From: Microbulbifer sp. ALW1
GTDB lineage: Bacteria > Pseudomonadota > Gammaproteobacteria > Pseudomonadales > Cellvibrionaceae
Assembly: GCF_009903625.1 (NCBI RefSeq)
Contig: NZ_CP047569.1
Coordinates: 206,001-270,000 of the forward strand
Reading direction: 5' to 3'
Length of the DNA stretch: 64,000 bases
Below the pieces are notes generated by a model that was not told the DNA's origin, made no database searches, and saw only the letters and a list, made by a program, of their open reading frames with translations. Numbering within the stretch: the first letter of the stretch is position 1; each line of letters starts with the position of its first letter. The translations under genes and the position numbers were made by a program. Positions 1 to 64,000 of the stretch are shown one piece after another.

Positions 1-1036
1 CAAACGCTCTAATTTGCGCATCCGTGGCCGCCTCGTAAATACAAGTGTAGCCACTTAGCGCACCCAAAAACGCCAGCGCCGAGTGACTGCCATTTAGCAG
101 ACGTAATTTCATCCGCTCATAGGGCGCGACATCGGCGACCACGCTGACGCCTACCGAACGCCAGTCCGGCGTGGGCGCAACAAAGTTACCTTCGATCACC
201 CACTGGCGAAAATCTTCACTCAGAAGACAGGCGGTATCGCGGTAGCCCACACGCTGCTGGATGCTCTCGGCAATGGGCTCGCTGGTAGCGGGCACCATGC
301 AATCCACCATGGTGCTGCAGAAACCGATTTCCCGCAGCATCCAGGTCGCCAGACCGCTGTCTTGCAGGCGCGCGGCAGTCAACAGGCAATCCCGCAGCAA
401 TGCGCCATTGTTCGGCAGGTTGTCGCAGCTCAAAAGATTGAAACCGGACAGTCCTCGCTCGCGGCGCAGGCGACAGGCCGCCAGCAAAAAGCCCACCAGG
501 GTTTTTGGCGCTCCCGGGTGCAACACGTCGTGCTCAATATCGGGATGGGACAGATCCAGGGCTCGACCACCTGGCTTCAGGCAATATCCTTTCTCGGTGA
601 CAGTCACTGTCACCACATGGGTAGACTCTGAAGTCAGCGCCTCAATAACCGCATCGGGACTTTCCGGCGCAACCAGAACCTTTGCCACCGACCCGATCAC
701 ACGCAGATTTTCTGTACCCGATGCGCGCTCGCACAGGGTGTAGAGACAGTTCTGCGACTGCATCCGATCCCGTACATCCGGATTGCGCAGACTTACCGCA
801 GTGATACGCCAGTTGCCACCGAACTTGCGCAATACCTCATCCACGTACACCGCCTGATGTGCGCGATGAAAATTGCCGATACCAATATGCACAATGCCAC
901 AACCCGACTCCGCAGGGTTGTAGCCGGGCATGAGCACCCCGTTGCCGAGGGTGCTCTGTTTTTCAGAAACCGACTTGAGAAACTGCAGATACAGCTGTGA
1001 TGCCTGCGCGGCAGGCTGCTTCGATAAAGCAGGCAT
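1..1036 (-). CDS. uxuB: Fructuronate reductase / mannitol dehydrogenase family protein, C-terminus cut by window edge
   Basis: An open frame on the minus strand runs off the left end of the window. It begins at an ATG with a strong AGGGGGAAGG ribosome site. The product starts MPALSKQPAAQ and carries the NAD-binding segment GIVHIGIGNFHRAHQAVY. Near the edge it has the polyol long-chain dehydrogenase active-site motif MKLRLLNGSHS (Lys, Asn and His in K-x5-N-x2-H spacing). Family members reduce D-fructuronate to D-mannonate, or act on mannitol and related polyols. It lies 11 bp downstream of uxuA on the same strand, which favours fructuronate reductase in a uxuAB operon. A paralogue lies at 18147-19637. 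About 345 codons are visible of a usual 480-500. The family call is firm; the exact substrate is inferred from context. Confidence 0.85.
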   Translation of the reverse strand, partial: MPALSKQPAAQASQLYLQFLKSVSEKQSTLGNGVLMPGYNPAESGCGIVHIGIGNFHRAHQAVYVDEVLRKFGGNWRITAVSLRNPDVRDRMQSQNCLYTLCERASGTENLRVIGSVAKVLVAPESPDAVIEALTSESTHVVTVTVTEKGYCLKPGGRALDLSHPDIEHDVLHPGAPKTLVGFLLAACRLRRERGLSGFNLLSCDNLPNNGALLRDCLLTAARLQDSGLATWMLREIGFCSTMVDCMVPATSEPIAESIQQRVGYRDTACLLSEDFRQWVIEGNFVAPTPDWRSVGVSVVADVAPYERMKLRLLNGSHSALAFLGALSGYTCIYEAATDAQIRAF

Positions 1037-1047
1037 ACACCTTCCCC

Positions 1048-2223
1048 CTAGCCGACAGTTTTCAGTGCGTGGATGACGCCGCGCAACTCCGCCAATCCCT
1101 TGAGACGCCCCACGTACGAGTATCCGGGCTTTGCCGAACCTATTTGCAGCTCATCGGCCATCAGATGGCCGTGATCCGGGCGCATGGGAATCTCACAACA
1201 ATTTCCAGAACCGCGACGGCGTTTTTCCTCGTCCAGCAACGCGCGGATCAACCCGACCATGTCGTTGTCGCCAGCAAGATGATCGGACTCGTAAAAAGAC
1301 CCGTCCGCTTCCCGGATGACATTGCGCAGGTGCACGAAATAAATACGCTCGGCAAACTCCCGCGTCATCGACACCAGGTCGTTGTCTGCGCGCGCGCCAT
1401 AAGATCCCGCACACATGGTGAGCCCGTTGGACGGACTGGGATAGGCAGCCAGTAGTGCACGCGCATCATCCGCCGTCGACACCACCCGCGGCAGGCCAAA
1501 CAGGGAGAAGGGAGGATCATCCGGGTGGATACACATTTTCACCCCGACAGATTCTGCCGCGGGAATGACTTCCCGCAAAAACAGGAACAGGTTTTCCCGA
1601 TAGCGGTCGGTGCCCAACGCATTGAACAGCTCAATAGAGCGTCGGATGCCGTCGCGGTCGTGAGATCCTTCACCGCCCGGGAGACCGGCAATAATATTGC
1701 GCTCCAGTTGCGCGAGCTCATCGTTGCTTTTCGTTTGCAGATAGGTTTCCGCCCTTGCCAGCACTTCCGGAGGGTAATCACCCTCGGCACCCGGGCGCTT
1801 CAGCACATGAATGTCATAGGCCGCAAAATCGGCCATTTCAAATCGCAGGGCCTGGCTGCCATTTGGCAGGGTGTAATTCAGATTGGTGCGGGTCCAGTCC
1901 ACCACCGGCATAAAGTTGTAGCAGATGGTGGTGACCCCGGCTTTTCCGGCATTGATCACGGACTGCCGGTAGTTCTCGATCATCCGCTCAAAGTCACCGG
2001 TGCGCGCCTTGATATCGTTGTGTACCGGTATGCTCTCGATAACGGACCAGCTGAGCCCCTCGGCCTCAATCATTGCCTTGCGCTGCTGGATCGCCTCTTG
2101 CGGCCATAATTCGCCGGCGGGAATATCGTGCAGTGCGCTCACGATTCCCGTCGCTCCCGCCTGGGCAATGTGCCGCAGGGTGATTCCGTCATCTGGTCCA
2201 AACCAGCGCCATGTCTCTTGCAT
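1048..2223 (-). CDS. uxuA: Mannonate dehydratase
   Basis: UxuA dehydrates D-mannonate to 2-keto-3-deoxy-D-gluconate in the cytoplasm. The protein (391 aa) opens MQETWRWFGPDDGITL, followed by QAGATGIVSALHDIP and GELWP, very like E. coli UxuA (394 aa). It also has the metal-site segment MCIHPDDPP and the later CAGSYGARADND region. The frame is open a further 29 codons upstream to 2310, but family alignment and an AGGAA site 8 bases upstream place the start at 2223. It is the first gene of a uxuA-uxuB operon. A predicted GntR operator lies about 93 bp upstream (2316-2326). Length and motifs are intact. Confidence 0.96.
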   Translation of the reverse strand: MQETWRWFGPDDGITLRHIAQAGATGIVSALHDIPAGELWPQEAIQQRKAMIEAEGLSWSVIESIPVHNDIKARTGDFERMIENYRQSVINAGKAGVTTICYNFMPVVDWTRTNLNYTLPNGSQALRFEMADFAAYDIHVLKRPGAEGDYPPEVLARAETYLQTKSNDELAQLERNIIAGLPGGEGSHDRDGIRRSIELFNALGTDRYRENLFLFLREVIPAAESVGVKMCIHPDDPPFSLFGLPRVVSTADDARALLAAYPSPSNGLTMCAGSYGARADNDLVSMTREFAERIYFVHLRNVIREADGSFYESDHLAGDNDMVGLIRALLDEEKRRRGSGNCCEIPMRPDHGHLMADELQIGSAKPGYSYVGRLKGLAELRGVIHALKTVG

Positions 2224-2315
2224 CGGACTATTCCTGTTCTTTCCACTTCCGGGTCTTACATCCGCGAGCATCAGCTCCAGCGGGATACTTGCGCATCGAT
2301 TATGAAACACATAAC

Positions 2316-2326
2316 TGGTAAGACCA
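2316..2326. promoter_or_regulatory. Predicted GntR/FadR-family operator (uxuA)
   Basis: TGGTAAGACCA is an imperfect palindrome with TGGT and ACCA half-sites separated by 3 bp, matching the FadR-subfamily pattern TNGTNNNACNA. It lies 93 bp upstream of the uxuA start. Closely related 11-mers precede other uronate genes in this window. Confidence 0.7.
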
Positions 2327-2505
2327 CCGGACCAATTAAACTCAGTTTTGCGATAAATGACAAGTCCCGGGCTAGGGTAAGCACTAATTTAGTGTAATCC
2401 AGAGCGCTTAGAGGCTGATTTTCGCGCAATCAGGTGTGAATCGAGGACTTTGACGTCAAAAATGAGTGAATTATTGCGTTTTGATTAAAAAGCCTAGTGG
2501 CTAGA

Positions 2506-2516
2506 TTGTAAGGCCA
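2506..2516. promoter_or_regulatory. Predicted GntR/FadR-family operator (beta-helix enzyme)
   Basis: TTGTAAGGCCA differs from the 6853 and 11855 sites at one base and fits the same family pattern. It lies 166 bp upstream of the start at 2682. Confidence 0.55.
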
Positions 2517-2681
2517 GATTAAGCCAACTACCTTTTCCCATCCGGCAGCTGCGGTATTGGGCTACCGGAAATGGCTGGCAGCGCGGTAATGGTTGTATGA
2601 CTGCCGGCCCGCTAACGCCCTGGCACCGCCTTGGCAGTGTGTGCCAGACACCCAACCCTGGAATCTTTTCCGGAGATAATA

Positions 2682-4799
2682 ATGAATAAACAAAACCAAC
2701 CGCCCAAACAGCGATTAATGAGAAAAACAGCCACAGGCAAAGACCTATGGACGGAAGCCCGGCTCCCTGTCGCGCTGGCAGCAACCTCCGCACTGTGCGC
2801 TTCGTTAAGCGGCCCACTGCTGGCGGCACCGGGCTACAAAGGCGGCCAACCTCTGCCGTCCAGTTTCAGCCAGACCATCAATGCCGCCGCCCACGGCGTT
2901 ATTGCCAACGATGGCATGGATGACGCGGCCGCCCTGCAAAACATCATCGACACCATGATTCCGCTGGGGAATTCACCGTCCAATCGCGTGGCGATTCAAC
3001 TGCCCGCAGGGGAAATTCACCTGGACGATGAAGTACATGTGGACCGCTCCGGTGTGGTCATTGTCGGCGCGGGCAATAATCCCTCGAGTGGTACCAAAAT
3101 TACCGTACGCAGCTGGCAGCCTTACGGAGCAGATTCCAGTGGTGCGCCAGACTTCGACAAAAAGTACTGGCCCGGCTTTGGTGCCTTCCGCGTGGAGACC
3201 CGCATCAAGCATTCCGGTGAGCAGAACTACGAAGGTAGTATCAATTTCCACTGGAAACACAGCATCGAGTTTGATCAGACCGCATCCCTCGGCGATACGG
3301 TTTTGCACCTGGAAAATAACGGCGCAAATAAATTCTCTGTTGGTGACCTGATCTATGTGGGCGCCGCAACGGATACCGCCTTTCTGGATCTCGGCCAGGT
3401 GCCCAGCAGCAAGCGCTCAAAATCCCATTTGCAGACCGGGCATATGCGCACGCAGATTTTTACCGTGACGGCTCGCAATACCAGCAACGATACCGTTACC
3501 CTCGATGCCCCTCTTGAGTTCGATATCCCCATCAACAACAACAGCGGTTACAAAAGCCGGGTAATGCCGGTCACCGCAGTGAAAGATGTGGGCTTTCGCG
3601 ATTTCTATTTGCAGATGTCCACAGCAAGCACCAACTGTTCGGGCTACAACGGCAACGACTACTCCCCATCCAATCCCGCCGGCGTTGGCCACAAATACGT
3701 GAACCTGTGTCCGGAGGATGCGATTCACGGTATCATTTTCAAATGGGCCGCCGACAGCTGGGTAGAGAATGTGCGTATGGACATGATGGGCTCACACCCA
3801 ATGGTGACCGAGTTCGCCCGCCATATGACGTTCAAGGACAATCATCTCCACGGCTCCTGGAACAAGGGCGCCGGCGGCAATGGCTACTTCCGCGGCTCTA
3901 AACTCTATGACAGCCTGATCCAGGGCAACACCCTGTCGCGGCTGCGCCACCTGACGCTTCAATGGTCCGCCACCGGCAATATCGTCGAGAACAATACCCT
4001 CGATAGCGATATCAACCTGCACGGAGGTTGGGAGCGCAATAACCTGATCCGCAACAATACGGTGGCAGTGCCCTTTGAGCATCGCAACTGGACCAACGGC
4101 GCACCCGACTCTGGCACCTGGCAGCCGATCTGGTACGGCTCCGGAGATCACGCCAGCGACTGGTCCGGCCCCACGGGCCCGAACAATGTGTTTCTCAACA
4201 ACAACCTGTCCAAGGCAACCAGTGCCGGTGCGTCAATTGTGCCCTGGGGTTTGTTTGATGCACCTGGAGTCAGCTACGCGTTTGCCTGGGACGGTAGTGA
4301 ATTTGTACACCTGAACGTTAGCGGCACACCGGTGAGCACTTGGGATCAGAGTTACGCAGAAGATGTGCATGCGCAGATGCCGCTGTCCGGGGTTTACACC
4401 ACGGGCAGCAGCGGTGGCTCGTCCAGTAGCTCATCGAGTAGTTCATCCAGCAGCTCCAGCGGCGGCAGCAGTTCCAGCAGCTCGTCATCCAGTAGCTCCA
4501 GTGGCGGCAGTGGAAGCTGCAGCAGCTATATCGATATGCCATGGGACAGCCGCCAGGAAATTACACTGAGCAGCGGCAGCTGCGTGCGCTTCGATCGCGA
4601 CCTTTCAGGCGAGAGCCTGCAAGTATGGGACAGTGACGCCAATTCAAGTTGCGATTTCCGTGGCACAATTACCGCTGTAGACGGTAGTGGGTCACTGACC
4701 GTTTCATCCAACTACGCTTCTTCCAATGGATTCAGTGGAACAACCCTCAAGTACCAGTCAAATAACGGCTGTGCCTACGTGAAAACCCGCGCTTACTGA
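2682..4799 (+). CDS. Secreted right-handed beta-helix polysaccharide-degrading enzyme with polyserine linker and C-terminal accessory domain
   Basis: The 705-aa product has a long basic N-terminus and a hydrophobic stretch ending near GPLLAAPG, consistent with a signal peptide of about 48 residues. Residues about 55-560 look like a right-handed parallel beta-helix of the pectate-lyase superfamily, with Asn-rich rungs such as NNTLDSD, RNNTV and FLNNNLS. Then come two Ser-rich blocks (about 575-615) forming a polyserine linker, and a roughly 90-residue C-terminal domain with several Cys (SCSSYIDMPWD to the end). Polyserine linkers are typical of secreted carbohydrate enzymes of Saccharophagus/Microbulbifer-type bacteria. 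I cannot assign a CAZy family or substrate; pectin or another uronate polymer is likely from context. The start at 2682 is chosen over an upstream in-frame ATG (2631) because CGGAG lies 7 bases before it. An operator precedes it at 2506. Confidence 0.72.
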   Translation: MNKQNQPPKQRLMRKTATGKDLWTEARLPVALAATSALCASLSGPLLAAPGYKGGQPLPSSFSQTINAAAHGVIANDGMDDAAALQNIIDTMIPLGNSPSNRVAIQLPAGEIHLDDEVHVDRSGVVIVGAGNNPSSGTKITVRSWQPYGADSSGAPDFDKKYWPGFGAFRVETRIKHSGEQNYEGSINFHWKHSIEFDQTASLGDTVLHLENNGANKFSVGDLIYVGAATDTAFLDLGQVPSSKRSKSHLQTGHMRTQIFTVTARNTSNDTVTLDAPLEFDIPINNNSGYKSRVMPVTAVKDVGFRDFYLQMSTASTNCSGYNGNDYSPSNPAGVGHKYVNLCPEDAIHGIIFKWAADSWVENVRMDMMGSHPMVTEFARHMTFKDNHLHGSWNKGAGGNGYFRGSKLYDSLIQGNTLSRLRHLTLQWSATGNIVENNTLDSDINLHGGWERNNLIRNNTVAVPFEHRNWTNGAPDSGTWQPIWYGSGDHASDWSGPTGPNNVFLNNNLSKATSAGASIVPWGLFDAPGVSYAFAWDGSEFVHLNVSGTPVSTWDQSYAEDVHAQMPLSGVYTTGSSGGSSSSSSSSSSSSSSGGSSSSSSSSSSSSGGSGSCSSYIDMPWDSRQEITLSSGSCVRFDRDLSGESLQVWDSDANSSCDFRGTITAVDGSGSLTVSSNYASSNGFSGTTLKYQSNNGCAYVKTRAY

Positions 4800-4838
4800 C
4801 CCCTTACGGCGGCACACGGTGCCGCCACTCCGTCAGCC

Positions 4839-4863
4839 AAAAAAGCCCCACTCGTGGTGGGGC
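4839..4863 (-). terminator. Intrinsic terminator of the DUF4861-kduI operon
   Basis: Arms GCCCCAC and GTGGGGC (4845-4851, 4857-4863) pair around a 5-nt loop. On the minus strand the stem is followed by six T (A-run at 4839-4844), just past the kduI stop. It may also stop the convergent beta-helix transcript. A second G+C hairpin (GGCGGCAC/GTGCCGCC, 4808-4826) lies between it and that gene. Confidence 0.8.
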
Positions 4864-4897
4864 ATCAATTTTGGCGGAGAGAGAATATTGCCTACAA

Positions 4898-5731
4898 CTA
4901 GCCGAGATCGCCGAGACTGAGGTGATCCATATCGTCGAACTGCTGATTTTCCCCTCCCATCGCCCACACAAAACTGTAATTACAGCTGCCGGCACCACTG
5001 TGAATCGACCAGTGCGGTGAAGCGATAGCAGTTTTTGGCGCGAGCGGCAGGGAGCGAGTTTCGTGGGGCTGCCCCATAAAGTGGAATACGCGCTCGTCCT
5101 GGGGGAAATCAAAATACAGATAGACTTCCGTGCGACGACGGTGGGTGTGGGGAGGTTTGGTATTCCACACACTGCCACTGGCAAGGCGGGTAATGCCCAT
5201 CACCAGCTGACAGCTGTCTACTACACCGGGGCAGATAGACTGACAGATCACCCGTTCGTTACTGCCATCGATACTGCCGAGCTCTACACGGTTGGCTTTT
5301 TCCAGCGGGATATACACGGTTTCCGTTGCGCGGTGCGCCGGGTAGCTAACCAGATAGAATTCCGCCGGCGCACTGTCGTCTGCGCTGGTGAAGGTTACTG
5401 TTTGGCTTCCTCGCGCCACATACAGGCTGTCGAATTTTTCCATCGGGTATTCTTTGCCGTCCACCACGACAACACCGGCACCGCCGATATTCACTACACC
5501 CAACTCGCGTCGCTCACAAAAATACGCACTGGCGAGCTCTTTGTGAGTGGGCAGTGAAAGTGGCTGCTGCACGGTAGGCACTGCGGCGCCCACTACGGCA
5601 CGGTCCACATCGGTATAAGTCAGATTCAGCATGCCGCTTTCAAACAGCGACTCCATACAAAACGATTCGCGTAATTCCGCATTGGTCATTCGCTGATAGC
5701 GCACGCTGTCAGCACTGTGAAGAAATTGCAT
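4898..5731 (-). CDS. kduI: 5-dehydro-4-deoxy-D-glucuronate isomerase (4-deoxy-L-threo-5-hexosulose-uronate ketol-isomerase), copy 1
   Basis: KduI isomerises 5-keto-4-deoxyuronate, the monomer released from unsaturated pectic oligomers, to 2,5-diketo-3-deoxygluconate in the cytoplasm. The 277-aa protein matches the family length. Its cupin zinc site is visible: PPHTHRRRTE near residue 195 gives His-x-His and Glu, and SIHSGAG near 245 gives the fourth ligand. The start has AAGGAGCC upstream. It sits 56 bp downstream of the DUF4861 gene on the same strand, probably in one operon, and ends at the terminator at 4839. A second copy lies at 30101-30943; the two differ clearly in sequence, so they are not a recent duplication. 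Confidence 0.95.
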   Translation of the reverse strand: MQFLHSADSVRYQRMTNAELRESFCMESLFESGMLNLTYTDVDRAVVGAAVPTVQQPLSLPTHKELASAYFCERRELGVVNIGGAGVVVVDGKEYPMEKFDSLYVARGSQTVTFTSADDSAPAEFYLVSYPAHRATETVYIPLEKANRVELGSIDGSNERVICQSICPGVVDSCQLVMGITRLASGSVWNTKPPHTHRRRTEVYLYFDFPQDERVFHFMGQPHETRSLPLAPKTAIASPHWSIHSGAGSCNYSFVWAMGGENQQFDDMDHLSLGDLG

Positions 5732-5787
5732 TTTGGCTCCTTAACGCTTTGCCAATTTATTAAGTAATTTTTTCTAAGCCAGCGGCC

Positions 5788-6828
5788 TTATTGGCCAGTG
5801 TCCGCACTAGCCAACGCCTGCGCCGTCGCATCCAGATAAGCGACAAATTGTTCCCGGCTCTGAACGTCTTCATCGCGCCATACCGCAGCAAATTGATACT
5901 GCGCTTCAGTGCCACCCTTCAGCAGCACCAGATGGTTGTATTCATCGTCGGTGATCTGTTGCAGATCTGCATTGCGGAAAAAGATCGCCATACCCAAATT
6001 ATCATCCGCCAGGCTCTGCACCCCCCAGGTGGCGAGGTAGCCCCAACCGCTGTTGGCCGGCATCGACACCAGCGGCTCCAGGCCGTGACGCACGATTCCG
6101 GTGGCCCAGCTTTCCGCGGGGATTTCCGTTTTGGTGTGAACCTGAGTAAGCCGGGAGCCGGGTTTGATACGCAGGGTCATGTCGAGATTCCGTTCGCCGC
6201 CGGCAGATTTCCAACCGGTGTATTGCACGCGCACAGCAGAGGCTTCGGTTTCGTTAGACACGTTTACCGAGGCACCGGCGAACTGCCGCACCCCTTCCAA
6301 CTTCCCCTTGTGCCAGACACCAACACCGCCAAGACCGAGCGACGGCCCCACTTTCAGTACATCCATCCCCCAGTCAGACAGCGCGTGATAGTCGGTTCCG
6401 TCCTGTCCTACTTCTGGCAGTACCAGTTGCGGTTTGGTTTTGCCGAAAATATCGATCGCCGCACGCTCATCGAAATAGAGGCGATAAGCCACCTGCTCCG
6501 ACTCCCAGCCCGGGCCTTCGTACTTGAACAGGCGGTTGCCGATCTGGTGATCATCCGGCAGCTGCATAAATTCCACCGGCACGTATTCACCACCCTGCAG
6601 CTTGCCGTCTTCTCCCGGTACACCGCCGCGACGCACCGCCAGCTCCGCGTATGCGCCCGTTACCTTGATGCCCATATCAGCATCGTCATGTTTCGCTGCT
6701 GAGGGTGCGCTCTGTGCGGCAGCCTCTGCCTGCGCCGCCGGCTGTGAATTACTGCTGTCTGTGCAGCCACTGATTGAGACCAGGGTGACGACCGCCGCAA
6801 GGGCCGCCTTATGCGTGAAATCCAACAT
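5788..6828 (-). CDS. DUF4861 family lipoprotein
   Basis: The 346-aa product starts with a lipoprotein signal (VSISGC, lipobox Cys near residue 22) followed by an Ala/Gln-rich spacer. The rest is a DUF4861 domain, recognised by its close likeness to the N-terminal half of the fusion protein at 30991-33510. Shared segments include KYEGPGWES, YRLYFDERAAIDIFGK, GMDVLKVG and GYLATWGVQSL. DUF4861 proteins are common in pectin loci and have no firmly established activity that I know of; a carbohydrate-active or carbohydrate-binding role outside the cytoplasmic membrane is an inference. It heads an operon with kduI and is divergent from the GH105-kduD-GH2 operon, sharing the 6853 operator. Confidence 0.82.
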   Translation of the reverse strand: MLDFTHKAALAAVVTLVSISGCTDSSNSQPAAQAEAAAQSAPSAAKHDDADMGIKVTGAYAELAVRRGGVPGEDGKLQGGEYVPVEFMQLPDDHQIGNRLFKYEGPGWESEQVAYRLYFDERAAIDIFGKTKPQLVLPEVGQDGTDYHALSDWGMDVLKVGPSLGLGGVGVWHKGKLEGVRQFAGASVNVSNETEASAVRVQYTGWKSAGGERNLDMTLRIKPGSRLTQVHTKTEIPAESWATGIVRHGLEPLVSMPANSGWGYLATWGVQSLADDNLGMAIFFRNADLQQITDDEYNHLVLLKGGTEAQYQFAAVWRDEDVQSREQFVAYLDATAQALASADTGQ

Positions 6829-6852
6829 TATTATTTCCCCACCTAGACTTTA

Positions 6853-6863
6853 TGGTAAGGCCA
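6853..6863. promoter_or_regulatory. Predicted GntR/FadR-family operator between divergent DUF4861-kduI and GH105-kduD operons
   Basis: TGGTAAGGCCA lies 25 bp upstream of the DUF4861 start and 164 bp upstream of the GH105 start. The identical 11-mer occurs at 11855-11865. Its central position suggests one site could serve both promoters. Confidence 0.7.
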
Positions 6864-7026
6864 ACATACACTACTGCAACTGGTATTACCACATGACCAA
6901 ATCGAAACGGTGGCAATGCGGGAATAGTGACCCGCATCAGCGCTCGGCCCCTGCACACACCTGATACGATCGTGCCAAATGGCTGGAGCACCCCGCAAAA
7001 CGGATAACAGTAATAAAGGTGGCATC

Positions 7027-8334
7027 ATGACTCTGAACCGAAGCCTGCAACTCGGGCTGGGACTGCTGATCGGCGGTCTCTGCACCAGCATCCACACTTC
7101 CGCCAATGCCTTCGCCAGCGCCAGTGGTGCGGCGCAGGCAGAGTACTGGCCAGAGCCAGTTGCCTGGCAGGCACCGGCGGCAGAAATTCCGGCCTACGCC
7201 GACAAGCTCTCTCCCGCACTCACCCAGGCAGACATCACCGCCGCCGCTAACCGCGTTGCGGACTGGCAGCTGAGCCAGTACGACCTGCGCAGCAACATGA
7301 TGCGCGCGGAAGGCCGTGCCAGTGGCATCCCCCAGGGCTGGATGTATGCCACCTGGCAAATCGGCCTGCTGGAATGGGCCAAAGTGAGCAAGCAGCTGCC
7401 CTACGAACAGGCGGTGATCAACAACGCTTTCACCAATCAATGGCTGTTGGGTCCGCGGGTACACCACGCAGACGACCATGCGATGGGTACGGTGTATCTG
7501 GATCTGTATGAGCGCATGGGTGGCGAGGAAAAAATCGCACACCTGAAACAGCAGTTCGACAAGGTGCTGGCAGATCAGCCGGACACCAGCCTCTATTTTG
7601 ATGACGATGACAAGTTCCACCAGGACCTTGCCCACCGCAATTTCGACGATCCCTCCTGCACCATTCGCTGGTGCTGGGCCGATGCCATTTTTATGGCGCC
7701 GCCGGTATGGGCGGAGCTGGCTCGCATTACCGGCTCGCAAAAATACCTGGACTTTATGGACAAAGAGTTCTGGGTAACCACCGACTATCTCTACAACACC
7801 GACGAAAAGCTTTACCTGCGTGACAGCCGCTATTTCGAGCGCAAAGACAGCAAGGGCCGCCTGATTTACTGGGGCCGCGGCAACGGCTGGGTACTCGCCG
7901 GTATCGCACGCACACTGAAAGAACTGCCGGATCATTTCGCGGAAAAAGAGCGCTATGAAACCCTGTTCCAGGAAATGAGCGCGCGACTGGTCGACCTGCA
8001 ACAAAAGGACGGCAGCTGGCCCTCTTCACTGCTGGAGATCGAGGAACAGTCACCACCGGAGTCCAGCGGTACCAGCCTGCTGGTGTACGCGCTGGCCTGG
8101 GGTGTAAACAGTGGCCTGCTGAAAGATGAGAAATACGTGGACGCGGTACACAAAGGCTGGGCGTCACTGGTAGACAGCGTGCAACCGAACGGCAAGCTGG
8201 GTTGGGTTCAACAGGTCGCCTTTGCACCGGGTTCCGCTACCGCGGAAGACACCCAACTGTACGGCACCGGCGCGTTGTTGCTGGCCGCCTCTGAAGTGAT
8301 TCAGCTGGACGGACACAAGGGAGATGCACAATGA
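7027..8334 (+). CDS. GH105 family unsaturated uronyl hydrolase
   Basis: GH105 enzymes remove the 4,5-unsaturated uronic acid left at the non-reducing end of oligosaccharides cut by polysaccharide lyases. The 435-aa protein has an N-terminal signal-like segment (LQLGLGLLIGGLCTS, then ANAFA) and an alpha/alpha-barrel pattern. Family hallmarks include WCWADAIFMAPP, containing the conserved Asp region, and YWGRGNGWVLAGIARTL. The start at 7027 is preferred over an in-frame ATG at 6979 because AAAGGTGG precedes it and the signal peptide then lies at the N-terminus. Its stop overlaps the kduD start by 4 bp, so the two are translationally coupled. Substrate could be unsaturated galacturonyl-rhamnose or glucuronyl units; sequence alone does not decide. 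Confidence 0.9.
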   Translation: MTLNRSLQLGLGLLIGGLCTSIHTSANAFASASGAAQAEYWPEPVAWQAPAAEIPAYADKLSPALTQADITAAANRVADWQLSQYDLRSNMMRAEGRASGIPQGWMYATWQIGLLEWAKVSKQLPYEQAVINNAFTNQWLLGPRVHHADDHAMGTVYLDLYERMGGEEKIAHLKQQFDKVLADQPDTSLYFDDDDKFHQDLAHRNFDDPSCTIRWCWADAIFMAPPVWAELARITGSQKYLDFMDKEFWVTTDYLYNTDEKLYLRDSRYFERKDSKGRLIYWGRGNGWVLAGIARTLKELPDHFAEKERYETLFQEMSARLVDLQQKDGSWPSSLLEIEEQSPPESSGTSLLVYALAWGVNSGLLKDEKYVDAVHKGWASLVDSVQPNGKLGWVQQVAFAPGSATAEDTQLYGTGALLLAASEVIQLDGHKGDAQ

Positions 8335-9104
8335 GCGATTATCTGCAGCAGCAGTTTGGCCTTGAGGGCAAAGTCGCCATGGTCACCGGTGCCAGCCGCG
8401 GCCTCGGCAAAGCGATGGCCATGGCCCTCGGCCGCGCCGGTGCGCGGGTGGTGGTGGTGGGTTCCACCCCCGCCAGCGCCGAGAATGCGCAACAGGAACT
8501 GAGCGCCGAAGGCATCGACACCATCGCACTGGGTTGCGACCAGTCTCAGCCGGAACAAATCGAGGCGCTGTTCCGCGAAGTGGAATCCCGCTTTGGCCGC
8601 CTGGACGTTCTGATCAATAACGCCGGAACCATCCGCCGCGCACCCGCGGTGGATTATTCCGATGACGACTGGAACGCGGTGATGGACACCAATATCAATG
8701 GCGTATTCAGAATGTGCCGCGCCGCCGGCGCGATGATGCTGAAGCAGGGTTCCGGCAAGATTATCAATGTTGCCTCGCTGCTCAGCTTCTCCGGCGGTAT
8801 TACCGTGCCCGCCTACGCTGCCAGTAAAGGCGCGGTATCCCAGCTCACCAAGGCACTGGCCAACGAGTGGGCGGCAAACAATATTCAGGTCAATGCCATT
8901 GCACCGGGCTATTTCGCCACCGACAACACCACCAACCTGCGCGCGGACGCCGAACGCAATGCGGCGATCAGCGCGCGCATTCCCGCGGGACGCTGGGGCA
9001 ATCCGGAAGATCTGGCCGGTGCCGCGGTGTTCCTCGCATCTCCAGCCGCAGATTACATGAATGGCCACGTGATGTTAGTAGACGGTGGCTGGATGGCGCG
9101 CTAG
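8331..9104 (+). CDS. kduD: 2-dehydro-3-deoxy-D-gluconate 5-dehydrogenase (SDR family), copy 1
   Basis: KduD reduces 2,5-diketo-3-deoxygluconate to 2-keto-3-deoxygluconate, the step after KduI. The 257-aa protein is a classical short-chain dehydrogenase: TGASRGLGKAMA cofactor loop near residue 20, LINNAGTIRR, the catalytic Ser in VASLLSF, and YAASK. The C-terminal half (NAIAPGYFATDNT, IPAGRWGNPEDL, VDGGWMAR) is close to E. coli KduD. It begins inside the GH105 stop (ATGA overlap). A paralogue lies at 29263-30054. Confidence 0.93.
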   Translation: MSDYLQQQFGLEGKVAMVTGASRGLGKAMAMALGRAGARVVVVGSTPASAENAQQELSAEGIDTIALGCDQSQPEQIEALFREVESRFGRLDVLINNAGTIRRAPAVDYSDDDWNAVMDTNINGVFRMCRAAGAMMLKQGSGKIINVASLLSFSGGITVPAYAASKGAVSQLTKALANEWAANNIQVNAIAPGYFATDNTTNLRADAERNAAISARIPAGRWGNPEDLAGAAVFLASPAADYMNGHVMLVDGGWMAR

Positions 9105-9165
9105 GAACGTCAAAAATTTAGGCAAATCCGAGAAACTATTTCGATAAAAATTTACGGAGCCAACC

Positions 9166-11628
9166 ATGCAACGCGCAGAGGAATTATCCTCACCCTCAGG
9201 CACCGCACTGTTTTTTTGCGGTGCTTTTTTTTACCTGCTGTTTTCCACAGCCTGGGCTTCAGCGCTACAGGAACAGCAGTTGTTCAATAGTGACTGGGAA
9301 TACCTGCAGGACGAACGGCTATCGCCACCACCGCTCGATGCGGCGGGCGCAGTAGATGTGACGCTGCCGCACACCTGGAACGCCACCGATACCGTGGATG
9401 CACAGCCCGGTTACCGGCGCGGTGCGGGCTGGTACAGCAAGCGTTTTCGTATCGCGGAGAATCTGCCCGCCGGCACTCGCCACAAGCTCTATTTTGAGGG
9501 CGCCAATCAGAAGGCGCAGGTTTACCTGAATGGGCGCGAGATCGGCGAACATATTGGCGGTTACCTCGGCTTTGCCGTCGAGCTTACCGAACACCTGCAG
9601 CCCGATGCCGACAACCTGGTGCAGGTGCGCGTATCCAATGAATACGATCGCAACCTGATGCCTTCACAAAAGGCCGACTTTTTTATTCACGGCGGCCTGA
9701 CCCGCGATGTGTGGCTGCAGCAACTGCCTGCGGAACACATCCAGTCTGTAACGATCACCACCCCCAATGTCAGTCATGAATCGGCGCAGACAACGGTGCA
9801 GATCACTCTGGATAAATCGTCCGCAGCCAGCACCAGCGGCAAGGCAGCGCGCCTGCAGTGGACACTGCTGGACCCTGCGGGAATAACCGTAAGCAGCAGC
9901 GAAACCGAGATTGACGGCGAGCAGGCGGAGACCGAGCTCCCACCGTTGCAGCAACCGCAACTCTGGTCCCCGGATTCACCGGCACTCTACACACTGGTTA
10001 CCGAGCTTCAGGACACCAACGGTAAAACCCTGCATCAGCATCGCGAGCGTTTCGGCTACCGCTGGTTTGAGATGCGTCCCAACCAGGGTTTCTTCGTCAA
10101 CGGGAAACGGGTGCTGATTCGCGGCACCCACCGCCATGAAGAGCACGCGGGGATCGGTGCCGCCATGAGCAATGAACAGCACCGCGCAGACATGCAACAG
10201 ATGAAGCGGATGGGGGCCAATTTTGTGCGCCTCGCGCACTACCCTCAAGACCCGGAAATCTACCGCGCCGCAGACGAGCTCGGGCTGATCCTGTGGGATG
10301 AACTGCCCTGGTGTCGCGGCGGTATGGGCGGCGAGGCGTGGAAAAAGAATACCGAACGACTGCTGCGGCAGCAGATTGCGCAGAACTTCAATCACCCGAG
10401 TATCGCCTTCTGGTCTCTGGGCAACGAGATTTACTGGGAAGAGGACTTCCCCGGTGGTGGCGACGATGCGCTGGTGCTGCCCTACCTCAAGCACTTGAAC
10501 AGGGTCGCCAAGGAACTGGATCCGCAACGTATGACCACCATCCGCAAGTACTATCCAGGCGCGGAAGTGGTGGATGCCTTCTCCCCATCCATCTGGGCGG
10601 GATGGTATGGCGGTGCCTACGGTCAGTACGGGGCAGCGCTGGAAGACGCGATGGGTAAATACCCCGCCTTCTTGCATATGGAATACGGTGGCTCCAGCCA
10701 CCGCGGCAGGCATACAGAAACGCCCATAGATAAAAACGGTATCCCCGACGCCCAGGTATCCGTCACCGAAGCCATGAATCAGGCGGTAGTAAAAAGCGTG
10801 GCCAAGGACAGCGACTGGAACGAAAACTACATGGTGAACCTGTTCGACTGGCACCTGTCCGTGAGCGAAGGCATCGAAAATTTCGCCGGCAATGCACAGT
10901 GGGCTTTCAAGGATTTCGGCACCCCGCTGCGCCCGGAGAATCCCGTGCCCTACATTAACCAGAAGGGGCTGGTGGACCGCGCCGGCAACCCCAAGGATGC
11001 CTACTACGTTTTCGCGAGCTACTGGGCCGATACACCGTTTTGCTGGATTGAATCCCACACCTGGAGCGTGCGTTTTGGCCCGGAGAGCGGGCGGCCAGTG
11101 AAGGTGTATTGCAATACCGATTCCGCCGAGCTGTTCCTGAACGGCAAAAGCCTGGGTAAGAAAAAGCGCAAGCCGGGGCAGTTTCCCGCCCATGGCCTGG
11201 TATGGCAGACACCCTTCAAGGAAGGAGAGAACGCGCTGCGCGCCGTGGGTACAAATACCACCGGCAAAAAGGTCGCCGAGGACGAATTCGCTCTTACCTA
11301 CCACCAGGGAGAGCCCGGCAAGACGAAGAAAGTCGTGCTCAGCGCAACGCGCACCGCCAGCGGCGATTACCTGATTACCGCGGAGGCCCGCGACAAGCAG
11401 GACAGACGCGCGATCGACTTCAGTGAGCGCGCCTATTTCTCTGTACTCAACGGCGGCGGAGAACTGGTGGAGAATCAGGGTACCTACAGCGGCTCATCCA
11501 GCATAGAAATGGCCAATGGCCTTGCCACCATACAGTTCAAACCTGGAGATAGACCGGCGGTAGTGGAATTTCGTACCCAGAACATCAAGGGCGCCTATAT
11601 CGAGCTGCCGGCGGCACGCGCCCACTAA
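9166..11628 (+). CDS. GH2 family glycoside hydrolase, secreted
   Basis: The 820-aa product has a signal peptide (LFFCGAFFYLLFSTAWASA) and then the GH2 order: a sugar-binding jelly-roll domain (about 35-200), an Ig-like domain (about 200-300), a TIM barrel (about 305-600) and C-terminal Ig-like domains. The barrel has the acid/base motif SLGNEIYW (Glu near 421) and a likely nucleophile in HMEYGGSS (Glu near 506). Members include beta-galactosidases, beta-glucuronidases and mannosidases; beta-galactosidase acting on pectic side chains would suit this locus but is inferred. ACGGAGCC precedes the ATG. It follows kduD by 61 bp. A perfect terminator-like hairpin plus eight T lies inside the signal-peptide codons (9200-9232). 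Confidence 0.87.
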   Translation: MQRAEELSSPSGTALFFCGAFFYLLFSTAWASALQEQQLFNSDWEYLQDERLSPPPLDAAGAVDVTLPHTWNATDTVDAQPGYRRGAGWYSKRFRIAENLPAGTRHKLYFEGANQKAQVYLNGREIGEHIGGYLGFAVELTEHLQPDADNLVQVRVSNEYDRNLMPSQKADFFIHGGLTRDVWLQQLPAEHIQSVTITTPNVSHESAQTTVQITLDKSSAASTSGKAARLQWTLLDPAGITVSSSETEIDGEQAETELPPLQQPQLWSPDSPALYTLVTELQDTNGKTLHQHRERFGYRWFEMRPNQGFFVNGKRVLIRGTHRHEEHAGIGAAMSNEQHRADMQQMKRMGANFVRLAHYPQDPEIYRAADELGLILWDELPWCRGGMGGEAWKKNTERLLRQQIAQNFNHPSIAFWSLGNEIYWEEDFPGGGDDALVLPYLKHLNRVAKELDPQRMTTIRKYYPGAEVVDAFSPSIWAGWYGGAYGQYGAALEDAMGKYPAFLHMEYGGSSHRGRHTETPIDKNGIPDAQVSVTEAMNQAVVKSVAKDSDWNENYMVNLFDWHLSVSEGIENFAGNAQWAFKDFGTPLRPENPVPYINQKGLVDRAGNPKDAYYVFASYWADTPFCWIESHTWSVRFGPESGRPVKVYCNTDSAELFLNGKSLGKKKRKPGQFPAHGLVWQTPFKEGENALRAVGTNTTGKKVAEDEFALTYHQGEPGKTKKVVLSATRTASGDYLITAEARDKQDRRAIDFSERAYFSVLNGGGELVENQGTYSGSSSIEMANGLATIQFKPGDRPAVVEFRTQNIKGAYIELPAARAH
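9200..9232 (+). terminator. Intrinsic-terminator sequence inside the GH2 signal-peptide codons
   Basis: GCACCGCA (9200-9207) and TGCGGTGC (9217-9224) form a perfect 8-bp stem with a 9-nt loop, followed by eight T (9225-9232). It lies 34 bases after the GH2 ATG. The T-rich parts encode Phe residues of the hydrophobic signal core. It may end the GH105-kduD transcript or act as a translation-sensitive attenuator for GH2. Confidence 0.7.
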
Positions 11629-11683
11629 ACCAGGCCAAGCTGCCACACCAGTCTCCCTCCCGCCAACCTCACACCAATCCTCT

Positions 11684-11719
11684 CAACACCTTGCGAAATC
11701 ACACTTGTGCAAGGTGTTG
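11684..11719. repeat. Perfect inverted repeat with 14-nt spacer
   Basis: CAACACCTTGC (11684-11694) is the exact reverse complement of GCAAGGTGTTG (11709-11719). It lies 55 bp after the GH2 stop and has no T-run on either side, so it is not a standard intrinsic terminator. It could be an mRNA 3'-end stabilising hairpin or a regulator site. Confidence 0.6.
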
Positions 11720-11854
11720 GGTATCTGCGAGGGCGCGAACAGAGGCGTCCCTCCACACTTGCCTGTAATCCCCCATCGACCCAAATTGACTGCCACCGAG
11801 GCGCGAAAACCGTCACAATGAAGCTTCAGACACCTCAATTAACGACTGGATAGA

Positions 11855-11865
11855 TGGTAAGGCCA
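11855..11865. promoter_or_regulatory. Predicted GntR/FadR-family operator (TonB receptor 1)
   Basis: TGGTAAGGCCA, identical to the 6853 site, lies 127 bp upstream of the receptor start. Confidence 0.7.
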
Positions 11866-11991
11866 CTTGACGATCTGTCATTTTTCATTGACCATTGCCC
11901 AACCTGTCCAAGTTTTAGCGATGGTAGGTTCTGACAGCGGCACCGTCAGACAACAGATGAAAATAACAAACAGACCTCTGAGGGCCTGATC

Positions 11992-14940
11992 ATGACAAGC
12001 AATCGAATTCGTCCGACGTTTACCAAAACCCTGTTGAGCACCGTGGTTGCCCTGGCCGCAACACCGGTCCTGGCGCAGGAAAATAACACCCTGGAAGAAG
12101 TTACGGTTACCGCGCAATTCCAGCGCAACCTGGATAACGCGCTCGACGTAAAACGCAATGCTTCCACCATTGTCGACGGTATCTCCGCGGACGATATCGG
12201 CACCCTGCCGGCACTGGATATGGGTGAAGCCCTGCAGGCGGTCGCCGGTGTGCAGCTCAACCGTGAAGGCGAGCGCCGCGAGTCCAGCATCAATCTGCGC
12301 GGTATGCCCTCCGGCTTTGTACAGACCACCGCCAACGGCCAGACCTTTGCCAGCCCGGCGCGCAGCACCAAGGCGTTCGGCGCACCCAACCCCTTCGGCG
12401 CTTTTGATCCGGCGGTATTCAACGGCACCAACGTGATCAAGACCCAGACCGCAGCCATGCAGGAAGGTGGTATTGCAGGCACCGTGGATCTGGTACTGCC
12501 GCGCGCACTGGATAAAGGCGATGGCAAGCTGAGCCTGTCCGTAGCTGGCCGCAGTGAGCAGCTGGCGGACGCACTGGACAGCGAAATGGTACTGTCCGGC
12601 TCCAAGCACCTGATCAGCGACAAGCTCGCGGTCACTGCCACCCTGGCCACGTCCGAGCAGACCTTCCGCCGCGACACAGTAAAAATTAACCGCTACGACA
12701 ATATTCCCACCAACGGCAATTTTGTCGGCGCCAACGGTGAAGATTTCGCCACCTGGGCCGCGGACAACAACCTGCCGGACAACGCCGTAGTGAAAATGCC
12801 CGGCGAACTGCGCCAGGGCTCAGAGCTCAACGAAGGTTCCCGTACCTCCTTCTCCGGCGGTATCGAATTCCAGGCCAACGACAACCTCAAACTCGGCCTG
12901 AACGTGCTCTACACCGAGCGCGATATGAACGAGAACGGTCAGCAGGAACTGGATCTGCGCACCCGCAGCGGCGGCACCATCATCACCCCGAACAGCGCAC
13001 CGCGGAACACCGGTACCGTGGACAGCAACGGCAACCCGATTTACACCGTTTCCGATATCTCGTTTGCGGAAGTGGACTACCGCAACACCTCCCGTATCTG
13101 GGATACCTACGAACAGTCCCAGGCAGTGCTGATGGACGCGGAATGGGCCAACGACGACTGGACCATCGACGGACTGGTGTCCCTGTCTTCCGCTGAAAAT
13201 AACTGGAACGAGCTCTTCTACACGCCGATCTTCCAGGCAGGATCCAGCGGCATCTCCGGCCGCCTGTACACAGGCGAGGGAGATATTGGCAACTTCGTGA
13301 CCGAGTTCAGCGGGCTGGAGAACGTCAACCTCGACGGCGAGTGGCTGGTAAAAGACACCCTGAGCAGTTCCGGTGTCACTACTCTGGTCGACAACCCCAA
13401 AATCCAGGCACTGATTACCGGCACCTACGAAACCCTGGAAACAGAAGCCAACTCCTTCGAGATCAATGCCAAGCGCGCGCTGGAATTGCCGGTGGTTTCC
13501 GCGGTTTCCTTCGGCTACCGCTTCTCCAACCAGACCCAGGACTCCGACCGCCTGCGCAGCTCGCCAACCGGTATCGACCTGAACGGTATTCTGAACAACG
13601 CAGCCATCGGCAACCCGGCCTATGTTGACCAGGGCAGCTTCTTCGGTGGCGATGCTCCGGGCTTTGCCGGCGCCGGTGGCGGCTGGTTTGCACTGGACGT
13701 GGACGCGCTTAATGCACTGGCCGCCGCCTCCATCGGCGATGTGGCGCCGGACCCGGTTACCGGCGAAATTCCGGTGCGCGTCCCCACCACTGGCCTGATC
13801 GCCCGCGGCGGCCAGCAGAGTGCCGGCCTGATCTACGATGTCGAACTGGACACTTCCGCCCTGTACCTGATGACCGATCTGGATTTCACTGTCGCAGACT
13901 TGCCGGTATCCGGTAACGTGGGCGTGCGCTACGTCAGCTCCGAGCAGACCGCGTCTTCTCCCTACTACGCCTTCGGCGCTACCGATATCAATAACCCGGA
14001 ACAGCGCGCGGTGGATAGCGACTATGACTTCCTGCTGCCGAGCGTGAACCTGGCAGTGGACCTGCGTGAAGACCTGATGTTGCGCCTCGGCTACGGCGAG
14101 TCCATTTCCCGCCCCAACGTGCGCGCGGCCACACCGGCCACCACCATTTCCTCGCGCCCCGGTGAAGTCAGTATCAACCTGCCCGGTGCCGATGTGGAGC
14201 CCTTCTCCGCACGCTCCTACGACATCTCCCTGGAGTGGTACAACCGCGAGGGCAGCGCCATTAGCATCGCCGCCTTCCAGAAACAGATCGACAACTTCTT
14301 TACCGCGGTGGCCAGTTGTGACGCGGGCCTGCTGTCTGAGTACAACGTAAACGTGGGAAGCCTGTCGGTTGACGGCGATAACTGCATTACCAACGGCGTA
14401 GACGCCTACGATGTGATCGATGCGGACTACATCATGGCGGGCGACCAGGTCAGCATCAGCAAAATCCAGAACGTGGATGAGCAGATCGAAGTGCGCGGCT
14501 ACGAAGTTTCCGTACAGCAGAACCTGAGCTTCCTGCCCTACCCCTGGAGCGGCTTCGGCGGCATCGTGAACTATTCCAGCACCTCGCAGGATTCCCCGCT
14601 GGAAGCGCGCATTCCCGGTATTTCCGATGACACCTACAACGTGATCGGCTACTGGGAAGATGGCCCCTTCGGTATCCGCCTGGCCTACAACTACCGCAGT
14701 GAATACGAGCTGGAAAGTGTTGGCACCTTTAACGGTGAGGGCAATAAAAACGTGAAGGCCGCGGGCCGCGTGGATCTGTCGGCCTACTACAACGTAACCG
14801 ACAATTTCTCCCTGTCTTTCAAAGGTTACAACCTGACCGAGGCGCTGTACGAGGAATACCAGGATACGGAATTCCAGCCTCGCGCCACCCACTTCGATGG
14901 TCGCACTTTTGTACTGCAGGCGAAGTACAAGTTCTTCTAA
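11992..14940 (+). CDS. TonB-dependent receptor 1 (Caulobacter-type, oligosaccharide uptake)
   Basis: The 982-aa outer-membrane receptor has a signal peptide (VVALAATPVLAQ), then LEEVTVTAQF, a TonB-box-like segment, and a plug domain (about 60-200, with MGEALQAVAGVQLNREG and INLRGMPSG). A long beta-barrel ends in the aromatic residue typical of outer-membrane proteins (YKFF). Such large receptors import glycan fragments in gammaproteobacteria without SusD. Substrate is inferred from neighbours: pectin-type or related uronate oligomers. It has an operator at 11855 and a strong terminator after its stop. It is more divergent from receptors 2 and 3 than those two are from each other in the plug region. 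Confidence 0.93.
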   Translation: MTSNRIRPTFTKTLLSTVVALAATPVLAQENNTLEEVTVTAQFQRNLDNALDVKRNASTIVDGISADDIGTLPALDMGEALQAVAGVQLNREGERRESSINLRGMPSGFVQTTANGQTFASPARSTKAFGAPNPFGAFDPAVFNGTNVIKTQTAAMQEGGIAGTVDLVLPRALDKGDGKLSLSVAGRSEQLADALDSEMVLSGSKHLISDKLAVTATLATSEQTFRRDTVKINRYDNIPTNGNFVGANGEDFATWAADNNLPDNAVVKMPGELRQGSELNEGSRTSFSGGIEFQANDNLKLGLNVLYTERDMNENGQQELDLRTRSGGTIITPNSAPRNTGTVDSNGNPIYTVSDISFAEVDYRNTSRIWDTYEQSQAVLMDAEWANDDWTIDGLVSLSSAENNWNELFYTPIFQAGSSGISGRLYTGEGDIGNFVTEFSGLENVNLDGEWLVKDTLSSSGVTTLVDNPKIQALITGTYETLETEANSFEINAKRALELPVVSAVSFGYRFSNQTQDSDRLRSSPTGIDLNGILNNAAIGNPAYVDQGSFFGGDAPGFAGAGGGWFALDVDALNALAAASIGDVAPDPVTGEIPVRVPTTGLIARGGQQSAGLIYDVELDTSALYLMTDLDFTVADLPVSGNVGVRYVSSEQTASSPYYAFGATDINNPEQRAVDSDYDFLLPSVNLAVDLREDLMLRLGYGESISRPNVRAATPATTISSRPGEVSINLPGADVEPFSARSYDISLEWYNREGSAISIAAFQKQIDNFFTAVASCDAGLLSEYNVNVGSLSVDGDNCITNGVDAYDVIDADYIMAGDQVSISKIQNVDEQIEVRGYEVSVQQNLSFLPYPWSGFGGIVNYSSTSQDSPLEARIPGISDDTYNVIGYWEDGPFGIRLAYNYRSEYELESVGTFNGEGNKNVKAAGRVDLSAYYNVTDNFSLSFKGYNLTEALYEEYQDTEFQPRATHFDGRTFVLQAKYKFF

Positions 14941-14965
14941 GCCTGTACTGCAACGACCAAAGCAG

Positions 14966-14991
14966 AAAGGGACCCTCTCGGGTCCCTTTTT
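14966..14991 (+). terminator. Intrinsic terminator after TonB receptor 1
   Basis: AAAGGGACCC (14966-14975) pairs with GGGTCCCTTT and runs into a T-tract ending at 14991. It lies 26 bp after the receptor stop and suggests that the next gene has its own promoter or is reached by read-through. Confidence 0.88.
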
Positions 14992-15032
14992 ACTCCGCCT
15001 GGCGGATTGCAACCGAAGAGGTGTGATGAGTG

Positions 15033-16226
15033 ATGCGCAGATTTTTTTCCTTCTTTATCGTCATCGTTAGCCTGGTACTGTCACCAGTCAGCTGGGCCAA
15101 AGGTGCCGATAGCGCTATCGGCCGCCACTTGTTTTTATTCGACGCAGAGCTGTTAGATACTCTGGAACGGAATCCGGAAACACTTGCCGCGCTTCAGGAA
15201 AAAGCACAGCAGGCACTGGCTCATCCGCTCTATTCCGTCGTCGAAAAGGAATCGACACCTGCCAGTGGCGACCGGCACGACTACTACAGTCTCGGCCCTT
15301 ACTGGTGGCCAAACCCGGATACGCAAGACGGTCTGCCGTATATCCGCCGCGACGGCAAGCGCAACCCGGCAATCAACCAACTGGCCGGAGACAACGGCCG
15401 TTTAGTGGCACTGAGCCGCGACGTCACCGCACTCGCACTGGCCTACCGCGTCACCGGCGATACCCGCTATGCGGACAAGGCCCGCACACAACTACACAAC
15501 TGGTTTATCCGCCCAGACACGCGGATGAACCCCAATTTTCAGCACGCGCAGGCAATCCCCGGCCTGAACGATGGCCGCGGTATTGGCATTATCGAAGCGC
15601 GCTTTTTTATTCCGCTGATCGATGCGGTCGAATTGCTCGGCGCACAACTGAGCGCAGAAGAGACTCAGCATATTCACCAGTGGTTTCAGCAGTTCAATCA
15701 CTGGCTACTGACCAGTGACAACGGCTTTGAAGAGGATAACTGGCACAACAACCACGGCACCTGGTTCGATGCCCAGGTGGTGGCCTTTGCACTCTTCACC
15801 GGCGATGTAGACACCGCCAAGCGGCGACTGCGCATCACCCAGATGCGGCGTATCGGCGCCCAGTTTGATCGCCACGGCAACCAGCACGCAGAGTTCGAGC
15901 GCACCCGCCCCTGGCACTACGCCAACTTCAATCTGGAGGCGTACAACCTGCTGGGCCGGTTTGGCGAGCAGGTGGGTGTGGATATCTGGAACTACTCGGT
16001 AGACGGCCACGCCCTGAAAAAGGGCTATGCACTGATCGCGGAGACCGTAATGTCGCCGGAGAATTGGCCTTACAAAGAGATGGCCGGCTTGGACCTGCAA
16101 GTGGCCCGCAGCACCCTTTACCACGCCCAGCGCGCCTATCCTGATGCGCTGTTTACGGAGGCCTGGAGCAAGCTTGGCAATGCCGCCACCAAAGCGCCAG
16201 ACCCGCGTCTGGTTCCGGTGAAATAA
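15033..16226 (+). CDS. Alginate_lyase-superfamily (PL5/PL38-like) polysaccharide lyase
   Basis: The 397-aa product starts with a signal peptide (FFSFFIVIVSLVLSPVSWA). It shows the alpha/alpha-toroid lyase signature of the Alginate_lyase Pfam family: HDYYSLGPYWWPNPDT, GLPYIRRDGKRNP, NWHNNHGTWFDAQ and RPWHYANFNLEAY, with the conserved Asn, His and Tyr residues used in beta-elimination. Members act on uronate polymers; those sharing the PYWWPNP motif include glucuronan-type lyases as well as alginate lyases, so I would not assume alginate. A GTG immediately upstream (15030) is an alternative start; GAGG lies at a usable distance from both. It follows TonB receptor 1 and a terminator, so it may have its own promoter. 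Confidence 0.8.
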   Translation: MRRFFSFFIVIVSLVLSPVSWAKGADSAIGRHLFLFDAELLDTLERNPETLAALQEKAQQALAHPLYSVVEKESTPASGDRHDYYSLGPYWWPNPDTQDGLPYIRRDGKRNPAINQLAGDNGRLVALSRDVTALALAYRVTGDTRYADKARTQLHNWFIRPDTRMNPNFQHAQAIPGLNDGRGIGIIEARFFIPLIDAVELLGAQLSAEETQHIHQWFQQFNHWLLTSDNGFEEDNWHNNHGTWFDAQVVAFALFTGDVDTAKRRLRITQMRRIGAQFDRHGNQHAEFERTRPWHYANFNLEAYNLLGRFGEQVGVDIWNYSVDGHALKKGYALIAETVMSPENWPYKEMAGLDLQVARSTLYHAQRAYPDALFTEAWSKLGNAATKAPDPRLVPVK

Positions 16227-16324
16227 GCCCCTGCCGACTGACAACTCGGAAATGACCGGCAATAGCGGTAACTCCGGCAGCGGGCAACCCTAAACAGAAC
16301 AAATGCCTTACCAGAATGATTGAC

Positions 16325-16335
16325 TGGTAAAGCCA
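16325..16335. promoter_or_regulatory. Predicted GntR/FadR-family operator (uxaC operon)
   Basis: TGGTAAAGCCA lies 383 bp upstream of the uxaC start. The same 11-mer in reverse orientation occurs upstream of the PL3 lyase at 54542-54552. Confidence 0.68.
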
Positions 16336-16556
16336 ATTTTGGCAGTATGGCAGCAATCGCTACTCGATACAGAGTCCTGTACCGAGCATCGAGGTTTTCT
16401 CCATCGCCTGGCGCACCGGGCACGAGGGGGCTGGTTTGGACCCCTTTGCCTTTGTTTAGCGCATACCGCCCGCTCCCGCCCCAGCGTTGTTCTGGGCGGA
16501 GAGCCGGGCTTTTTCTTGTTCCGCCTCTTTTCACCGGACAGTCACGTCACCGGGTG

Positions 16557-16590
16557 GTCGCACAGCGAGAAAAGTAGTCGCACAGCGAGA
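16557..16590 (+). repeat. 14-bp direct repeat in the uxaC leader
   Basis: GTCGCACAGCGAGA occurs at 16557-16570 and again at 16577-16590, period 20 bp, about 130 bp upstream of uxaC. Function is unknown; a regulator site spanning two helical turns is possible. Confidence 0.6.
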
Positions 16591-16717
16591 GAAGATGTAC
16601 GGCGTTACAGGTGAGAGATTGAGAAAACCACACAACAATAAACGGGGCCAGCACCGGCTACACAACAACCCGCGCAGCTGATCCCAAATGGCAAACCCGA
16701 AATCTGGAAGCATACCC

Positions 16718-18133
16718 ATGACACGCCCTCTGATTCTGCATCCCGACCGTCTATTTCCGGCCGATAAAGTGAGCCGGGATATCGCGCGCAATCTTTACCA
16801 GAGCGTGAAAGACCTGCCGATCATCAGCCCGCACGGCCACACGGACCCGTCCTGGTTCGCCGAGAACCAGCCGTTCGGCAACCCGGCCAACCTGCTGATT
16901 CGCCCGGATCACTATGTCTTCCGTATGCTCTACTCCCAGGGTATCCCGCTGGAGAGCCTGGGTATCCGCACTCAGGACGGCGCCCAGGTTGAGCAGGATC
17001 CACGCAAGATCTGGCAACTGCTCGCGGACAATTACCACCTGTTCCGCGGCACCCCGTCGCGCACCTGGCTGGATACCGTTTTCCACGATGTGTTCGAGCT
17101 GGATGTACAGCTGAGCACTGAGACGGCCGATCTTTACTACGAGCGTATCGACAGCTATCTGCGCCAGCCGGAGTTCCTGCCGCGCGCGCTGTTCGAGCGT
17201 TTCAATATCGAAGTGATTGCCACCACCGAATCCCCGCTGGACGACCTGCGTCACCACCAGAAGATTCTGGACAGCGGCTGGAAGGGCCGTGTGATTACCG
17301 CATTCCGTCCGGACCCGGTACTGGACCCGGACTTCGAGGGCTTTACCGATAACCTGGCGCAGCTGGCCGAGATCACTGGTGAAGATACTTCCACCTGGTC
17401 CGGTTATCTGGCGGCGCTGCGTAACCGTCGTGAATTCTTCAAGCAGATGGGCGCTACCTCCACCGACCACGGTCACCCCACTGCGACCACCGCGAACCTG
17501 TCTGCGGCGGAAGCCGAGGCGCTGTTCCTGAAGGTGAGCGCGGGTAACGGCAGCGCAGCAGATGCGGAGCTGTTCCGCGGCCAGATGCTGACCGAGATGG
17601 CGCGCATGAGCATCGAAGATGGTCTGGTGATGCAGATCCACCCCGGCTCTTTCCGCAACCACAACAAGGTGGTGTTCGAGCGCTTCGGTCGCGACAAGGG
17701 CTGCGATATCCCCTCCCAGACCGACTACGTACACGCGCTGCAGCCGCTGCTGGAAGCGGTAGGTAATGAGCCGAACCTGACAATTATTCTGTTCACTCTG
17801 GACGAGACCAGCTACAGCCGCGAACTGGCACCGCTGGCGGGTCACTACCCGGCACTGAAGCTGGGCCCGAGCTGGTGGTTCCACGATAGTCCGGAAGGCA
17901 TGCGTCGTTTCCGCGAGCAGGTGACCGAGACTGCCGGTTTCTACAATACCGTTGGCTTTAACGATGACACCCGCGCGTTCCTGTCCATCCCCGCCCGCCA
18001 CGATGTGGCGCGCCGTATGGATTGTGTATGGCTGGCGCAACTGGTCAGCGACCACCGCCTGCAGGAAGACGAAGCCTTCGAACTGGCCGCGGACCTTGCC
18101 TACAACCTGGCGAAAAAAGCCTACAAGCTTTGA
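16718..18133 (+). CDS. uxaC: Glucuronate isomerase (uronate isomerase)
   Basis: UxaC interconverts D-glucuronate/D-fructuronate and D-galacturonate/D-tagaturonate in the cytoplasm, the entry step for saturated uronates. The 471-aa protein is of family length. It begins MTRPLILHPDRLFPAD and carries the amidohydrolase-like metal motif SPHGHTDPSWF, the LIRPDHYVFRML segment and a C-terminal GFNDDTRAF with its conserved Asp. The start at 16718 is chosen over an in-frame ATG at 16688 because GGAAG precedes it and it fits the family N-terminus. It heads an operon with the dehydrogenase 13 bp downstream. Confidence 0.96.
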   Translation: MTRPLILHPDRLFPADKVSRDIARNLYQSVKDLPIISPHGHTDPSWFAENQPFGNPANLLIRPDHYVFRMLYSQGIPLESLGIRTQDGAQVEQDPRKIWQLLADNYHLFRGTPSRTWLDTVFHDVFELDVQLSTETADLYYERIDSYLRQPEFLPRALFERFNIEVIATTESPLDDLRHHQKILDSGWKGRVITAFRPDPVLDPDFEGFTDNLAQLAEITGEDTSTWSGYLAALRNRREFFKQMGATSTDHGHPTATTANLSAAEAEALFLKVSAGNGSAADAELFRGQMLTEMARMSIEDGLVMQIHPGSFRNHNKVVFERFGRDKGCDIPSQTDYVHALQPLLEAVGNEPNLTIILFTLDETSYSRELAPLAGHYPALKLGPSWWFHDSPEGMRRFREQVTETAGFYNTVGFNDDTRAFLSIPARHDVARRMDCVWLAQLVSDHRLQEDEAFELAADLAYNLAKKAYKL

Positions 18134-18146
18134 TAGGTAGAAAGAA

Positions 18147-19637
18147 ATGAGCCAAGAAAGACTCAACAACCAACTTCTGGAAAGCCTCCCCGCCGAGGTG
18201 ATCAAACCGGCCTACGACCGCAACGAAGTCACTACTGGCATCGTGCACCTGGGCATCGGCGCTTTCCACCGCGCACACCAGGCGTGGTACACGGAAAACC
18301 GTATTGCCGCCGGTGAAAAGGACTGGGGCATTGTGGGTGCGAGCCTGCGCTCCGCCGGGGTACGCGATCAGCTAGTGCCGCAGAACGGCCTTTATTCCGT
18401 GGTGGAGAAGTCCAATGCGGGCACCAAGGTGCAGATCGTCGGTGCGGTGAGCGATGTGCTGGTGGGCCCGGAAAGCCCACAGCAACTGCTGGAGCTGCTG
18501 GCCCAGGAAAGCGTGCGTATCGTTTCCCTGACCATCACCGAGAAAGGCTACTGCCACGATCCGGCGAGCGGCGACCTGAACCCGCAGCACCCGGACGTGA
18601 TTCACGATCTGGCGAATCCGCAAGCTCCCAAGTCTGCGCTTGGTTACATCGTCGGCGCCCTGGCCCTGCGCAAGGAGCGCGGTCTGCCGGGCTTTACCGT
18701 ACTGACCTGTGACAACCTGCCATCCAACGGCAAGCTGCTGGGCAACGTGCTGGGGCAGTTTGCGGAGAAAGTCGACAGCGAACTGGCAGCGTGGATTGCG
18801 GAAAACACCACCACGCCGTCCACCATGGTGGACCGTATTGTGCCGGCCACCACCGATGCCGACCGCGAGGAGCTGGAAGCGCTGATCGGCTGTCGCGATG
18901 AGGCGGCGGTAATGGCGGAGCCTTTCGCCCAGTGGGTTGTGGAAGACAATTTCCTGCGCGGCCGCCCGGAGTGGGACAAGGCCGGCGCGACCTTTGTGGA
19001 CGATGTGGAAGTCTACGAACTGATCAAGCTGCGCCTGCTGAACGGCAGCCACTCCATGCTGGCTTACAGCGGCTATCTGGCTGGCTGTGAAACTGTTGCA
19101 GACGTGATGGCGGTACCGGCATTCAACAAGCTGGCACTGCACTTCATGCAGTCCGAGGCTACTACCTCTATCGAGGTACCTGCCGAGTTTGATATTGCCG
19201 CTTACCAGGCAGAACTGATCGAGCGCTTCGAGAACCGCGCCCTGCGCCACCGTACCTGGCAGATCGCCATGGACGGTTCGCAGAAGATTCCGCAGCGCTG
19301 GCTGGGCACCCTGCGCCACCAGCTGGCGAATAACGGTCTCATCGAAGTGCTGAGCTTTGCCCTGGCCAACTGGATCCGTTACGTATCCGCGGTGGACGAG
19401 AAAGGCAATGCCATCGAGGTTTCCGATCCGCTGGCGGCAGACCTGAAAGCGATTTGCGATCAGTACAAGCCGCAAGGAAACGAAGCACTGGCCGCGAACT
19501 TCCTCGCGTTTACGCCGGTGTTCGGTGACGACCTGAAACAGAGCGCACCCCTGCAGGATGCCGTGGTGAACTGGCTGAACAAGCTGGATGCACAGGGCAC
19601 CCTGGCCTGTGTGGAAGAAGCGTTCGCGAGCCTGTGA
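18147..19637 (+). CDS. Mannitol dehydrogenase family protein, probable fructuronate (or tagaturonate) reductase
   Basis: The 496-aa protein is a complete polyol-specific long-chain dehydrogenase with the cofactor segment GIVHLGIGAFHRAHQAWY and the active-site motif LIKLRLLNGSHSMLAY. It is a paralogue of the truncated gene at 1-1036. It sits 13 bp after uxaC, so uronate ketose reduction (fructuronate to mannonate) is the natural role. No protein resembling E. coli UxaB is visible in the window although UxaA is encoded. This copy, or the one next to uxuA, might therefore serve tagaturonate; that is inference. A terminator lies 220 bp downstream. Confidence 0.85.
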   Translation: MSQERLNNQLLESLPAEVIKPAYDRNEVTTGIVHLGIGAFHRAHQAWYTENRIAAGEKDWGIVGASLRSAGVRDQLVPQNGLYSVVEKSNAGTKVQIVGAVSDVLVGPESPQQLLELLAQESVRIVSLTITEKGYCHDPASGDLNPQHPDVIHDLANPQAPKSALGYIVGALALRKERGLPGFTVLTCDNLPSNGKLLGNVLGQFAEKVDSELAAWIAENTTTPSTMVDRIVPATTDADREELEALIGCRDEAAVMAEPFAQWVVEDNFLRGRPEWDKAGATFVDDVEVYELIKLRLLNGSHSMLAYSGYLAGCETVADVMAVPAFNKLALHFMQSEATTSIEVPAEFDIAAYQAELIERFENRALRHRTWQIAMDGSQKIPQRWLGTLRHQLANNGLIEVLSFALANWIRYVSAVDEKGNAIEVSDPLAADLKAICDQYKPQGNEALAANFLAFTPVFGDDLKQSAPLQDAVVNWLNKLDAQGTLACVEEAFASL

Positions 19638-19857
19638 TTTTTTTAAGCCAGTAAGTCTGTAAGTTTTTTGTGATCTATCTGCCGGCGGCTGTTAACCAAT
19701 TACCTACAGTAATGCCGGCCTTTCCTTCGGGAATCAACAGTTTGTCTTTTTGTTTGTTTATTTTTGCTTTGTTTTAAAGCACTCGTATTTTGTTTGGTAG
19801 TTTGCCATTAGTTTCCATTGCTCTGTTTTGAGAATCTCCCTTGGAAACTTTCTTTTG

Positions 19858-19888
19858 AATCCCGCGGCTAACCCCGCGGGATTTTTTT
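19858..19888 (+). terminator. Intrinsic terminator of the uxaC operon
   Basis: AATCCCGCGG (19858-19867) pairs with CCGCGGGATT (19874-19883), followed by further T to 19888. It separates the plus-strand uxaC operon from the convergent nap operon. Confidence 0.85.
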
Positions 19889-19899
19889 ATGGGCGCACG

Positions 19900-20580
19900 T
19901 TAGTCTTTGTCTTCGACCTTTTGCTTGGTGTCGTCCGCTTTCAGCGGGTTGTCGTCGCCAAACCGACTGGCGTCGTGGGCCGGGTTGTCCGGGCCCCAGG
20001 CATCCTCGTTGGCCATGTTCGGCAGGTGGTGGGCGATACCGCGATGGCAGTCGATACAGGTCGCCTTGCCGGTAGCAAGCTGGGTCGAGTGCATCTGGCG
20101 CGCGCGCAGGCTCTGCACACTAAAGTCCATGTACTCGAAGTCGTGGCAGTTTCGGCATTCCAGGGAGTCGTTGGCTTTCAGGCGCGCCCACTCGTGTTGT
20201 GCCAGCTCCAGGCGCTTGTCGAGGAATTTTTCCCGCGTACTTATGGTCCCGAAAATCTTCCCCCACACCTCTTTTGAGGCCTGCATTTTACGCGCGATTT
20301 TGTGTGTCCACTCGTGGGGCACATGGCAATCCGGGCAGGTGGCGCGGACGCCGGAGCGGTTGGTCCAGTGAATGGTACCTTTCAGTTCCTGATAGACGTT
20401 GTCGCGCATCTCGTGACAGCTGATGCAGAACTTTTCGGTATTGGTCGCTTCCAGCGCGGTGTTGAAACCGCCCCAGAAAATAATCCCGGCGATAAACCCA
20501 CTCAGCAGCAGAAAGCCCAAGCTGAATGCGGTGGCCGGGTGGCTCAGGGTGTGCCAGTAACCTTTAATCCAGTCAATCAT
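19900..20580 (-). CDS. napC: Membrane-anchored tetraheme cytochrome c, NapC/NirT family
   Basis: NapC oxidises quinol and passes electrons to NapB/NapA in the periplasm. The 226-aa protein has one N-terminal membrane anchor (about residues 17-39) and four CxxCH heme sites: CISCH, CPDCH, CRNCH and CIDCH. The C-terminus is charged and Asp/Lys-rich. It is the last gene of a napEDABC operon, starting 65 bp after napB. Confidence 0.95.
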
Positions 20581-20645
20581 CGCTCAGCTTCCGGATCGAA
20601 TAGTGGTTGGCAAAATATCTATTGGCTTGCTTCACTCGCCAAACC

Positions 20646-21137
20646 TTACTGGGCAGACTCTTGCTTCTGGTTACGCAGCAAAATATCCACATCCTTGAAG
20701 GTATTGCCCACCGAGGATTTCGCCGTGGTCTGCGGGACATGACACTGCAAACAGAAGTAGCGTCGCGGCGCCACATCGGCCAGCACCTGGAAATCCCGAT
20801 CCATAAAGTGCGTAATACTGATCATCGGCGCACCGCTGACGGCGGTCTGGATGCGGTGGTGGCACTCCAGACAGCGGTTGCTGTTCTTGTCGATCTGGTA
20901 ATCGCGGATGGTATGGGGGATGGTCGGCGGCTGTTCCGGATAGGCGCGCACGCGCTTACCGTTCGCATTCACCGGATCGGCCAGCTGCGGTGCATCCTTT
21001 TCTTCAAACAGGGTACCGCCCTTGCGAATACCATCCGGTCCGGGGGTATTGGGAAATTGCTCCGCTACCGTCGCCAGGCCACACACCAGAACGATCAGCG
21101 CTCCGACGATTGAGAAAACCTGTTTTCCGTTCATCAT
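20646..21137 (-). CDS. napB: Periplasmic nitrate reductase, diheme cytochrome c subunit
   Basis: NapB transfers electrons from NapC to NapA. The 163-aa protein has an N-terminal export/anchor segment (VFSIVGALIVLVCGLATV) and two heme motifs, CLECHHR and CLQCHVP, with the conserved IPHTIRDYQI segment between. Two adjacent ATGs (21137, 21134) follow GGGAGG; the second has better spacing. It starts 9 bp after the napA stop. Confidence 0.95.
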   Translation of the reverse strand: MMNGKQVFSIVGALIVLVCGLATVAEQFPNTPGPDGIRKGGTLFEEKDAPQLADPVNANGKRVRAYPEQPPTIPHTIRDYQIDKNSNRCLECHHRIQTAVSGAPMISITHFMDRDFQVLADVAPRRYFCLQCHVPQTTAKSSVGNTFKDVDILLRNQKQESAQ

Positions 21138-21146
21138 CGCCTCCCG

Positions 21147-23651
21147 TCAGGCCAGGGATATCAGTTCCAGCTTCACCGCGCATTTTTTAAAGTCGGTCTG
21201 CTTGGAAATAGGATCGGTCGCATCCAGCGTGACTTTGTTGATCAGGCGCTGGGCGTCGAAGAAAGGCACATACACCAGCCCCTTGGGTGGCCGCGCGCGA
21301 CCGCGGGTTTCCACCCGCCCAACCATTTCACCGCGGCGACTGACGACTTTGATCTCACTGCCGCGACGGAAGCCCTGGGCCTGGGCGTCGTCCGGATGCA
21401 TATACACCAGTCCATAAGGTACAGCGCTGAACAGTTCCGGTACCCGCTGAGTCATGGAGCCGGTGTGCCAGTGTTCCAGCACGCGACCAGTACACAGCCA
21501 GAAGGGATATTCCTTGTCCGGGGATTCTGCGGGCGGCTCGTAAGGCAACGCAAAAATGCGCGCGCGGCCGTCCTTGTTGCCGTAGAACTGCACGCCCGCT
21601 CCCGTCTGCACATAGGGATCGTAGCCTTCGCGGAAACGCCACAGGGTTTCCTTGCCGTTGACCACCGGCCAGCGCAAGCCGCGCTCTTGATGGTAACGAT
21701 CAAACGGCGCCAGGTCGTGACCGTGGCCGCGGCCGAACTCCGCATATTCTTCAAACAGTCCTTTCTGGATATAGAAACCAAACGCATCGGCCTCGTCATT
21801 GGCGTAAGCGCCGTCTCTATCCGAGTTGGGATAACGGTTGGCATGGCCGTTGGCGAAGAGCACTTCGTACAGGGTTTTGCCCCGGTACTCCCGCGCCTTG
21901 CCGAGCAATTCCTGCGGCCAGACTTCATCGGTTTTGAAGCGTTTGGAAAATTCCACCAGCTGCCACAGGTCGGATTTACTTTCCCCCGGTGCTTTCACCT
22001 GCTGGTGCCAGAACTGGGTGCGCCGTTCCGCATTGCCGTAGGCGCCCTCTTTTTCCACCCACATGGCCGTGGGCAAAATCAGGTCGGCGGCCTGGGCGGA
22101 CGTGGTGGGATACACATCGGACACCACCACAAAAGTCTCCGGATTGCGCCAGCCGGGCAGCAGCTCCTGCATCAGGTTGGGGCCGGCCTGAGCGTTGTTG
22201 GAAGCCTGGGTCCAGTAGACCCGCAACTTGCCGTCTTTCAGTGCGCGGCTCTGTGCCACCGCATGGAAGCCGGGCTTCGGTGGAATGGTACCTTCGGGTA
22301 AACGCCAGATTTTTTCCGCCGTGGCGCGGTGTTTGGGGTTGGCCACCAGCAGGTCGGCGGGTAATCGGTGGGAAAAGGTCCCTACTTCCCGCGCGGTGCC
22401 GCAGGCGGAAGGTTGTCCGGTCAGGGAAAATGGACTGTTGCCAGGGCTGGAAATTTTGCCGGTAAGCAGGTGTAGGTTGTACACCATGTTGTTAGCCCAG
22501 ACACCGCGAGTGTGCTGGTTAAAGCCCATGGTCCAGAGGGACATGACTTTGGTTTTCGGATCGGCGTAAAGCTCCGCCAGTGCGGTCAGGCTCTCTTTCG
22601 GTACTCCGGTTTCCTTCGACACCCTATCCAGTGAATAAGGCTTGAGGAAGTCGGCAAACTCCTTAAAGCTCATGTCGGTCCAGCTATTGGCTTTGTCGCG
22701 CCCGCTCGCCTCTTGTTCCAGGGGATGTTCATCCCGCAGGCCGTAGCCAATATTGGTTTCGCCGCGCACAAAGTTCGTGTGCTTTTTAACAAACTCCTGG
22801 TTTACCTTGTTGTTCTGGATAATGTAATTGGCGATAAAGTTCAGAATCAGCAGATCGGAGTGCGGTGAAAATACAATGGGAATATCGGCCAGTTCAAAAC
22901 TGCGGTGTTCGTAGGTAGACAGCACTGCAACTTTGCAGCCGGGATGCGAGAGCCGGCGATCGGTGACCCGCGACCAGAGAATCGGGTGCATCTCCGCCAT
23001 GTTCGAGCCCCAGAGCACGAAAGCATCGGCATTTTCAAAATCGTCGTAGCAACCCATGGGTTCGTCGATGCCAAAAGTGCGCATGAAACCCATCACCGCC
23101 GATGCCATACAATGGCGTGCATTGGGGTCAATATTGTTGGAGCGGAAGCCCGCCTTCATCAATTTGCTGGCGGCGTACCCCTCCCATACCGTCCACTGCC
23201 CGGAGCCGAACATCCCCACGGATTCGGGCCCGTGGTTCTTGATCGCCTCTTTGTATTTCTGCTCCATGACGTCAAAGGCCTGGTCCCAGGACACCTCGAC
23301 AAAATCGCCGTTTTTATCGTACTTGCCGTTACTCATGCGCAGTAACGGTTTGGTTAGTCGGTCACTGCCGTACATGATTTTCGACAGGAAGTAGCCTTTG
23401 ACACAGTTGAGGCCGCGATTCACTTCCGCCTTGATATCGCCGTGCGTGGCCACCACCCGATTGTCTTTGGTGGCAACCATAACACTGCAGCCGGTGCCAC
23501 AGAAACGACAGGGCGCCTTGTTCCAGTTGAGCTCATTGGCGCCCCCCTGGCTCACCAGGTTCTGGGTTTTTGCGGGCACTGCCAGACCGGCAGCCGCAGC
23601 CGCGGCCACTACCGCGCTGGCCTTGGTAAATTCCCGTCGGGTAATCGCCAT
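21147..23651 (-). CDS. napA: Periplasmic nitrate reductase, catalytic subunit (bis-MGD, 4Fe-4S)
   Basis: NapA reduces nitrate to nitrite in the periplasm. The 834-aa protein begins [12 protein letters not shown], a twin-arginine export signal followed by an Ala-rich hydrophobic region. A 4Fe-4S site (PCRFCGTGC plus a later Cys in GLNCVKGYF) and the Mo-ligand Cys in ARHCMASAV are present. Length fits the family. The open frame extends 42 codons upstream into napD, but the Tat signal fixes the start at 23651, one base past the napD stop. Confidence 0.97.
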
Positions 23652-23652
23652 G

Positions 23653-24012
23653 TCACAGTTCTCCCAAGATTTTGACCGGCTGTGCCTGATCGTCGTCGCA
23701 GGCGCTGTCCACCAGCTCGTCGTTGATATCTGCCAGTGCCAGTTCTTCGTGATAGACCATGGACACGTTAAGCACACCGGGTTGATCCTTGATGGTCTCG
23801 ATCATGCCGTTGATCTGCAGGTGATCCTGGGTTTCCAGCACTACCACCAGTTTTCCCGACTCGCAGCCGAGGTGAATTTCCAGCTCGGGGCGACTCTCGA
23901 ACCAGCAACTCACCGCGGTGTTATGTTCCGGCCGAACGTGCACGATCAGGCTGACAATATGTAGCGTTTGCGCCTGCGCTACTGGATCAAGATCCACCTT
24001 TTGCTGCGTCAT
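23653..24012 (-). CDS. napD: NapD, chaperone for NapA maturation and Tat export
   Basis: NapD binds the NapA twin-arginine signal and prevents premature export. The 119-aa protein has the family core [13 protein letters not shown], a ferredoxin-like fold pattern ([11 protein letters not shown]) and [12 protein letters not shown]. It has an acidic C-terminal extension and is longer than E. coli NapD (87 aa). The start at 24012 is chosen because the frame upstream to 24144 is unlike NapD. It abuts napA with one base between stop and start, implying coupling. Confidence 0.9.
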
Positions 24013-24118
24013 TTTCCGTTTGCTCTCATCACATTTACTTGGATCCAGCCAAGCCCAAACATACCGCTTCACGGGCGTAGCGATTTCACTGGAGTGACCA
24101 TCACCGTTGATAGACCTG

Positions 24119-24310
24119 TCATGCGGGTGGCCCAGGCGGGCCAAAGATCATCTGGAGTATCCAGACCATAAATCCGTATCCACCGACGATGGCGATGGCG
24201 AGAAGGGGAAAAAGGAAAACAAGAATAAACAGTACCAGGCGCGCTTCACGACCTCGCTGCGTCGATCCTGATGTCGGTTTCTGCTCAGCCAAGATCACCA
24301 CCCTGTTCAT
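24119..24310 (-). CDS. napE: NapE, small membrane protein of the nap operon
   Basis: The product (up to 63 aa) has one transmembrane helix and the family C-terminus FVGGYGF-like GGYGFMVWILQMIFGPPG. NapE is a single-span protein of uncertain function found at the head of nap operons. The start is not settled: the ATG at 24310 has no clear ribosome site, and a TTG about 7 codons later follows AGGGTGG. It is first in the napEDABC order, with 106 bp before napD. Confidence 0.82.
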   Translation of the reverse strand: MNRVVILAEQKPTSGSTQRGREARLVLFILVFLFPLLAIAIVGGYGFMVWILQMIFGPPGPPA

Positions 24311-24583
24311 TACGGAAAGAAATTACGACCAGCGTTAATATGCACTTAACTGCTCTCGCGTGCGTCAAGGCGTGCCTGCACAACAAATAAAGGCACAAGT
24401 GCTCACTGACGCCATTTCTGGACATATAAATAGAGTCTAGAAAGGAGGCTAGAACCAACAAGTAAATTTGCAGATAAATGATCAACGCGGCGCGGCTTTC
24501 AAAGTCGGGAATTAAAAAATGTGGGTATTGGGAGCGGAAGTAAGGGGAAAGCGCGTTGAGTAACCGGCGGAAAAATCCGACAT

Positions 24584-24606
24584 AAAAAAGCCGGGCATAG
24601 CCCGGC
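24584..24606 (-). terminator. Intrinsic terminator downstream of TonB receptor 2
   Basis: GCCGGGC (24590-24596) pairs with GCCCGGC (24600-24606) around a 3-nt loop. On the minus strand the stem is followed by six T. It is 163 bp past the receptor stop. Confidence 0.85.
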
Positions 24607-24654
24607 AAGCAAAACGGAAATGAGAATTACAATTAACCGCATGTAATACACCTA

Positions 24655-24686
24655 CCTGCAGACTGGAGCAATCCCCAGCCTGCAGG
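24655..24686. other. Interrupted hairpin in the 3' region of TonB receptor 2
   Basis: CCTGCAG + CTGG (24655-24666) can pair with CCAG + CTGCAGG (24675-24686), with one mismatch opposite and an 8-nt loop. It lacks a T-run and lies between the receptor stop and the terminator, so it may shape the mRNA 3' end. Confidence 0.5.
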
Positions 24687-24768
24687 CACGATGTGCTTTC
24701 TCAATGGCACGGCCTTCTTCTAACCGTGGCCGTTAATCAGACCTATGCCATTTCCCTACCTCCGCGGA

Positions 24769-27561
24769 TTAGAAGTTCACCCGCAGGCCCAGTAAGACCT
24801 CACGTCCGGTGCTGTTGTATTCCCGCACCATATCCAGGTCTCCCACAGGCCCGGTGGTATACAGCCGCTCGGTTTCGTTGGTGAGGTTGATCGCTTCCAG
24901 GGTGACTTTCATGTAATCGGTCACGTTGTAAAACGCCGACATATCCAGGCGGGTTGGCCCGGTTGTGGCGTGGGCGGTGTTGCCATCGGAACCGGTCTGG
25001 TCGGTGATGTAGTCGTCGCGACCGTTGACCATCAGGCGACCACCGAACAGGTCCGTTTCGTAATACAGGCCCAGGTTGTAGCTGTTTTCCGACAGCCCCT
25101 CGAGAGAGCCGACAATACCGTTGCCGAATTCCGCCTCGGATTTCACATGGGTGAAGTTTGCCAGCACACCGAAGTTACTCGCCCAGCCTGGCAGGAAGCG
25201 CAGCGGCTGCTGGTAGGAAAGCTCGTAACCGTCCAGGTCTGCACCCTCGCCGTTTTCACTGGTGGTGATGTTCCAGTCGTCCGAGTTCGGCGACAGCACG
25301 CTCGCGTCGTACAGCGGGCTGTTCACATCGTACTCGGGGCGCGCGGCAACAATGGCGCGGATATCAGACGGCAGCTCCTGGCCGGTCAAAGTAGTGCCGG
25401 TAATAAAGCTTTCAATCTGCTTGTGGAATACGGTGAAAGCCAGCAGGGACTCCTCGCCGAAATACCACTCCAGGCCGATATCCGCAGAGTTTGCGCGAAT
25501 CGGCTCCAGGCCGGGGTTGCCCACGGATACATTGCCGTTGATCGGGGTAACGCTGACGGTACCCGCCATACTGCCCAGACCCGGGCGCGACAGGTTGCGC
25601 GCGAGGCCCACACGCAGGTAAAGGTCATCCTGGAATTCCCACAGTACGTTGGTGGAAGGCAACCACTCGGTGTAGCTGTCTTCCAGTTCCGTGGGCACAA
25701 AGCCGCCCTGGCCGTCGCTGGTAACCCCTTTGGAGTTCACGGTGGTGTCGACCAGGCGCAGACCGGCATTGAATGTCAGCGGACGACCCAGCAGCTCGGT
25801 ATTCACGTTGGTCTCTACGTAACCGCCCAGGGTTTCTTCGATGATGTTGTAGGTGTTGGAGTTGTCTTCATCCAGGGTGAACTGACCGGCACCCCAGGCG
25901 GCATTGGCGCGATTGAAATCGGCCACCAGCCAGTTGCGCGGGAAGTCAGACGGCGCATCAATACCACTGCCGTAGCCATCAATAATATCCGCCAGGTTGG
26001 CTGTCAGCGCGGCAGTGACCGATCCCGGCTGGGTAATGCTGCCTTCTGTGGGGTTCCAGAACTCGGAATCCACTTCACGGCTGTTCCAGATCAGGCCGGT
26101 TTTGATGTTGGAGTTGTCGTCTTCGATGGTGAAGTCCGCGCGGAAGGTGTCATTCTGACGGCGCACTTCCTCGTGGCGCAGGGTCGGACCCGACCATACG
26201 TAATTGGATGGATCCAGAATATCGAAGCCGTACGACATTTCGGGAATATCGCTGTCCTTCAGGAAGGAGTAGGAAAACTCGTGTCCCTCTGCAGCGGTAA
26301 TGTTGTAGCGGTACTGCTCTTCGATATGCTCGGATATTGCATTGCCGTACATCAGGTTCAACTGCATGTTGTCGGCGAGGTCGAACTTACCGGTCAATAC
26401 CGTCTGGGTGAAATCGGATTCACTGAACTGGCCACGGCTCTCGGAACGCGGTGTCACATTGTCGAAAGTGCCCGCTACGATGTAGCGGCCGCTGTCATCC
26501 AGGGTAACTTCGCTGGGAGAAATATTGCCGTAGCTGTTACGGAACTGGGCGAAATAGTTGTAGGAGGTTACGTCGGCCTTGAGGTTGGAACTCAGCACAT
26601 CCAGTGCAAATTCCATATTGTCGGTCGGACGGAACTGCACCGAGCCGGTCAAGCCCAGGCGCTCCTGTTCGCGGTTAAAGGAATCCATACGCGGCAGGCG
26701 CGGCGTCCACATGTAATCCAGCTGCTGGCTCTGGTCGATGGCTTCACCCGGGTAGTTGGCGCCCGGGTTTGGGGTGCCGTTGATTACTGTATCGGCATCG
26801 GTATTCGCCCAGCTGCGGCCACCGTTACTGGCGGGGCCGGTCCAGCGCACAGAGCCAAAACCTTCCTGGCGCACAGAGCGTTCTGAGTAAGCGGCACTGA
26901 ACAGCACGCCCACCTTGTCTTCCATAAAGGTGTTGCTGTACATGCCGGTGAGGCGCGGGTTGGTTTCGCCGGCAAAGCTGTCGGCGACCAGGTTACCGCT
27001 GAATGCAACCTGCTGACCGGGATTATCAAACGCGTGCGGCGTGGAAAGTTCAACCGTCGACGCCAGACCGCCCTCTTCTACCGAGGCCACCGGTGACTTG
27101 TGAATGGTAATGCGGTTGAACAGTTCGGACGCGAAGACGTTGAAGTCAAAATCGCGGCCGCGGTTTACGCCACCGGAAGAGTCCAGACCACCGGTGCTCG
27201 CCGGTACTTCCATGCCGTTCAAGGTGGTGCGGGAGAAACCCGGCCCCAGGCCTCGCACGGTAATATTGCGGCCCTCACCACCCTCGCGGGAAATGGCCAC
27301 CCCGGGCACCCGCTGCAGGGACTCCGCCAGGTTGAGGTCCGGCATTTTACCGATTTCTTCGGCAATGATGCTGTCGGTATTGTTGGCGCTCATGCGCTTG
27401 GTATCCAGCGCCCTTTCCAGGGACTGCCGGAAACCGGTAACCGCAACTTCTTCGAGTACCTGACTGTCCTGCTGCTCGGCTTCTTGTGCCGCCTCCTGCG
27501 CAAACGCAGGGGAGGCAAAAGCCATCGCCAGTACCAGTGGTTTTATTGTGTAATTTTTCAT
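24769..27561 (-). CDS. TonB-dependent receptor 2
   Basis: The 930-aa receptor begins with a signal peptide (MKNYTIKPLVLAMAFASPAFA), a Gln/Glu-rich spacer and LEEVAVTGFR. The plug domain contains IGKMPDLNLAESLQRVPGV, ISREGGEGRNITVRGLG and the FASELFNRITIHKS segment typical of Caulobacter-type receptors. The barrel ends in VLLGLRVNF with a terminal Phe. The plug is close to that of receptor 3 (33675-36317), suggesting related ligands. It lies 109 bp after the GH28 gene on the same strand and could be the last gene of the GH105-kduI-kduD-GH28 run. Four short tandem repeats lie just upstream (27596-27643). Confidence 0.93.
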   Translation of the reverse strand: MKNYTIKPLVLAMAFASPAFAQEAAQEAEQQDSQVLEEVAVTGFRQSLERALDTKRMSANNTDSIIAEEIGKMPDLNLAESLQRVPGVAISREGGEGRNITVRGLGPGFSRTTLNGMEVPASTGGLDSSGGVNRGRDFDFNVFASELFNRITIHKSPVASVEEGGLASTVELSTPHAFDNPGQQVAFSGNLVADSFAGETNPRLTGMYSNTFMEDKVGVLFSAAYSERSVRQEGFGSVRWTGPASNGGRSWANTDADTVINGTPNPGANYPGEAIDQSQQLDYMWTPRLPRMDSFNREQERLGLTGSVQFRPTDNMEFALDVLSSNLKADVTSYNYFAQFRNSYGNISPSEVTLDDSGRYIVAGTFDNVTPRSESRGQFSESDFTQTVLTGKFDLADNMQLNLMYGNAISEHIEEQYRYNITAAEGHEFSYSFLKDSDIPEMSYGFDILDPSNYVWSGPTLRHEEVRRQNDTFRADFTIEDDNSNIKTGLIWNSREVDSEFWNPTEGSITQPGSVTAALTANLADIIDGYGSGIDAPSDFPRNWLVADFNRANAAWGAGQFTLDEDNSNTYNIIEETLGGYVETNVNTELLGRPLTFNAGLRLVDTTVNSKGVTSDGQGGFVPTELEDSYTEWLPSTNVLWEFQDDLYLRVGLARNLSRPGLGSMAGTVSVTPINGNVSVGNPGLEPIRANSADIGLEWYFGEESLLAFTVFHKQIESFITGTTLTGQELPSDIRAIVAARPEYDVNSPLYDASVLSPNSDDWNITTSENGEGADLDGYELSYQQPLRFLPGWASNFGVLANFTHVKSEAEFGNGIVGSLEGLSENSYNLGLYYETDLFGGRLMVNGRDDYITDQTGSDGNTAHATTGPTRLDMSAFYNVTDYMKVTLEAINLTNETERLYTTGPVGDLDMVREYNSTGREVLLGLRVNF

Positions 27562-27595
27562 GGCTACTCTCTTCTCTCTGTTGTTTATTACTATT

Positions 27596-27643
27596 GTTTA
27601 TCTCTGTTGTTTAACTCTGCCGTTTAACTCTTTTTTAACTCTG
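27596..27643. repeat. Four degenerate 11-bp tandem repeats upstream of TonB receptor 2
   Basis: GTTTATCTCTG, GTTTAACTCTG, GTTTAACTCTT and TTTTAACTCTG occur at 27596, 27609, 27622 and 27633 (spacing 13, 13, 11). On the receptor mRNA this is an A/G-rich leader just before the ribosome site. Function is unknown. Confidence 0.6.
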
Positions 27644-27670
27644 CTATTGCGCTCTTCACTCTCACTTCAT

Positions 27671-29065
27671 TCATTTTCGCCAGCTCAAGACGCCATCTAT
27701 ACGCTGTTCCGCAATTTTTACCGCCTCAAACCTGAGATTGACCGCATTTTCAATAACCATCGGTGTTTCCACCTCTGATACATGGACCCCCCTGAAAACC
27801 ACATCTTTCAGCGGCGCGGCATCCGGTGCGTGAATTTCCAGAAAGGTGCCCACCTTCTGTGCCTGAATATTTTCAAACACAATGTCCTGGTAGGTTGACG
27901 GAAAAAATCCGCCCAGCTCACCGGGATAATTCAGTTGAAACCAGAAGAGATTGTCGAAGGCTTCGACCGTCAGGTTGCGCAGGCGTACGTTCTCTACCAG
28001 GCCGCCCCGGTCCAGGTTGGCCTTGAAGCGAAACGCGGAAATACCTTTCCGCAGAACGTTGTCGGTGAAAAAGACATCGCGAATACCACCGGACATTTCA
28101 CTCCCCAGAGCAATACCATCCTCTCCGCCCATATCGTTATTGCGCACCACTATCCGCTGGCTGGGAATACCGATTTCGCGGCCGTCCTGATCCCGCCCGG
28201 ACTTCACCACCACTGAATCATCGCCGGTGCGGAACCAGCTGTTTTCCAGCAATACATTGCTACTGGGTTCGATATCCACACCGTCATTGTTGGGGAAGTG
28301 ACTGTCGACGCGGATACCGCGCACCGTCGCATGGTCGGTGTACACCAGGTGATTGACCCAGAAGGGGGAATGGATTGCGGTGAAGTCCGCCAGCAAAACC
28401 CGTTTGGCACCGAACAGCTGGATCAGTGGCGGGCGCAAATAAGTCCCCTCGCCAAACACGCGCTCGGCCACAGGCACACCGCTGGCGCCCATGGTACGCA
28501 AGCGCTGCATATCCGGCCCCAGCTTCAGGTGCCACTGTTTGAAAACGCTATCGACATTGCCATCGATAGTGCCTTTGCCGGTAATCGCCACATCCTCGAC
28601 ATTATTGGCGTACACCAGCGGAGAATAGGAATAGAGCTCGGTGCCTTCCCAACGGGTTTTCACCACCGGCAGATAGTGGGCAGGGTCCGGGGAGAAACGC
28701 AGCACCGCACCCTCGGCAAGGTGCAGTTCAATCCGACTTTGCAACACCACCGGACCATGACTCAGCCAGACGCCCTCGGGGATGAGCACCCGCCCACCAC
28801 CGGCGGCCACCGCGGCATCAATCGCTGACAGAATGGCAGGGCGTACGTCGGCACTGGGTTCGGCCCCGAAGTTTGAGATTGGGAATTCGCGCTGGGGAAT
28901 ATTGGGCAGCTGAATGGCAGCCACAATTTCATCGGCCAGCTGCCAGCCGCTATCGGCTTGCGGGTCTTTTGCCCACGTCAAAGTTGCAGCAGCCACAGAG
29001 CCAAACATACAGGCGCACAGGCATAGCCCCCGCAGAAAACGGGGAGGAGACATCATCGCGTTCAT
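27671..29065 (-). CDS. GH28 family protein with altered active-site motif
   Basis: The 464-aa product has a signal peptide (LCLCACMFGSVAAATL) and a right-handed beta-helix of the polygalacturonase family. Of the GH28 motifs, it keeps an Asp-containing NNDGVD, GDDSVVVKSG (near 282) and a basic RFK in place of RIK. The usual GHG is replaced by GED in GGEDGIALGSE (near 314), so the family His is missing. The paralogue at 36559-37998 keeps the His. It may act on a different linkage or be a specialised exo-enzyme. The start has GGGAGC upstream. It follows kduD copy 2 on the same strand. Confidence 0.85.
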   Translation of the reverse strand: MNAMMSPPRFLRGLCLCACMFGSVAAATLTWAKDPQADSGWQLADEIVAAIQLPNIPQREFPISNFGAEPSADVRPAILSAIDAAVAAGGGRVLIPEGVWLSHGPVVLQSRIELHLAEGAVLRFSPDPAHYLPVVKTRWEGTELYSYSPLVYANNVEDVAITGKGTIDGNVDSVFKQWHLKLGPDMQRLRTMGASGVPVAERVFGEGTYLRPPLIQLFGAKRVLLADFTAIHSPFWVNHLVYTDHATVRGIRVDSHFPNNDGVDIEPSSNVLLENSWFRTGDDSVVVKSGRDQDGREIGIPSQRIVVRNNDMGGEDGIALGSEMSGGIRDVFFTDNVLRKGISAFRFKANLDRGGLVENVRLRNLTVEAFDNLFWFQLNYPGELGGFFPSTYQDIVFENIQAQKVGTFLEIHAPDAAPLKDVVFRGVHVSEVETPMVIENAVNLRFEAVKIAEQRIDGVLSWRK

Positions 29066-29262
29066 CGTTGCTCCCGAAGGACGTTATTAAACTTTATTCT
29101 GGGCGGCCGAAGGCGCACCCGCCCTCTCACTCAACCATTTGAGAGGGAAGCAACTACAGCATTTTTTCTATTTTCGGATCTGGACGGGCCGGCCTATTCA
29201 AGGCCCGCCCATCCCGTGGCAACAGAATGTGCCACTACCGACAGGACGCCGGCTTGTATCAA

Positions 29263-30054
29263 TTATTCGTTCGAAGGCTTGCCAATGGTCGCCAGAATGC
29301 CGCCATCCACATACACCACCTGACCATTGACGAAATTGCTCGCGTCACTGGAAAGGAATACCGCAGCACCCTGCAGGTCTTCCGGGTTACCCCAGCGGCC
29401 CGCGGGGGTACGACCAATGATGAAATCATTGAACGGGTGGCCATCCACACGAATCGGCGCCGTCTGGCTGGTGGCAAAATAGCCGGGGCCAATACCGTTC
29501 ACCTGAATATTGTGGCGCGCCCACTCGGTGGCCATATTCTGGGTCAGCATTTTCAGGCCGCCCTTGGAAGCGGCGTAGGCCGAAACACTGTCGCGACCCA
29601 GTTCGCTCATCATGGAACAGATGTTGATGATCTTGCCCGCACCGCGCTCGATCATACGGCGCACCACCGGACGGCTCATCACCATCACACCGGTCAGGTT
29701 GGTTTCCAGCACCTTGTTCCACTCGGACAGTTCCATTTCCAGCAGCGGCACGCGGCGGATAATGCCGGCGTTATTCACCAGTACATCAATGGGGCCCTGC
29801 TCCTGTTCGATCACCGGCACCATCTCGTTCACTTCGTCTTCATTGGTGACGTTGAACAGGTAACCGTGGGCGTCATAGCCCTTTTCGCGCAGCGCGGCGA
29901 CGGCGCCATCCAGCTTTTCCTGGGAGGAGTGACCGGTAATTACCAGCTTGGCACCGGCGTTACCCAGGCCTTCCGCCATCGCCATGCCGAGGCCGTGGGT
30001 AGCGCCGGTTACCAGGGCGAGTTTTCCGGTTAAGTCAAACAGTGACTTGGACAT
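29263..30054 (-). CDS. SDR family oxidoreductase, KduD / gluconate 5-dehydrogenase-like, copy 2
   Basis: The 263-aa short-chain dehydrogenase has TGATHGLGMAMAEGL, LVNNAGIIRR, the catalytic Ser in ICSMMSELG, YAASK, and GPGYFATSQT with AGRWGNPEDL. It resembles proteins annotated gluconate 5-dehydrogenase that sit beside KduI; here it is 46 bp downstream of kduI copy 2. The likely role is the KduD step (reduction of diketo-deoxygluconate to KDG). It differs substantially from copy 1 at 8331-9104. GGAG precedes the ATG by 6-7 bases. Confidence 0.86.
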   Translation of the reverse strand: MSKSLFDLTGKLALVTGATHGLGMAMAEGLGNAGAKLVITGHSSQEKLDGAVAALREKGYDAHGYLFNVTNEDEVNEMVPVIEQEQGPIDVLVNNAGIIRRVPLLEMELSEWNKVLETNLTGVMVMSRPVVRRMIERGAGKIINICSMMSELGRDSVSAYAASKGGLKMLTQNMATEWARHNIQVNGIGPGYFATSQTAPIRVDGHPFNDFIIGRTPAGRWGNPEDLQGAAVFLSSDASNFVNGQVVYVDGGILATIGKPSNE

Positions 30055-30100
30055 TCTTTACTCCAAAAATTTTTCGCGATTACTCAGGCTTAGATCAGGA

Positions 30101-30943
30101 TCAACGCAACTCGTGGGGCTGCACAAAATCCATATCATCGTAATCCAGGTTTTCACCCGCCATACCCCAGATAAAGGTGTAATTGGCGGTACCTACGCCG
30201 GAGTGCAGTGACCAGGTGGGAGAGATCACCGCTTGCTCGTTGTGCATCCAGATCGTACGGGTCTGCTGGGGCGGGCCCATGAAATGGCATACCGCTTGAT
30301 CTTCAGGCACATTGAAATACATGTAGGCTTCCATGCGGCGGCTGTGGGTATGGGCCGGCATGGTATTCCAGACACTGCCCGGCGCCAGCTCGGTCATACC
30401 CATCTGCAATTGGCAGGTCTCGATGACACCGTGTACCAGCAGCTGATTGATCACCCGCTGATTGCAGGTTTCACTGGCGCCCCGCTCCATGACATTCGCG
30501 TCGGCTTTGCTTACTTTTACTGTTGGATAGGCACGGTGTGCCGGCGCGGAGTTCAGGTAGAACTTGGCCGGATTGGATTTGTCCGCACTATTCAGCTTTA
30601 CCTCAACGGAACCGCGCCCCACGTAGAGTGCTTCCTTGTGACCGATCTCGTGCACCTTGCCATCGACTTCCACAGTACCGGCGCCACCGATATTGATGAA
30701 TCCGATCTCGCGGCGCTCGAGGAAATACTCGGAGCGCAGTTCCTCGACGGTTTCCAGTTGTACGGTTTTTTCCACCGGCATGATGCCGCCAACGATCATG
30801 CGATCTACATGGGTGTAGGTAAGGCGCACCGTATCCGCTTCGAAGAGTTTCGGTACGAGAAACTCTTTACGAAGACGGTCGGTATCGTACTTCACATAGT
30901 CACTCGGGTGACTGGCGTAGCGCTCTTCAAATACGGTGGTCAT
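30101..30943 (-). CDS. kduI: 5-dehydro-4-deoxy-D-glucuronate isomerase, copy 2
   Basis: The 280-aa protein keeps all KduI metal ligands: PAHTHSRRMEAY gives His-x-His and Glu, and SLHSGVG the last His. The N-terminal motif (RLTYTHVDRMIVGG) is family-typical. It has GGGAAAG before its ATG and lies 47 bp after the DUF4861-GH105 fusion and 46 bp before the SDR gene, so these three are very probably one operon. Relative to copy 1 (4898-5731) the fold and length match but many surface residues differ. Confidence 0.94.
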   Translation of the reverse strand: MTTVFEERYASHPSDYVKYDTDRLRKEFLVPKLFEADTVRLTYTHVDRMIVGGIMPVEKTVQLETVEELRSEYFLERREIGFINIGGAGTVEVDGKVHEIGHKEALYVGRGSVEVKLNSADKSNPAKFYLNSAPAHRAYPTVKVSKADANVMERGASETCNQRVINQLLVHGVIETCQLQMGMTELAPGSVWNTMPAHTHSRRMEAYMYFNVPEDQAVCHFMGPPQQTRTIWMHNEQAVISPTWSLHSGVGTANYTFIWGMAGENLDYDDMDFVQPHELR

Positions 30944-30990
30944 GAAACTTTCCCGGAACTCTTTTCAACAACGGTTACAAATTTTAAGAC

Positions 30991-33510
30991 TTAAGACTCT
31001 GACTTCAGCAGCTTGTACATCTCGACGCCGGAAGTGATAAACGGCGCGGTGCCCTTGGGGTCGTCGTCGTAAATCGGCTCGCTCATGTAGTACTCGTAGC
31101 TGCCATCGCGGCCGAAGCCGAGGCCGGCCACCTGACACATGTCGGTGATGCTGATGGTGCCGTCGGCATGCACCTGCACGAACTCATCCAGCAGACCCTT
31201 ATAGGCTTTTTTCGCGGTACCCAGGTATTTGCCCTTGGGCAGATAACCTTCGTTCAACGCCTTGGCGAAGAAATAGGTAAACATGGTGCTGGCAGAGGAC
31301 TCCAGATAGTTACCACGCTCACCGGGCTTGTCGATGATCTGCCACCAGGTACCGGTTGCCGGGTCCTGGTACTTTTCGATCACCGGTGCGATCTCCGTGA
31401 TCATGTTCAGCAGGTACTGGCGCTCTTCGGTATTTTCCCGCGGGATATAGTCCAGCACGTCCACCAGCGCCATCGCCAGCCAACCCATGCCGCGGGCCCA
31501 GTGGTAACCGGAGAGGCCGGTTTCCTTGTCAGCCCAAACCTGTTGACGCTTCTCATCCCAGGCGTGATAGAAGAGACCGGTTTGCGGATCTTTCAGGATC
31601 TGATTCACCAGTTTGAATTCAGCCAGCACTTCTTCCACGTTGGGCTTGTCGTGCATCAGCTGTTCATACTGGGCAAGGAACGGAATGCCCATGTAGACGC
31701 CGTCTAGCCAGACCTGGTGCGGGTAGATTTTCTTGTGCCAGAAAGCACCGGCTTCGGTACGCGGGTGGTGTTCCAGCTGCTCGTAGAGGTGATCTACGGC
31801 TTTCTTGTAATTTTCATCGTGGTTACGCTCGTACATGCGCAGCAGCATGGTGCCGGCGCGAACGCTGTCGATGTTGTACTTGTCCTGTACATACCCGTTG
31901 ATGCTGCCATCGTCGGCGACAAAAGAACCCATGACTTGTTGCACAGCATCCGCATAGCGGGCGTCTGGAGAAACCTGGTTCAGTTCGTCGTAGGCCTGCA
32001 TCACCATGCCAGTGGTGTATTCGAAGTAAGACGGACGTTTGCGGATATGGTCGTAACCGCCATATGCATACTCGAGTGTCTTGCGCTCCAGTTCGGAGTC
32101 CGCCAGGCGCTTGCTCCACGCGAGGGCGACTTCGGCAGTCAGCGGCTGCTCGGTTTCAGCAACGCTTGCGGCCGTAGTCAGACGCTGGCGCAAAGGCATA
32201 GTCAGCTTTTCGGCTTCCTGCTGCAGGTAGGTTTCAAACTGGGCTTTGCTGGTAATAGGGCCGTGTTCGCTGGCCACTTCATTGGCCCAGGCGGCGACAA
32301 AGTAATATTGAACCTCGTTGCCCGCCGGTTTCAGGATGGCCACCTGGTTGTGCTCGTCTTTGGTGGTTTCCTTGATGGCTTTACGCTTGGCCAGTACCGC
32401 CATACCCAGGTTGGCGCCGTCCAGGCTCTGCGCGCCGTAGGTGCCGATATAGGTGTAGGCGTGACCGGTGATGTCCATGTCGCCGACAATCAGCTCGGTA
32501 CCTTCGTGATCGACGATACCGGCAATCAGGTTATCCAGCTCTTCACTGGTTTTCGCATTCACTTCCACCAGACGGCTGCCGGCGTGCATGGAAAGCACCG
32601 CGGTCAGGTCGGTCTGCAAATCTTCGGTGGGTTTCCAGCCTTTGTACTGGATCTTGAACGAGGAGTAGAGGTCACCGTTTTCGGTAATATCGGCCTGCCA
32701 GTCCTGCACGTTGCTTACGCGAATGACTTTTTCGCCATCCCAGTAGCCGTAGCCACCAACGCCCACGGCGCTGCCCACTTTCAGAATATCCATGCCCCAG
32801 TCGGCGGACTCATGGTAGGAATCGAAACCGTCCTGGCCCACGTTCTGGAGTACTGGCTCGAGGGTCTGCTTGCCGAAAATATCGAAACCATTGCGCCAGT
32901 CGAGGTATACGCGATAGCCCACCAGGTCGGACTCGATACCCGGGCCCTCGTAGCGGATATACCAGGAGTGGTCGGTGTGCTCTTTGGGCACTTCCAGCGA
33001 GCTTACGTTCTGGAAACTGCCACCGAGATATTCACGCTCTTTCCATTCACCACCCACCTTGTGGGAAATTTCCGCCTGGGTGCGTTTGGTGTGCTGGGCG
33101 TATTCTGCATCGGCTTTGGCGATGCGCAGTTTCAGGGTTTCATCGACAGCCACATCCACGGTGAAGAGGATGCCGTCTTTTTCCCCGTCGGCATCTTTGT
33201 CGATGGCCTGTACCGGAATCTGTTCTGCCTGGTTCCACACCGCAATCGGCGACGCAAATCCGGCTTTCAATCCGAGTTCGTAGTAGCTGAGGTAAACCGC
33301 TTCGTCCAGACGCGGGAAGTCCGAGGGGTTAGCGAGCTCCAGGCTGGCGATGGCACCGGGCTTTTCAGCCTGTACAGCCGGTTCCGGGGATTGCGCAGAC
33401 TCTACCGCGGCTTTCTCTCCGCAGGCGGTCAGCGTTGCCGCGGTCAGCGCAAAGGCCAGCACGCTCAGGCTCGGGGTTCGGTTGGACGGTTCAAACAGTT
33501 TCACAGACAT
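30991..33510 (-). CDS. Two-domain lipoprotein: DUF4861 fused to GH105 unsaturated uronyl hydrolase
   Basis: The roughly 839-aa product has a lipobox (LTACG, Cys near residue 30). A DUF4861 domain follows (about 60-450; KYNVYLDWRNGFDIFG-like segments, GMDILKVGSAVG, TYGAQSLDGANLGMAV). A GH105 domain completes it (about 465-839; WLDGVYMGIPFLAQY, YHWARGMGWLAMALVD, ESSASTMFTYFFAKAL). Together they combine functions that are separate genes at 5788 and 7027. The start is uncertain: GTG at 33516, ATG at 33510 or GTG at 33504; the last has GGAG at the best spacing. The enzyme should cleave unsaturated uronyl residues while anchored to a membrane. It heads the fusion-kduI-kduD operon, below the two-stem terminator at 33575-33644. 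Confidence 0.9.
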   Translation of the reverse strand: MSVKLFEPSNRTPSLSVLAFALTAATLTACGEKAAVESAQSPEPAVQAEKPGAIASLELANPSDFPRLDEAVYLSYYELGLKAGFASPIAVWNQAEQIPVQAIDKDADGEKDGILFTVDVAVDETLKLRIAKADAEYAQHTKRTQAEISHKVGGEWKEREYLGGSFQNVSSLEVPKEHTDHSWYIRYEGPGIESDLVGYRVYLDWRNGFDIFGKQTLEPVLQNVGQDGFDSYHESADWGMDILKVGSAVGVGGYGYWDGEKVIRVSNVQDWQADITENGDLYSSFKIQYKGWKPTEDLQTDLTAVLSMHAGSRLVEVNAKTSEELDNLIAGIVDHEGTELIVGDMDITGHAYTYIGTYGAQSLDGANLGMAVLAKRKAIKETTKDEHNQVAILKPAGNEVQYYFVAAWANEVASEHGPITSKAQFETYLQQEAEKLTMPLRQRLTTAASVAETEQPLTAEVALAWSKRLADSELERKTLEYAYGGYDHIRKRPSYFEYTTGMVMQAYDELNQVSPDARYADAVQQVMGSFVADDGSINGYVQDKYNIDSVRAGTMLLRMYERNHDENYKKAVDHLYEQLEHHPRTEAGAFWHKKIYPHQVWLDGVYMGIPFLAQYEQLMHDKPNVEEVLAEFKLVNQILKDPQTGLFYHAWDEKRQQVWADKETGLSGYHWARGMGWLAMALVDVLDYIPRENTEERQYLLNMITEIAPVIEKYQDPATGTWWQIIDKPGERGNYLESSASTMFTYFFAKALNEGYLPKGKYLGTAKKAYKGLLDEFVQVHADGTISITDMCQVAGLGFGRDGSYEYYMSEPIYDDDPKGTAPFITSGVEMYKLLKSES

Positions 33511-33574
33511 CTCCACGAATTCGGGTTTTATTCTGTTTGTTGTTATTCAGTAAATTTGAATAACCAGTAAATCG

Positions 33575-33644
33575 AAAAACGGCCGGGTGCGACTTCGAAT
33601 CCATGCGCCGGTGTTTCCACCGGCAGAATCCCTGCACCCGGCCG
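33575..33644 (-). terminator. Two-stem intrinsic terminator after TonB receptor 3
   Basis: Outer arms CGGCCGGGTGC (33580-33590) and GCACCCGGCCG (33634-33644) are perfect complements. They enclose a second perfect hairpin, GCCGGTG/CACCGGC (33607-33624). On the minus strand the outer stem is followed by five T (33575-33579). It lies 31 bp past the receptor stop and 65 bp before the next start. Confidence 0.8.
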
Positions 33645-33674
33645 CTGTGTTCAGCTCTTAATCGTTACGTCAGA

Positions 33675-36317
33675 TTAGAACTTGTACTGAGCACCGACGT
33701 AGTACTGACGACCGGTAGTGTGGTCAACCACGATACGGCCGGAGCTGTCGATCATCTGGCGGTTGGCTTCGTTGGTCAGGTTGATGCCTTCGAAGCTCAG
33801 CTTCCAGTTGTCGTTCACGTTGTAGCTGGCGACGAAGTCGATGTTGCCAGTACCTTCGGTGTACTCGGTGTCGTTACCGTTACGTACGGCAGCCGGAGAC
33901 TGGGTCAGGTAATCGCTACGCTTGGCGTAGGAAACACGCGCGCTCCAGTCTTCGTTCTCGTAGTAAACGGTCGCGTTGTAGGTATTTTTGGACATACCGG
34001 TCAGCACGTCGTACAGCGGCTCTTCTTCGGTACCGTAGTTCATCTCGGAATCTACGTAGGTGTAGTTCAGGATGAGGCCGTAGTTGTCGAAGAACATCTG
34101 CTGGTACTGCAGCTCGATACCGCTGAGCTCACCACCTTCGCCGTTCACGTTACGCGAAACGTCCCAGATGCTGGTTTCATCGTAGGTACCTTCGTTCGCC
34201 AGTGCAGAAGCATCCAGGCCGGTTTCAGCCCAGGTGATGCCGGAATCGGTCTGGCGGGTAATGAAGGAGTCGATATCTTTGTAGAAGTATGCCGCTGCGA
34301 ATACCGCTTCGTCAGAGAAGTACCACTCGTAAGAGATGTCGTAGGCACGGGCACGGAACGGATCCAGTTTCGGGTTACCGTAGCTGATGCTGCCGTTGTA
34401 CTGGTCGATCTTACCGCCCGGAGTCAGGGTACCCAGAGACGGGCGCGCCATGACGTCGGCCACAGAGAAGCGCACAACCATGTCTTCGTGTACGTCCAGG
34501 GCCAGGTTCAGAGACGGCAGGGTATCGTCGTACTCGTTCTCAGCGGTTACACCTACCAGGTTGCCGCCGATATCGGCCAGACCTGCGGATTCCACTTCGG
34601 TAGTTACCTGGCGCACGCCAACGTTACCGCGCAGCGGCAGGCCGGCAACTTCGGTGTTCCAGTCCAGCTGTACGTAGTAACCGAGGCTGTCTTCTTTTAC
34701 GTTACGGATATCCTGAGCGCGCGGCGCCATGCCCGCTGCCACTTCCGCAGAATAGGTAGCCAGGGTGGAACCCACATCCGGGGAGAACCAGCTGATGCCG
34801 TTCATGCTGGTCACGCTGCCCTGCAGCTCGGTCGCGGAGATGCCGCTGAATTTCGGACCCGCGCGCATTTCGGCAACGTCGAATTCAAAGCTCTTCTGGG
34901 ACAGGCCACCTTTCAGGCTCATGGTGTCGGTCAGGTCAAACTCGAGGTTGAAGGCCGCCGTATCAAAGCTGTTATCAACGGTGTTCGGGCGGTGACGCAG
35001 TTCTACAAAGTCGTAGTTTGCTGCGTTGGCAGTATCGAAATCGGCGAAGTCGATGCTGCCACCAGAAGTGGTCGCGTTGTAGGTGAAGCTGTTCTGCACG
35101 TTGATCGCATCAACGATGGCAGTGGTCTGCATCGGGTTGCTGTAGTTGGACTCGGAAGTACCCCACAGCACGTCACCACGCAGGCGATCGGTGAAGTCGT
35201 GCGATGCGCGGATAGAAACCTGGTCGAACGCGGTTTCCAGCTCGTCGAAACGATGCTCTACACGCAGGTCGTAGTTCTCGACGGTCATGGAGGTGATGGT
35301 GCCACTGCCGTCCATGGTGTAGTCGGTTACATCGTATTCTTTGTAGTTGCCGCCATCTTTCAGGCTGACGGAAACAAACTCTTCTTCACGAGTGGCATCG
35401 AAACGGGAGGTCAGGTAGTCCACCAGGATTTCGGTGCTGTCGGTCGGGCGGAACTGCAGGGTACCGGTAAAGCCCTGGCGCTCCTGCTCGTGGGTGAACT
35501 TGCCGTAACGCGGGATACGCGGGAAGAAGCCTTCGTTCAGAGCCGCCAGTTCGCTGTCGTCGGCACAGGCGGAACAGTTGACGATCTCTTCACTGGCGGT
35601 CCAGCGAACGGTGGAGAAGCCTTCTTCAAGAATATTACGGTCGGAGTAGGAGTAAGAAGCCATCCAGCCGAAGGTTTCGGCTTCGTTCTTACCACCTACC
35701 AGGAAAGAGGTACGCGGGTTCGCTTCCTGGGACTGGCTGTTGTAGCCGTACTGCATGTTGGCAGCGAAGGTGAAATCGTCAGCCATGTCCAGCGGTCGGC
35801 CGGTGCCCAGGTCAACGGTAGCACCCAGAGAACCTTCGTCCAGATCCGCGGCCATGGTTTTGTGCACGGTCAGGTTGGAGAAAAGCTCAGAGGCAAAGGT
35901 GTTGAAGTCAAAGGTGCGGTCGCGGTTGGCACCGCCGGAGGAGTCAGCGCCGCCGGTAGTGGAGATGGCTTCCAGGCCATTGATACGTACACGGGTAAAC
36001 TGGGAGCCCAGACCGCGCACCGCAATGTTACGGCCTTCACCTGCATCGCGAGTGATCGCTACACCAGGAATACGCTGCAGGGATTCTGCCAGGTTGAGAT
36101 CAGGGAAGTCTGCAATGTCTTCCGCCAGGATGGTGTCTTTGCTACCTACGGCATCGCGCTTCTGGTCCAGCGCCTTGGCCAGGCTGGCACGGTAACTACC
36201 GGTTACTGTGATCTCTTCCAGAGTGGCATCGCCAGTGGTATTTGCTTCCTGTGCAAAGGCCGGCACCGCAACAATGGCCATCGCAAGAGTGAGTGGTTTC
36301 AGCTCAAAAGTCTTCAT
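33675..36317 (-). CDS. TonB-dependent receptor 3
   Basis: The 880-aa receptor has a signal peptide (MKTFELKPLTLAMAIVAVPAFA), LEEITVTGSYRASLAKALDQK, and a plug with DFPDLNLAESLQRIPGV, TRDAGEGRNIAVRGLG and FASELFSNLTVHKT. The barrel ends YYVGAQYKF. The ATG at 36317 has GGAG nine bases upstream, better than the ATG at 36326, where GGAG abuts the codon. It is closely related to receptor 2. Operator-like sites lie 22-49 bp upstream, at a position where a bound repressor would block the promoter, and a two-stem terminator follows its stop. Confidence 0.93.
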   Translation of the reverse strand: MKTFELKPLTLAMAIVAVPAFAQEANTTGDATLEEITVTGSYRASLAKALDQKRDAVGSKDTILAEDIADFPDLNLAESLQRIPGVAITRDAGEGRNIAVRGLGSQFTRVRINGLEAISTTGGADSSGGANRDRTFDFNTFASELFSNLTVHKTMAADLDEGSLGATVDLGTGRPLDMADDFTFAANMQYGYNSQSQEANPRTSFLVGGKNEAETFGWMASYSYSDRNILEEGFSTVRWTASEEIVNCSACADDSELAALNEGFFPRIPRYGKFTHEQERQGFTGTLQFRPTDSTEILVDYLTSRFDATREEEFVSVSLKDGGNYKEYDVTDYTMDGSGTITSMTVENYDLRVEHRFDELETAFDQVSIRASHDFTDRLRGDVLWGTSESNYSNPMQTTAIVDAINVQNSFTYNATTSGGSIDFADFDTANAANYDFVELRHRPNTVDNSFDTAAFNLEFDLTDTMSLKGGLSQKSFEFDVAEMRAGPKFSGISATELQGSVTSMNGISWFSPDVGSTLATYSAEVAAGMAPRAQDIRNVKEDSLGYYVQLDWNTEVAGLPLRGNVGVRQVTTEVESAGLADIGGNLVGVTAENEYDDTLPSLNLALDVHEDMVVRFSVADVMARPSLGTLTPGGKIDQYNGSISYGNPKLDPFRARAYDISYEWYFSDEAVFAAAYFYKDIDSFITRQTDSGITWAETGLDASALANEGTYDETSIWDVSRNVNGEGGELSGIELQYQQMFFDNYGLILNYTYVDSEMNYGTEEEPLYDVLTGMSKNTYNATVYYENEDWSARVSYAKRSDYLTQSPAAVRNGNDTEYTEGTGNIDFVASYNVNDNWKLSFEGINLTNEANRQMIDSSGRIVVDHTTGRQYYVGAQYKF

Positions 36318-36347
36318 GACTCTCATCTCCGCTTGTCGTCGTTATTT

Positions 36348-36375
36348 TGGTAAAACCTATTTTTGGTTATACCGC
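36348..36375. promoter_or_regulatory. Tandem weak GntR/FadR-type operators (TonB receptor 3)
   Basis: TGGTAAAACCT (36348-36358) and TGGTTATACCG (36365-36375) each match the consensus except at the last base, and their starts are 17 bp apart. They lie immediately upstream of receptor 3. Confidence 0.5.
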
Positions 36376-36558
36376 TTATTATCAATGCATGCCGATATTC
36401 GCACACGGATTACCAACTGGCAACTTTTGGCTGACCAATTAATCCGCTTATTTCGGCTTTTTTCTCGTCAATTTGTAGAATACCGCGCCAAAGCCCCCAT
36501 AACCAGTGCGGACTTAGCCGCACCGGTCGCCTTTAGAGGCGGGGAAAAACTTGGCAGA

Positions 36559-37998
36559 TCAGCTGGGCTTGAAGGCCTGACCATTGATGGTGACATCTTT
36601 CACGGTCAGGCCAGTCACCTCCTCAATCACACCGAGGGACGCCGCCTGGTCAATGCGGCTGTTGAAGATCTGCAGACCACGAATCGGCGCGCGCTCAAAG
36701 CCACGCACGTGGAAAGCGCGGTTGGCCTCCTTGCACACCAGGTTTTCAACCTGAATGTTGTACACATTGGGATCAAAGTCGCCCTTATCCCCCTCTTCAT
36801 AGAAGAAATTGATCACGATGACGTCTTTTACCTGGCCGATGGTGAGGTTGCGCACGTAGATATCGTGGATCTCGCCGCCGCGCATGGCATTGGTCTTGAT
36901 GCGCAGACCGCGCTCCAGGTTAGGACTGCTCATCACACATTCCTCCAGGAATACATTGCGCACACCGCCGGAGATTTCACTGCCCAGCACCAGGCCACCG
37001 TGACCATCACGCATCTGGCAGTTCCGCACCACGACATTCTCGGTGGGCACATTGAGGCGACGACCATCCGCGTTGCGGCCGGATTTGATGGCGATACAGT
37101 CATCGCCATTGTCGAACAGACAGTCTTCGATCAGCACATTGCGACAGGACTCGGGATCGCAGCCATCGGAGTTGGGACCGTGGCTTCTTGTGGTCACGCC
37201 ACGTACGGTCAGGCTTTCGCAGAGCACCGGGTGAACAACCCAGAACGGAGAATTCTCCAGGGTCACGCCTTCAATCAGCACATTGTTGCACTCATAGAAC
37301 TGCACCAGTGGCGGGCGCAGGAAGGAACCCTCGGCGTAGTGGCGGTCGGCAACCGGCACCCCGGCTTCCATCTCTTCCATCAGGCGCGCGCGCGCCGCGT
37401 GCTGGGTATCGCCCTCGTTGGAGCTGTTGTCGCACTTGGTGTTCTCCCCCTTCCAGGGCCACCAGGTGTTGCAGTCGGCACCGCCGTCAATCAACCCCTT
37501 GCCGGTCAGCGCCACGTTTTCACATTTGTGGGCGTAGATCAGCGGCGAGTAGCCCATCATCTCCATACCTTCCCAGCGGGTCTTCACCGCCGGCAGGTAG
37601 CGCTCGGGCTCGGGAATAAAGTGAATTTCCGCCCCTTCCGCCAGGTGCAGCTCGGTATTGGAGACCAGGTGAATGGGGCCGGTGCGGTATTTGCCTGCGG
37701 GTACCACGATACGACCACCGCCAGCCTTGCGGCTGGCTTCAATCGCGGCGACAAAGAATGCACTGGCGTCTTCGCCCTCACCCTTGGCGCCCAGCGCTTT
37801 CAGGTCAAAGTCGCGGGCCGGAATCGACGGCAGTTTGATTTGCGAGAGGATCTTTGGCACTTGTGCCCAGGGACCATTGTATTGCGCCCGCGGCGGGCGG
37901 CTCATGGCTACCGCCTGGGACAGCAGCCCGGGAACAGCCGGCACGGCCGCAGCGGCCACCAGAGATTGCAAGAATACTCGCCGGTTAAATCCAGTCAT
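36559..37998 (-). CDS. GH28 family polygalacturonase-like enzyme, Tat-exported
   Basis: The 479-aa protein starts with a twin-arginine signal (FNRRVFLQSLVAAAAVPA) and has a complete GH28 active site: NSDGCD, GDDCIAIKSG (near 299), the GHG motif in DGHGGLVLGSE (near 332) and RIK in GLRIKTN. GH28 enzymes hydrolyse galacturonan or rhamnogalacturonan backbones with inversion. Export folded by Tat, with no anchor, suggests a periplasmic exo-acting enzyme on imported oligomers; that is inference. It is a paralogue of 27671-29065. An operator lies 80 bp upstream (38078-38088). Confidence 0.9.
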   Translation of the reverse strand: MTGFNRRVFLQSLVAAAAVPAVPGLLSQAVAMSRPPRAQYNGPWAQVPKILSQIKLPSIPARDFDLKALGAKGEGEDASAFFVAAIEASRKAGGGRIVVPAGKYRTGPIHLVSNTELHLAEGAEIHFIPEPERYLPAVKTRWEGMEMMGYSPLIYAHKCENVALTGKGLIDGGADCNTWWPWKGENTKCDNSSNEGDTQHAARARLMEEMEAGVPVADRHYAEGSFLRPPLVQFYECNNVLIEGVTLENSPFWVVHPVLCESLTVRGVTTRSHGPNSDGCDPESCRNVLIEDCLFDNGDDCIAIKSGRNADGRRLNVPTENVVVRNCQMRDGHGGLVLGSEISGGVRNVFLEECVMSSPNLERGLRIKTNAMRGGEIHDIYVRNLTIGQVKDVIVINFFYEEGDKGDFDPNVYNIQVENLVCKEANRAFHVRGFERAPIRGLQIFNSRIDQAASLGVIEEVTGLTVKDVTINGQAFKPS

Positions 37999-38077
37999 AA
38001 ATACCTCCCGGGCTTATTGTTTTACTGACTTCAGTATTGGATTTATTCATCGCCACACCAGGCAAGGCCAGCATATC

Positions 38078-38088
38078 TGGCAAGACCA
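38078..38088. promoter_or_regulatory. Predicted GntR/FadR-family operator (Tat-exported GH28)
   Basis: TGGCAAGACCA, whose reverse complement is TGGTCTTGCCA, lies 80 bp upstream of the GH28 start. A weaker related site, AGGCAAGGCCA, begins at 38060. Confidence 0.6.
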
Positions 38089-38225
38089 GTGTCAAAATTG
38101 AGGCAATACTGTCATACCAATTTTGGGAGGGCAACAACCACACGGTCACCGCCGCGCTGCCAAACCCACCCCTTCACCGGGCGACAGCAGCTAAACGCGC
38201 AGGAAATTTGACGATAGACAGGCAC

Positions 38226-38253
38226 AAAAAAGCCGGCTCCAGGGCCGGCTTTT
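38226..38253. terminator. Bidirectional intrinsic terminator after gntR
   Basis: AAAAGCCGGC (38228-38237) pairs with GCCGGCTTTT (38244-38253). On the minus strand it is followed by six T and lies 38 bp past the gntR stop. Confidence 0.85.
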
Positions 38254-38291
38254 CAATCATCCTGAGGATGGCGGGGTGACTGTTCCTGCGA

Positions 38292-39029
38292 TCAGGGCAG
38301 TGCAAACCGCTGACGGGCGGCGCTCATCTCGCGACGGGCCTGCTCCAGGGCTTCGGCTTCGGTGGCATCCAGCAGCTGCTGAACCACACGCTGCAAGTGG
38401 TCACGCATGGCGTTGCGGGCGCCGTCCGGGTCGCGATTCTTGATCGCTTCCAGAATGCGGCGGTGCTCTTCAATACGGGGCTTGGAGCCCGCCTGGCGCA
38501 CCTTTTCGAGGATGCGGGCAGATACCGAGGAACTGTTGCGCAGCTTCCACAGGTGCTCACACACGGACACCACTGCATCGTTGTGGGTGCACTGGGCAAT
38601 GTGCAGGTGGAACTTCTCGTCCGCTACCTCGGCACTGGATTCAGCCGCGTTTTCCGCAACCATTTCCTCGAGAATCGCCTCAAGTTGCGCGACTTCTGCA
38701 TCGCTCATCTCGCGCGCGGCGAGGCCGGCAGCCTCACCCTCAAACATCATGCGCGCCTGCAGGATTTCAAAGGCACCGATATCGCTTTCACCGGCAGAAA
38801 AGGCACTGGCTTCGGTATCTGTTACATAGACACCGGAGCCACCTTTGACCTCGACGCAGCCCGCCAGCTCCAGCGCAATGATCGCCTCGCGCACGGTGGG
38901 ACGGCTCACTTCAAAACGCTCAGCCAGTTTGCGCTCCGCAGGCAGGCGTGTGCCGGCCGGGTAGTCACCGGCGGCAATAGCGGCAGCCAGCTTTTCGGCT
39001 ACCTGTTGGTAAAGTCTGGCACCCTGCAT
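38292..39029 (-). CDS. FadR-subfamily GntR transcriptional regulator, probable uronate-regulon repressor
   Basis: The 245-aa protein has an N-terminal winged helix (about 8-75) with the GntR signature YPAGTRLPAERKLAERFEVS and RPTVREAIIALE. A helical FCD effector domain follows (about 95-230), with Asp/His positions such as EKFHLHIAQCTHN that usually hold metal. FCD regulators commonly sense carboxylates; UxuR/ExuR-type proteins sense uronates or their ketoacids. It sits between the GH28 and uxaA genes, and a FadR-type palindrome recurs upstream of most pathway genes here, so it is the leading candidate for the site-binding repressor. AGGAG lies about 10 bases before the ATG. Confidence 0.9.
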   Translation of the reverse strand: MQGARLYQQVAEKLAAAIAAGDYPAGTRLPAERKLAERFEVSRPTVREAIIALELAGCVEVKGGSGVYVTDTEASAFSAGESDIGAFEILQARMMFEGEAAGLAAREMSDAEVAQLEAILEEMVAENAAESSAEVADEKFHLHIAQCTHNDAVVSVCEHLWKLRNSSSVSARILEKVRQAGSKPRIEEHRRILEAIKNRDPDGARNAMRDHLQRVVQQLLDATEAEALEQARREMSAARQRFALP

Positions 39030-39433
39030 CTGCCGAATCTCCTGCGTATGACCTGTTATCTGTCTTGTCTTTCTTGTACTTGTCGGGCGGCGTAACGCGC
39101 CCGAAATGCACTGTTTGAGTGCAGCCTAAGCAATATCCCTATGGTAATCCAGAGCAGAGGAAATTCCTCACAACCTGCCTGACCCATCTGGGTTTCCCGC
39201 ATTGCTTACCAATGTCATGACCAATGCCATGGTGATCGGTACTTATATATAAGTTGCGGAAATGTTTCGCCGCAGTTTAGCAGATGGGGTTTAGCCACCA
39301 CAACACGGGAATTGCCTACTCAGTCTTACCAAATTGTACTAACCTTCGGATTGCGGCCTTACCAATATAGTGTTAGATTGCAACCAATCATAACGACAAC
39401 TGACCGCAAGTCCGTAAGCGGAGTCAGGACAAG
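39030..39433. promoter_or_regulatory. Divergent gntR-uxaA promoter region with clustered operator sites
   Basis: This 404-bp region contains CAGTCTTACCA (39321-39331, reverse complement TGGTAAGACTG) and CGGCCTTACCA (39354-39364, reverse complement TGGTAAGGCCG), 70-113 bp upstream of uxaA. Isolated half-sites (TTACCA near 39206-39211, TGGTAA near 39142) also occur. The arrangement suggests repression of uxaA and possible autoregulation of gntR. No gene is seen inside. Confidence 0.55.
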
Positions 39434-40957
39434 ATGGATCTAATTCATATACATTCCGACGATAACGTCGCCGTAAGCAAAGCTCCCCTGCCCGCCGGCA
39501 CGCTGGTGAACTGGGAAGGCAGCATGTTGCCGCTGATTTCCGATGTACCGGCGATGCACAAAGTCTGCGTACGCGCGATTGCTGCCGGTGAAGCGGTCAT
39601 CAAGTATGGCCAGGTCATCGGCTTTGCGCGGGAGGATATTGCTCCCGGCACCCATGTGCACGAATTCAACATGGAGGCGGGTAACCACCAGGTAGAGCAC
39701 GACTTCTGCAGTGACTATGTTCCCACCGAACTGGTTGCGCCGGAAGATCGCGCAACCTTTATGGGTTACCGGCGCGCCAGTGGTAAATCCGGCACGCGCA
39801 ATTACCTCGCCGTTGTCTCAACCGTAAACTGTTCCGTCACCGTATCCCGCGCCATTGCCTCGCACTTTCGCGACAGCGGCAAACTGCGCGATTTCCCGAA
39901 TATCGATGGCATAGTGGCACTAGGCCACGACAGCGGCTGTGGCATGTCCACATCCGGTGAAGGCTACCAGACACTGTTGCGCACCCTGCACGGCTATATC
40001 GCACACCCGAATTTTGCCGGCGTGCTGCTGATCGGCCTCGGTTGTGAAGCGATGCAGATCACCAGCCTGATGCGCGAAACCGGCTTGCAGGAAGGCGACG
40101 GTTTCCAGGTGATGACCATTCAGCAACTGGGCGGCACCCGTGCGGCAATTGAGTCCGGTATCGAGCGCCTGACCGGAATGCTGCCGGCAGCCAACGCCTG
40201 CGTACGCGAACCCATTCCCGCTTCCGAACTGACCCTTGCGGTGCAGTGCGGCGGCAGCGACGCCTACTCCGGTATTACCGCCAACGCGGGCCTGGGTGCG
40301 GCGGCGGATATCCTGGTGCGTCAGGGTGGCACGGTTATTTATTCAGAAACCCCGGAAATTTACGGCGCCGAGCATTTGCTGACCCGCCGCGCAGTGAATC
40401 CGGAAGTGGCCCAGAAGCTGGTGGATCGCATTCACTGGTGGGAGCACTACACCGAGATCAACGGTGTCGAACTGAACAACAATCCTTCTCCAGGCAACAA
40501 GGCCGGCGGCCTGACAACCATTGCGGAGAAGTCGCTCGGTGCACAGGCGAAGGGCGGTACCACTGCGCTGCAGGATGTTTACCTTTACGGTGAGCAGGTG
40601 CGCAAGAAAGGCTTGGTATTTATGGACAGCCCGGGCTTCGATCCGGTTTCCGTTACCGGCCAGGTTGCCAGCGGTGCGAATGTAGTCTGCTTTACTACCG
40701 GTCGCGGTTCGGCCTTTGGCGGTAAGCCGGTACCGAGTATCAAGCTGGCGAGTAACTCCAATCTGTTCGAGCGTATGCGCGAGGATATGGATATCGACTG
40801 CGGCGGTATCCTGGACAAGCGTTACACCGTTGCCGAATGTGGTGAGATGATTTTCCAGCACATTCTGGCAATTGCTTCTGGCGAACAGAGTGCCAGTGAG
40901 AAACTCGATTACGGTGATAATGAATTTGCGCCCTGGCATATTGGGGCGGTTGTCTGA
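39434..40957 (+). CDS. uxaA: Altronate dehydratase
   Basis: UxaA dehydrates D-altronate to 2-keto-3-deoxygluconate in the galacturonate branch. The 507-aa protein is full length. An N-terminal SAF domain (about 1-95) is followed by the UxaA catalytic domain with GYRRASGKSGTRNYLAVVST, ALGHDSGCGMSTSGEG, the Cys-containing LQCGGSDAYSGITANAG-like VQCGGSDAYSG, and FTTGRGSAFG. AGGACAAG precedes the ATG. Operator-like sites lie 70-113 bp upstream and a strong terminator follows the stop, so it is monocistronic. Confidence 0.96.
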   Translation: MDLIHIHSDDNVAVSKAPLPAGTLVNWEGSMLPLISDVPAMHKVCVRAIAAGEAVIKYGQVIGFAREDIAPGTHVHEFNMEAGNHQVEHDFCSDYVPTELVAPEDRATFMGYRRASGKSGTRNYLAVVSTVNCSVTVSRAIASHFRDSGKLRDFPNIDGIVALGHDSGCGMSTSGEGYQTLLRTLHGYIAHPNFAGVLLIGLGCEAMQITSLMRETGLQEGDGFQVMTIQQLGGTRAAIESGIERLTGMLPAANACVREPIPASELTLAVQCGGSDAYSGITANAGLGAAADILVRQGGTVIYSETPEIYGAEHLLTRRAVNPEVAQKLVDRIHWWEHYTEINGVELNNNPSPGNKAGGLTTIAEKSLGAQAKGGTTALQDVYLYGEQVRKKGLVFMDSPGFDPVSVTGQVASGANVVCFTTGRGSAFGGKPVPSIKLASNSNLFERMREDMDIDCGGILDKRYTVAECGEMIFQHILAIASGEQSASEKLDYGDNEFAPWHIGAVV

Positions 40958-40973
40958 TCTCACCTTCTGATAT

Positions 40974-41004
40974 AAAAAAACCGGCTCATGTAGCCGGTTT
41001 TTTT
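40974..41004. terminator. Intrinsic terminator of uxaA
   Basis: A-run plus CCGGCT (40974-40986) pairs with AGCCGG plus a seven-T run (40992-41004) around a 5-nt loop. The A and T runs make it usable in both directions. Confidence 0.9.
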
Positions 41005-41054
41005 ATGCGCGTTTGGGATTAGTCATAGTGGCGGGTTGAAGCAGGCGCGGTGGC

Positions 41055-41166
41055 GGCAAGGCACCGGGTAAAGGTTTTCAAAACCGCTGTGAATACATCC
41101 CTGTACGCTGCGTCGGCGACGTCCCTGTCGCCGACGCTTTTGAAAACCTTTACCCGGCACCTTGCC
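41055..41166 (-). repeat. 112-bp stem-head intergenic repeat element, copy 1 (inverted)
   Basis: Arms 41055-41083 and 41138-41166 pair over 29 bp with two mismatches, enclosing a 54-nt head. The head contains GCGTCGGCGAC and its complement GTCGCCGACGC. The head is nearly identical to copies 2 and 3 but in opposite orientation. The stem sequence is peculiar to this copy. Confidence 0.85.
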
Positions 41167-41202
41167 TTTGCATCGAGTTTCAGCGCTTCGCTAATATCGC
41201 AA

Positions 41203-41400
41203 TCAATCGTGTACTCGTGCCGGCGCTTTGCTAAGTAAAACAAGCACAAGCGTTGCGAGAGGACCAAAAATCAGGCTCAAAATCCACCAGATCAAACCAC
41301 TGCGGTTTTTTCCCTGAGCCAACCCAGCATTGATCAACGACAGCGTCCCCCAGCCTACCAGCCACTCCCGCGACTGAATCATCACCTGATACTCTTCCAT
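41203..41400 (-). CDS. Small predicted membrane protein
   Basis: A 65-aa frame beginning MEEYQVMIQSREW has a C-terminal hydrophobic helix (GLIWWILSLIFGPLATLVLVL) preceded by GKNRSG, a pattern common in small bacterial membrane proteins of unknown function. The start at 41400 is preferred over 41430; a GGAAT-like sequence precedes it. It is framed on each side by oppositely oriented copies of the 112-bp repeat, and no other gene is nearby. I do not recognise a family. Confidence 0.55.
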   Translation of the reverse strand: MEEYQVMIQSREWLVGWGTLSLINAGLAQGKNRSGLIWWILSLIFGPLATLVLVLLSKAPARVHD

Positions 41401-41446
41401 ACATCCATTCCTCTCTGTCCAGCAAAGCACAAATATTCGAATCGAA

Positions 41447-41558
41447 GGTGGAGTGCCGGGTGAGGGTTTTCAGGAGCGTCGGCGACAGGGACGTCGCCGA
41501 CGCAGCGTACAGGGATGTATTCACAGCGGTCCTGAAAACCCTCACCCGGTGCTCCACC
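41447..41558 (+). repeat. 112-bp stem-head intergenic repeat element, copy 2
   Basis: Arms 41447-41475 and 41530-41558 pair over 29 bp with two G-T oppositions, enclosing the 54-nt conserved head (41476-41529). The stem interior GAGGG differs from copies 1 and 3, with the matching change in the other arm. Confidence 0.85.
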
Positions 41559-41592
41559 GCCACGGAGTCCGCTAAATAGTTACCACAAAAAC

Positions 41593-42882
41593 TCAGTTAT
41601 CCAACAGGAACCGGGCAATGGTGCGAACCCCGTGCCCCTTGGCCCCCTGCGCCCACTGGTCATTAGCACCGGGCAAGTAAGAACCGGAAAGATCCATGTG
41701 TACCCAGCCGCGGCCTTCATCGCGCACAAACTTGGCCAGGAAAGCCGCCGCCGTCGATGCACCGGGGCTGCCATCAATACCCACGTTGGCAATTTCCGCA
41801 AACCCGGAAGGAATCTGCTCCAGGTGGAATTTTTCCAGCGGTAAGCGCCAGGCTTTTTCATTTTCTGACTTGGCTGCCGTCAGTACTTTTTCGGCCATCT
41901 CATCTTCAAAACTCATCACCGAGTTGTAATCCCGGCCCACCGCCATTTTGGCCGCGCCCGTCAGAGTAGCCGCGTCGAGGATATAGCGGGGGTTTTCCTC
42001 GCTGGCGGCAATCAGACCATCCGCCAGCACCAGGCGGCCTTCCGCATCGGTATTCAGAATTTCCGCGGTCACGCCATTTTTGTAGCGGATGATATCGCCG
42101 AGCTTGAACGCGTGGCCGGAGATCAGGTTTTCCGCACAGCACAGGTACAGTTTGATGCGTTTCTGCAATCCACGTGCAATGGCCAAAGCCAGGCCGCCGG
42201 AAACCATCGCCGCGCCGCCCATATCCGACTTCATGTGGGCCATGCCCGCAGAGGGCTTGATGCTGTAACCGCCGGAGTCAAAGGTAATACCCTTGCCTAC
42301 CAGGCAGATATCCACAGGCGCGTCCGCTTTGCCAGAGGGGTTGTAATCCAGCTGCAGCATGGCACCGCCGCGTACACTGCCGCGACCGACATTGTGGATG
42401 CCCATGAAGCCTTCATCCAGCAACGCATCACCGGAGACAATGCGGTAGCTCACCGCATCCGGGGCCAGCTTTTGCAGCATATCTGCCGCACTTTCTGCCA
42501 ACGCGCGCGGGGAGACATTTTCCGGGGTGCCATTGGTGATTTCCCGCACCCACAGGCTCGCAGCCTTGCGCGCCTGCAGTTCGTTCAGCTCTTCGCCGTC
42601 ACCCAGGCCCCAGTCGAGGGTGCTCTTGCGGTTAGGGTTGTAGTAACCGGCCCAGAAACTCCAGCGACTCTCCAGATCCCAGTTGTCGCCGGTCAGCGCC
42701 ACATCGGTCACCCCCATGCCATCGAGCCGGCGCGCGGCGCGCTGTACCGCGACCAGGGTGCCGCCGGTGGCCTCGGTGGCATGAATGCGGGCCTCGCTGT
42801 CATTGAAGCTCAGCAGGGCATTGTTGCCCCAGTGTTCCGCCGCCGCCGTGGTTTCCAGCCGTACCTGCATCGCTGTTGTCAT
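41593..42882 (-). CDS. pepB: M17 family leucyl aminopeptidase (peptidase B-like)
   Basis: A cytoplasmic di-metal aminopeptidase that removes N-terminal residues from peptides. The 429-aa length matches PepB. The family signature NTDAEGRLVLADG is present, as are metal/active-site segments GKGITFDSGGYSIKPS and MKSDMGGAA. It is divergent from the zinc-finger membrane protein gene and ends just past repeat copy 2. Confidence 0.93.
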   Translation of the reverse strand: MTTAMQVRLETTAAAEHWGNNALLSFNDSEARIHATEATGGTLVAVQRAARRLDGMGVTDVALTGDNWDLESRWSFWAGYYNPNRKSTLDWGLGDGEELNELQARKAASLWVREITNGTPENVSPRALAESAADMLQKLAPDAVSYRIVSGDALLDEGFMGIHNVGRGSVRGGAMLQLDYNPSGKADAPVDICLVGKGITFDSGGYSIKPSAGMAHMKSDMGGAAMVSGGLALAIARGLQKRIKLYLCCAENLISGHAFKLGDIIRYKNGVTAEILNTDAEGRLVLADGLIAASEENPRYILDAATLTGAAKMAVGRDYNSVMSFEDEMAEKVLTAAKSENEKAWRLPLEKFHLEQIPSGFAEIANVGIDGSPGASTAAAFLAKFVRDEGRGWVHMDLSGSYLPGANDQWAQGAKGHGVRTIARFLLDN

Positions 42883-43086
42883 CTGTACACCTTGTTTGAA
42901 TCGTGAATTATGGGAATAAGAGTGCGCGCCGGCTTCGACGCGTCTGAATACGGATATTGGGTCAGTTTAGCAGCGAACAAGTGGTCGTTTGCGCCGGCTC
43001 ACGGTCTGCCGATAGACTCCCCCGATATACTCACCCGATATACTCACCCGGAAAAATATAACGACAGGGACAACAAGGAAGTCACC

Positions 43087-44529
43087 ATGGGCGAATCCTG
43101 CCACTACCACTCGGGTACTGATGCCTCCTGGCACTGTGACAGCTGCAGCAAGGATTACTGCGGCGAATGCGTACCGGGTTCTGTGGATAACTATTACAAA
43201 TCCACTCCCAAATGCATTCTGTGCAACAACCGCCTGAGCAATGTCGGCGCCAGCAACAAAGCCAGGCCCTTCTGGCAGATGGCCCCCTTCTACTTCCGCT
43301 ATGCCATCGCCGCCGGGCCCCTGACCATTTCCAGTATCTGTGCGGTGGCCGCCCTCGCCATCACCGGGCTCGGCTGGCTGTCGATTTTCGTGCTGGTGGC
43401 GATGCTTGCCGTAGTGCTGCGCTACAACCTGCTGGTGATTGAAACACTCGCCAGCGGTCAGCTGGTCGCCCCCTCTTTTGGCGACGCCCAGGACGGCCGC
43501 AGTGCCGCGGTATTTGCCAAGATCATCGGCATGATCCTGGTGGCCGGTGGCGGCGGTGTGTTGATGGCGGGTCTTGGTGAGGGGGCGGTGCAGGTATATT
43601 CCATCGCCCTGTCGCTACTGGGTCCGGCGGCAATGATTGTGCTGGCACTGGAGCACAGCATGCGGGCGGCGGTAAACCCGCTGAAGTTACTGCAGTTCAC
43701 CCTGATTATCGGCTGGCCCTACTGGTTGCTGTGGCTCTCTACCACTGCGGTGTCCGCGGCACCGGCGCTATTGATGCCGTTGGTTATGGGTAAGATTCCA
43801 GCGTGGATGCTGTTGCCGCTACTGGCATTTACTACCAGCTACTTCTCCATCGTCACCAGCGCCATGATGGGCTATATCTGCCTTACCCGGCAGCAGCAGC
43901 TGGACGTAGCTTCCCAGGTGGATGACGATGAGTTTCTGGAGGAGTCTGAGTTCACACGACGCAAAGCGCTGGCAGATGCGAGTATTTTCTTGCGCGAGGG
44001 GCGCCACGATGAGGCGCGCAAGGCACTGGTAACCACCCTGCGCCAGCAGCCCAACGATATCACCCTCAACGAGCGCTACTACCGACTGCTGCTGGCCACC
44101 GATGACAAGAAAGCACTGAGGGAACTGGGACCGCACCTGCTGGAGCGGTTCGTGACCCTGAACCAACCGCACAAGGCCGCAGAGCTGTATATGGCGACCC
44201 TCGCAACCCAGGGCGCACCGGCCATCGACAAGTCACTGTTGCGCCACCAGATTGCCGAGGCCCTGTATCGGCAGCGCCAGTTCAAGCCGGCACTGGCCCT
44301 GGTGAATAACCTGCACAAGGAAGACCCGCATTACACCCGGCTGGATGCGGCTTATCTGCTGCTGGCGAAAATCTATATGGACGGTTTCAACCGCATCGAC
44401 AATAGCCGCAAGCTGCTGGCATTCGTGCAAAAGAAATTTCCCCACAGTGCGGTTCTACAGGAAGTCCGCCAGCTGGATTCCATTCTGGCTGCCGAAGCGA
44501 AGCCTACGTTGCGACCGCAGCCGGCGTAA
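43087..44529 (+). CDS. Zinc-finger, membrane and helical-repeat protein of unknown function
   Basis: The 480-aa protein begins with a Cys/His-rich domain (CHYHSGTDASWHC, CDSC, CGEC, CILC; residues about 4-45) resembling a B-box type zinc finger. It continues with five to six hydrophobic segments (about 65-270) and ends with a soluble alpha-helical, TPR-like region (about 285-470; REGRHDEARKALVTTLRQQP). The start at 43087 follows AAGGAAG; an upstream in-frame ATG (42910) would add an unlike 59-residue leader. It is convergent with the rhomboid gene, 13 bp apart. No specific role can be assigned. Confidence 0.75.
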   Translation: MGESCHYHSGTDASWHCDSCSKDYCGECVPGSVDNYYKSTPKCILCNNRLSNVGASNKARPFWQMAPFYFRYAIAAGPLTISSICAVAALAITGLGWLSIFVLVAMLAVVLRYNLLVIETLASGQLVAPSFGDAQDGRSAAVFAKIIGMILVAGGGGVLMAGLGEGAVQVYSIALSLLGPAAMIVLALEHSMRAAVNPLKLLQFTLIIGWPYWLLWLSTTAVSAAPALLMPLVMGKIPAWMLLPLLAFTTSYFSIVTSAMMGYICLTRQQQLDVASQVDDDEFLEESEFTRRKALADASIFLREGRHDEARKALVTTLRQQPNDITLNERYYRLLLATDDKKALRELGPHLLERFVTLNQPHKAAELYMATLATQGAPAIDKSLLRHQIAEALYRQRQFKPALALVNNLHKEDPHYTRLDAAYLLLAKIYMDGFNRIDNSRKLLAFVQKKFPHSAVLQEVRQLDSILAAEAKPTLRPQPA

Positions 44530-44542
44530 GTCATTTTCCCTA

Positions 44543-45949
44543 TCAGACGACAGCGGGCTGCAACGCCCGCACAAAATCCAGCGCCTTGCGCGCCCGCTCC
44601 TCGTCGCCGCAGCGGCGGTAGTGCTCCACCAGGCCATGGGCCAGACGCGCCATCAGCGGATGGCGCTGTTCCTTTTGCTGCAGCCGTAACAGCAGCGTTT
44701 CCACCAATCCCCACTGCTTTTCACGACCGGCGCGCTGGGCCAGCAGCAGGCACACCTGGCTGGTAAGCGCTCGCGGCTCACCACCGCGGCTCAGGTAATC
44801 TTCCACCCCGCGGACAATAGGCGCAAAGTCCTGCTCCGGTTTTTTCGCCAGGGCGAACAGGGCCAGCCAGGCGCGGTGGTGCCCCTCGCTGTCTGGCGCC
44901 AGGGCAGTGAGCTCGATCGCCTTGTGGATCAGCGGCAGGGATTCCGGGTGCTGGCGCTGGGCATTGGTTGCGGCCTCGCCGGCTTCCAGCAATTTGCCGC
45001 TGTTTTGTAGGGATTCGATCCGTGCCAGCGCCAGCTGTTCCGGGGTCGGCGGCAGGTCCTCTTCCACGTGGATCTCACTGCTTGGGCGCAGCCGGATCAA
45101 TGCCAGGGTGCAGATAACCCCGGCGACCAGCCCACCAAAGTGCGCCCAGTAGGCAATGTTGTCGCTACCGAAGAAGTAGCCGAATACTTCCTTGCCCAGC
45201 CACAGGGGCAATACCAGCAGCGCCGGTGCGGTAAATTCGCCAAAGGCAAAACCGAGGGTGTAGAAAAAGCGCAGCCGGCGAATGCCGTAGACCGCCACGA
45301 ACATTCCCATTACCGCAGAGACAGCGCCGGAGGCACCGATCACCGGCATCAGACTGCCCGCTTCCACGCCCAGGTGCAGGGCGGCGGCGGCAATCCCTCC
45401 CAGTAAATAGAGACCCAGAAACCAGGCTGCCCCCAACGCCAGCTCAACGGAAAGCCCAAACAGCAGCAGGAAAATCATATTGCCCAGCAGGTGGTCCCAG
45501 CCGCCGTGCAAGAACATATGCCCGAATAACCCCTGCAGTGTCGGTGCGGCCGGTGTCAGGCCGTAGGCAAAGCTCGACAGGCTGTCGCGCAGCTCACCAA
45601 ACTGGCGCCGCTGTTGCAGCCAGGTCTGCTCCCCCTCCTGCGCCAACTGCGGTAACAGCCAGTTGTGGAACTCCCGGCTCCACAGCAGTTGCTCGTAGAT
45701 GAATTCTTCCCCGGCGCCCATGGCCAGGGTGCGCCATTCAGGCTTTTGCGTTTCCACATATTCGTAGAAACGCTCCTCGTCCAGGGCCGGCAATTCGCTG
45801 GCGAAGTAAAAGTCTTCGGCCGCTTGCCAGCGCGTCTCGTCGCCGCTCTGGTAGAGCAGGAACACCAGCAGGTTGATGAGGATCAGAGCAAAGCAGACCA
45901 GCGGTGGGCGGCGCCAGTCGGGCCGGTTCTGGATGGGGATGATCAGCAA
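44543..45949 (-). CDS. Rhomboid family intramembrane serine protease with C-terminal helical repeats
   Basis: The 468-aa protein has a rhomboid core (about 10-290). The first membrane helix is separated by a soluble insert (about 35-130) from HMFLHGGWDHLLGN, then the catalytic Ser in GASGAVSAVMG and the catalytic His in AHFGGLVAG. The C-terminal 170 residues are helical with TPR-like character (LEAGEAATNAQRQHPES). Rhomboids cleave membrane proteins within their helices. The start is a TTG (45949), as no ATG fits before the first helix. It converges with the zinc-finger membrane protein, which also ends in helical repeats. Confidence 0.9.
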   Translation of the reverse strand: MLIIPIQNRPDWRRPPLVCFALILINLLVFLLYQSGDETRWQAAEDFYFASELPALDEERFYEYVETQKPEWRTLAMGAGEEFIYEQLLWSREFHNWLLPQLAQEGEQTWLQQRRQFGELRDSLSSFAYGLTPAAPTLQGLFGHMFLHGGWDHLLGNMIFLLLFGLSVELALGAAWFLGLYLLGGIAAAALHLGVEAGSLMPVIGASGAVSAVMGMFVAVYGIRRLRFFYTLGFAFGEFTAPALLVLPLWLGKEVFGYFFGSDNIAYWAHFGGLVAGVICTLALIRLRPSSEIHVEEDLPPTPEQLALARIESLQNSGKLLEAGEAATNAQRQHPESLPLIHKAIELTALAPDSEGHHRAWLALFALAKKPEQDFAPIVRGVEDYLSRGGEPRALTSQVCLLLAQRAGREKQWGLVETLLLRLQQKEQRHPLMARLAHGLVEHYRRCGDEERARKALDFVRALQPAVV

Positions 45950-46092
45950 GGGCGGACCTGCGGCTCGGTTGCGGTTGGAGTTGGCGGATTCAAGCTCTCC
46001 AGAATACAGGGGTTGCAGAATAAGGCCAGCCCCCTGACGGCCGAAGCCGGCGGCTGTCCGGGGTTACGGGCTGGCCCGAGTTGACTCTGGCG

Positions 46093-48438
46093 TCACTGGT
46101 TGCCCGAGCCATTACTGGAACCATTGCCGGAACCATTGTCGGAGCCATTGCCATCGCCCTCACCGCCGTCACCCGAACCACCGTCGTCATTGCCCGACCA
46201 GTCTTCGATACCCGCGGAACCGCGCCGCTCCTCGGCCACAGGCCCCTGCTCACCGCCCACCGGGGCCGAATGCAGTTCCGTCGCCGGCAGCGGTGACTCC
46301 GACCAGCTGCGCACGTGCAGGTCTCGCTGCGGGAAGGGAATTTCGATACTGCGCTGACTGAACTCCCGCAGCAGCTCGATGTTGTACAGCGCATTGAGGT
46401 CGCCCAGCGAGGACACCGCGTTGCTGTTGACCCACACCACCAGTTTGAAATCCAGTGAACTGTCGCCGAACCCGGTGAGCCACACCTCGGTCTTGCGCTG
46501 CCAGTTGGTAAAGGTGACTGGCACATGCTCTGCCGCGGCCATCGCCGCCTCCCGCACCACTTCCGGATCGGTGCCGTAGGCTACACCAAAGGTCACGTGG
46601 ATTCGCCGCACCGGGTCTTCCAGGGTGTGGTTGGTGACCCGCCCGGTAACGAACTCTGAATTGGGCACCAGAATATCCACATTGTCGCGGGTGGTAATAC
46701 GAGTGGAGCGCACATTGATATCGCGGATGCGACCAAACACGCCGGACTCCAGCTCCACCAGGTCCCCCACCCGCAGTGGCTGCTCAAACAACAGGATGAT
46801 CCCGGAAATAAAGTTGGAAAAAATCGCCTGCATCCCGAAGCCGATCCCCACGGACAGGGCACCGGCGATCAGCGTCAGCTTGGAGGTATCCAGCCCTACC
46901 ATGGTGAGAATGATGATCAGGGTGATGAGGACGATGCAGTAATTCAGTATGCGCCACAGGGTGTAGGAAGCCTGTTCGCTAGTGCGGTTTTTGCGCACCA
47001 TGCGCCGCAACACCCAGTTCAGAGCGCGCGAACAGCCCCAGGCCGCCAGGATCACCAGCAGCATCTGCGCTATGTCTTTCAGAGTGATCGGGTGCTCACT
47101 GACCGCAAAGAGTTCGTAATTGGCGAGATTGCGCCAACCGACGTGCACCTCCTGAAACTGATGCTGGATTCTTTCCCCCATGGTGCGCCACCACCCCTGG
47201 GCGCGGCGGTAAACCAGCAACTGCGCTGTCTCATAGCGCTTCACATCTTCAATCAGGTCACCGGCCCGCCCCAGGGCACTGTTGACCTTTTCGAACCGCT
47301 GCCACCAGCTGCGCATGGCTTTGGGATCCTCTCCCACCCAGGCGACAATTTGACGCTGGCGCACATTCAACTGGCGGGTGAGATTTTCGCGGACGGTTTC
47401 CGCATTCGCCACCAGGTCTTTGCTGATCGACATTTTCTGCGCCTCGCCGTCGGGCTGCAGAACGCTGTTCATTGCAGACAGCAATTCCTGCTTGCGCAGT
47501 TGCAGACGATTTTCCAGTGCCTCGACACTGTAATTCATCATCTTGATCTGCTGCTCCATGGTGACCACGGCGCTGGAACTTTCAAAAACCAGATTCTGGG
47601 AATCGCTGCGGGCCCGCGCCAGGTCCTCCAGGTTGGATTTCTCCTCGGTGCTTGCGGCCATCAGCTTTTTTGTCACATCGGCACTGTACTGCAGCTGCTT
47701 GAGCATGCGGGTCAACTCGGCATCGGCGTAGTCGAGTTCCTCGCCCCAAGCATTCAGCTGCTCGTGCAGCATGCGCTGTTCTTCCAGTATTTGCAGGTGG
47801 CTGATTTGCGCCAGAAACAGATCGACGGTTGCGTCCAGATGGCGAGCATCCGCCCGAGGCCTTTCTTTCAGTGCCGTCACCTTTTCCCGCAATCGTTTGA
47901 GCGACTGGCCGACACTGTCGTCCATCTGCGACATTTCCAGCTTCAGCCCGTCAAACCGCTGCTGCCCCCGCGCTACACCCGCGTCCGCTTCGGCCCACTG
48001 CAATACGGTCGGGTCTTTGGGAAATGTCACTTTCGGCAAAACGCCGACTTTTTTCAGCTCCTCATGTTTACCCCAGGTTTTGCGAATACCGTCAAAGCGT
48101 AGGTTGATGGCCTTCACTTTGTCACCAAGCTCTGCTTCCTCCGGCAACAGGGTATTCCATTCTTTCCAGGCGGCTTCCACATCCGTCAGCCACTGTTTGC
48201 GCTGGTCGCTGGTGATATCTGGCCACTGGGTCCACCAATCCGCAGCAAGGTTATTGAAGTCCGGAATAACCGGGGAAAACTCTTTCGGCTTGGTAGATGG
48301 CAACTGGGCGAACGCCAGCAGCGGCAGAAATAGCGAGAGACAAAACGAGAGACACAGCAAAAACAACAGCCACGACCGCACCCGCAGCCACAAGGGTGCG
48401 AGCCAGCGATGATCAAGCGAGGAACTTATGGCGGCCAT
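46093..48438 (-). CDS. MscS-type mechanosensitive ion channel with periplasmic coiled-coil domain and low-complexity tail
   Basis: The roughly 781-aa protein has an N-terminal hydrophobic/export segment (LLFLLCLSFCLSLFLPLLAFA) and a long helical, coiled-coil domain (about 60-430). Three to four membrane helices follow (about 440-570), including the MscS pore pattern GALSVGIGFGMQAIFSNFISG, then the MscS beta and C-terminal domains (GVFGRIRDINVRSTRITT). The last 35 or so residues are a Gly/Asn/Ser/Asp low-complexity tail, encoded by short DNA repeats near 46095-46190. Such channels relieve osmotic pressure. The start is uncertain: the ATG at 48438 lacks a strong ribosome site and the frame is open to 48600. 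Confidence 0.87.
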   Translation of the reverse strand: MAAISSSLDHRWLAPLWLRVRSWLLFLLCLSFCLSLFLPLLAFAQLPSTKPKEFSPVIPDFNNLAADWWTQWPDITSDQRKQWLTDVEAAWKEWNTLLPEEAELGDKVKAINLRFDGIRKTWGKHEELKKVGVLPKVTFPKDPTVLQWAEADAGVARGQQRFDGLKLEMSQMDDSVGQSLKRLREKVTALKERPRADARHLDATVDLFLAQISHLQILEEQRMLHEQLNAWGEELDYADAELTRMLKQLQYSADVTKKLMAASTEEKSNLEDLARARSDSQNLVFESSSAVVTMEQQIKMMNYSVEALENRLQLRKQELLSAMNSVLQPDGEAQKMSISKDLVANAETVRENLTRQLNVRQRQIVAWVGEDPKAMRSWWQRFEKVNSALGRAGDLIEDVKRYETAQLLVYRRAQGWWRTMGERIQHQFQEVHVGWRNLANYELFAVSEHPITLKDIAQMLLVILAAWGCSRALNWVLRRMVRKNRTSEQASYTLWRILNYCIVLITLIIILTMVGLDTSKLTLIAGALSVGIGFGMQAIFSNFISGIILLFEQPLRVGDLVELESGVFGRIRDINVRSTRITTRDNVDILVPNSEFVTGRVTNHTLEDPVRRIHVTFGVAYGTDPEVVREAAMAAAEHVPVTFTNWQRKTEVWLTGFGDSSLDFKLVVWVNSNAVSSLGDLNALYNIELLREFSQRSIEIPFPQRDLHVRSWSESPLPATELHSAPVGGEQGPVAEERRGSAGIEDWSGNDDGGSGDGGEGDGNGSDNGSGNGSSNGSGNQ

Positions 48439-48648
48439 GCCGGAGGCGATCCCTGTCCTTTTATCTCTTTGCCGTAACCGAGGTTTGGATAAGCGCCACG
48501 AAAGCGAGCGACGCGCGATGGCATTCGTGCATTGGGTTGAGCGCATTGGCTTTAGTGTAGATGAGACCGACCGACGCCCCGCCGCAATAGCACGCAACAA
48601 AGGCCTTTTACAAAAAAGCGCTTTTACGAAGTCGTCAAGCCATAGCCG

Positions 48649-49500
48649 CTAGCGGCGGCGATCGTAACGCTGGATACAGTCGCGGTATTCCCGCTGGTAG
48701 ATCCGCAGTCGCTGGCTGTCCAGGCTGCTTCCCCGGCGCGCAGCATCCGACGCATCCTGGCGGCAGGCAGACTCCGCCAGTACCCGATTGTCGTAGCGCT
48801 CACCACTGGAATCATAGGGCGGGCGAATATTGGCATAGGGACGCGGCGCGCGCCGACGCGGGTCACGATAGCGGTCGGCCTCAAACAGCGGCATCCCTTC
48901 ACCATCCAGAGTGTCAGGATCCAGGGCATCCGGTGGGTAGGCGCGGGGAATACCGGAGCGGTCGCGCAGGTCATCCAGGTCTGCATCCGGATAGCCGTAG
49001 AGGCGATCCTCATTAGCCCCCACCAGATCTCCACCGTAATAACGGCGCCAGTTGTACGGCGGCGTGGTCACCACATAGGTGCGGTTGCGTGGCTCGAAGC
49101 GGAAAAAGGTACCGGTGGCGCTGTAGAAAAAGCGCTGGCCATCGATATCAAAGCCGGTGCTGCCGAGTGGCACAAAACTGAGCTCCGCCCCCAGGGGCGG
49201 CTCCACCCGCAGATAGCCATCGTCTTCGCGACGGTAAAAATAGCCGCCCTGGTAATAGTAGATATTGCCGCTCAGGGTAAGCTGGATCGCGTCTGTCGAC
49301 AGCTGGCGTTGCCGGTTGGGGTCACGCCGGTAATCGTCAGCGGCCTCACCACTGGACTGGTCCGGCGGCGCACCCTGCGCCATCGAAGCGTCAAAAGGAA
49401 CAAGTACAGCAGCGAATAAGAGGCAGGCGGGGAAAATAGAAGACAGAGGGAAAAAGAACCCAAAGGAGAACCGCGAAGGTCCCAGACACAACCGGGGCAT
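48649..49500 (-). CDS. Secreted protein of unknown function, DUF6515-like
   Basis: The 283-aa product has a hydrophobic N-terminal export signal (FFFPLSSIFPACLLFAAVLVPFDASMA). A Tyr-rich beta segment follows (GNIYYYQGGYFYR, EPPLGAELSFVPLG, YSATGTFFRFEPRN, YVVTTPPYNW), recalling DUF6515 proteins. The C-terminal half is Asp/Arg/Pro-rich and ends with a helical basic stretch. A periplasmic or outer-membrane-associated role is inferred from the signal only. It lies between MscS and the transaminase on the same strand, without evident coupling. Confidence 0.65.
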   Translation of the reverse strand: MPRLCLGPSRFSFGFFFPLSSIFPACLLFAAVLVPFDASMAQGAPPDQSSGEAADDYRRDPNRQRQLSTDAIQLTLSGNIYYYQGGYFYRREDDGYLRVEPPLGAELSFVPLGSTGFDIDGQRFFYSATGTFFRFEPRNRTYVVTTPPYNWRRYYGGDLVGANEDRLYGYPDADLDDLRDRSGIPRAYPPDALDPDTLDGEGMPLFEADRYRDPRRRAPRPYANIRPPYDSSGERYDNRVLAESACRQDASDAARRGSSLDSQRLRIYQREYRDCIQRYDRRR

Positions 49501-49799
49501 GACTTACCTCACAACAAGCCCCCCGACCGACCGATGAATACCAGCAATTCATCAGACTAAAAAATCAAATAGCGGAACCCAACAGACAGCCACACACGGC
49601 GCCGCCGCCTTCTCCGCCGTCAGTCACGACAAGAGAGACGGCCAGCAGCCGCGTGCGACACGGTAGCCGGAGGCGCCACCCTCCCATACTGAGTGGCGAA
49701 CGCAGCAGAGCGCTCAGACCTCTCGGCCCCGCGCTTTTGCTACACGGCCGACTACATCTAAAGTGTAGTGTCGCCAGCGGCAATTCCCAACAAAACCCG
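49501..49799. other. Intergenic region without recognised content
   Basis: This 299-bp stretch lies between the DUF6515-like gene and the transaminase 3' end. I see no strong hairpin with a T-run, no operator resembling those elsewhere and no convincing small gene. Confidence 0.4.
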
Positions 49800-51122
49800 T
49801 TACAGGCTTGCGATGACCTCGCGCAACTTGCTGACGATGGCATCGATCTCGTGGGCCTCGATAATCAGCGGCGGCGACATGCACAGCGCATCGCCGATAC
49901 CCCGCGCCATCACACCCGCTTCCCAGGCCAGTGCCGACGCCTTGGCCCCGAACTTGCCCTTGAGATTATCCGGCGCTTTCAGCTCAATGGCACCCACCAG
50001 CCCGTAGTTGCGCACATCAATCACCTGATCCATATCCGCCAGCGAGTGCAGTGCATTTTCCCAGTGCTTGCCAATATCCCCGGCGGCGCGGGTCAGCAAG
50101 CCCTCACGGTCGTAAATATCCAGCGTCGCCATACCCGCGGCGCAGGCCACCGGGTGCGCGGAATAGGTATAGCCATGGAAAAACTCCACCATCCCCTCAC
50201 CGGCGGCATCCATCACCGTGTTGTAAATCTTGTCGCTGACGAACACTGCCCCCAGGGGCACCGTCGCATTGGTGATGCCTTTGGCGGAGGTAATCATATC
50301 CGGCGTCACACCGAATTCCTGTGCAGCAAACGGCGAACCGGTGCGGCCCCAGCCGGAAATCACCTCATCAAAAATCAACAACAGATCGTGCTTGTCACAA
50401 ATCTCCCGCAGGCGCTGCAGGTATCCCTTGGGTGGCAAAACCACACCGCCGGCGCCAGAGAAAGGCTCCACAATCACCGCCGCAATCTGATCCGCGCCGT
50501 GGAAAGCAACAAGACGCTCCAGATCTTCTGCCAGCTCCACACCGTGCTCCGGCAGGCCCTTGGAAAACGCATTGCGCTCGATATCCAGGGTGTGGCGCAT
50601 ATGATTCGCCTTCACCGGCTGACCAAAGCTCTGGTAATTCGGCGCAATACCACCGACAGAGATACCGCCGAAGTTCACCCCGTGATAACCCTTCTCACGG
50701 CCGATAAACATGGTGCGACTACCCTTGCCCCGCGCGCGCTGATACTGCAGCGCAATCTTCAGCGCCGACTCCACCGCCTCGGAACCGGAGTTGCCAAAAA
50801 ATACATGATTCAGCGGATCCGGCGTGTACTGCACCAGACGCTCCGCGTATTCAAAACTCAGCTCGTGACCGAAATTAAAAATCGAGCTGTAGTCCAGCTT
50901 GCGCGCCTGCGCAGAAATGGCATCCGCAATCTCCGTACGACAGTGACCGGCATTGGAACACCAGAGCCCCGCCGTGGCATCAATGATCTTACGGCCGGAC
51001 TTTTCGTGCAGGTAAATCCCCTCCGCGCTCTCAACGATACGCGGCGCCGCTTTGAAGGAGCGGTTGGGGGTAAAGGGCATCCAGAAAGCACTGGTTTTTA
51101 AATCGTTTTTCAGTTCGGACAT
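49800..51122 (-). CDS. Class III PLP-dependent aminotransferase, omega-amino acid/beta-alanine:pyruvate type
   Basis: The 440-aa enzyme transfers an omega-amino group to pyruvate. It has the class III layout: WMPFTPNRSFKAAPRIVESAEG at the N-terminus, FGNSGSEAVESALK for phosphate binding, FDEVISGWGRTG, and the PLP Lys in ITSAKGITN. The N-terminus is like beta-alanine:pyruvate transaminases. TTGGAG precedes the ATG at 51122; a TTG at 51134 is less likely. The semialdehyde dehydrogenase lies upstream on the same strand, separated by 215 bp containing repeat copy 3. Together they would convert beta-alanine, GABA or a similar amine to an acid; the actual substrate is not decided. Confidence 0.88.
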   Translation of the reverse strand: MSELKNDLKTSAFWMPFTPNRSFKAAPRIVESAEGIYLHEKSGRKIIDATAGLWCSNAGHCRTEIADAISAQARKLDYSSIFNFGHELSFEYAERLVQYTPDPLNHVFFGNSGSEAVESALKIALQYQRARGKGSRTMFIGREKGYHGVNFGGISVGGIAPNYQSFGQPVKANHMRHTLDIERNAFSKGLPEHGVELAEDLERLVAFHGADQIAAVIVEPFSGAGGVVLPPKGYLQRLREICDKHDLLLIFDEVISGWGRTGSPFAAQEFGVTPDMITSAKGITNATVPLGAVFVSDKIYNTVMDAAGEGMVEFFHGYTYSAHPVACAAGMATLDIYDREGLLTRAAGDIGKHWENALHSLADMDQVIDVRNYGLVGAIELKAPDNLKGKFGAKASALAWEAGVMARGIGDALCMSPPLIIEAHEIDAIVSKLREVIASL

Positions 51123-51183
51123 GGTTTTCTCCAAGTCTTAAAAATTAGAATCTTTCTAACGTAGTAAATAATTCAGATGCGAA

Positions 51184-51295
51184 GGCAGAGTACCGGGTGC
51201 GAATTTTCAGGAGCGTCGGCGACATGGACGTCGCCGACGCAGCGTACAGGGATGTATTCACAGCGGTCCTGAAAATTCGCACCCGGTACCCTGCC
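51184..51295 (+). repeat. 112-bp stem-head intergenic repeat element, copy 3
   Basis: Arms 51184-51212 and 51267-51295 pair over 29 bp with one mismatch, enclosing a 54-nt head (51213-51266) that differs from copy 2 at one visible base (ACATGG for ACAGGG). The stem interior GCGAA is peculiar to this copy, with complementary TTCGC in the other arm. Confidence 0.85.
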
Positions 51296-51337
51296 GCCAC
51301 AGAGTCAAAACAAACCTCTTAAAACAGCAGGCCCTGG

Positions 51338-52783
51338 CTAGACTCCGTAGCAGCAGTATTTTGTCTCGTAGAATTCCGCCATACCCTCGACGCCGCCCTC
51401 GCGTCCGATACCGGATTCCTTGCAGCCGCCAAAGGGCGCCACCGTGGTCGAAAACACGCCCGCATTACAGGCCACCATGCCGTACTCCAGCGCCTCAACC
51501 ACCCGGTTCGCCCGACGAATGTTTTCACTCATCACATAGGCCGCCAACCCGAACGGCGTATTATTGGCGCGCGCAATCACGTCTTCCTCATCCGAGAATT
51601 TCTGCACCACCGCCAGCGGCCCGAAAATCTCCTCCTGAGCAATACGCATCTCATCGTGCACATTGGTCAGCAGCGTCGGCGCATAAAAGTTTTCACCATG
51701 CGACAGAAAATCCCCGCCCAGTTCAAGATGCGCGCCATTGGCCACCGCCTCCTCCACCAGACCGTGCACCCGATCCACTGCACGACGGAAGATCAAAGGA
51801 CCAAAGGTCGTCCCCTCATCCAGACCGTGGCCCGACTGTAACTTCTCCATCTGCGCACGCAGCTTCGCCACAAACTCGTCGTGCACCGCCTCATGCACAT
51901 AAATCCGGTTGGTAGACACACAAGTCTGGCCCGCATTGCGCATTTTGGTAGCCACACAGGCGGTCACCGCCACATCGATGTCCGCATCATCGAACACGAT
52001 AAACGGCGCATTGCCCCCCAGCTCCATCGACATCTTTTTCACCGTGCTGGCACACTGCGCCATCAGCAGCTTGCCCACCGGGGTAGAGCCGGTAAAGGTA
52101 AACTTCGACACCCGCGGATCCTGGGTCAGTACCTTGCCGATGGCGGCAGAGTCACTGCCTACCACCACATTCAAGGTACCAGCGGGCAGGCCCGCCTCCT
52201 CGGCCAGGGCACACAGCGCCAGTGCCGACAGCGGCGTCTCCGAGGCCGGCTTGATCACCACCGTACAGCCAGCGGCAAGTGCCGGCGCCGCCTTGCGGGT
52301 GATCATCGCATTGGGGAAATTCCACGGCGTGATACAGGTCACCACGCCCACCGGCTGGCGAATGGTCTGCAGACGCATTGCCGGGTTGTGGGTTGGGATT
52401 GTCTGGCCGTAGGCGCGGCGGCACTCCTCGGCATACCACTCGATGTAGGAAGCGCCGTAGTCAATCTCGCCCATCGCCTCCGCCAGTGGCTTGCCCTGCT
52501 CCAGGGTCAGCAGCCGCGCCAGATCTTCGCGGTTGTCCGCAATCAGCTGGTACCAGCGCTTGAGCACCGCGGCGCGCTCGGATGCCGTCTTGCGGCTCCA
52601 CGCCGGGAACGCCGTGTGGGCCGCCGCAACCGCATCGGCGGCATCCGCGGCAGAGCCATCGGCAATCTCTGCCAGCACCGCGCCATTGGCCGGGTCAGTA
52701 ACCACCAACTTACTGGCCGCTTCCCGCCATGCGCCGTTTATATAGTTGCGGGTCTGTAATAACTGCTTATTGTTTAGTTCCAT
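51338..52783 (-). CDS. gabD: NAD(P)-dependent succinate-semialdehyde dehydrogenase family protein
   Basis: The 481-aa aldehyde dehydrogenase has TPWNFPNAMITRK, the NAD-site FTGSTPVGK, the general-base Glu in MELGGNAPFIVFDD and the catalytic Cys in NAGQTCVSTNRI. Length and sequence fit the GabD group, which oxidises succinate semialdehyde, often with NADP. AGGGAG precedes the ATG at 52783; the frame is open six codons further. It is upstream of the transaminase on the same strand and divergent from a LysR regulator. Confidence 0.9.
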   Translation of the reverse strand: MELNNKQLLQTRNYINGAWREAASKLVVTDPANGAVLAEIADGSAADAADAVAAAHTAFPAWSRKTASERAAVLKRWYQLIADNREDLARLLTLEQGKPLAEAMGEIDYGASYIEWYAEECRRAYGQTIPTHNPAMRLQTIRQPVGVVTCITPWNFPNAMITRKAAPALAAGCTVVIKPASETPLSALALCALAEEAGLPAGTLNVVVGSDSAAIGKVLTQDPRVSKFTFTGSTPVGKLLMAQCASTVKKMSMELGGNAPFIVFDDADIDVAVTACVATKMRNAGQTCVSTNRIYVHEAVHDEFVAKLRAQMEKLQSGHGLDEGTTFGPLIFRRAVDRVHGLVEEAVANGAHLELGGDFLSHGENFYAPTLLTNVHDEMRIAQEEIFGPLAVVQKFSDEEDVIARANNTPFGLAAYVMSENIRRANRVVEALEYGMVACNAGVFSTTVAPFGGCKESGIGREGGVEGMAEFYETKYCCYGV

Positions 52784-52867
52784 CGAATACTCCCTGACCA
52801 ATGCATACTGAGCTTTTCATGGATTCTGGACAAGCAGTCCGCTGGCGAATAGTAAGATCTTTGCAAC

Positions 52868-52892
52868 TAAAGTTCGGATCCATCAAACTTTA
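52868..52892. promoter_or_regulatory. Candidate LysR operator between gabD and lysR-type gene
   Basis: TAAAGTT, 11 bp, AACTTTA is a perfect interrupted palindrome matching the T-N11-A layout of LysR sites. It lies in the 150-bp divergent region between the dehydrogenase and regulator genes. Confidence 0.6.
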
Positions 52893-52933
52893 CTGCAGAC
52901 ACCGCCGCCGGAGCCGCCCAACAGGTAACCCCC

Positions 52934-53878
52934 ATGCCCTCTACGCCGCAAAAGCCACAAAAGCCACCAAAAAAGCCCCTCTCCGGGCGCCTCAGCGATA
53001 TGGACCTGCGCCTGCTGCGGGTCTTCCGCGAGGTGGTGCAGGCCGGCGGTCTGGCGCCGGCGGAAGTGGCACTCAATATCAGCCGTTCCACCATCAGTGT
53101 GCACCTGTCGGACCTGGAAACCCGGCTCGGTATGCAACTGTGCATCCGCTCCCGCGGCCGCGCTGACTTCAAGCTGACCCGCGAGGGCGAGGCCCTCTAC
53201 CAGGCCATCGAAGAACTCGACGGCCACCTGGCCAGCTTCCGCAGCCAAGTCAACGCCATCCAGTCGCAGCTCACCGGCAAACTGCGCATCGTCCTGCCGG
53301 ACGACATGCTGGCCATGCCCCAACTGGATATGCCTGCCACCATTGCGCGACTGCGCGAGCGCGCGCCCCAGTTACAACTGGATATCAAACTGGCCGCGCC
53401 CCACGAACTGGAGCTGGAAATCCTCGGCGGCCGCGCCGATGTGGGCATCAACCCCCTGCACTCCCGTCGTCCCGGCCTCAGCTACCAGCCGCTGTTCAGC
53501 CACCAGTCGCTGCTTTACGGCGCCGCGCATCACCCCTGCGCCAACCGGACAGAAGCCGATGAAGAACAGCTCACACAGCAGGAGCTTGCCGCCCCCGATC
53601 ACGCCGTGCTGTCCGGTGCTGCCCACCTCTACCGTCTGTTCCCCCACAAAAGTATCGCCAACCATATGGCGGCGCGGCTGGCGATGATTCTGTCCGGAAA
53701 ATTTATCGGCTTTCTGCCGGAGTACCTGGCGGCGAAGTATGTGCAGCGGAAAGAACTGGTGGCACTCGACCCCGAACGGTTCCGCTACCAGATTCAGAAC
53801 GCACTGACGTTCAAAAGCAGCGCTGCGGAGCAACCAGCCGTGCGATTGTTTCTGGAGGTGTTAGTGGTAAATGGGTAG
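52934..53878 (+). CDS. LysR family transcriptional regulator
   Basis: The 314-aa protein has a Pro/Lys-rich N-terminal extension, a winged helix (about 22-80; MDLRLLRVFREVVQAGGLAPAE, ISRSTISVHLSDLETRLG) and a substrate-binding domain with LGGRADVGINPL. It is divergent from gabD, the usual arrangement for a LysR regulator and its target, so it probably controls the dehydrogenase/transaminase pair. Confidence 0.92.
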   Translation: MPSTPQKPQKPPKKPLSGRLSDMDLRLLRVFREVVQAGGLAPAEVALNISRSTISVHLSDLETRLGMQLCIRSRGRADFKLTREGEALYQAIEELDGHLASFRSQVNAIQSQLTGKLRIVLPDDMLAMPQLDMPATIARLRERAPQLQLDIKLAAPHELELEILGGRADVGINPLHSRRPGLSYQPLFSHQSLLYGAAHHPCANRTEADEEQLTQQELAAPDHAVLSGAAHLYRLFPHKSIANHMAARLAMILSGKFIGFLPEYLAAKYVQRKELVALDPERFRYQIQNALTFKSSAAEQPAVRLFLEVLVVNG

Positions 53879-54061
53879 CTAGAAAAATGGTGAGTGTTGG
53901 CCGGGATAGCCAATTACAGGCATTATGTGTAAATCTGAAATTCTTATTTTCAATCTTTGGGGCTTACTTTTTAACGGTCGCATACAGCTGGAATAGAGCT
54001 CGCTGCACCGAACACCATTGAAGTGAAAACCGAAGGAATCAACAGCAGGATTACTTGCCCC

Positions 54062-54307
54062 ATGACCGAAATCACACTTTCGAAAGACCAGAAAGAAAGA
54101 GCCGTAGAGAAAATCAAATCTTATTTTGAGGAAGAGCTACAGCAGGATATCGGTGGTTTTGAGGCGGAGTTTCTGCTGGATTTTCTTGCCAGAGAAATCG
54201 GACCCACTTTCTACAATCGCGGACTGTTCGACGCGCAGCAGATATTGAACGAAAAAATGGAAGAGTTCAGTTACACCATCCACGAACTGGAAAAGCCAGA
54301 AATCTGA
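54062..54307 (+). CDS. DUF2164 family protein
   Basis: The 81-aa protein begins MTEITLSKDQKERAVEKIK and includes YFEEELQQDIGGFEAEFLLDF and GPTFYNRGLFDAQ, the hallmarks of DUF2164. Function is unknown. The start at 54062 fits the family length; an upstream in-frame GTG (54023) would add 13 residues. Confidence 0.85.
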   Translation: MTEITLSKDQKERAVEKIKSYFEEELQQDIGGFEAEFLLDFLAREIGPTFYNRGLFDAQQILNEKMEEFSYTIHELEKPEI

Positions 54308-54541
54308 GCGTCGCTTCTCTTCAAGATGCCCCTTTACTCACTCTGCCGCAGCGACTGCGAGTAGCGGTCTGACAGTGCCCGAGTAACTGCCAGACCCGCT
54401 CACCGCCGACCATCGTACCAAAACAAAACGATCGTACTAACCGCTTTGTTCCTTTCATCTTTTGCTGTTTAGCGCCCAGAACTGGCAGCAAATTCCACAC
54501 AAATCGCACGGCCAGACCTATGTCGAAATACGGCAGGTGTT

Positions 54542-54552
54542 TGGCTTTACCA
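54542..54552. promoter_or_regulatory. Predicted GntR/FadR-family operator (PL3 lyase), exact match to uxaC site
   Basis: TGGCTTTACCA is the reverse complement of TGGTAAAGCCA, the 11-mer upstream of uxaC at 16325. The palindrome extends to TTTGG...CCAAA. It lies 217 bp upstream of the lyase start. Confidence 0.68.
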
Positions 54553-54564
54553 AAATCCACCATT

Positions 54565-54575
54565 TTGTAGTACCA
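54565..54575. promoter_or_regulatory. Second predicted GntR/FadR-family operator (PL3 lyase)
   Basis: TTGTAGTACCA satisfies the family pattern TNGTNNNACNA and starts 23 bp after the first site, about two helical turns. It adjoins an A+T-rich probable promoter. Confidence 0.5.
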
Positions 54576-54768
54576 AAATATAATATGAGCTAAACTGCCG
54601 CCCGCCGGGATTTCTCTTGCCCGGTAACTCGCTACCTGTAACGCGCTGTAGCCCCTCCTAACGCCATGCAGTACTGGCACCCGGTTGACGTTGAAGTCTT
54701 GTGGCCCCACTGCGGATCAGCCTTGATGCAAAGCTGAAGCCGAAAATAATCAATAAGATAAGGACTGC

Positions 54769-55956
54769 ATGATGAGAAAAATCTATTTTTCTTTTATTTC
54801 CCTTGCACTGCTGGTGCTCTGTACGAATGCGACCGCTCTGGATTCCGGTCGCTATGTGATTGTCTCGAAGCTCAACGGCAACGCCCTGGACGTAAACAGT
54901 TTTGACACCACTGACGGTGCCAATGTGATGACCTGGTTTACGCTCGGATACAACAACCAGCAGTTCGATATCACCCAGCTCAGCGATGGCAGCTACTCCA
55001 TACGTCCGGTACACAGTGGCAAGTCGCTGGATGTGTGGGAGTGGAACACCAATGATGGCGCAGAGTTGCGCCAGTGGACCTATACCGGAGGCGACAACCA
55101 GCGCTGGTGGATCGACAGCCAGGGCGGCAACTATTACTCGATCACTTCCAAGCTGAGTAATAAGGCCATCGATGTCTGGGGTGTGAGCATGTACGCGGGC
55201 GCCGACGCGCGGCTTTACACCTACTGGGGAGGTCCAGGCCAGTTGTGGACCTTCCAGAAAGTGGGCAGTTCCAGTGAATGCTATGCCGGTGCTTCTCTCT
55301 CCAACCGCTTTGTGGACTGCGGAGGCAAAACCATCGGGCTCAGTTGTTCCGGTGACAGCGAGAGCCAGCCTGCAGTACTCTCACTGAACAACGCTTCCAT
55401 CCGCAATGTAAAACTCGCGGCTAACGGCGGTTCCGATGGCATCCACTGTAACGGCGGTAACTGTACGCTCGCCGATGTGGTGTGGAACGATATCTGTGAA
55501 GATGCGGCCACCAATAAGTCCGAAGGCGGTACCATGACGATTGTTGGCGGCTCCGCTTACAACAGCACCGGTGGCTATGGCGGTACCCCGGACAAAATCT
55601 TCCAGCACAATTCCAAAAACAGTACCACCATCATTTCCGGTGGCTTCATGGCCACCGGCACTCACGGCAAACTGTGGCGCTCCTGTGGCAACTGCACCAA
55701 TAACGGTGGCCCGCGTAATGTGCTGATCTACGATGTAAACATCAATGCCGATATTGGCTCCATCGTCGGTGTAAACCGCAATTACGGTGACGTGGCCACT
55801 ATCCGCAATCTGCGTATCAAGAACTACAGCCAGGGAAGCCCACACGTATGTGACGAGTACCAGGGCGTACAGAAAGGCAGCTCCTCGACCAAATACGGAG
55901 AATACTGGAACACCGCTAACTGTGATGTATCCACTTCCGACGTCAGTGTCTACTGA
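54769..55956 (+). CDS. Secreted PL3 pectate lyase with N-terminal ricin-type lectin (CBM13) domain
   Basis: The 395-aa product has a signal peptide (FISLALLVLCTNATA). A beta-trefoil ricin-like domain follows (about 25-165) with three repeats: LNGNALDVNS, HSGKSLDVWEWN, LSNKAIDVWG, plus QxW-type NNQQF, NQRWW, GQLWTF. The C-terminal domain (about 170-395) shows PL3 hallmarks DGIHCNGGNCTLADVVW, CEDAATNKSEGG, DKIFQHN, GKLWRSCGNC, with Cys-rich beta-helix turns. PL3 enzymes cleave polygalacturonate by beta-elimination with calcium, yielding the unsaturated oligomers used by GH105 and KduI. AAGGA precedes the ATG. It lies far from the other pectin genes but shares their operators. Confidence 0.92.
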   Translation: MMRKIYFSFISLALLVLCTNATALDSGRYVIVSKLNGNALDVNSFDTTDGANVMTWFTLGYNNQQFDITQLSDGSYSIRPVHSGKSLDVWEWNTNDGAELRQWTYTGGDNQRWWIDSQGGNYYSITSKLSNKAIDVWGVSMYAGADARLYTYWGGPGQLWTFQKVGSSSECYAGASLSNRFVDCGGKTIGLSCSGDSESQPAVLSLNNASIRNVKLAANGGSDGIHCNGGNCTLADVVWNDICEDAATNKSEGGTMTIVGGSAYNSTGGYGGTPDKIFQHNSKNSTTIISGGFMATGTHGKLWRSCGNCTNNGGPRNVLIYDVNINADIGSIVGVNRNYGDVATIRNLRIKNYSQGSPHVCDEYQGVQKGSSSTKYGEYWNTANCDVSTSDVSVY

Positions 55957-55968
55957 TCGCTGACCGCA

Positions 55969-55992
55969 GGGACCGGGCGTAATGCCCGGCCC
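55969..55992 (+). other. GC hairpin after the PL3 lyase
   Basis: GGG plus CCGGGC (55969-55978) pairs with GCCCGG plus CCC (55984-55992) around a 5-nt loop. It lies 12 bp after the lyase stop but no T-run follows, so it is a possible mRNA 3' hairpin rather than a standard terminator. Confidence 0.5.
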
Positions 55993-56180
55993 CTCACCCG
56001 ACCACAAATCGCGCTACCGATTTCTCTAGCTGCTTATCTAGCTACTTCTCTAGCGAATTCCTTAGCCACGTTATTAATCAATTCTCCGTGCATTTCACTG
56101 TCCATTGCGCAATCCTTGTGGAAAACTATGTGCCAGACAATTTTTCACTCGGCACAGGTTTATAACCCATAGGGAAGATA

Positions 56181-56783
56181 GTGCATACCCCGAAACACTT
56201 TTCTGTCACCGACAACAATGAACTCCTCGCGTTCATCGCGAAAAATGCATTTGGGCAGTTGATTTCAACGGTGGACGGCCGCCCGGTTGCCACGCATATG
56301 CCATTTTTGGTCTCAGACGATGGATGCAAACTCCTTGGGCATTTCGCGAAAATAAATCCGCAGCACCGTGAACTTGGCAATCAGGAAGCGCTTGTCACTT
56401 TTCAGGGACCTCACGATTATATTTCCCCCTCCTGGTATTCGGGCCCCGGCGTTCCCACCTGGAATTATCAAGCAGTCCATGTTTACGGCCGCTGTGCCTT
56501 GATTACGGATCCAGGGCAACTCAAGCACATCGTCGACGCGCTGACGCACAAATACGAATCGGGCTTCCCCAACCCCTGGCAACCAAGCTACAGAGACGCA
56601 ATGCTGAATGCCATTGTCGGTGTGGAAATCACCATTTCCGAAATTCAGGGGCAGTACAAGCTGAGCCAAAATCGTCCGGCGCAGGACCGGCGCCAGGTGA
56701 TTGATCAACTGAAAGCCATAAACGCCAACGATCTGGCTGCGGCCATGGAGAAAGTGGCGCTAAGCGAGAAAATGGAGCCGTGA
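56181..56783 (+). CDS. PaiB family FMN-binding protein / negative regulator
   Basis: The 200-aa protein has the PaiB pattern: HFSVTDNNELLAFIAKNAFG, VATHMPFLV, GHFAKINPQ, FQGPHDYISPSWY and the PTWNYQAVHVYG segment. PaiB proteins have a split-barrel flavin-binding fold; B. subtilis PaiB is described as a negative regulator. The start is a GTG at 56181, six bases after AGGGAAG. It appears to stand alone. Confidence 0.9.
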   Translation: MHTPKHFSVTDNNELLAFIAKNAFGQLISTVDGRPVATHMPFLVSDDGCKLLGHFAKINPQHRELGNQEALVTFQGPHDYISPSWYSGPGVPTWNYQAVHVYGRCALITDPGQLKHIVDALTHKYESGFPNPWQPSYRDAMLNAIVGVEITISEIQGQYKLSQNRPAQDRRQVIDQLKAINANDLAAAMEKVALSEKMEP

Positions 56784-56854
56784 CACTGATGCGGTCAGAC
56801 TTCCCAACTCAGACTTCCCAACAATGTCTCCGCGCATGAACCACCGGGGGCGGC

Positions 56855-57193
56855 ATGCTTGGTGATACTGCGTTCGCACAGATGGCACTGCCGCTGCTGG
56901 GTTATCTGGCCCTTTTGAACCTGCTGACCTACGGACTCTACGCCTGGGATAAATCCGCAGCACGCAGAGGCGCCTGGCGAATCAAGGAAAACACCCTGCA
57001 TACACTCGCCCTCGCCGGAGGCTGGCCCGCCGCGCTCATCGCCAGGCACCGGCTGCGCCACAAGACGCGCAAGCAACCATTCCGGTCGCTATTCTGGATC
57101 ACGGTGATTGCCAATATCGCCATCCTTCTCTTCCTGCTCACGCCCGAGGGCAACGCCTTTCTTCACAGTTTGCTGTCAGCGCTTCCTTTCTGA
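56855..57193 (+). CDS. DUF1294 family membrane protein
   Basis: The 112-aa protein has the DUF1294 motif LTYGLYAWDKSAARRGAWRI and ENTLHTLALAGGWPAALIARH, KTRKQPFRSLFW, with about three membrane helices. Function is unknown; the domain is often fused to a cold-shock domain, absent here. GGGGGCGG precedes the ATG. The next gene starts close behind its stop. Confidence 0.87.
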   Translation: MLGDTAFAQMALPLLGYLALLNLLTYGLYAWDKSAARRGAWRIKENTLHTLALAGGWPAALIARHRLRHKTRKQPFRSLFWITVIANIAILLFLLTPEGNAFLHSLLSALPF

Positions 57194-57205
57194 ATGGGGA
57201 TAAAA

Positions 57206-57505
57206 ATGGATAAACCTACCTTTCTCAATGAAGTCGAACGGCGATTCACCCAGTTATTCAAGGCCTCCAAGGGTGGCTATGCGATACCGCCAGCGGAACG
57301 CCACCGCCTGCAGGGTTTTATGCAGGCGGGCGTGTTCATGAACCTGTGCAATCGCATTGAACTCAACGCCATTATGGAAAAAACGCATCTCGCGATATTT
57401 CGCAAGACCATTGAAGAGCGAAAACTGGACACGCCGGTGTCGTGGATTTACGAGGAGACGGACTACAGTCTGTACGAGACCCCAGCCTATGAGCGGCGCT
57501 ATTAG
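57206..57505 (+). CDS. Small conserved-looking protein of unknown function
   Basis: The 99-aa product starts MDKPTFLNEVERRF, is mixed-charge and probably cytoplasmic, and ends PAYERRY. GGGGATAAAA precedes the ATG at 57206; an ATG at 57194 overlaps that ribosome site and is less likely. It lies 12 bp after the DUF1294 gene and may be co-transcribed with it. I do not recognise the family. Confidence 0.6.
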   Translation: MDKPTFLNEVERRFTQLFKASKGGYAIPPAERHRLQGFMQAGVFMNLCNRIELNAIMEKTHLAIFRKTIEERKLDTPVSWIYEETDYSLYETPAYERRY

Positions 57506-57566
57506 ATTCTCACTGCCTGCTCCCAGCCAAGCGGATACACGATTCCGGGGTTGACCCCTCACCTCC

Positions 57567-57600
57567 TTCACATATACTTGCTTAATCAAGCATATGTGAA
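57567..57600. promoter_or_regulatory. Palindromic operator of the MarR-family gene
   Basis: TTCACATAT and ATATGTGAA form the outer arms, with CTTG and CAAG inside, giving a 34-bp interrupted palindrome with one internal mismatch pair. It ends 9 bp before the MarR start, overlapping the expected promoter/leader, and is a probable autoregulatory MarR site. Confidence 0.72.
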
Positions 57601-57609
57601 GAGGTTTTT

Positions 57610-58032
57610 ATGTCTCAGCAGTCCATCAGTTCCCTGGTCATTACCCAGAATGCCCTGTTGGCCACCCGGCTCGCGCGGAAGATGACCAATCGGCTCAGTG
57701 TGCACGGTATCAGCCTGACAGAATACCTAGTGATGGATTACCTGAGCCAGACGGCCCACGGCGAGCCATCCAGAATTGAACTGGCCGAGCATCTCGGCAT
57801 GAGCGCTTCCGGGGTGACCCGCCTGCTCGCGCCGATGGAGAAAACCGGCATCATCGAAACCTTCAAAAACCCGCGCGACTCCCGCCAGAGCTTGGTGAAG
57901 CTTTCCGCTACCGGCCACAAGCTGTTTGCAGAAGCCAGTGTCAGCTTTGGACATATTTCCAGTGACCTCACCGACAAACTGAGCCAGAGTCAGCAAACCA
58001 AACTGGTCGAGCTACTGGGGAGATTGCTGTGA
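57610..58032 (+). CDS. MarR family transcriptional regulator
   Basis: The 140-aa protein has a winged helix (about 40-100) with [39 protein letters not shown] and the wing [16 protein letters not shown], flanked by dimerisation helices. The palindrome at 57567-57600 directly upstream suggests autorepression. Its stop overlaps the start of the acetyltransferase gene by 4 bp, so the two form an operon. Confidence 0.92.
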
Positions 58033-58616
58033 GCGAAAAACAGAAAATGCTGGCGGGGGAAATGTATGCCCCTGCCGATCCGGAGCTGACGGCACTGCGC
58101 ACCCGGGCCCGCCAGTTGTTCGAAGCCTACAACCGCACGGGGATCGACAGCAGCGAAGAGCGATCGGTCCTATTGCGCGAGCTGCTCGGCAGCTGTGGCG
58201 AGAATATTGTCATAGAGCCCGCCTTTTACTGCGACTACGGGGAAAACATCCACGTCGGCGAGAACTTCTTTGCCAATTTTGGCTGCGTCATTCTGGATGT
58301 GGCAGAGGTGCGCTTTGGGGATAACTGCATGCTGGCACCACAGGTCGGCATCTACACCGCTACTCACCCGCTGGATCCGGTGGAACGACGAAGTGGGCTG
58401 GAGTACGCCAAACCCATCACCATCGGCAACGACTGCTGGATCGGTGGTATGGCGGTGATCAATCCCGGGGTAACCCTCGGCAATAACGTGGTAGTCGCAT
58501 CCGGTGCGGTGGTGACCAAGAGTTTTGGCGATAACGTGGTATTGGCAGGCAACCCAGCCAGAGTGATTCGTACCATCGAGCCGAAAATCGAACCAAAAAT
58601 CGAACCGAACACATAA
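58029..58616 (+). CDS. Sugar O-acetyltransferase, LacA/NodL/Maa family
   Basis: The 195-aa protein begins with the MAC domain ([19 protein letters not shown]) and continues into a hexapeptide beta-helix with [31 protein letters not shown] (catalytic His) and [20 protein letters not shown]. It acetylates a sugar hydroxyl with acetyl-CoA. The start is a GTG overlapping the MarR stop. The C-terminus carries a short repeat, [12 protein letters not shown], absent from typical members. Confidence 0.9.
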
Positions 58617-58659
58617 CCGATCATTAACCCTTCACCGCCACTCCCCGGGAGAACCACCG

Positions 58660-59277
58660 TTGAATATCGGAATTTATATCTACGACGATGCCGAGGTGCT
58701 GGATTTTTCCGGCCCGTTTGAAGTGTTTTCAACAGCCAGCCGACTGAGTGCACCGGCCGGGCAGTTCAAGGTATTTTTGATCGCAGAAGAAGCGCGCACA
58801 GTAAATGCCAGAGGCGGCTACCCGGTGGTCCCCCACTGCAGTATCGACAATCACCCCGCACTGGACCTGCTCATTGTGGTCGGCGGTGTTCACACCAACG
58901 AACTGACAAAGCCGGCCGTAATTGACTGGGTTAGACGTACAGCAAAAAACACCAAGCTGGTTACTTCGGTGTGTACCGGTGCTTTTATCCTCGCGCAGGC
59001 GGGCTTGCTGACCGGACTGGATGTGACTACCCACTGGGAGGATCAGCAGGCATTGCAAACAACGTTTCCCGACCTCAATGTCATCGCCAATCAACGCTGG
59101 GTGGATCAGGGCAAGTTTGTGACTTCCGGCGGTATTTCCGCCGGTATTGATATGAGCCTGCACTTGGTAGCCCGGCTCGCGTCACCCGAGCTCGCGAAAC
59201 TGACCGCCCGTCAAATGGAATATGAATGGCACACCAACACGCATCCGGAAACCTATGTGAACCAACAACCATGCTGA
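58660..59277 (+). CDS. DJ-1/PfpI family protein (isonitrile hydratase/AraC-N-terminal-like)
   Basis: The 205-aa protein has the GATase1-like fold: YDDAEVLDFSGPFEVF, the nucleophile-elbow Cys in TSVCTGAFILAQAGLL, TTHWEDQQAL and TSGGISAGIDMSLHL. It is closest in pattern to ThiJ/PfpI proteins and the ligand domain of GATase-AraC regulators, but has no DNA-binding domain. The start is a TTG after CGGGAG. It is in the MarR-acetyltransferase direction, 44 bp downstream. Confidence 0.86.
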   Translation: MNIGIYIYDDAEVLDFSGPFEVFSTASRLSAPAGQFKVFLIAEEARTVNARGGYPVVPHCSIDNHPALDLLIVVGGVHTNELTKPAVIDWVRRTAKNTKLVTSVCTGAFILAQAGLLTGLDVTTHWEDQQALQTTFPDLNVIANQRWVDQGKFVTSGGISAGIDMSLHLVARLASPELAKLTARQMEYEWHTNTHPETYVNQQPC

Positions 59278-59321
59278 ATCAGAATACCGTCGCTTGACGA
59301 CGCATCACGAAGGAACGCACC

Positions 59322-59765
59322 ATGAAAATCAGGACTTTATACGGTTTTACCCTCGCACTCACCTGCAGTGCCAGCTGCTTTGGTGATCAACTCCTGCAGA
59401 CTTCCACCACTTGGGCTGGCGAGAAGCTGGCATATCCCGACGGACAGGCTCAAATTAACTCCGAAAAACTGCGCATTCCCGCCGGCAAAACTTCGCCGTT
59501 CCACTGCCACCCGGTGCCCACCATGGGGTATATCCTCAAGGGCGATGTGCAGGTGGAAACCAAAGACGGTAATAAAACGCTGCTAAAACAGGGCGAGTCT
59601 GCCGTCGAGGTACTGAAAACCCTGCACCGCGGTACCGCGGTAAATGGCGATGTGGAAATTATCGTCTTCTATGCCGGCGCCGAGGGTATTCCCACAACGG
59701 TAATGGCAGGCAGTGATTCGAGTCACGCACTGTGCACGCCCTCGGCAGTGGCAGAACCATCATGA
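59322..59765 (+). CDS. Secreted cupin domain protein
   Basis: The 147-aa product has a signal peptide (LYGFTLALTCSASCFG) and a small cupin barrel with PFHCHPVPTMGYILKGDVQVE, containing metal-type His positions, and a later VLKTLHRG. Its role is unknown; a periplasmic metal-binding or detoxification function is possible. GAAGGAACG precedes the ATG. Confidence 0.83.
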   Translation: MKIRTLYGFTLALTCSASCFGDQLLQTSTTWAGEKLAYPDGQAQINSEKLRIPAGKTSPFHCHPVPTMGYILKGDVQVETKDGNKTLLKQGESAVEVLKTLHRGTAVNGDVEIIVFYAGAEGIPTTVMAGSDSSHALCTPSAVAEPS

Positions 59766-59923
59766 AGACCCGCCAGGCCCCGGCCCTGCAGGACCAGATG
59801 AGCCGTGCCGATACCGACCTAAGCGGCCTCTAGCAAGCCACACTAGAATGAGGCTTCGCGCATTCGAGACCGGGCAATCCGCCCGATCTGTCCTCACCTT
59901 TTTATGCCGCGAGGAGAGACAAT

Positions 59924-60481
59924 ATGGCACAAGAAAACCTAATTAATGGGATCGATGTCGACCAGCTGTCCAGCACCATAGAACAGGTCAAGGAAAACCC
60001 GAAAATCGCCGAGTTCCAGTTTCGCGCAACCAACACCTGGTTGGGCGGCACGCACAATCGCGCGACCGTGAAAAGTTTCTATGGCGCGCTACAGGAAGAT
60101 GACTCTCGAGACCCACTGGTCTTCGAGATCGACGAACCACCGGTACTCTGTGGCAAAAATCTGGGGGCCAATCCGGTGGAGTACCTGCTTGTCGCCCTTT
60201 CCGGCTGCCTGACCACCAGTCTTATTGCCCACTCAGCCGCTCGGGGGATTGAAATCCACAAGGTAGAGCCCCGCTATGAGGGCGACCTGGACCTTCAGGG
60301 ATTTCTCGGGGTGTCGGAGGATGTCCCCGTTGGCTACAAAGATATTCGGATATATTTCAAAATCGATGCCGATCTGTCGCAAGCACAGAAAGAAGAGCTG
60401 ATTCAGATGGCTCAGAAATACTCACCAGTTTTCAATAGCATTGCGAAACCGGTTCCTGTGTCCGTTTTACTGGACAGCTAG
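59924..60481 (+). CDS. OsmC family protein
   Basis: The 185-aa protein has the OsmC/Ohr fold, with NPVEYLLVALSGCLTTSLIAHSA containing the conserved Cys and a C-terminal KYSPVFNSIAKPVPV. Only one of the two redox Cys is evident (KYSPVF in place of KYCPV), so classical peroxidase activity is doubtful. GAGGAGAG precedes the ATG. Confidence 0.88.
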   Translation: MAQENLINGIDVDQLSSTIEQVKENPKIAEFQFRATNTWLGGTHNRATVKSFYGALQEDDSRDPLVFEIDEPPVLCGKNLGANPVEYLLVALSGCLTTSLIAHSAARGIEIHKVEPRYEGDLDLQGFLGVSEDVPVGYKDIRIYFKIDADLSQAQKEELIQMAQKYSPVFNSIAKPVPVSVLLDS

Positions 60482-60604
60482 CAGCATTGTCGGTGGCGAC
60501 AATCGCCAGAATGAAAATACGGATTTGGCAATGTACGCGGGTAGTCACTGGACATTGGCGCCCGCCCGGTTAACCTGTGCCAAATTTTTTCTACTGGCAC
60601 CAAA

Positions 60605-60988
60605 ATGCTGAAAGCCCTGCACCACGCCGCCATCATCTGCTCCGATTACCAGCGCTCAAAGTTGTTCTACACCGACATTCTGGGACTGGAAGTACTCGCG
60701 GAAAATTACCGTGCCGCGCGCAATTCCTGGAAACTAGACCTACTGCTGCCAAATGGTGGCCAGGTGGAGCTGTTTTCCTTCCCCGAGGCACCGGCACGGC
60801 CGAGCTACCCGGAGGCCCAAGGCTTGCGGCACCTGGCGTTTGTGGTGGACTCCGTGGACGATGTGAAAGCGCAACTGGAGGTGCGCGGGGTAGCGGTGGA
60901 ACCGGTGCGGGTGGACGAATACACCGGTAAGCGTTTCACCTTCTTTAGCGACCCGGACGGATTGCCACTGGAGTTGTACGAGCAGTAG
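60605..60988 (+). CDS. VOC family protein, glyoxalase I-like (GloA2/YaeR type)
   Basis: The 127-aa protein begins MLKALHHAAIICSDYQRSK and has GLEVLAENYRAARNSWKLDL, GLRHLAFVVDSVDD and FFSDPDGLPLELYEQ, the VOC metal-site pattern (His, His, Glu). It resembles small YaeR-type members whose substrate is unclear. The ribosome site is weak. Confidence 0.9.
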   Translation: MLKALHHAAIICSDYQRSKLFYTDILGLEVLAENYRAARNSWKLDLLLPNGGQVELFSFPEAPARPSYPEAQGLRHLAFVVDSVDDVKAQLEVRGVAVEPVRVDEYTGKRFTFFSDPDGLPLELYEQ

Positions 60989-61062
60989 CCGGCCTACTAT
61001 TTTTTTACCGGCTATCCGTAACGGTGGTACAGCATATAAACCAGTGTTTTGTCGCGATCAAT

Positions 61063-61090
61063 AAAAAAGGGGGAGCAAAGCTCCCCCTTT
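61063..61090 (-). terminator. Intrinsic terminator of the HExxH metalloprotease gene
   Basis: GGGGGAGC (61069-61076) pairs with GCTCCCCC (61080-61087) around a 3-nt loop. On the minus strand it is followed by six T, 35 bp past the stop at 61125. Confidence 0.88.
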
Positions 61091-61124
61091 CAGGTCTGAT
61101 AGGTCTTTATATTTTCGCGGCCAT

Positions 61125-62735
61125 TTAAGGTGCCGAGGCCGCAACCCCTTTGCCAGTCGCGCCTGCGGCACTGTCCGGCTTTGCCGCATGGGCGTGGTTG
61201 TGGGTGGTCTCTTTTTTGGTGACACCTTTCGCCATTTGCGCCGCCTTCGGCTTCAGTTCCGCCAGCATCATCTTCATCTGGTTGTATTCCGCCTCGCTGG
61301 TGAGTTCCAGCATCAGCGGTTGTGCTACCTGGGCAAAGTACTCCGCATCTTTACGGTTGTAGAGTTCCTGTGCCCACCACTGGGCGATGTGCAGTTCCCG
61401 CGGTGCGCGCAGGTAAGCCTGCTCCAGCATGTCGGTGTACTGCTTTTTCGGGTAGCCCAGCATCTCCAGAGTAATCGCCAGCCCGTACCAGTTCATCGCC
61501 TCTTCCGCGCGGGTGTTTACCAGCTCAACAAATTGGTCACGCGCCTTCTTCAGCAGGGTTTTGCTGCGGTCGCGGCCCATGGTGTTGATCTCGCGGTTCA
61601 GCCACAACCAGGCCTGGGCTTTTTTGTACCAGGCGTTGTCCCGATCCGAGGGGGCAACGCGGCCCAGCAAAATGGCAGCGCTGTCAAAATCACCCATACG
61701 AGTAGCTGCATCGGCTTGTACAGCAGTCAGTTCCGAGCTGTAAATACCTTCTTTCTCCGCGTACTTCACCATCGCATCCAGGTTCTGCATGTTGTAACCG
61801 GACTTCACCAGGAAGCGCGCTAGCTCAACAACGGTCTGCTTGCCACTCAGGGTCGCCAATTTCGGGGTCACCGGCTTGAAGCTCGCAGGTACCTTGCCAC
61901 TGGCGAGGTCAAACTGGCCGCTGGCAAACTGGTCGTTGTAGACCTTTTCCAGCTGCGCGATAGACATGCCCAGGTTTTTCGCCAGCGCTTTCACCGGGTC
62001 GGCGCCATTGTTGTAGTCCTTCACATAGCCTTTGAAGGCCTCAGTCTTGCCGCTTTTCATCACCAGCCAATGGGCCAGCATCCAGCCACTGGCATACACA
62101 CGGCCTTTTTCTTCATCCGGCGTGTTGTGCACCGTGGCCCGCAACAGTTCCTGCAGCGGCATGGGGCTGGTGTACAGCAGGGTCATGGCACGTTCACTGG
62201 GAATGGCGCCCAGCTTGTAGGTGTTGCCCGGGCCAAAGGTCATGGTGGACATGAATTCGGCAAAGCCCTCACTGTACCAGTAGGGGTAGTGCGTGGTGGT
62301 GCCGTTGTAGCTGAGGAAGTGGGTGTACTCGTGGAACAGGAACTCCCGCGCCGCCAGCTGGCGCTCGCCGGTGCGGCCGTCCAGGTTCACCAGTGCATAG
62401 CTGCCCTCGGCGGTGGTATCGAAAAGACCATTGGTCATTTCCGACAGATCCTCACCCACCAGTCCCGCATAACTCTCGCGGTCGGCGGCGGCATAGATGG
62501 TCAGCTTGGTGTCGTCACCCTCGGAGCCCAGCAGGGCGAGGGACACGGCACGGTAGCGCTCCAGATCCGCCGCCAGGGTGCGCACCGCCTGGGGGTCGCC
62601 GTTGGTGATGATCTGGAAGTTAGCGCTGTCAATTTTGTACCAGGTGTCTTTGGCCAGGTTGTCGGCCATGGCTCCGCCGGCGTACAGCAGCGCACTGGAA
62701 AGAAGGACTATGGAAGCGATGAATCGTGAAAACAT
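61125..62735 (-). CDS. Secreted gluzincin-type putative metalloprotease (DUF1570-like) with helical repeats
   Basis: The 536-aa product has a signal peptide (FIASIVLLSSALLYAGGAMA) and a catalytic-looking region with HEYTH in LFHEYTHFLSY near residue 136 and the third ligand Glu in YSEGFAEFMSTM. This HExxH...GxxE layout is that of gluzincin proteases such as DUF1570/peptidase-MA-like proteins. The C-terminal half is helical, TPR-like, and the end is His/Ala-rich (THNHAHAAKP). Substrate unknown. It ends at the terminator at 61063. Confidence 0.82.
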   Translation of the reverse strand: MFSRFIASIVLLSSALLYAGGAMADNLAKDTWYKIDSANFQIITNGDPQAVRTLAADLERYRAVSLALLGSEGDDTKLTIYAAADRESYAGLVGEDLSEMTNGLFDTTAEGSYALVNLDGRTGERQLAAREFLFHEYTHFLSYNGTTTHYPYWYSEGFAEFMSTMTFGPGNTYKLGAIPSERAMTLLYTSPMPLQELLRATVHNTPDEEKGRVYASGWMLAHWLVMKSGKTEAFKGYVKDYNNGADPVKALAKNLGMSIAQLEKVYNDQFASGQFDLASGKVPASFKPVTPKLATLSGKQTVVELARFLVKSGYNMQNLDAMVKYAEKEGIYSSELTAVQADAATRMGDFDSAAILLGRVAPSDRDNAWYKKAQAWLWLNREINTMGRDRSKTLLKKARDQFVELVNTRAEEAMNWYGLAITLEMLGYPKKQYTDMLEQAYLRAPRELHIAQWWAQELYNRKDAEYFAQVAQPLMLELTSEAEYNQMKMMLAELKPKAAQMAKGVTKKETTHNHAHAAKPDSAAGATGKGVAASAP

Positions 62736-63083
62736 ATTCTGGCCACCTGGTTCAGGGTTCTCGAAGCAACTGACTGCTTTTTGTACAGCATTGCGCGAAT
62801 TGCCACATTACCTGTTTTCACTGGTTAAAAAAAGAGCAATTTCAATTTGAGGGTTAAGTTCATCCCGTTATATGGGACCAAACAGTACCGACTGTTAAGT
62901 CCGTACTAGTCCCGGCATGACCGGCAGGTTTCGCGTTTAAGTCCCCGCCAGTGGCCGGGAATGCCATCCCGGTTGGTAAAAATGGTCAGATTCGCCCCGG
63001 TTTGCCCTCCTAGAATGAATCCGCCCGTGAACAAGCACTCTCACCGGGTCACAAATATAAAAGCAATAATCAGAGAGAAAACC
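62736..63083. other. Divergent intergenic region
   Basis: This 348-bp region separates the metalloprotease and alpha/beta hydrolase genes. It contains a 6-bp perfect hairpin (CCGGGA/TCCCGG, about 62955-62972) but no T-run. No gene or recurring operator was seen. Confidence 0.45.
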
Positions 63084-64000
63084 ATGAAGACAATCGCCCT
63101 GCCGGCGCTGTTGGCCGCTGCCCTATCCTGCACTTTTATTCCCCTTAGCCCTGCCGCCCAGGCGGCCCCGACCTTTGTTGCCGACCTGGATATCACCAGC
63201 TTCGACGGCACCGAGCTAGACGCCAACCTGTTTATCCCCGAGACCCCGGCGCCCGCCGGCGGTTACCCCACAGTGCTGTTCACCAACAGCTGGGTGCTGG
63301 ACAAGCATCAGTACCTGCTGCAGGCAAAAGCACTGGCCGAGAATGGCTATCTGGTGATGAGTTACTCCACCCGTGGCTTTGGTGCCTCCGGAGGACTGGT
63401 GGATGTCGCCGGTGACAACACCATCACCGATGCCCGTGTGCTGATCGACTGGCTGGAAGACCATTATCCGGTGGGCAAACTGGGCATGGCCGGCATTTCC
63501 TATGGCGCCGGTGTCTCGTTGATCACCGCCGCACAGGATCCGCGGGTGGATGCGGTGGCGGCGCTCTCCGGCTGGTCCGACGTCATCGAAGGGCTCTACC
63601 CGGGCAACACCGTCAACCTAGTGTGGGGCACCATCCTCACCACCACCGCGTTCAACCTCGATCCGGAAGTGGACACCATCTGGGCCAACCTGCGCGCCAC
63701 TGAAAATATCCAGGGTGTAAAAGAATTCGCCGCCCCCCGCTCCGCACTCTCCTACGTACCGGAACTGAACAGCAACGGCACCGCCGTGCTCATGTCCAAC
63801 AACTTCGCCGACTACCTGTTCAAACCCAACAGCATGACCCGGCTCTACAGCCTGCTGGACGGTCCCAAAAAACTGCTCCTCAACCCGGGCACCCACGCCG
63901 TCACCGAAACCCTCGGCGGCAACAACGGCCACATCTGGGCCACTACCTTTCGCTGGTTTGATCACTACCTCAAGGGCGACGCCAACGGCATCGACAGCGA
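63084..64000 (+). CDS. Secreted S15/CocE-type alpha/beta hydrolase, truncated by window end
   Basis: An open frame runs off the right edge. The product begins MKTIALPALLAAALSC with a signal peptide ending near QAA. An X-Pro dipeptidyl-peptidase/CocE-like alpha/beta hydrolase domain follows: DLDITSFDGTELDANLFIP, GYPTVLFTNSW, SYSTRGFGASGG, and the nucleophile elbow GISYGAGVS with Ser near residue 141. GTHAVTE and a later His may complete the active site. About 305 codons are visible; such proteins are usually 550-650 aa, so the C-terminal half is missing. AGAGAG precedes the ATG. Confidence 0.85.
   Translation, partial: MKTIALPALLAAALSCTFIPLSPAAQAAPTFVADLDITSFDGTELDANLFIPETPAPAGGYPTVLFTNSWVLDKHQYLLQAKALAENGYLVMSYSTRGFGASGGLVDVAGDNTITDARVLIDWLEDHYPVGKLGMAGISYGAGVSLITAAQDPRVDAVAALSGWSDVIEGLYPGNTVNLVWGTILTTTAFNLDPEVDTIWANLRATENIQGVKEFAAPRSALSYVPELNSNGTAVLMSNNFADYLFKPNSMTRLYSLLDGPKKLLLNPGTHAVTETLGGNNGHIWATTFRWFDHYLKGDANGIDS

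Follow-up and report, generated by a model that had tools for sequence, protein, structure and literature searches.

The window, a 64,000-nucleotide stretch of the Microbulbifer sp. ALW1 genome, contains three copies of a palindromic repeat that we interpret, on balance, as a non-autonomous mobile element of the YPAL type that carries, on a self-compensating stem, a putative module of paired CsrA-binding hairpins. The copies are dispersed and intergenic, polymorphic in presence and absence, and recombine with each other. They are constrained in folding on one strand, their two loops are spaced at a nearly fixed distance, and their stems stay paired while drifting in sequence.

Anatomy of the element

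Re-reading of the sequence confirmed the three copies of the preliminary description, each built as 29 + 54 + 29 with nearly identical heads (Table 1). Their common orientation is that of the strand with the GGA loops (the GGA strand), minus for copy 1 and plus for copies 2 and 3. The arms differ between copies and nevertheless match within each copy, with 2, 2, and 1 mismatches of 29 in copies 1, 2, and 3, respectively. The TG opposite TG noted earlier in copies 1 and 2, a tandem wobble in RNA, was found again, and copy 3 has one A opposite C. As described, copies 2 and 3 have GGAG ahead of the inner palindrome, where copy 1 has AAAAG. The shared flanks are real, their conservation fading about 20 nt beyond the stem.

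The GGA strand folds into a three-way junction, in which a long stem, almost unconstrained in sequence, joins a pair of hairpins that have A(N)GGA loops. The z-scores against shuffled sequences were -11.9, -11.2, and -12.1 for copies 1 to 3, and 0 of 200 shuffles were as stable for each copy. The opposite strand of copy 2 likewise folds well (z -11.8).

Table 1. Element copies in the window and their hairpins (CM, covariance model).
Feature	Position	Strand	Description
Copy 1 (type A)	41055-41166 (112 bp); head 41084-41137; arms 41138-41166 and 41055-41083	-	CM match 41049-41171(-), 141.1 bits
Copy 1, hairpin 1	41110-41137	-	loop AGGGAC, ANGGAN form
Copy 1, hairpin 2	41093-41106	-	GTACAGGGATGTAT, agrees with RUACARGGAUGU (consensus in PMC7652899)
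Copy 2 (type A)	41447-41558; arms 41447-41475 and 41530-41558; head 41476-41529	+	CM match 41442-41564(+), 146.4 bits
Copy 2, hairpin 1	41476-41503	+	loop AGGGAC
Copy 2, hairpin 2	41507-41520	+	GTACAGGGATGTAT
Copy 3 (type A)	51184-51295; arms 51184-51212 and 51267-51295; head 51213-51266	+	CM match 51179-51301(+), 141.3 bits
Copy 3, hairpin 1	51213-51240	+	loop ATGGAC
Copy 3, hairpin 2	51244-51257	+	GTACAGGGATGTAT

Copy number, spread, and placement

The covariance-model search proposed earlier recovered a large family rather than only three copies. At least 117 copies (60 bits or more) were found in the source genome, and matches occurred in at least 24 of 25 Microbulbifer genomes and at least 46 of 274 gamma-proteobacterial genomes, the source included in both. 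These numbers are lower bounds because only part of the candidates were scored: 150 of 2379 in the source genome, 93 per genome in the genus search, and 13 per genome, under stricter filters, in the class search. The 117 copies remained from 146 rows after removal of 27 antisense echoes and 2 rows below 60 bits; from the 118 rows of the relatives, 33 were left out (31 antisense echoes and 2 short). Plasmid and phage collections returned no element match at E<=1e-3.

According to gene calls from a custom gene finder, 111 of the 117 copies are intergenic, with flanking genes co-directional in 84 cases, convergent in 24, and divergent in 3; three are inside an ORF, and three could not be placed by the calls. 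Divergent gaps are avoided, making up 3 of the 94 gaps that contain an element and 17 of the 84 that do not (Fisher p 5e-4), and the median distance is 41 bp to gene 3' ends (138 distances) versus 68 bp to 5' ends (91 distances). The GGA strand shows no preference for either gene strand: between co-directional genes it is sense in 45 copies and antisense in 39. The replication strands carry 65 and 52 copies, with the origin assumed near position 1.

Both the avoidance of divergent gaps and the proximity to 3' ends favor a purely structural 3' element, a transcript stabilizer or terminator-like hairpin active on either strand, as do the lack of gene-strand bias and the good folding of both strands. 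Such an element leaves unexplained the conserved head, with two GGA loops at near-fixed spacing, and the wobble tolerance of one strand only; furthermore, no T-run follows the stem in the three window copies. We regard it as quite improbable.

Stem covariation and strand asymmetry

Non-complementary arms, the second refuting outcome named in the preliminary description, were restricted to exceptional chimeras. In an alignment of 35 genomic copies (one of 36, with 137 nt and an insertion, was left out), 98.1% of the pair cells were paired, against a shuffled mean of 84.6%, and two-sided changes occurred at 30 of 44 pairs. Outside the genus (31 copies from 30 genomes, with two of the 32 other-genus loci left out of the stem alignment), all 29 outer pairs had two-sided changes and 97.6% of cells were paired, with 0.28 bits per column in the outer stem versus 1.17 in the head. 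The stem had been called locus-specific, which is not strictly so: one orthologous site bears different matched stems across species, and chimeras show exchange. Derivation of the stems from each target site was rejected because stems within one genome resemble each other by eye.

Selection for a long hairpin and copying of one arm onto the other had both been offered as causes of the covariation. On the GGA strand, stem mismatches were G.T in 87 cases versus A.C in 11, with the conserved TG/TG columns excluded. Strand-neutral alignment of four sets gave G.T:A.C ratios of 119:13, 30:5, 12:2, and 20:7, the first still containing some conserved TG/TG cells. This bias points to strand-specific folding, probably as RNA, and the selection proposed earlier can be assigned to one strand. 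The mean fold energy was -83.5 kcal/mol for the sense versus -78.9 kcal/mol for the antisense strand. A tandem UG/GU pair, a stable motif in RNA, is frequent in type A: of 74 copies, 48 have it at one column and 45 at the other. The G.T excess was weaker in six other-genus genomes, at 38:16, with two of these at 1:4 and 5:5 (for the six-genome mismatch and close-pair counts, three near-identical copies from one genome were dropped out of 42). GU pairs in minimum free energy (MFE) folds showed no clear asymmetry between sense and antisense, with 211 versus 186 in the source genome, 69 versus 46 in the genus, 33 versus 41 in the orthologs, and 46 versus 46 in other genera.

Arm copying by quasi-palindrome template switching, which would keep the arms matched without selection, is insufficient alone because a symmetric process does not predict G.T:A.C ratios such as 87:11 or 119:13, and we consider it very improbable as the whole explanation. 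As a contributor it retains room: compensated changes between close copies comprised 121 transversions versus 155 transitions (88 non-independent pairs), and the 31 copies from outside the genus have few GU pairs in their outer stems.

Mobility and recombination

Copies come and go between species and recombine with each other. Across species, the pepB locus presents empty, occupied, stump, and chimeric alleles, and the site of copy 3 is also occupied in 17 other genomes. Filled and empty sites were both seen, with flanks too diverged for target-site duplications (3-26 bp in the YPAL criterion) to be read. All 20 close pairs of copies are inverted.

The preliminary description had doubted that the element is a standard REP/BIME and proposed a search for a RAYT transposase. 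The doubt was borne out, and the search revealed no association with the elements in the source genome or its relatives. The source genome has two Y1-transposase matches, one with stops, and the copies closest to them are 12-22 kb away. No Y1 match was present in two genus genomes that have 53 and 48 matches to the element. A RAYT was thus rejected as the mobilizer, and REP/RAYT membership is not supported.

These data also bear on mobility of the IS200/IS605 or REP/RAYT kind, which depends on a DNA single strand being folded; the loops would then be read as ssDNA and CsrA would be irrelevant. The strand constraint is identical whatever the gene orientation, the G.T excess being equally present in copies antisense to genes (34:6), and G.T is a milder mismatch in DNA as well; both agree with this mechanism. 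Inverted close pairs also agree with it, since they are common in REP dimers (PMC3733652, as far as the available text goes). The Y1 results stand against it, in a search that covered Y1 transposases only. Loops of the A(N)GGA form that agree with the CsrA consensus are not expected from recognition as ssDNA, and the tandem UG/GU pair often kept in type A is stable in RNA. We judge this mechanism unlikely, at a higher probability than the structural element or arm copying.

Paired GGA loops and CsrA

In the available text of PMC7652899, the CsrA SELEX consensus is RUACARGGAUGU, RsmE binds an ANGGAN hexaloop, and two CsrA sites are bridged at 10-63 nt apart. In each of the window copies, hairpin 2 (GUACAGGGAUGU) matched this consensus. 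A pair of closed A(N)GGA(N) hairpins with a GGA-to-GGA spacing of 22-24 nt was present in 188 of 202 copies: 108/117 in the source genome, 30/31 in the genus, 16/17 copy-3 orthologs, and 34/37 in other genera. The exact RUACARGGAUGU occurred in 38/117, 17/31, 3/17, and 8/37 copies, and MFE folds with two GGA apical loops in 105/117, 26/31, 15/17, and only 23/37, respectively. Loop conservation is partly ascertained because the search model for relatives includes the loops. With closed A(N)GGA(N) loops at a bridging distance, the element has the sequence and spacing of a CsrA-binding RNA, and binding is predicted on this basis.

The fit of both loops to the CsrA ANGGAN site was absent from the preliminary description. 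A csrA match was obtained in 18 of the 19 genomes searched, one of these matches being only a piece at the edge of the sequence examined. The nineteenth is the source genome, in which the expected place of csrA lies in a stretch starting in lysC, outside the sequence examined, so that the missing match does not indicate loss of the gene.

Relation to known systems

With 117 copies, 111 of them intergenic, the family is a dispersed intergenic palindromic repeat of the YPAL type. In the available portions of the literature, YPAL/RU-2 is likewise intergenic, multi-copy, mobile, and palindromic, and the RU-2 sequence printed in PMC2759123 has a hairpin with CAAGGATG, GAGC, and then CTACATGGATGTATTTACGGCGTC, the same two-hairpin core. 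The trimmed RU-2 core folds with GGA in both hairpin loops and a small third hairpin (z -3.4); its comparison with type B and other-genus copies was made by eye, without a statistical score. YPAL differs in its length of about 168 bp and its reported hosts, Yersinia and Erwinia carotovora, in the same partial sources, and the heads and stems of Microbulbifer types A and B differ from those of YPAL. The YPAL texts available contain no stem covariation between loci, strand bias, or CsrA sites, and the literature search found no paper covering both YPAL and CsrA. The match of the element core to YPAL/RU-2 had been missed earlier.

TwoAYGGAY RNA (Rfam RF01731) resembles the element in having a pair of GGA hairpins borne by an outer stem of low conservation, and it has been proposed as a CsrA binder (PMC4333381, available text). 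It differs in that the available literature does not describe it as a dispersed repeat. The best RF01731 match reached 31.1 bits (copy 1 only, with no row for copy 2) versus a gathering cut-off of 43, and 20 loci gave no RF01731 match at E<=0.01. No Rfam family matched at the gathering cut-off in the whole window. CsrA-sequestering sRNAs of the CsrB/RsmZ type also present ANGGA hairpin loops in pairs; these are individual sRNA genes, whereas the element has over a hundred dispersed copies. REPs are 20-40 bp long with GTAG or CGTC tags, and REP/BIMEs with RAYT are intergenic, palindromic, and arranged in opposite-orientation dimers (PMC3733652, available text). The element differs as a 112-bp unit with a 29-bp stem and no RAYT association here.

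Other candidates were set aside. A lax Rfam search gave microRNA-like, Ysr224, and other weak matches. The microRNA-like ones were read as long-stem artefacts, and the Ysr224 ones, located on the strand opposite to the elements, probably echo the RU-2 core. An origin from integron attC sites was dismissed on their general anatomy. Alteromonas Csr-like sRNAs did not appear to be repeats in the text available, and literature searches on CsrA with repeats and Microbulbifer with REP gave no dispersed CsrA-type repeats among the matches listed.

Proposed mechanism and implications

In the CsrA reading, which we favor on balance, the GGA strand would act as RNA. Once transcribed, it would form a stable three-way junction, whose long stem would protect and present the two ANGGAN-type loops, and one CsrA/RsmA dimer could bridge both loops of a junction. 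Transcribed copies would then serve as scattered binding modules for CsrA, which they would titrate or tether to transcripts. Because it needs only to pair, the stem would drift by compensatory change, aided by exchange between copies. Counting against this reading are the lack of gene-strand bias, copy 3, for which both flanking genes are antisense to the GGA strand, and the weaker G.T bias in other genera. The undiminished G.T excess of antisense copies, the unclear GU asymmetry in MFE folds, and the smaller share of other-genus copies whose MFE folds have two GGA apical loops also speak against it.

More tentatively, a class-wide gamma-proteobacterial family of mobile RNAs might link the Microbulbifer repeats, YPAL/RU-2, and TwoAYGGAY-like RNAs. 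This family would scatter paired CsrA-docking hairpins, with a stem free in sequence if paired, and might serve as an evolvable CsrA sponge distributed over genomes, or might use CsrA to promote its own spread or retention. With more than 100 natural variants of the stem on similar heads, the repeats also give an uncommon opportunity to ask whether the arms are kept matched by selection, recombination between copies, or templated copying. If the CsrA reading is right, a repeat class known as a mobile palindrome of Yersinia would carry CsrA-type docking sites widely, and a global regulator could be rewired by mobile elements through their copy number.

Element structure and genomic copies

The three window copies were found as the preliminary description had them, 112 bp each with 29 + 54 + 29 geometry, and every one folds into a long outer stem with two hairpins (fold z near -11 to -12). 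Blastn of the genome around the window (4.68 Mb, single contig) gave 70 element matches. A covariance model built from 35 genomic copies returned 146 rows, 117 of them distinct copies at ≥60 bits. A rough regular-expression rule assigned 74 of these to head class type A, that of the window copies, and 43 to type B; the hairpin stems are quite unlike between the types, and the loop GGA is kept in both. An alternative 3' junction module around GGCGCCTAG was present in 13 of the 117 copies, which suggests exchange between the subfamilies, the module being common to both types.

By the calls of a home-made gene finder, 84 of the 117 copies are flanked by co-directional genes, 24 by convergent ones, and 3 by divergent ones, with 3 inside an ORF and 3 unknown. 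Divergent gaps were under-used, as 3 of 94 element-bearing gaps were divergent versus 17 of 84 gaps lacking an element within the retrieved sequence (p = 5e-4). All 20 pairs of neighbouring copies less than 600 bp apart were inverted (16 as -+, 4 as +-). Three co-oriented copies in another genome are unlike these inverted Microbulbifer pairs (table). In genome G309, four of five near-identical copies (L268-L272) also have common flanks, so the element there is apparently part of a larger repeat.

Coordinates of the element copies and associated features
Feature	Location	Strand	Description
Copy 1	window 41055..41166	-	type A
Copy 2	window 41447..41558	+	type A
Copy 3	window 51184..51295	+	type A
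Small ORF	window 41203-41400	-	65 aa, MEEYQVMIQSREWLVGWGTLSLINAGLAQGKNRSG...; between copies 1 and 2
Copy with junction module (example)	own genome (G000) C1:295985-296121		module GGGGGGCGCCTAGCTCG and variants, with type A and type B heads
Headless stump	own genome C1:1030711-1030771		paired arms alone left
Headless stump	locus L163, from about 11400		paired arms alone left; just after pepB
Co-oriented copies	locus L089 (genome G034) 1268-1853		three, same orientation, 233-bp steps

Breadth and stem covariation

Across the class, matches at E≤1e-4 occurred in 46 of 274 genomes and 41 of 222 genera, own included. For 31 copies taken from 30 genomes of other genera, in an alignment fitted to the model, all 29 outer pairs had two-sided changes and 97.6% of outer cells were paired, as were 89.2% of the cells in hairpin 1 and 87.0% in hairpin 2. 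Information per column was 0.28 bits in the outer stem versus 1.17 in the head. Four of five measures exceeded all 500 shuffles, and the fifth, the number of further pair types, was not above chance in these copies (148 of 500 shuffles reach it). By eye, the stems of one genome look alike, yet differ from copy to copy with arms matched. Among close type A copies of the own genome, 121 compensated transversions were nearly equal to 155 transitions, so arm copying or block exchange may have acted alongside stepwise compensation.

Evolution at orthologous sites

The pepB-protein search gave 13 loci, nine of them Microbulbifer records (79-91% identity). The pepB locus holds two copies in the window; eight other Microbulbifer loci were compared by eye, with L162 left out. 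The M. elongatus element is a chimera in which one arm is window-like, M. harenosus retains a headless stump, and in an uncultured species the copy-2 site is empty while the copy-1 site is occupied by a different element; five of the eight have no element. The headless stumps suggest that the head was deleted across the palindrome. The small ORF between copies 1 and 2 had no Pfam match; by eye, it also lies downstream of pepB in seven of these loci, all but L168.

The copy-3 site was matched in 48 genomes, and 29 loci of other genomes were inspected, with 18 left out. The element was present in the same place and orientation in 17; one held a remnant, ten had none, and one was unjudgeable. At this site the outer stem pairs have changed with wobble pairs as intermediates; inner blocks have been switched, as have head types, and locus L185 holds a left/right chimera. 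Resident copies persist with mostly compensated changes and exchange sequence with other copies.

Strand constraint

A stem transition leaves G.T in the hairpin of one strand and A.C in that of the other. On the strand with GGA in both loops, the 117 own copies had 180 G.T and 11 A.C mismatches; once the two TG/TG columns conserved in type A were set aside, the counts were 87 and 11. Strand-neutral local alignment gave G.T:A.C ratios of 119:13 in own copies (some conserved TG/TG cells still included), 30:5 in other genus copies, 12:2 in copy-3 orthologs, and 20:7 in other genera; six other-genus genomes gave 38:16 with wide scatter. The excess was similar in copies lying sense (27:3) and antisense (34:6) to their neighbouring genes; therefore, the GGA-strand fold matters, and not via read-through from adjacent genes alone. 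Counting GU pairs in MFE folds gave no clear difference between sense and antisense (211 vs 186 in own copies, 69 vs 46 in genus copies, 33 vs 41 in orthologs, and 46 vs 46 in other genera), which we attribute to presumed slipped antisense folds.

Known relatives and predicted CsrA binding

The printed RU-2/YPAL sequence has the same core as the Microbulbifer element (PMC2759123). When trimmed to 82 nt, it presents GGA in both core loops and forms one further small hairpin (fold z -3.4; 1 of 200 shuffles was equally stable). YPAL is described as intergenic and mobile, with target duplications of 3-26 bp (review PMC2229807), and 101 sequences are listed, 68 complete, with RNAz P 1.00 (PMC2267715).

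Two closed A(N)GGA(N) hairpins with a GGA-to-GGA spacing of 22-24 nt were found in 188 of 202 copies. Unconstrained MFE folds had two GGA apical loops in 105 of 117 own copies, 26 of 31 from the genus, 15 of 17 orthologs, and 23 of 37 from other genera. The reported CsrA SELEX consensus is RUACARGGAUGU, RsmE recognizes an ANGGAN hexaloop, and CsrA bridges sites 10-63 nt apart (PMC7652899). Hairpin 2 of all three window copies, GUACAGGGAUGU, fits this consensus. The TwoAYGGAY RNA, with two CsrA-motif matches, was proposed to sequester CsrA (PMC4333381). The missing gene-strand bias (no preference relative to co-directional flanking genes, 45 sense and 39 antisense copies) speaks against a simple cis-acting role in mRNAs.

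Four Microbulbifer genomes had many CsrA matches at E≤10, weak ones included (G003 16, G006 10, G009 10, G010 23), and few element matches except in G006 (1, 67, 2, and 5, respectively); this may reflect phylogeny only.

No publication joining YPAL and CsrA was found in the literature searched, outside which lie many subscription papers and the original YPAL paper, and the novelty of the link is bounded accordingly. The structure, mobility, and kinship of the element are well supported, and its loop sequence, loop size, and spacing strongly predict that it would bind CsrA.
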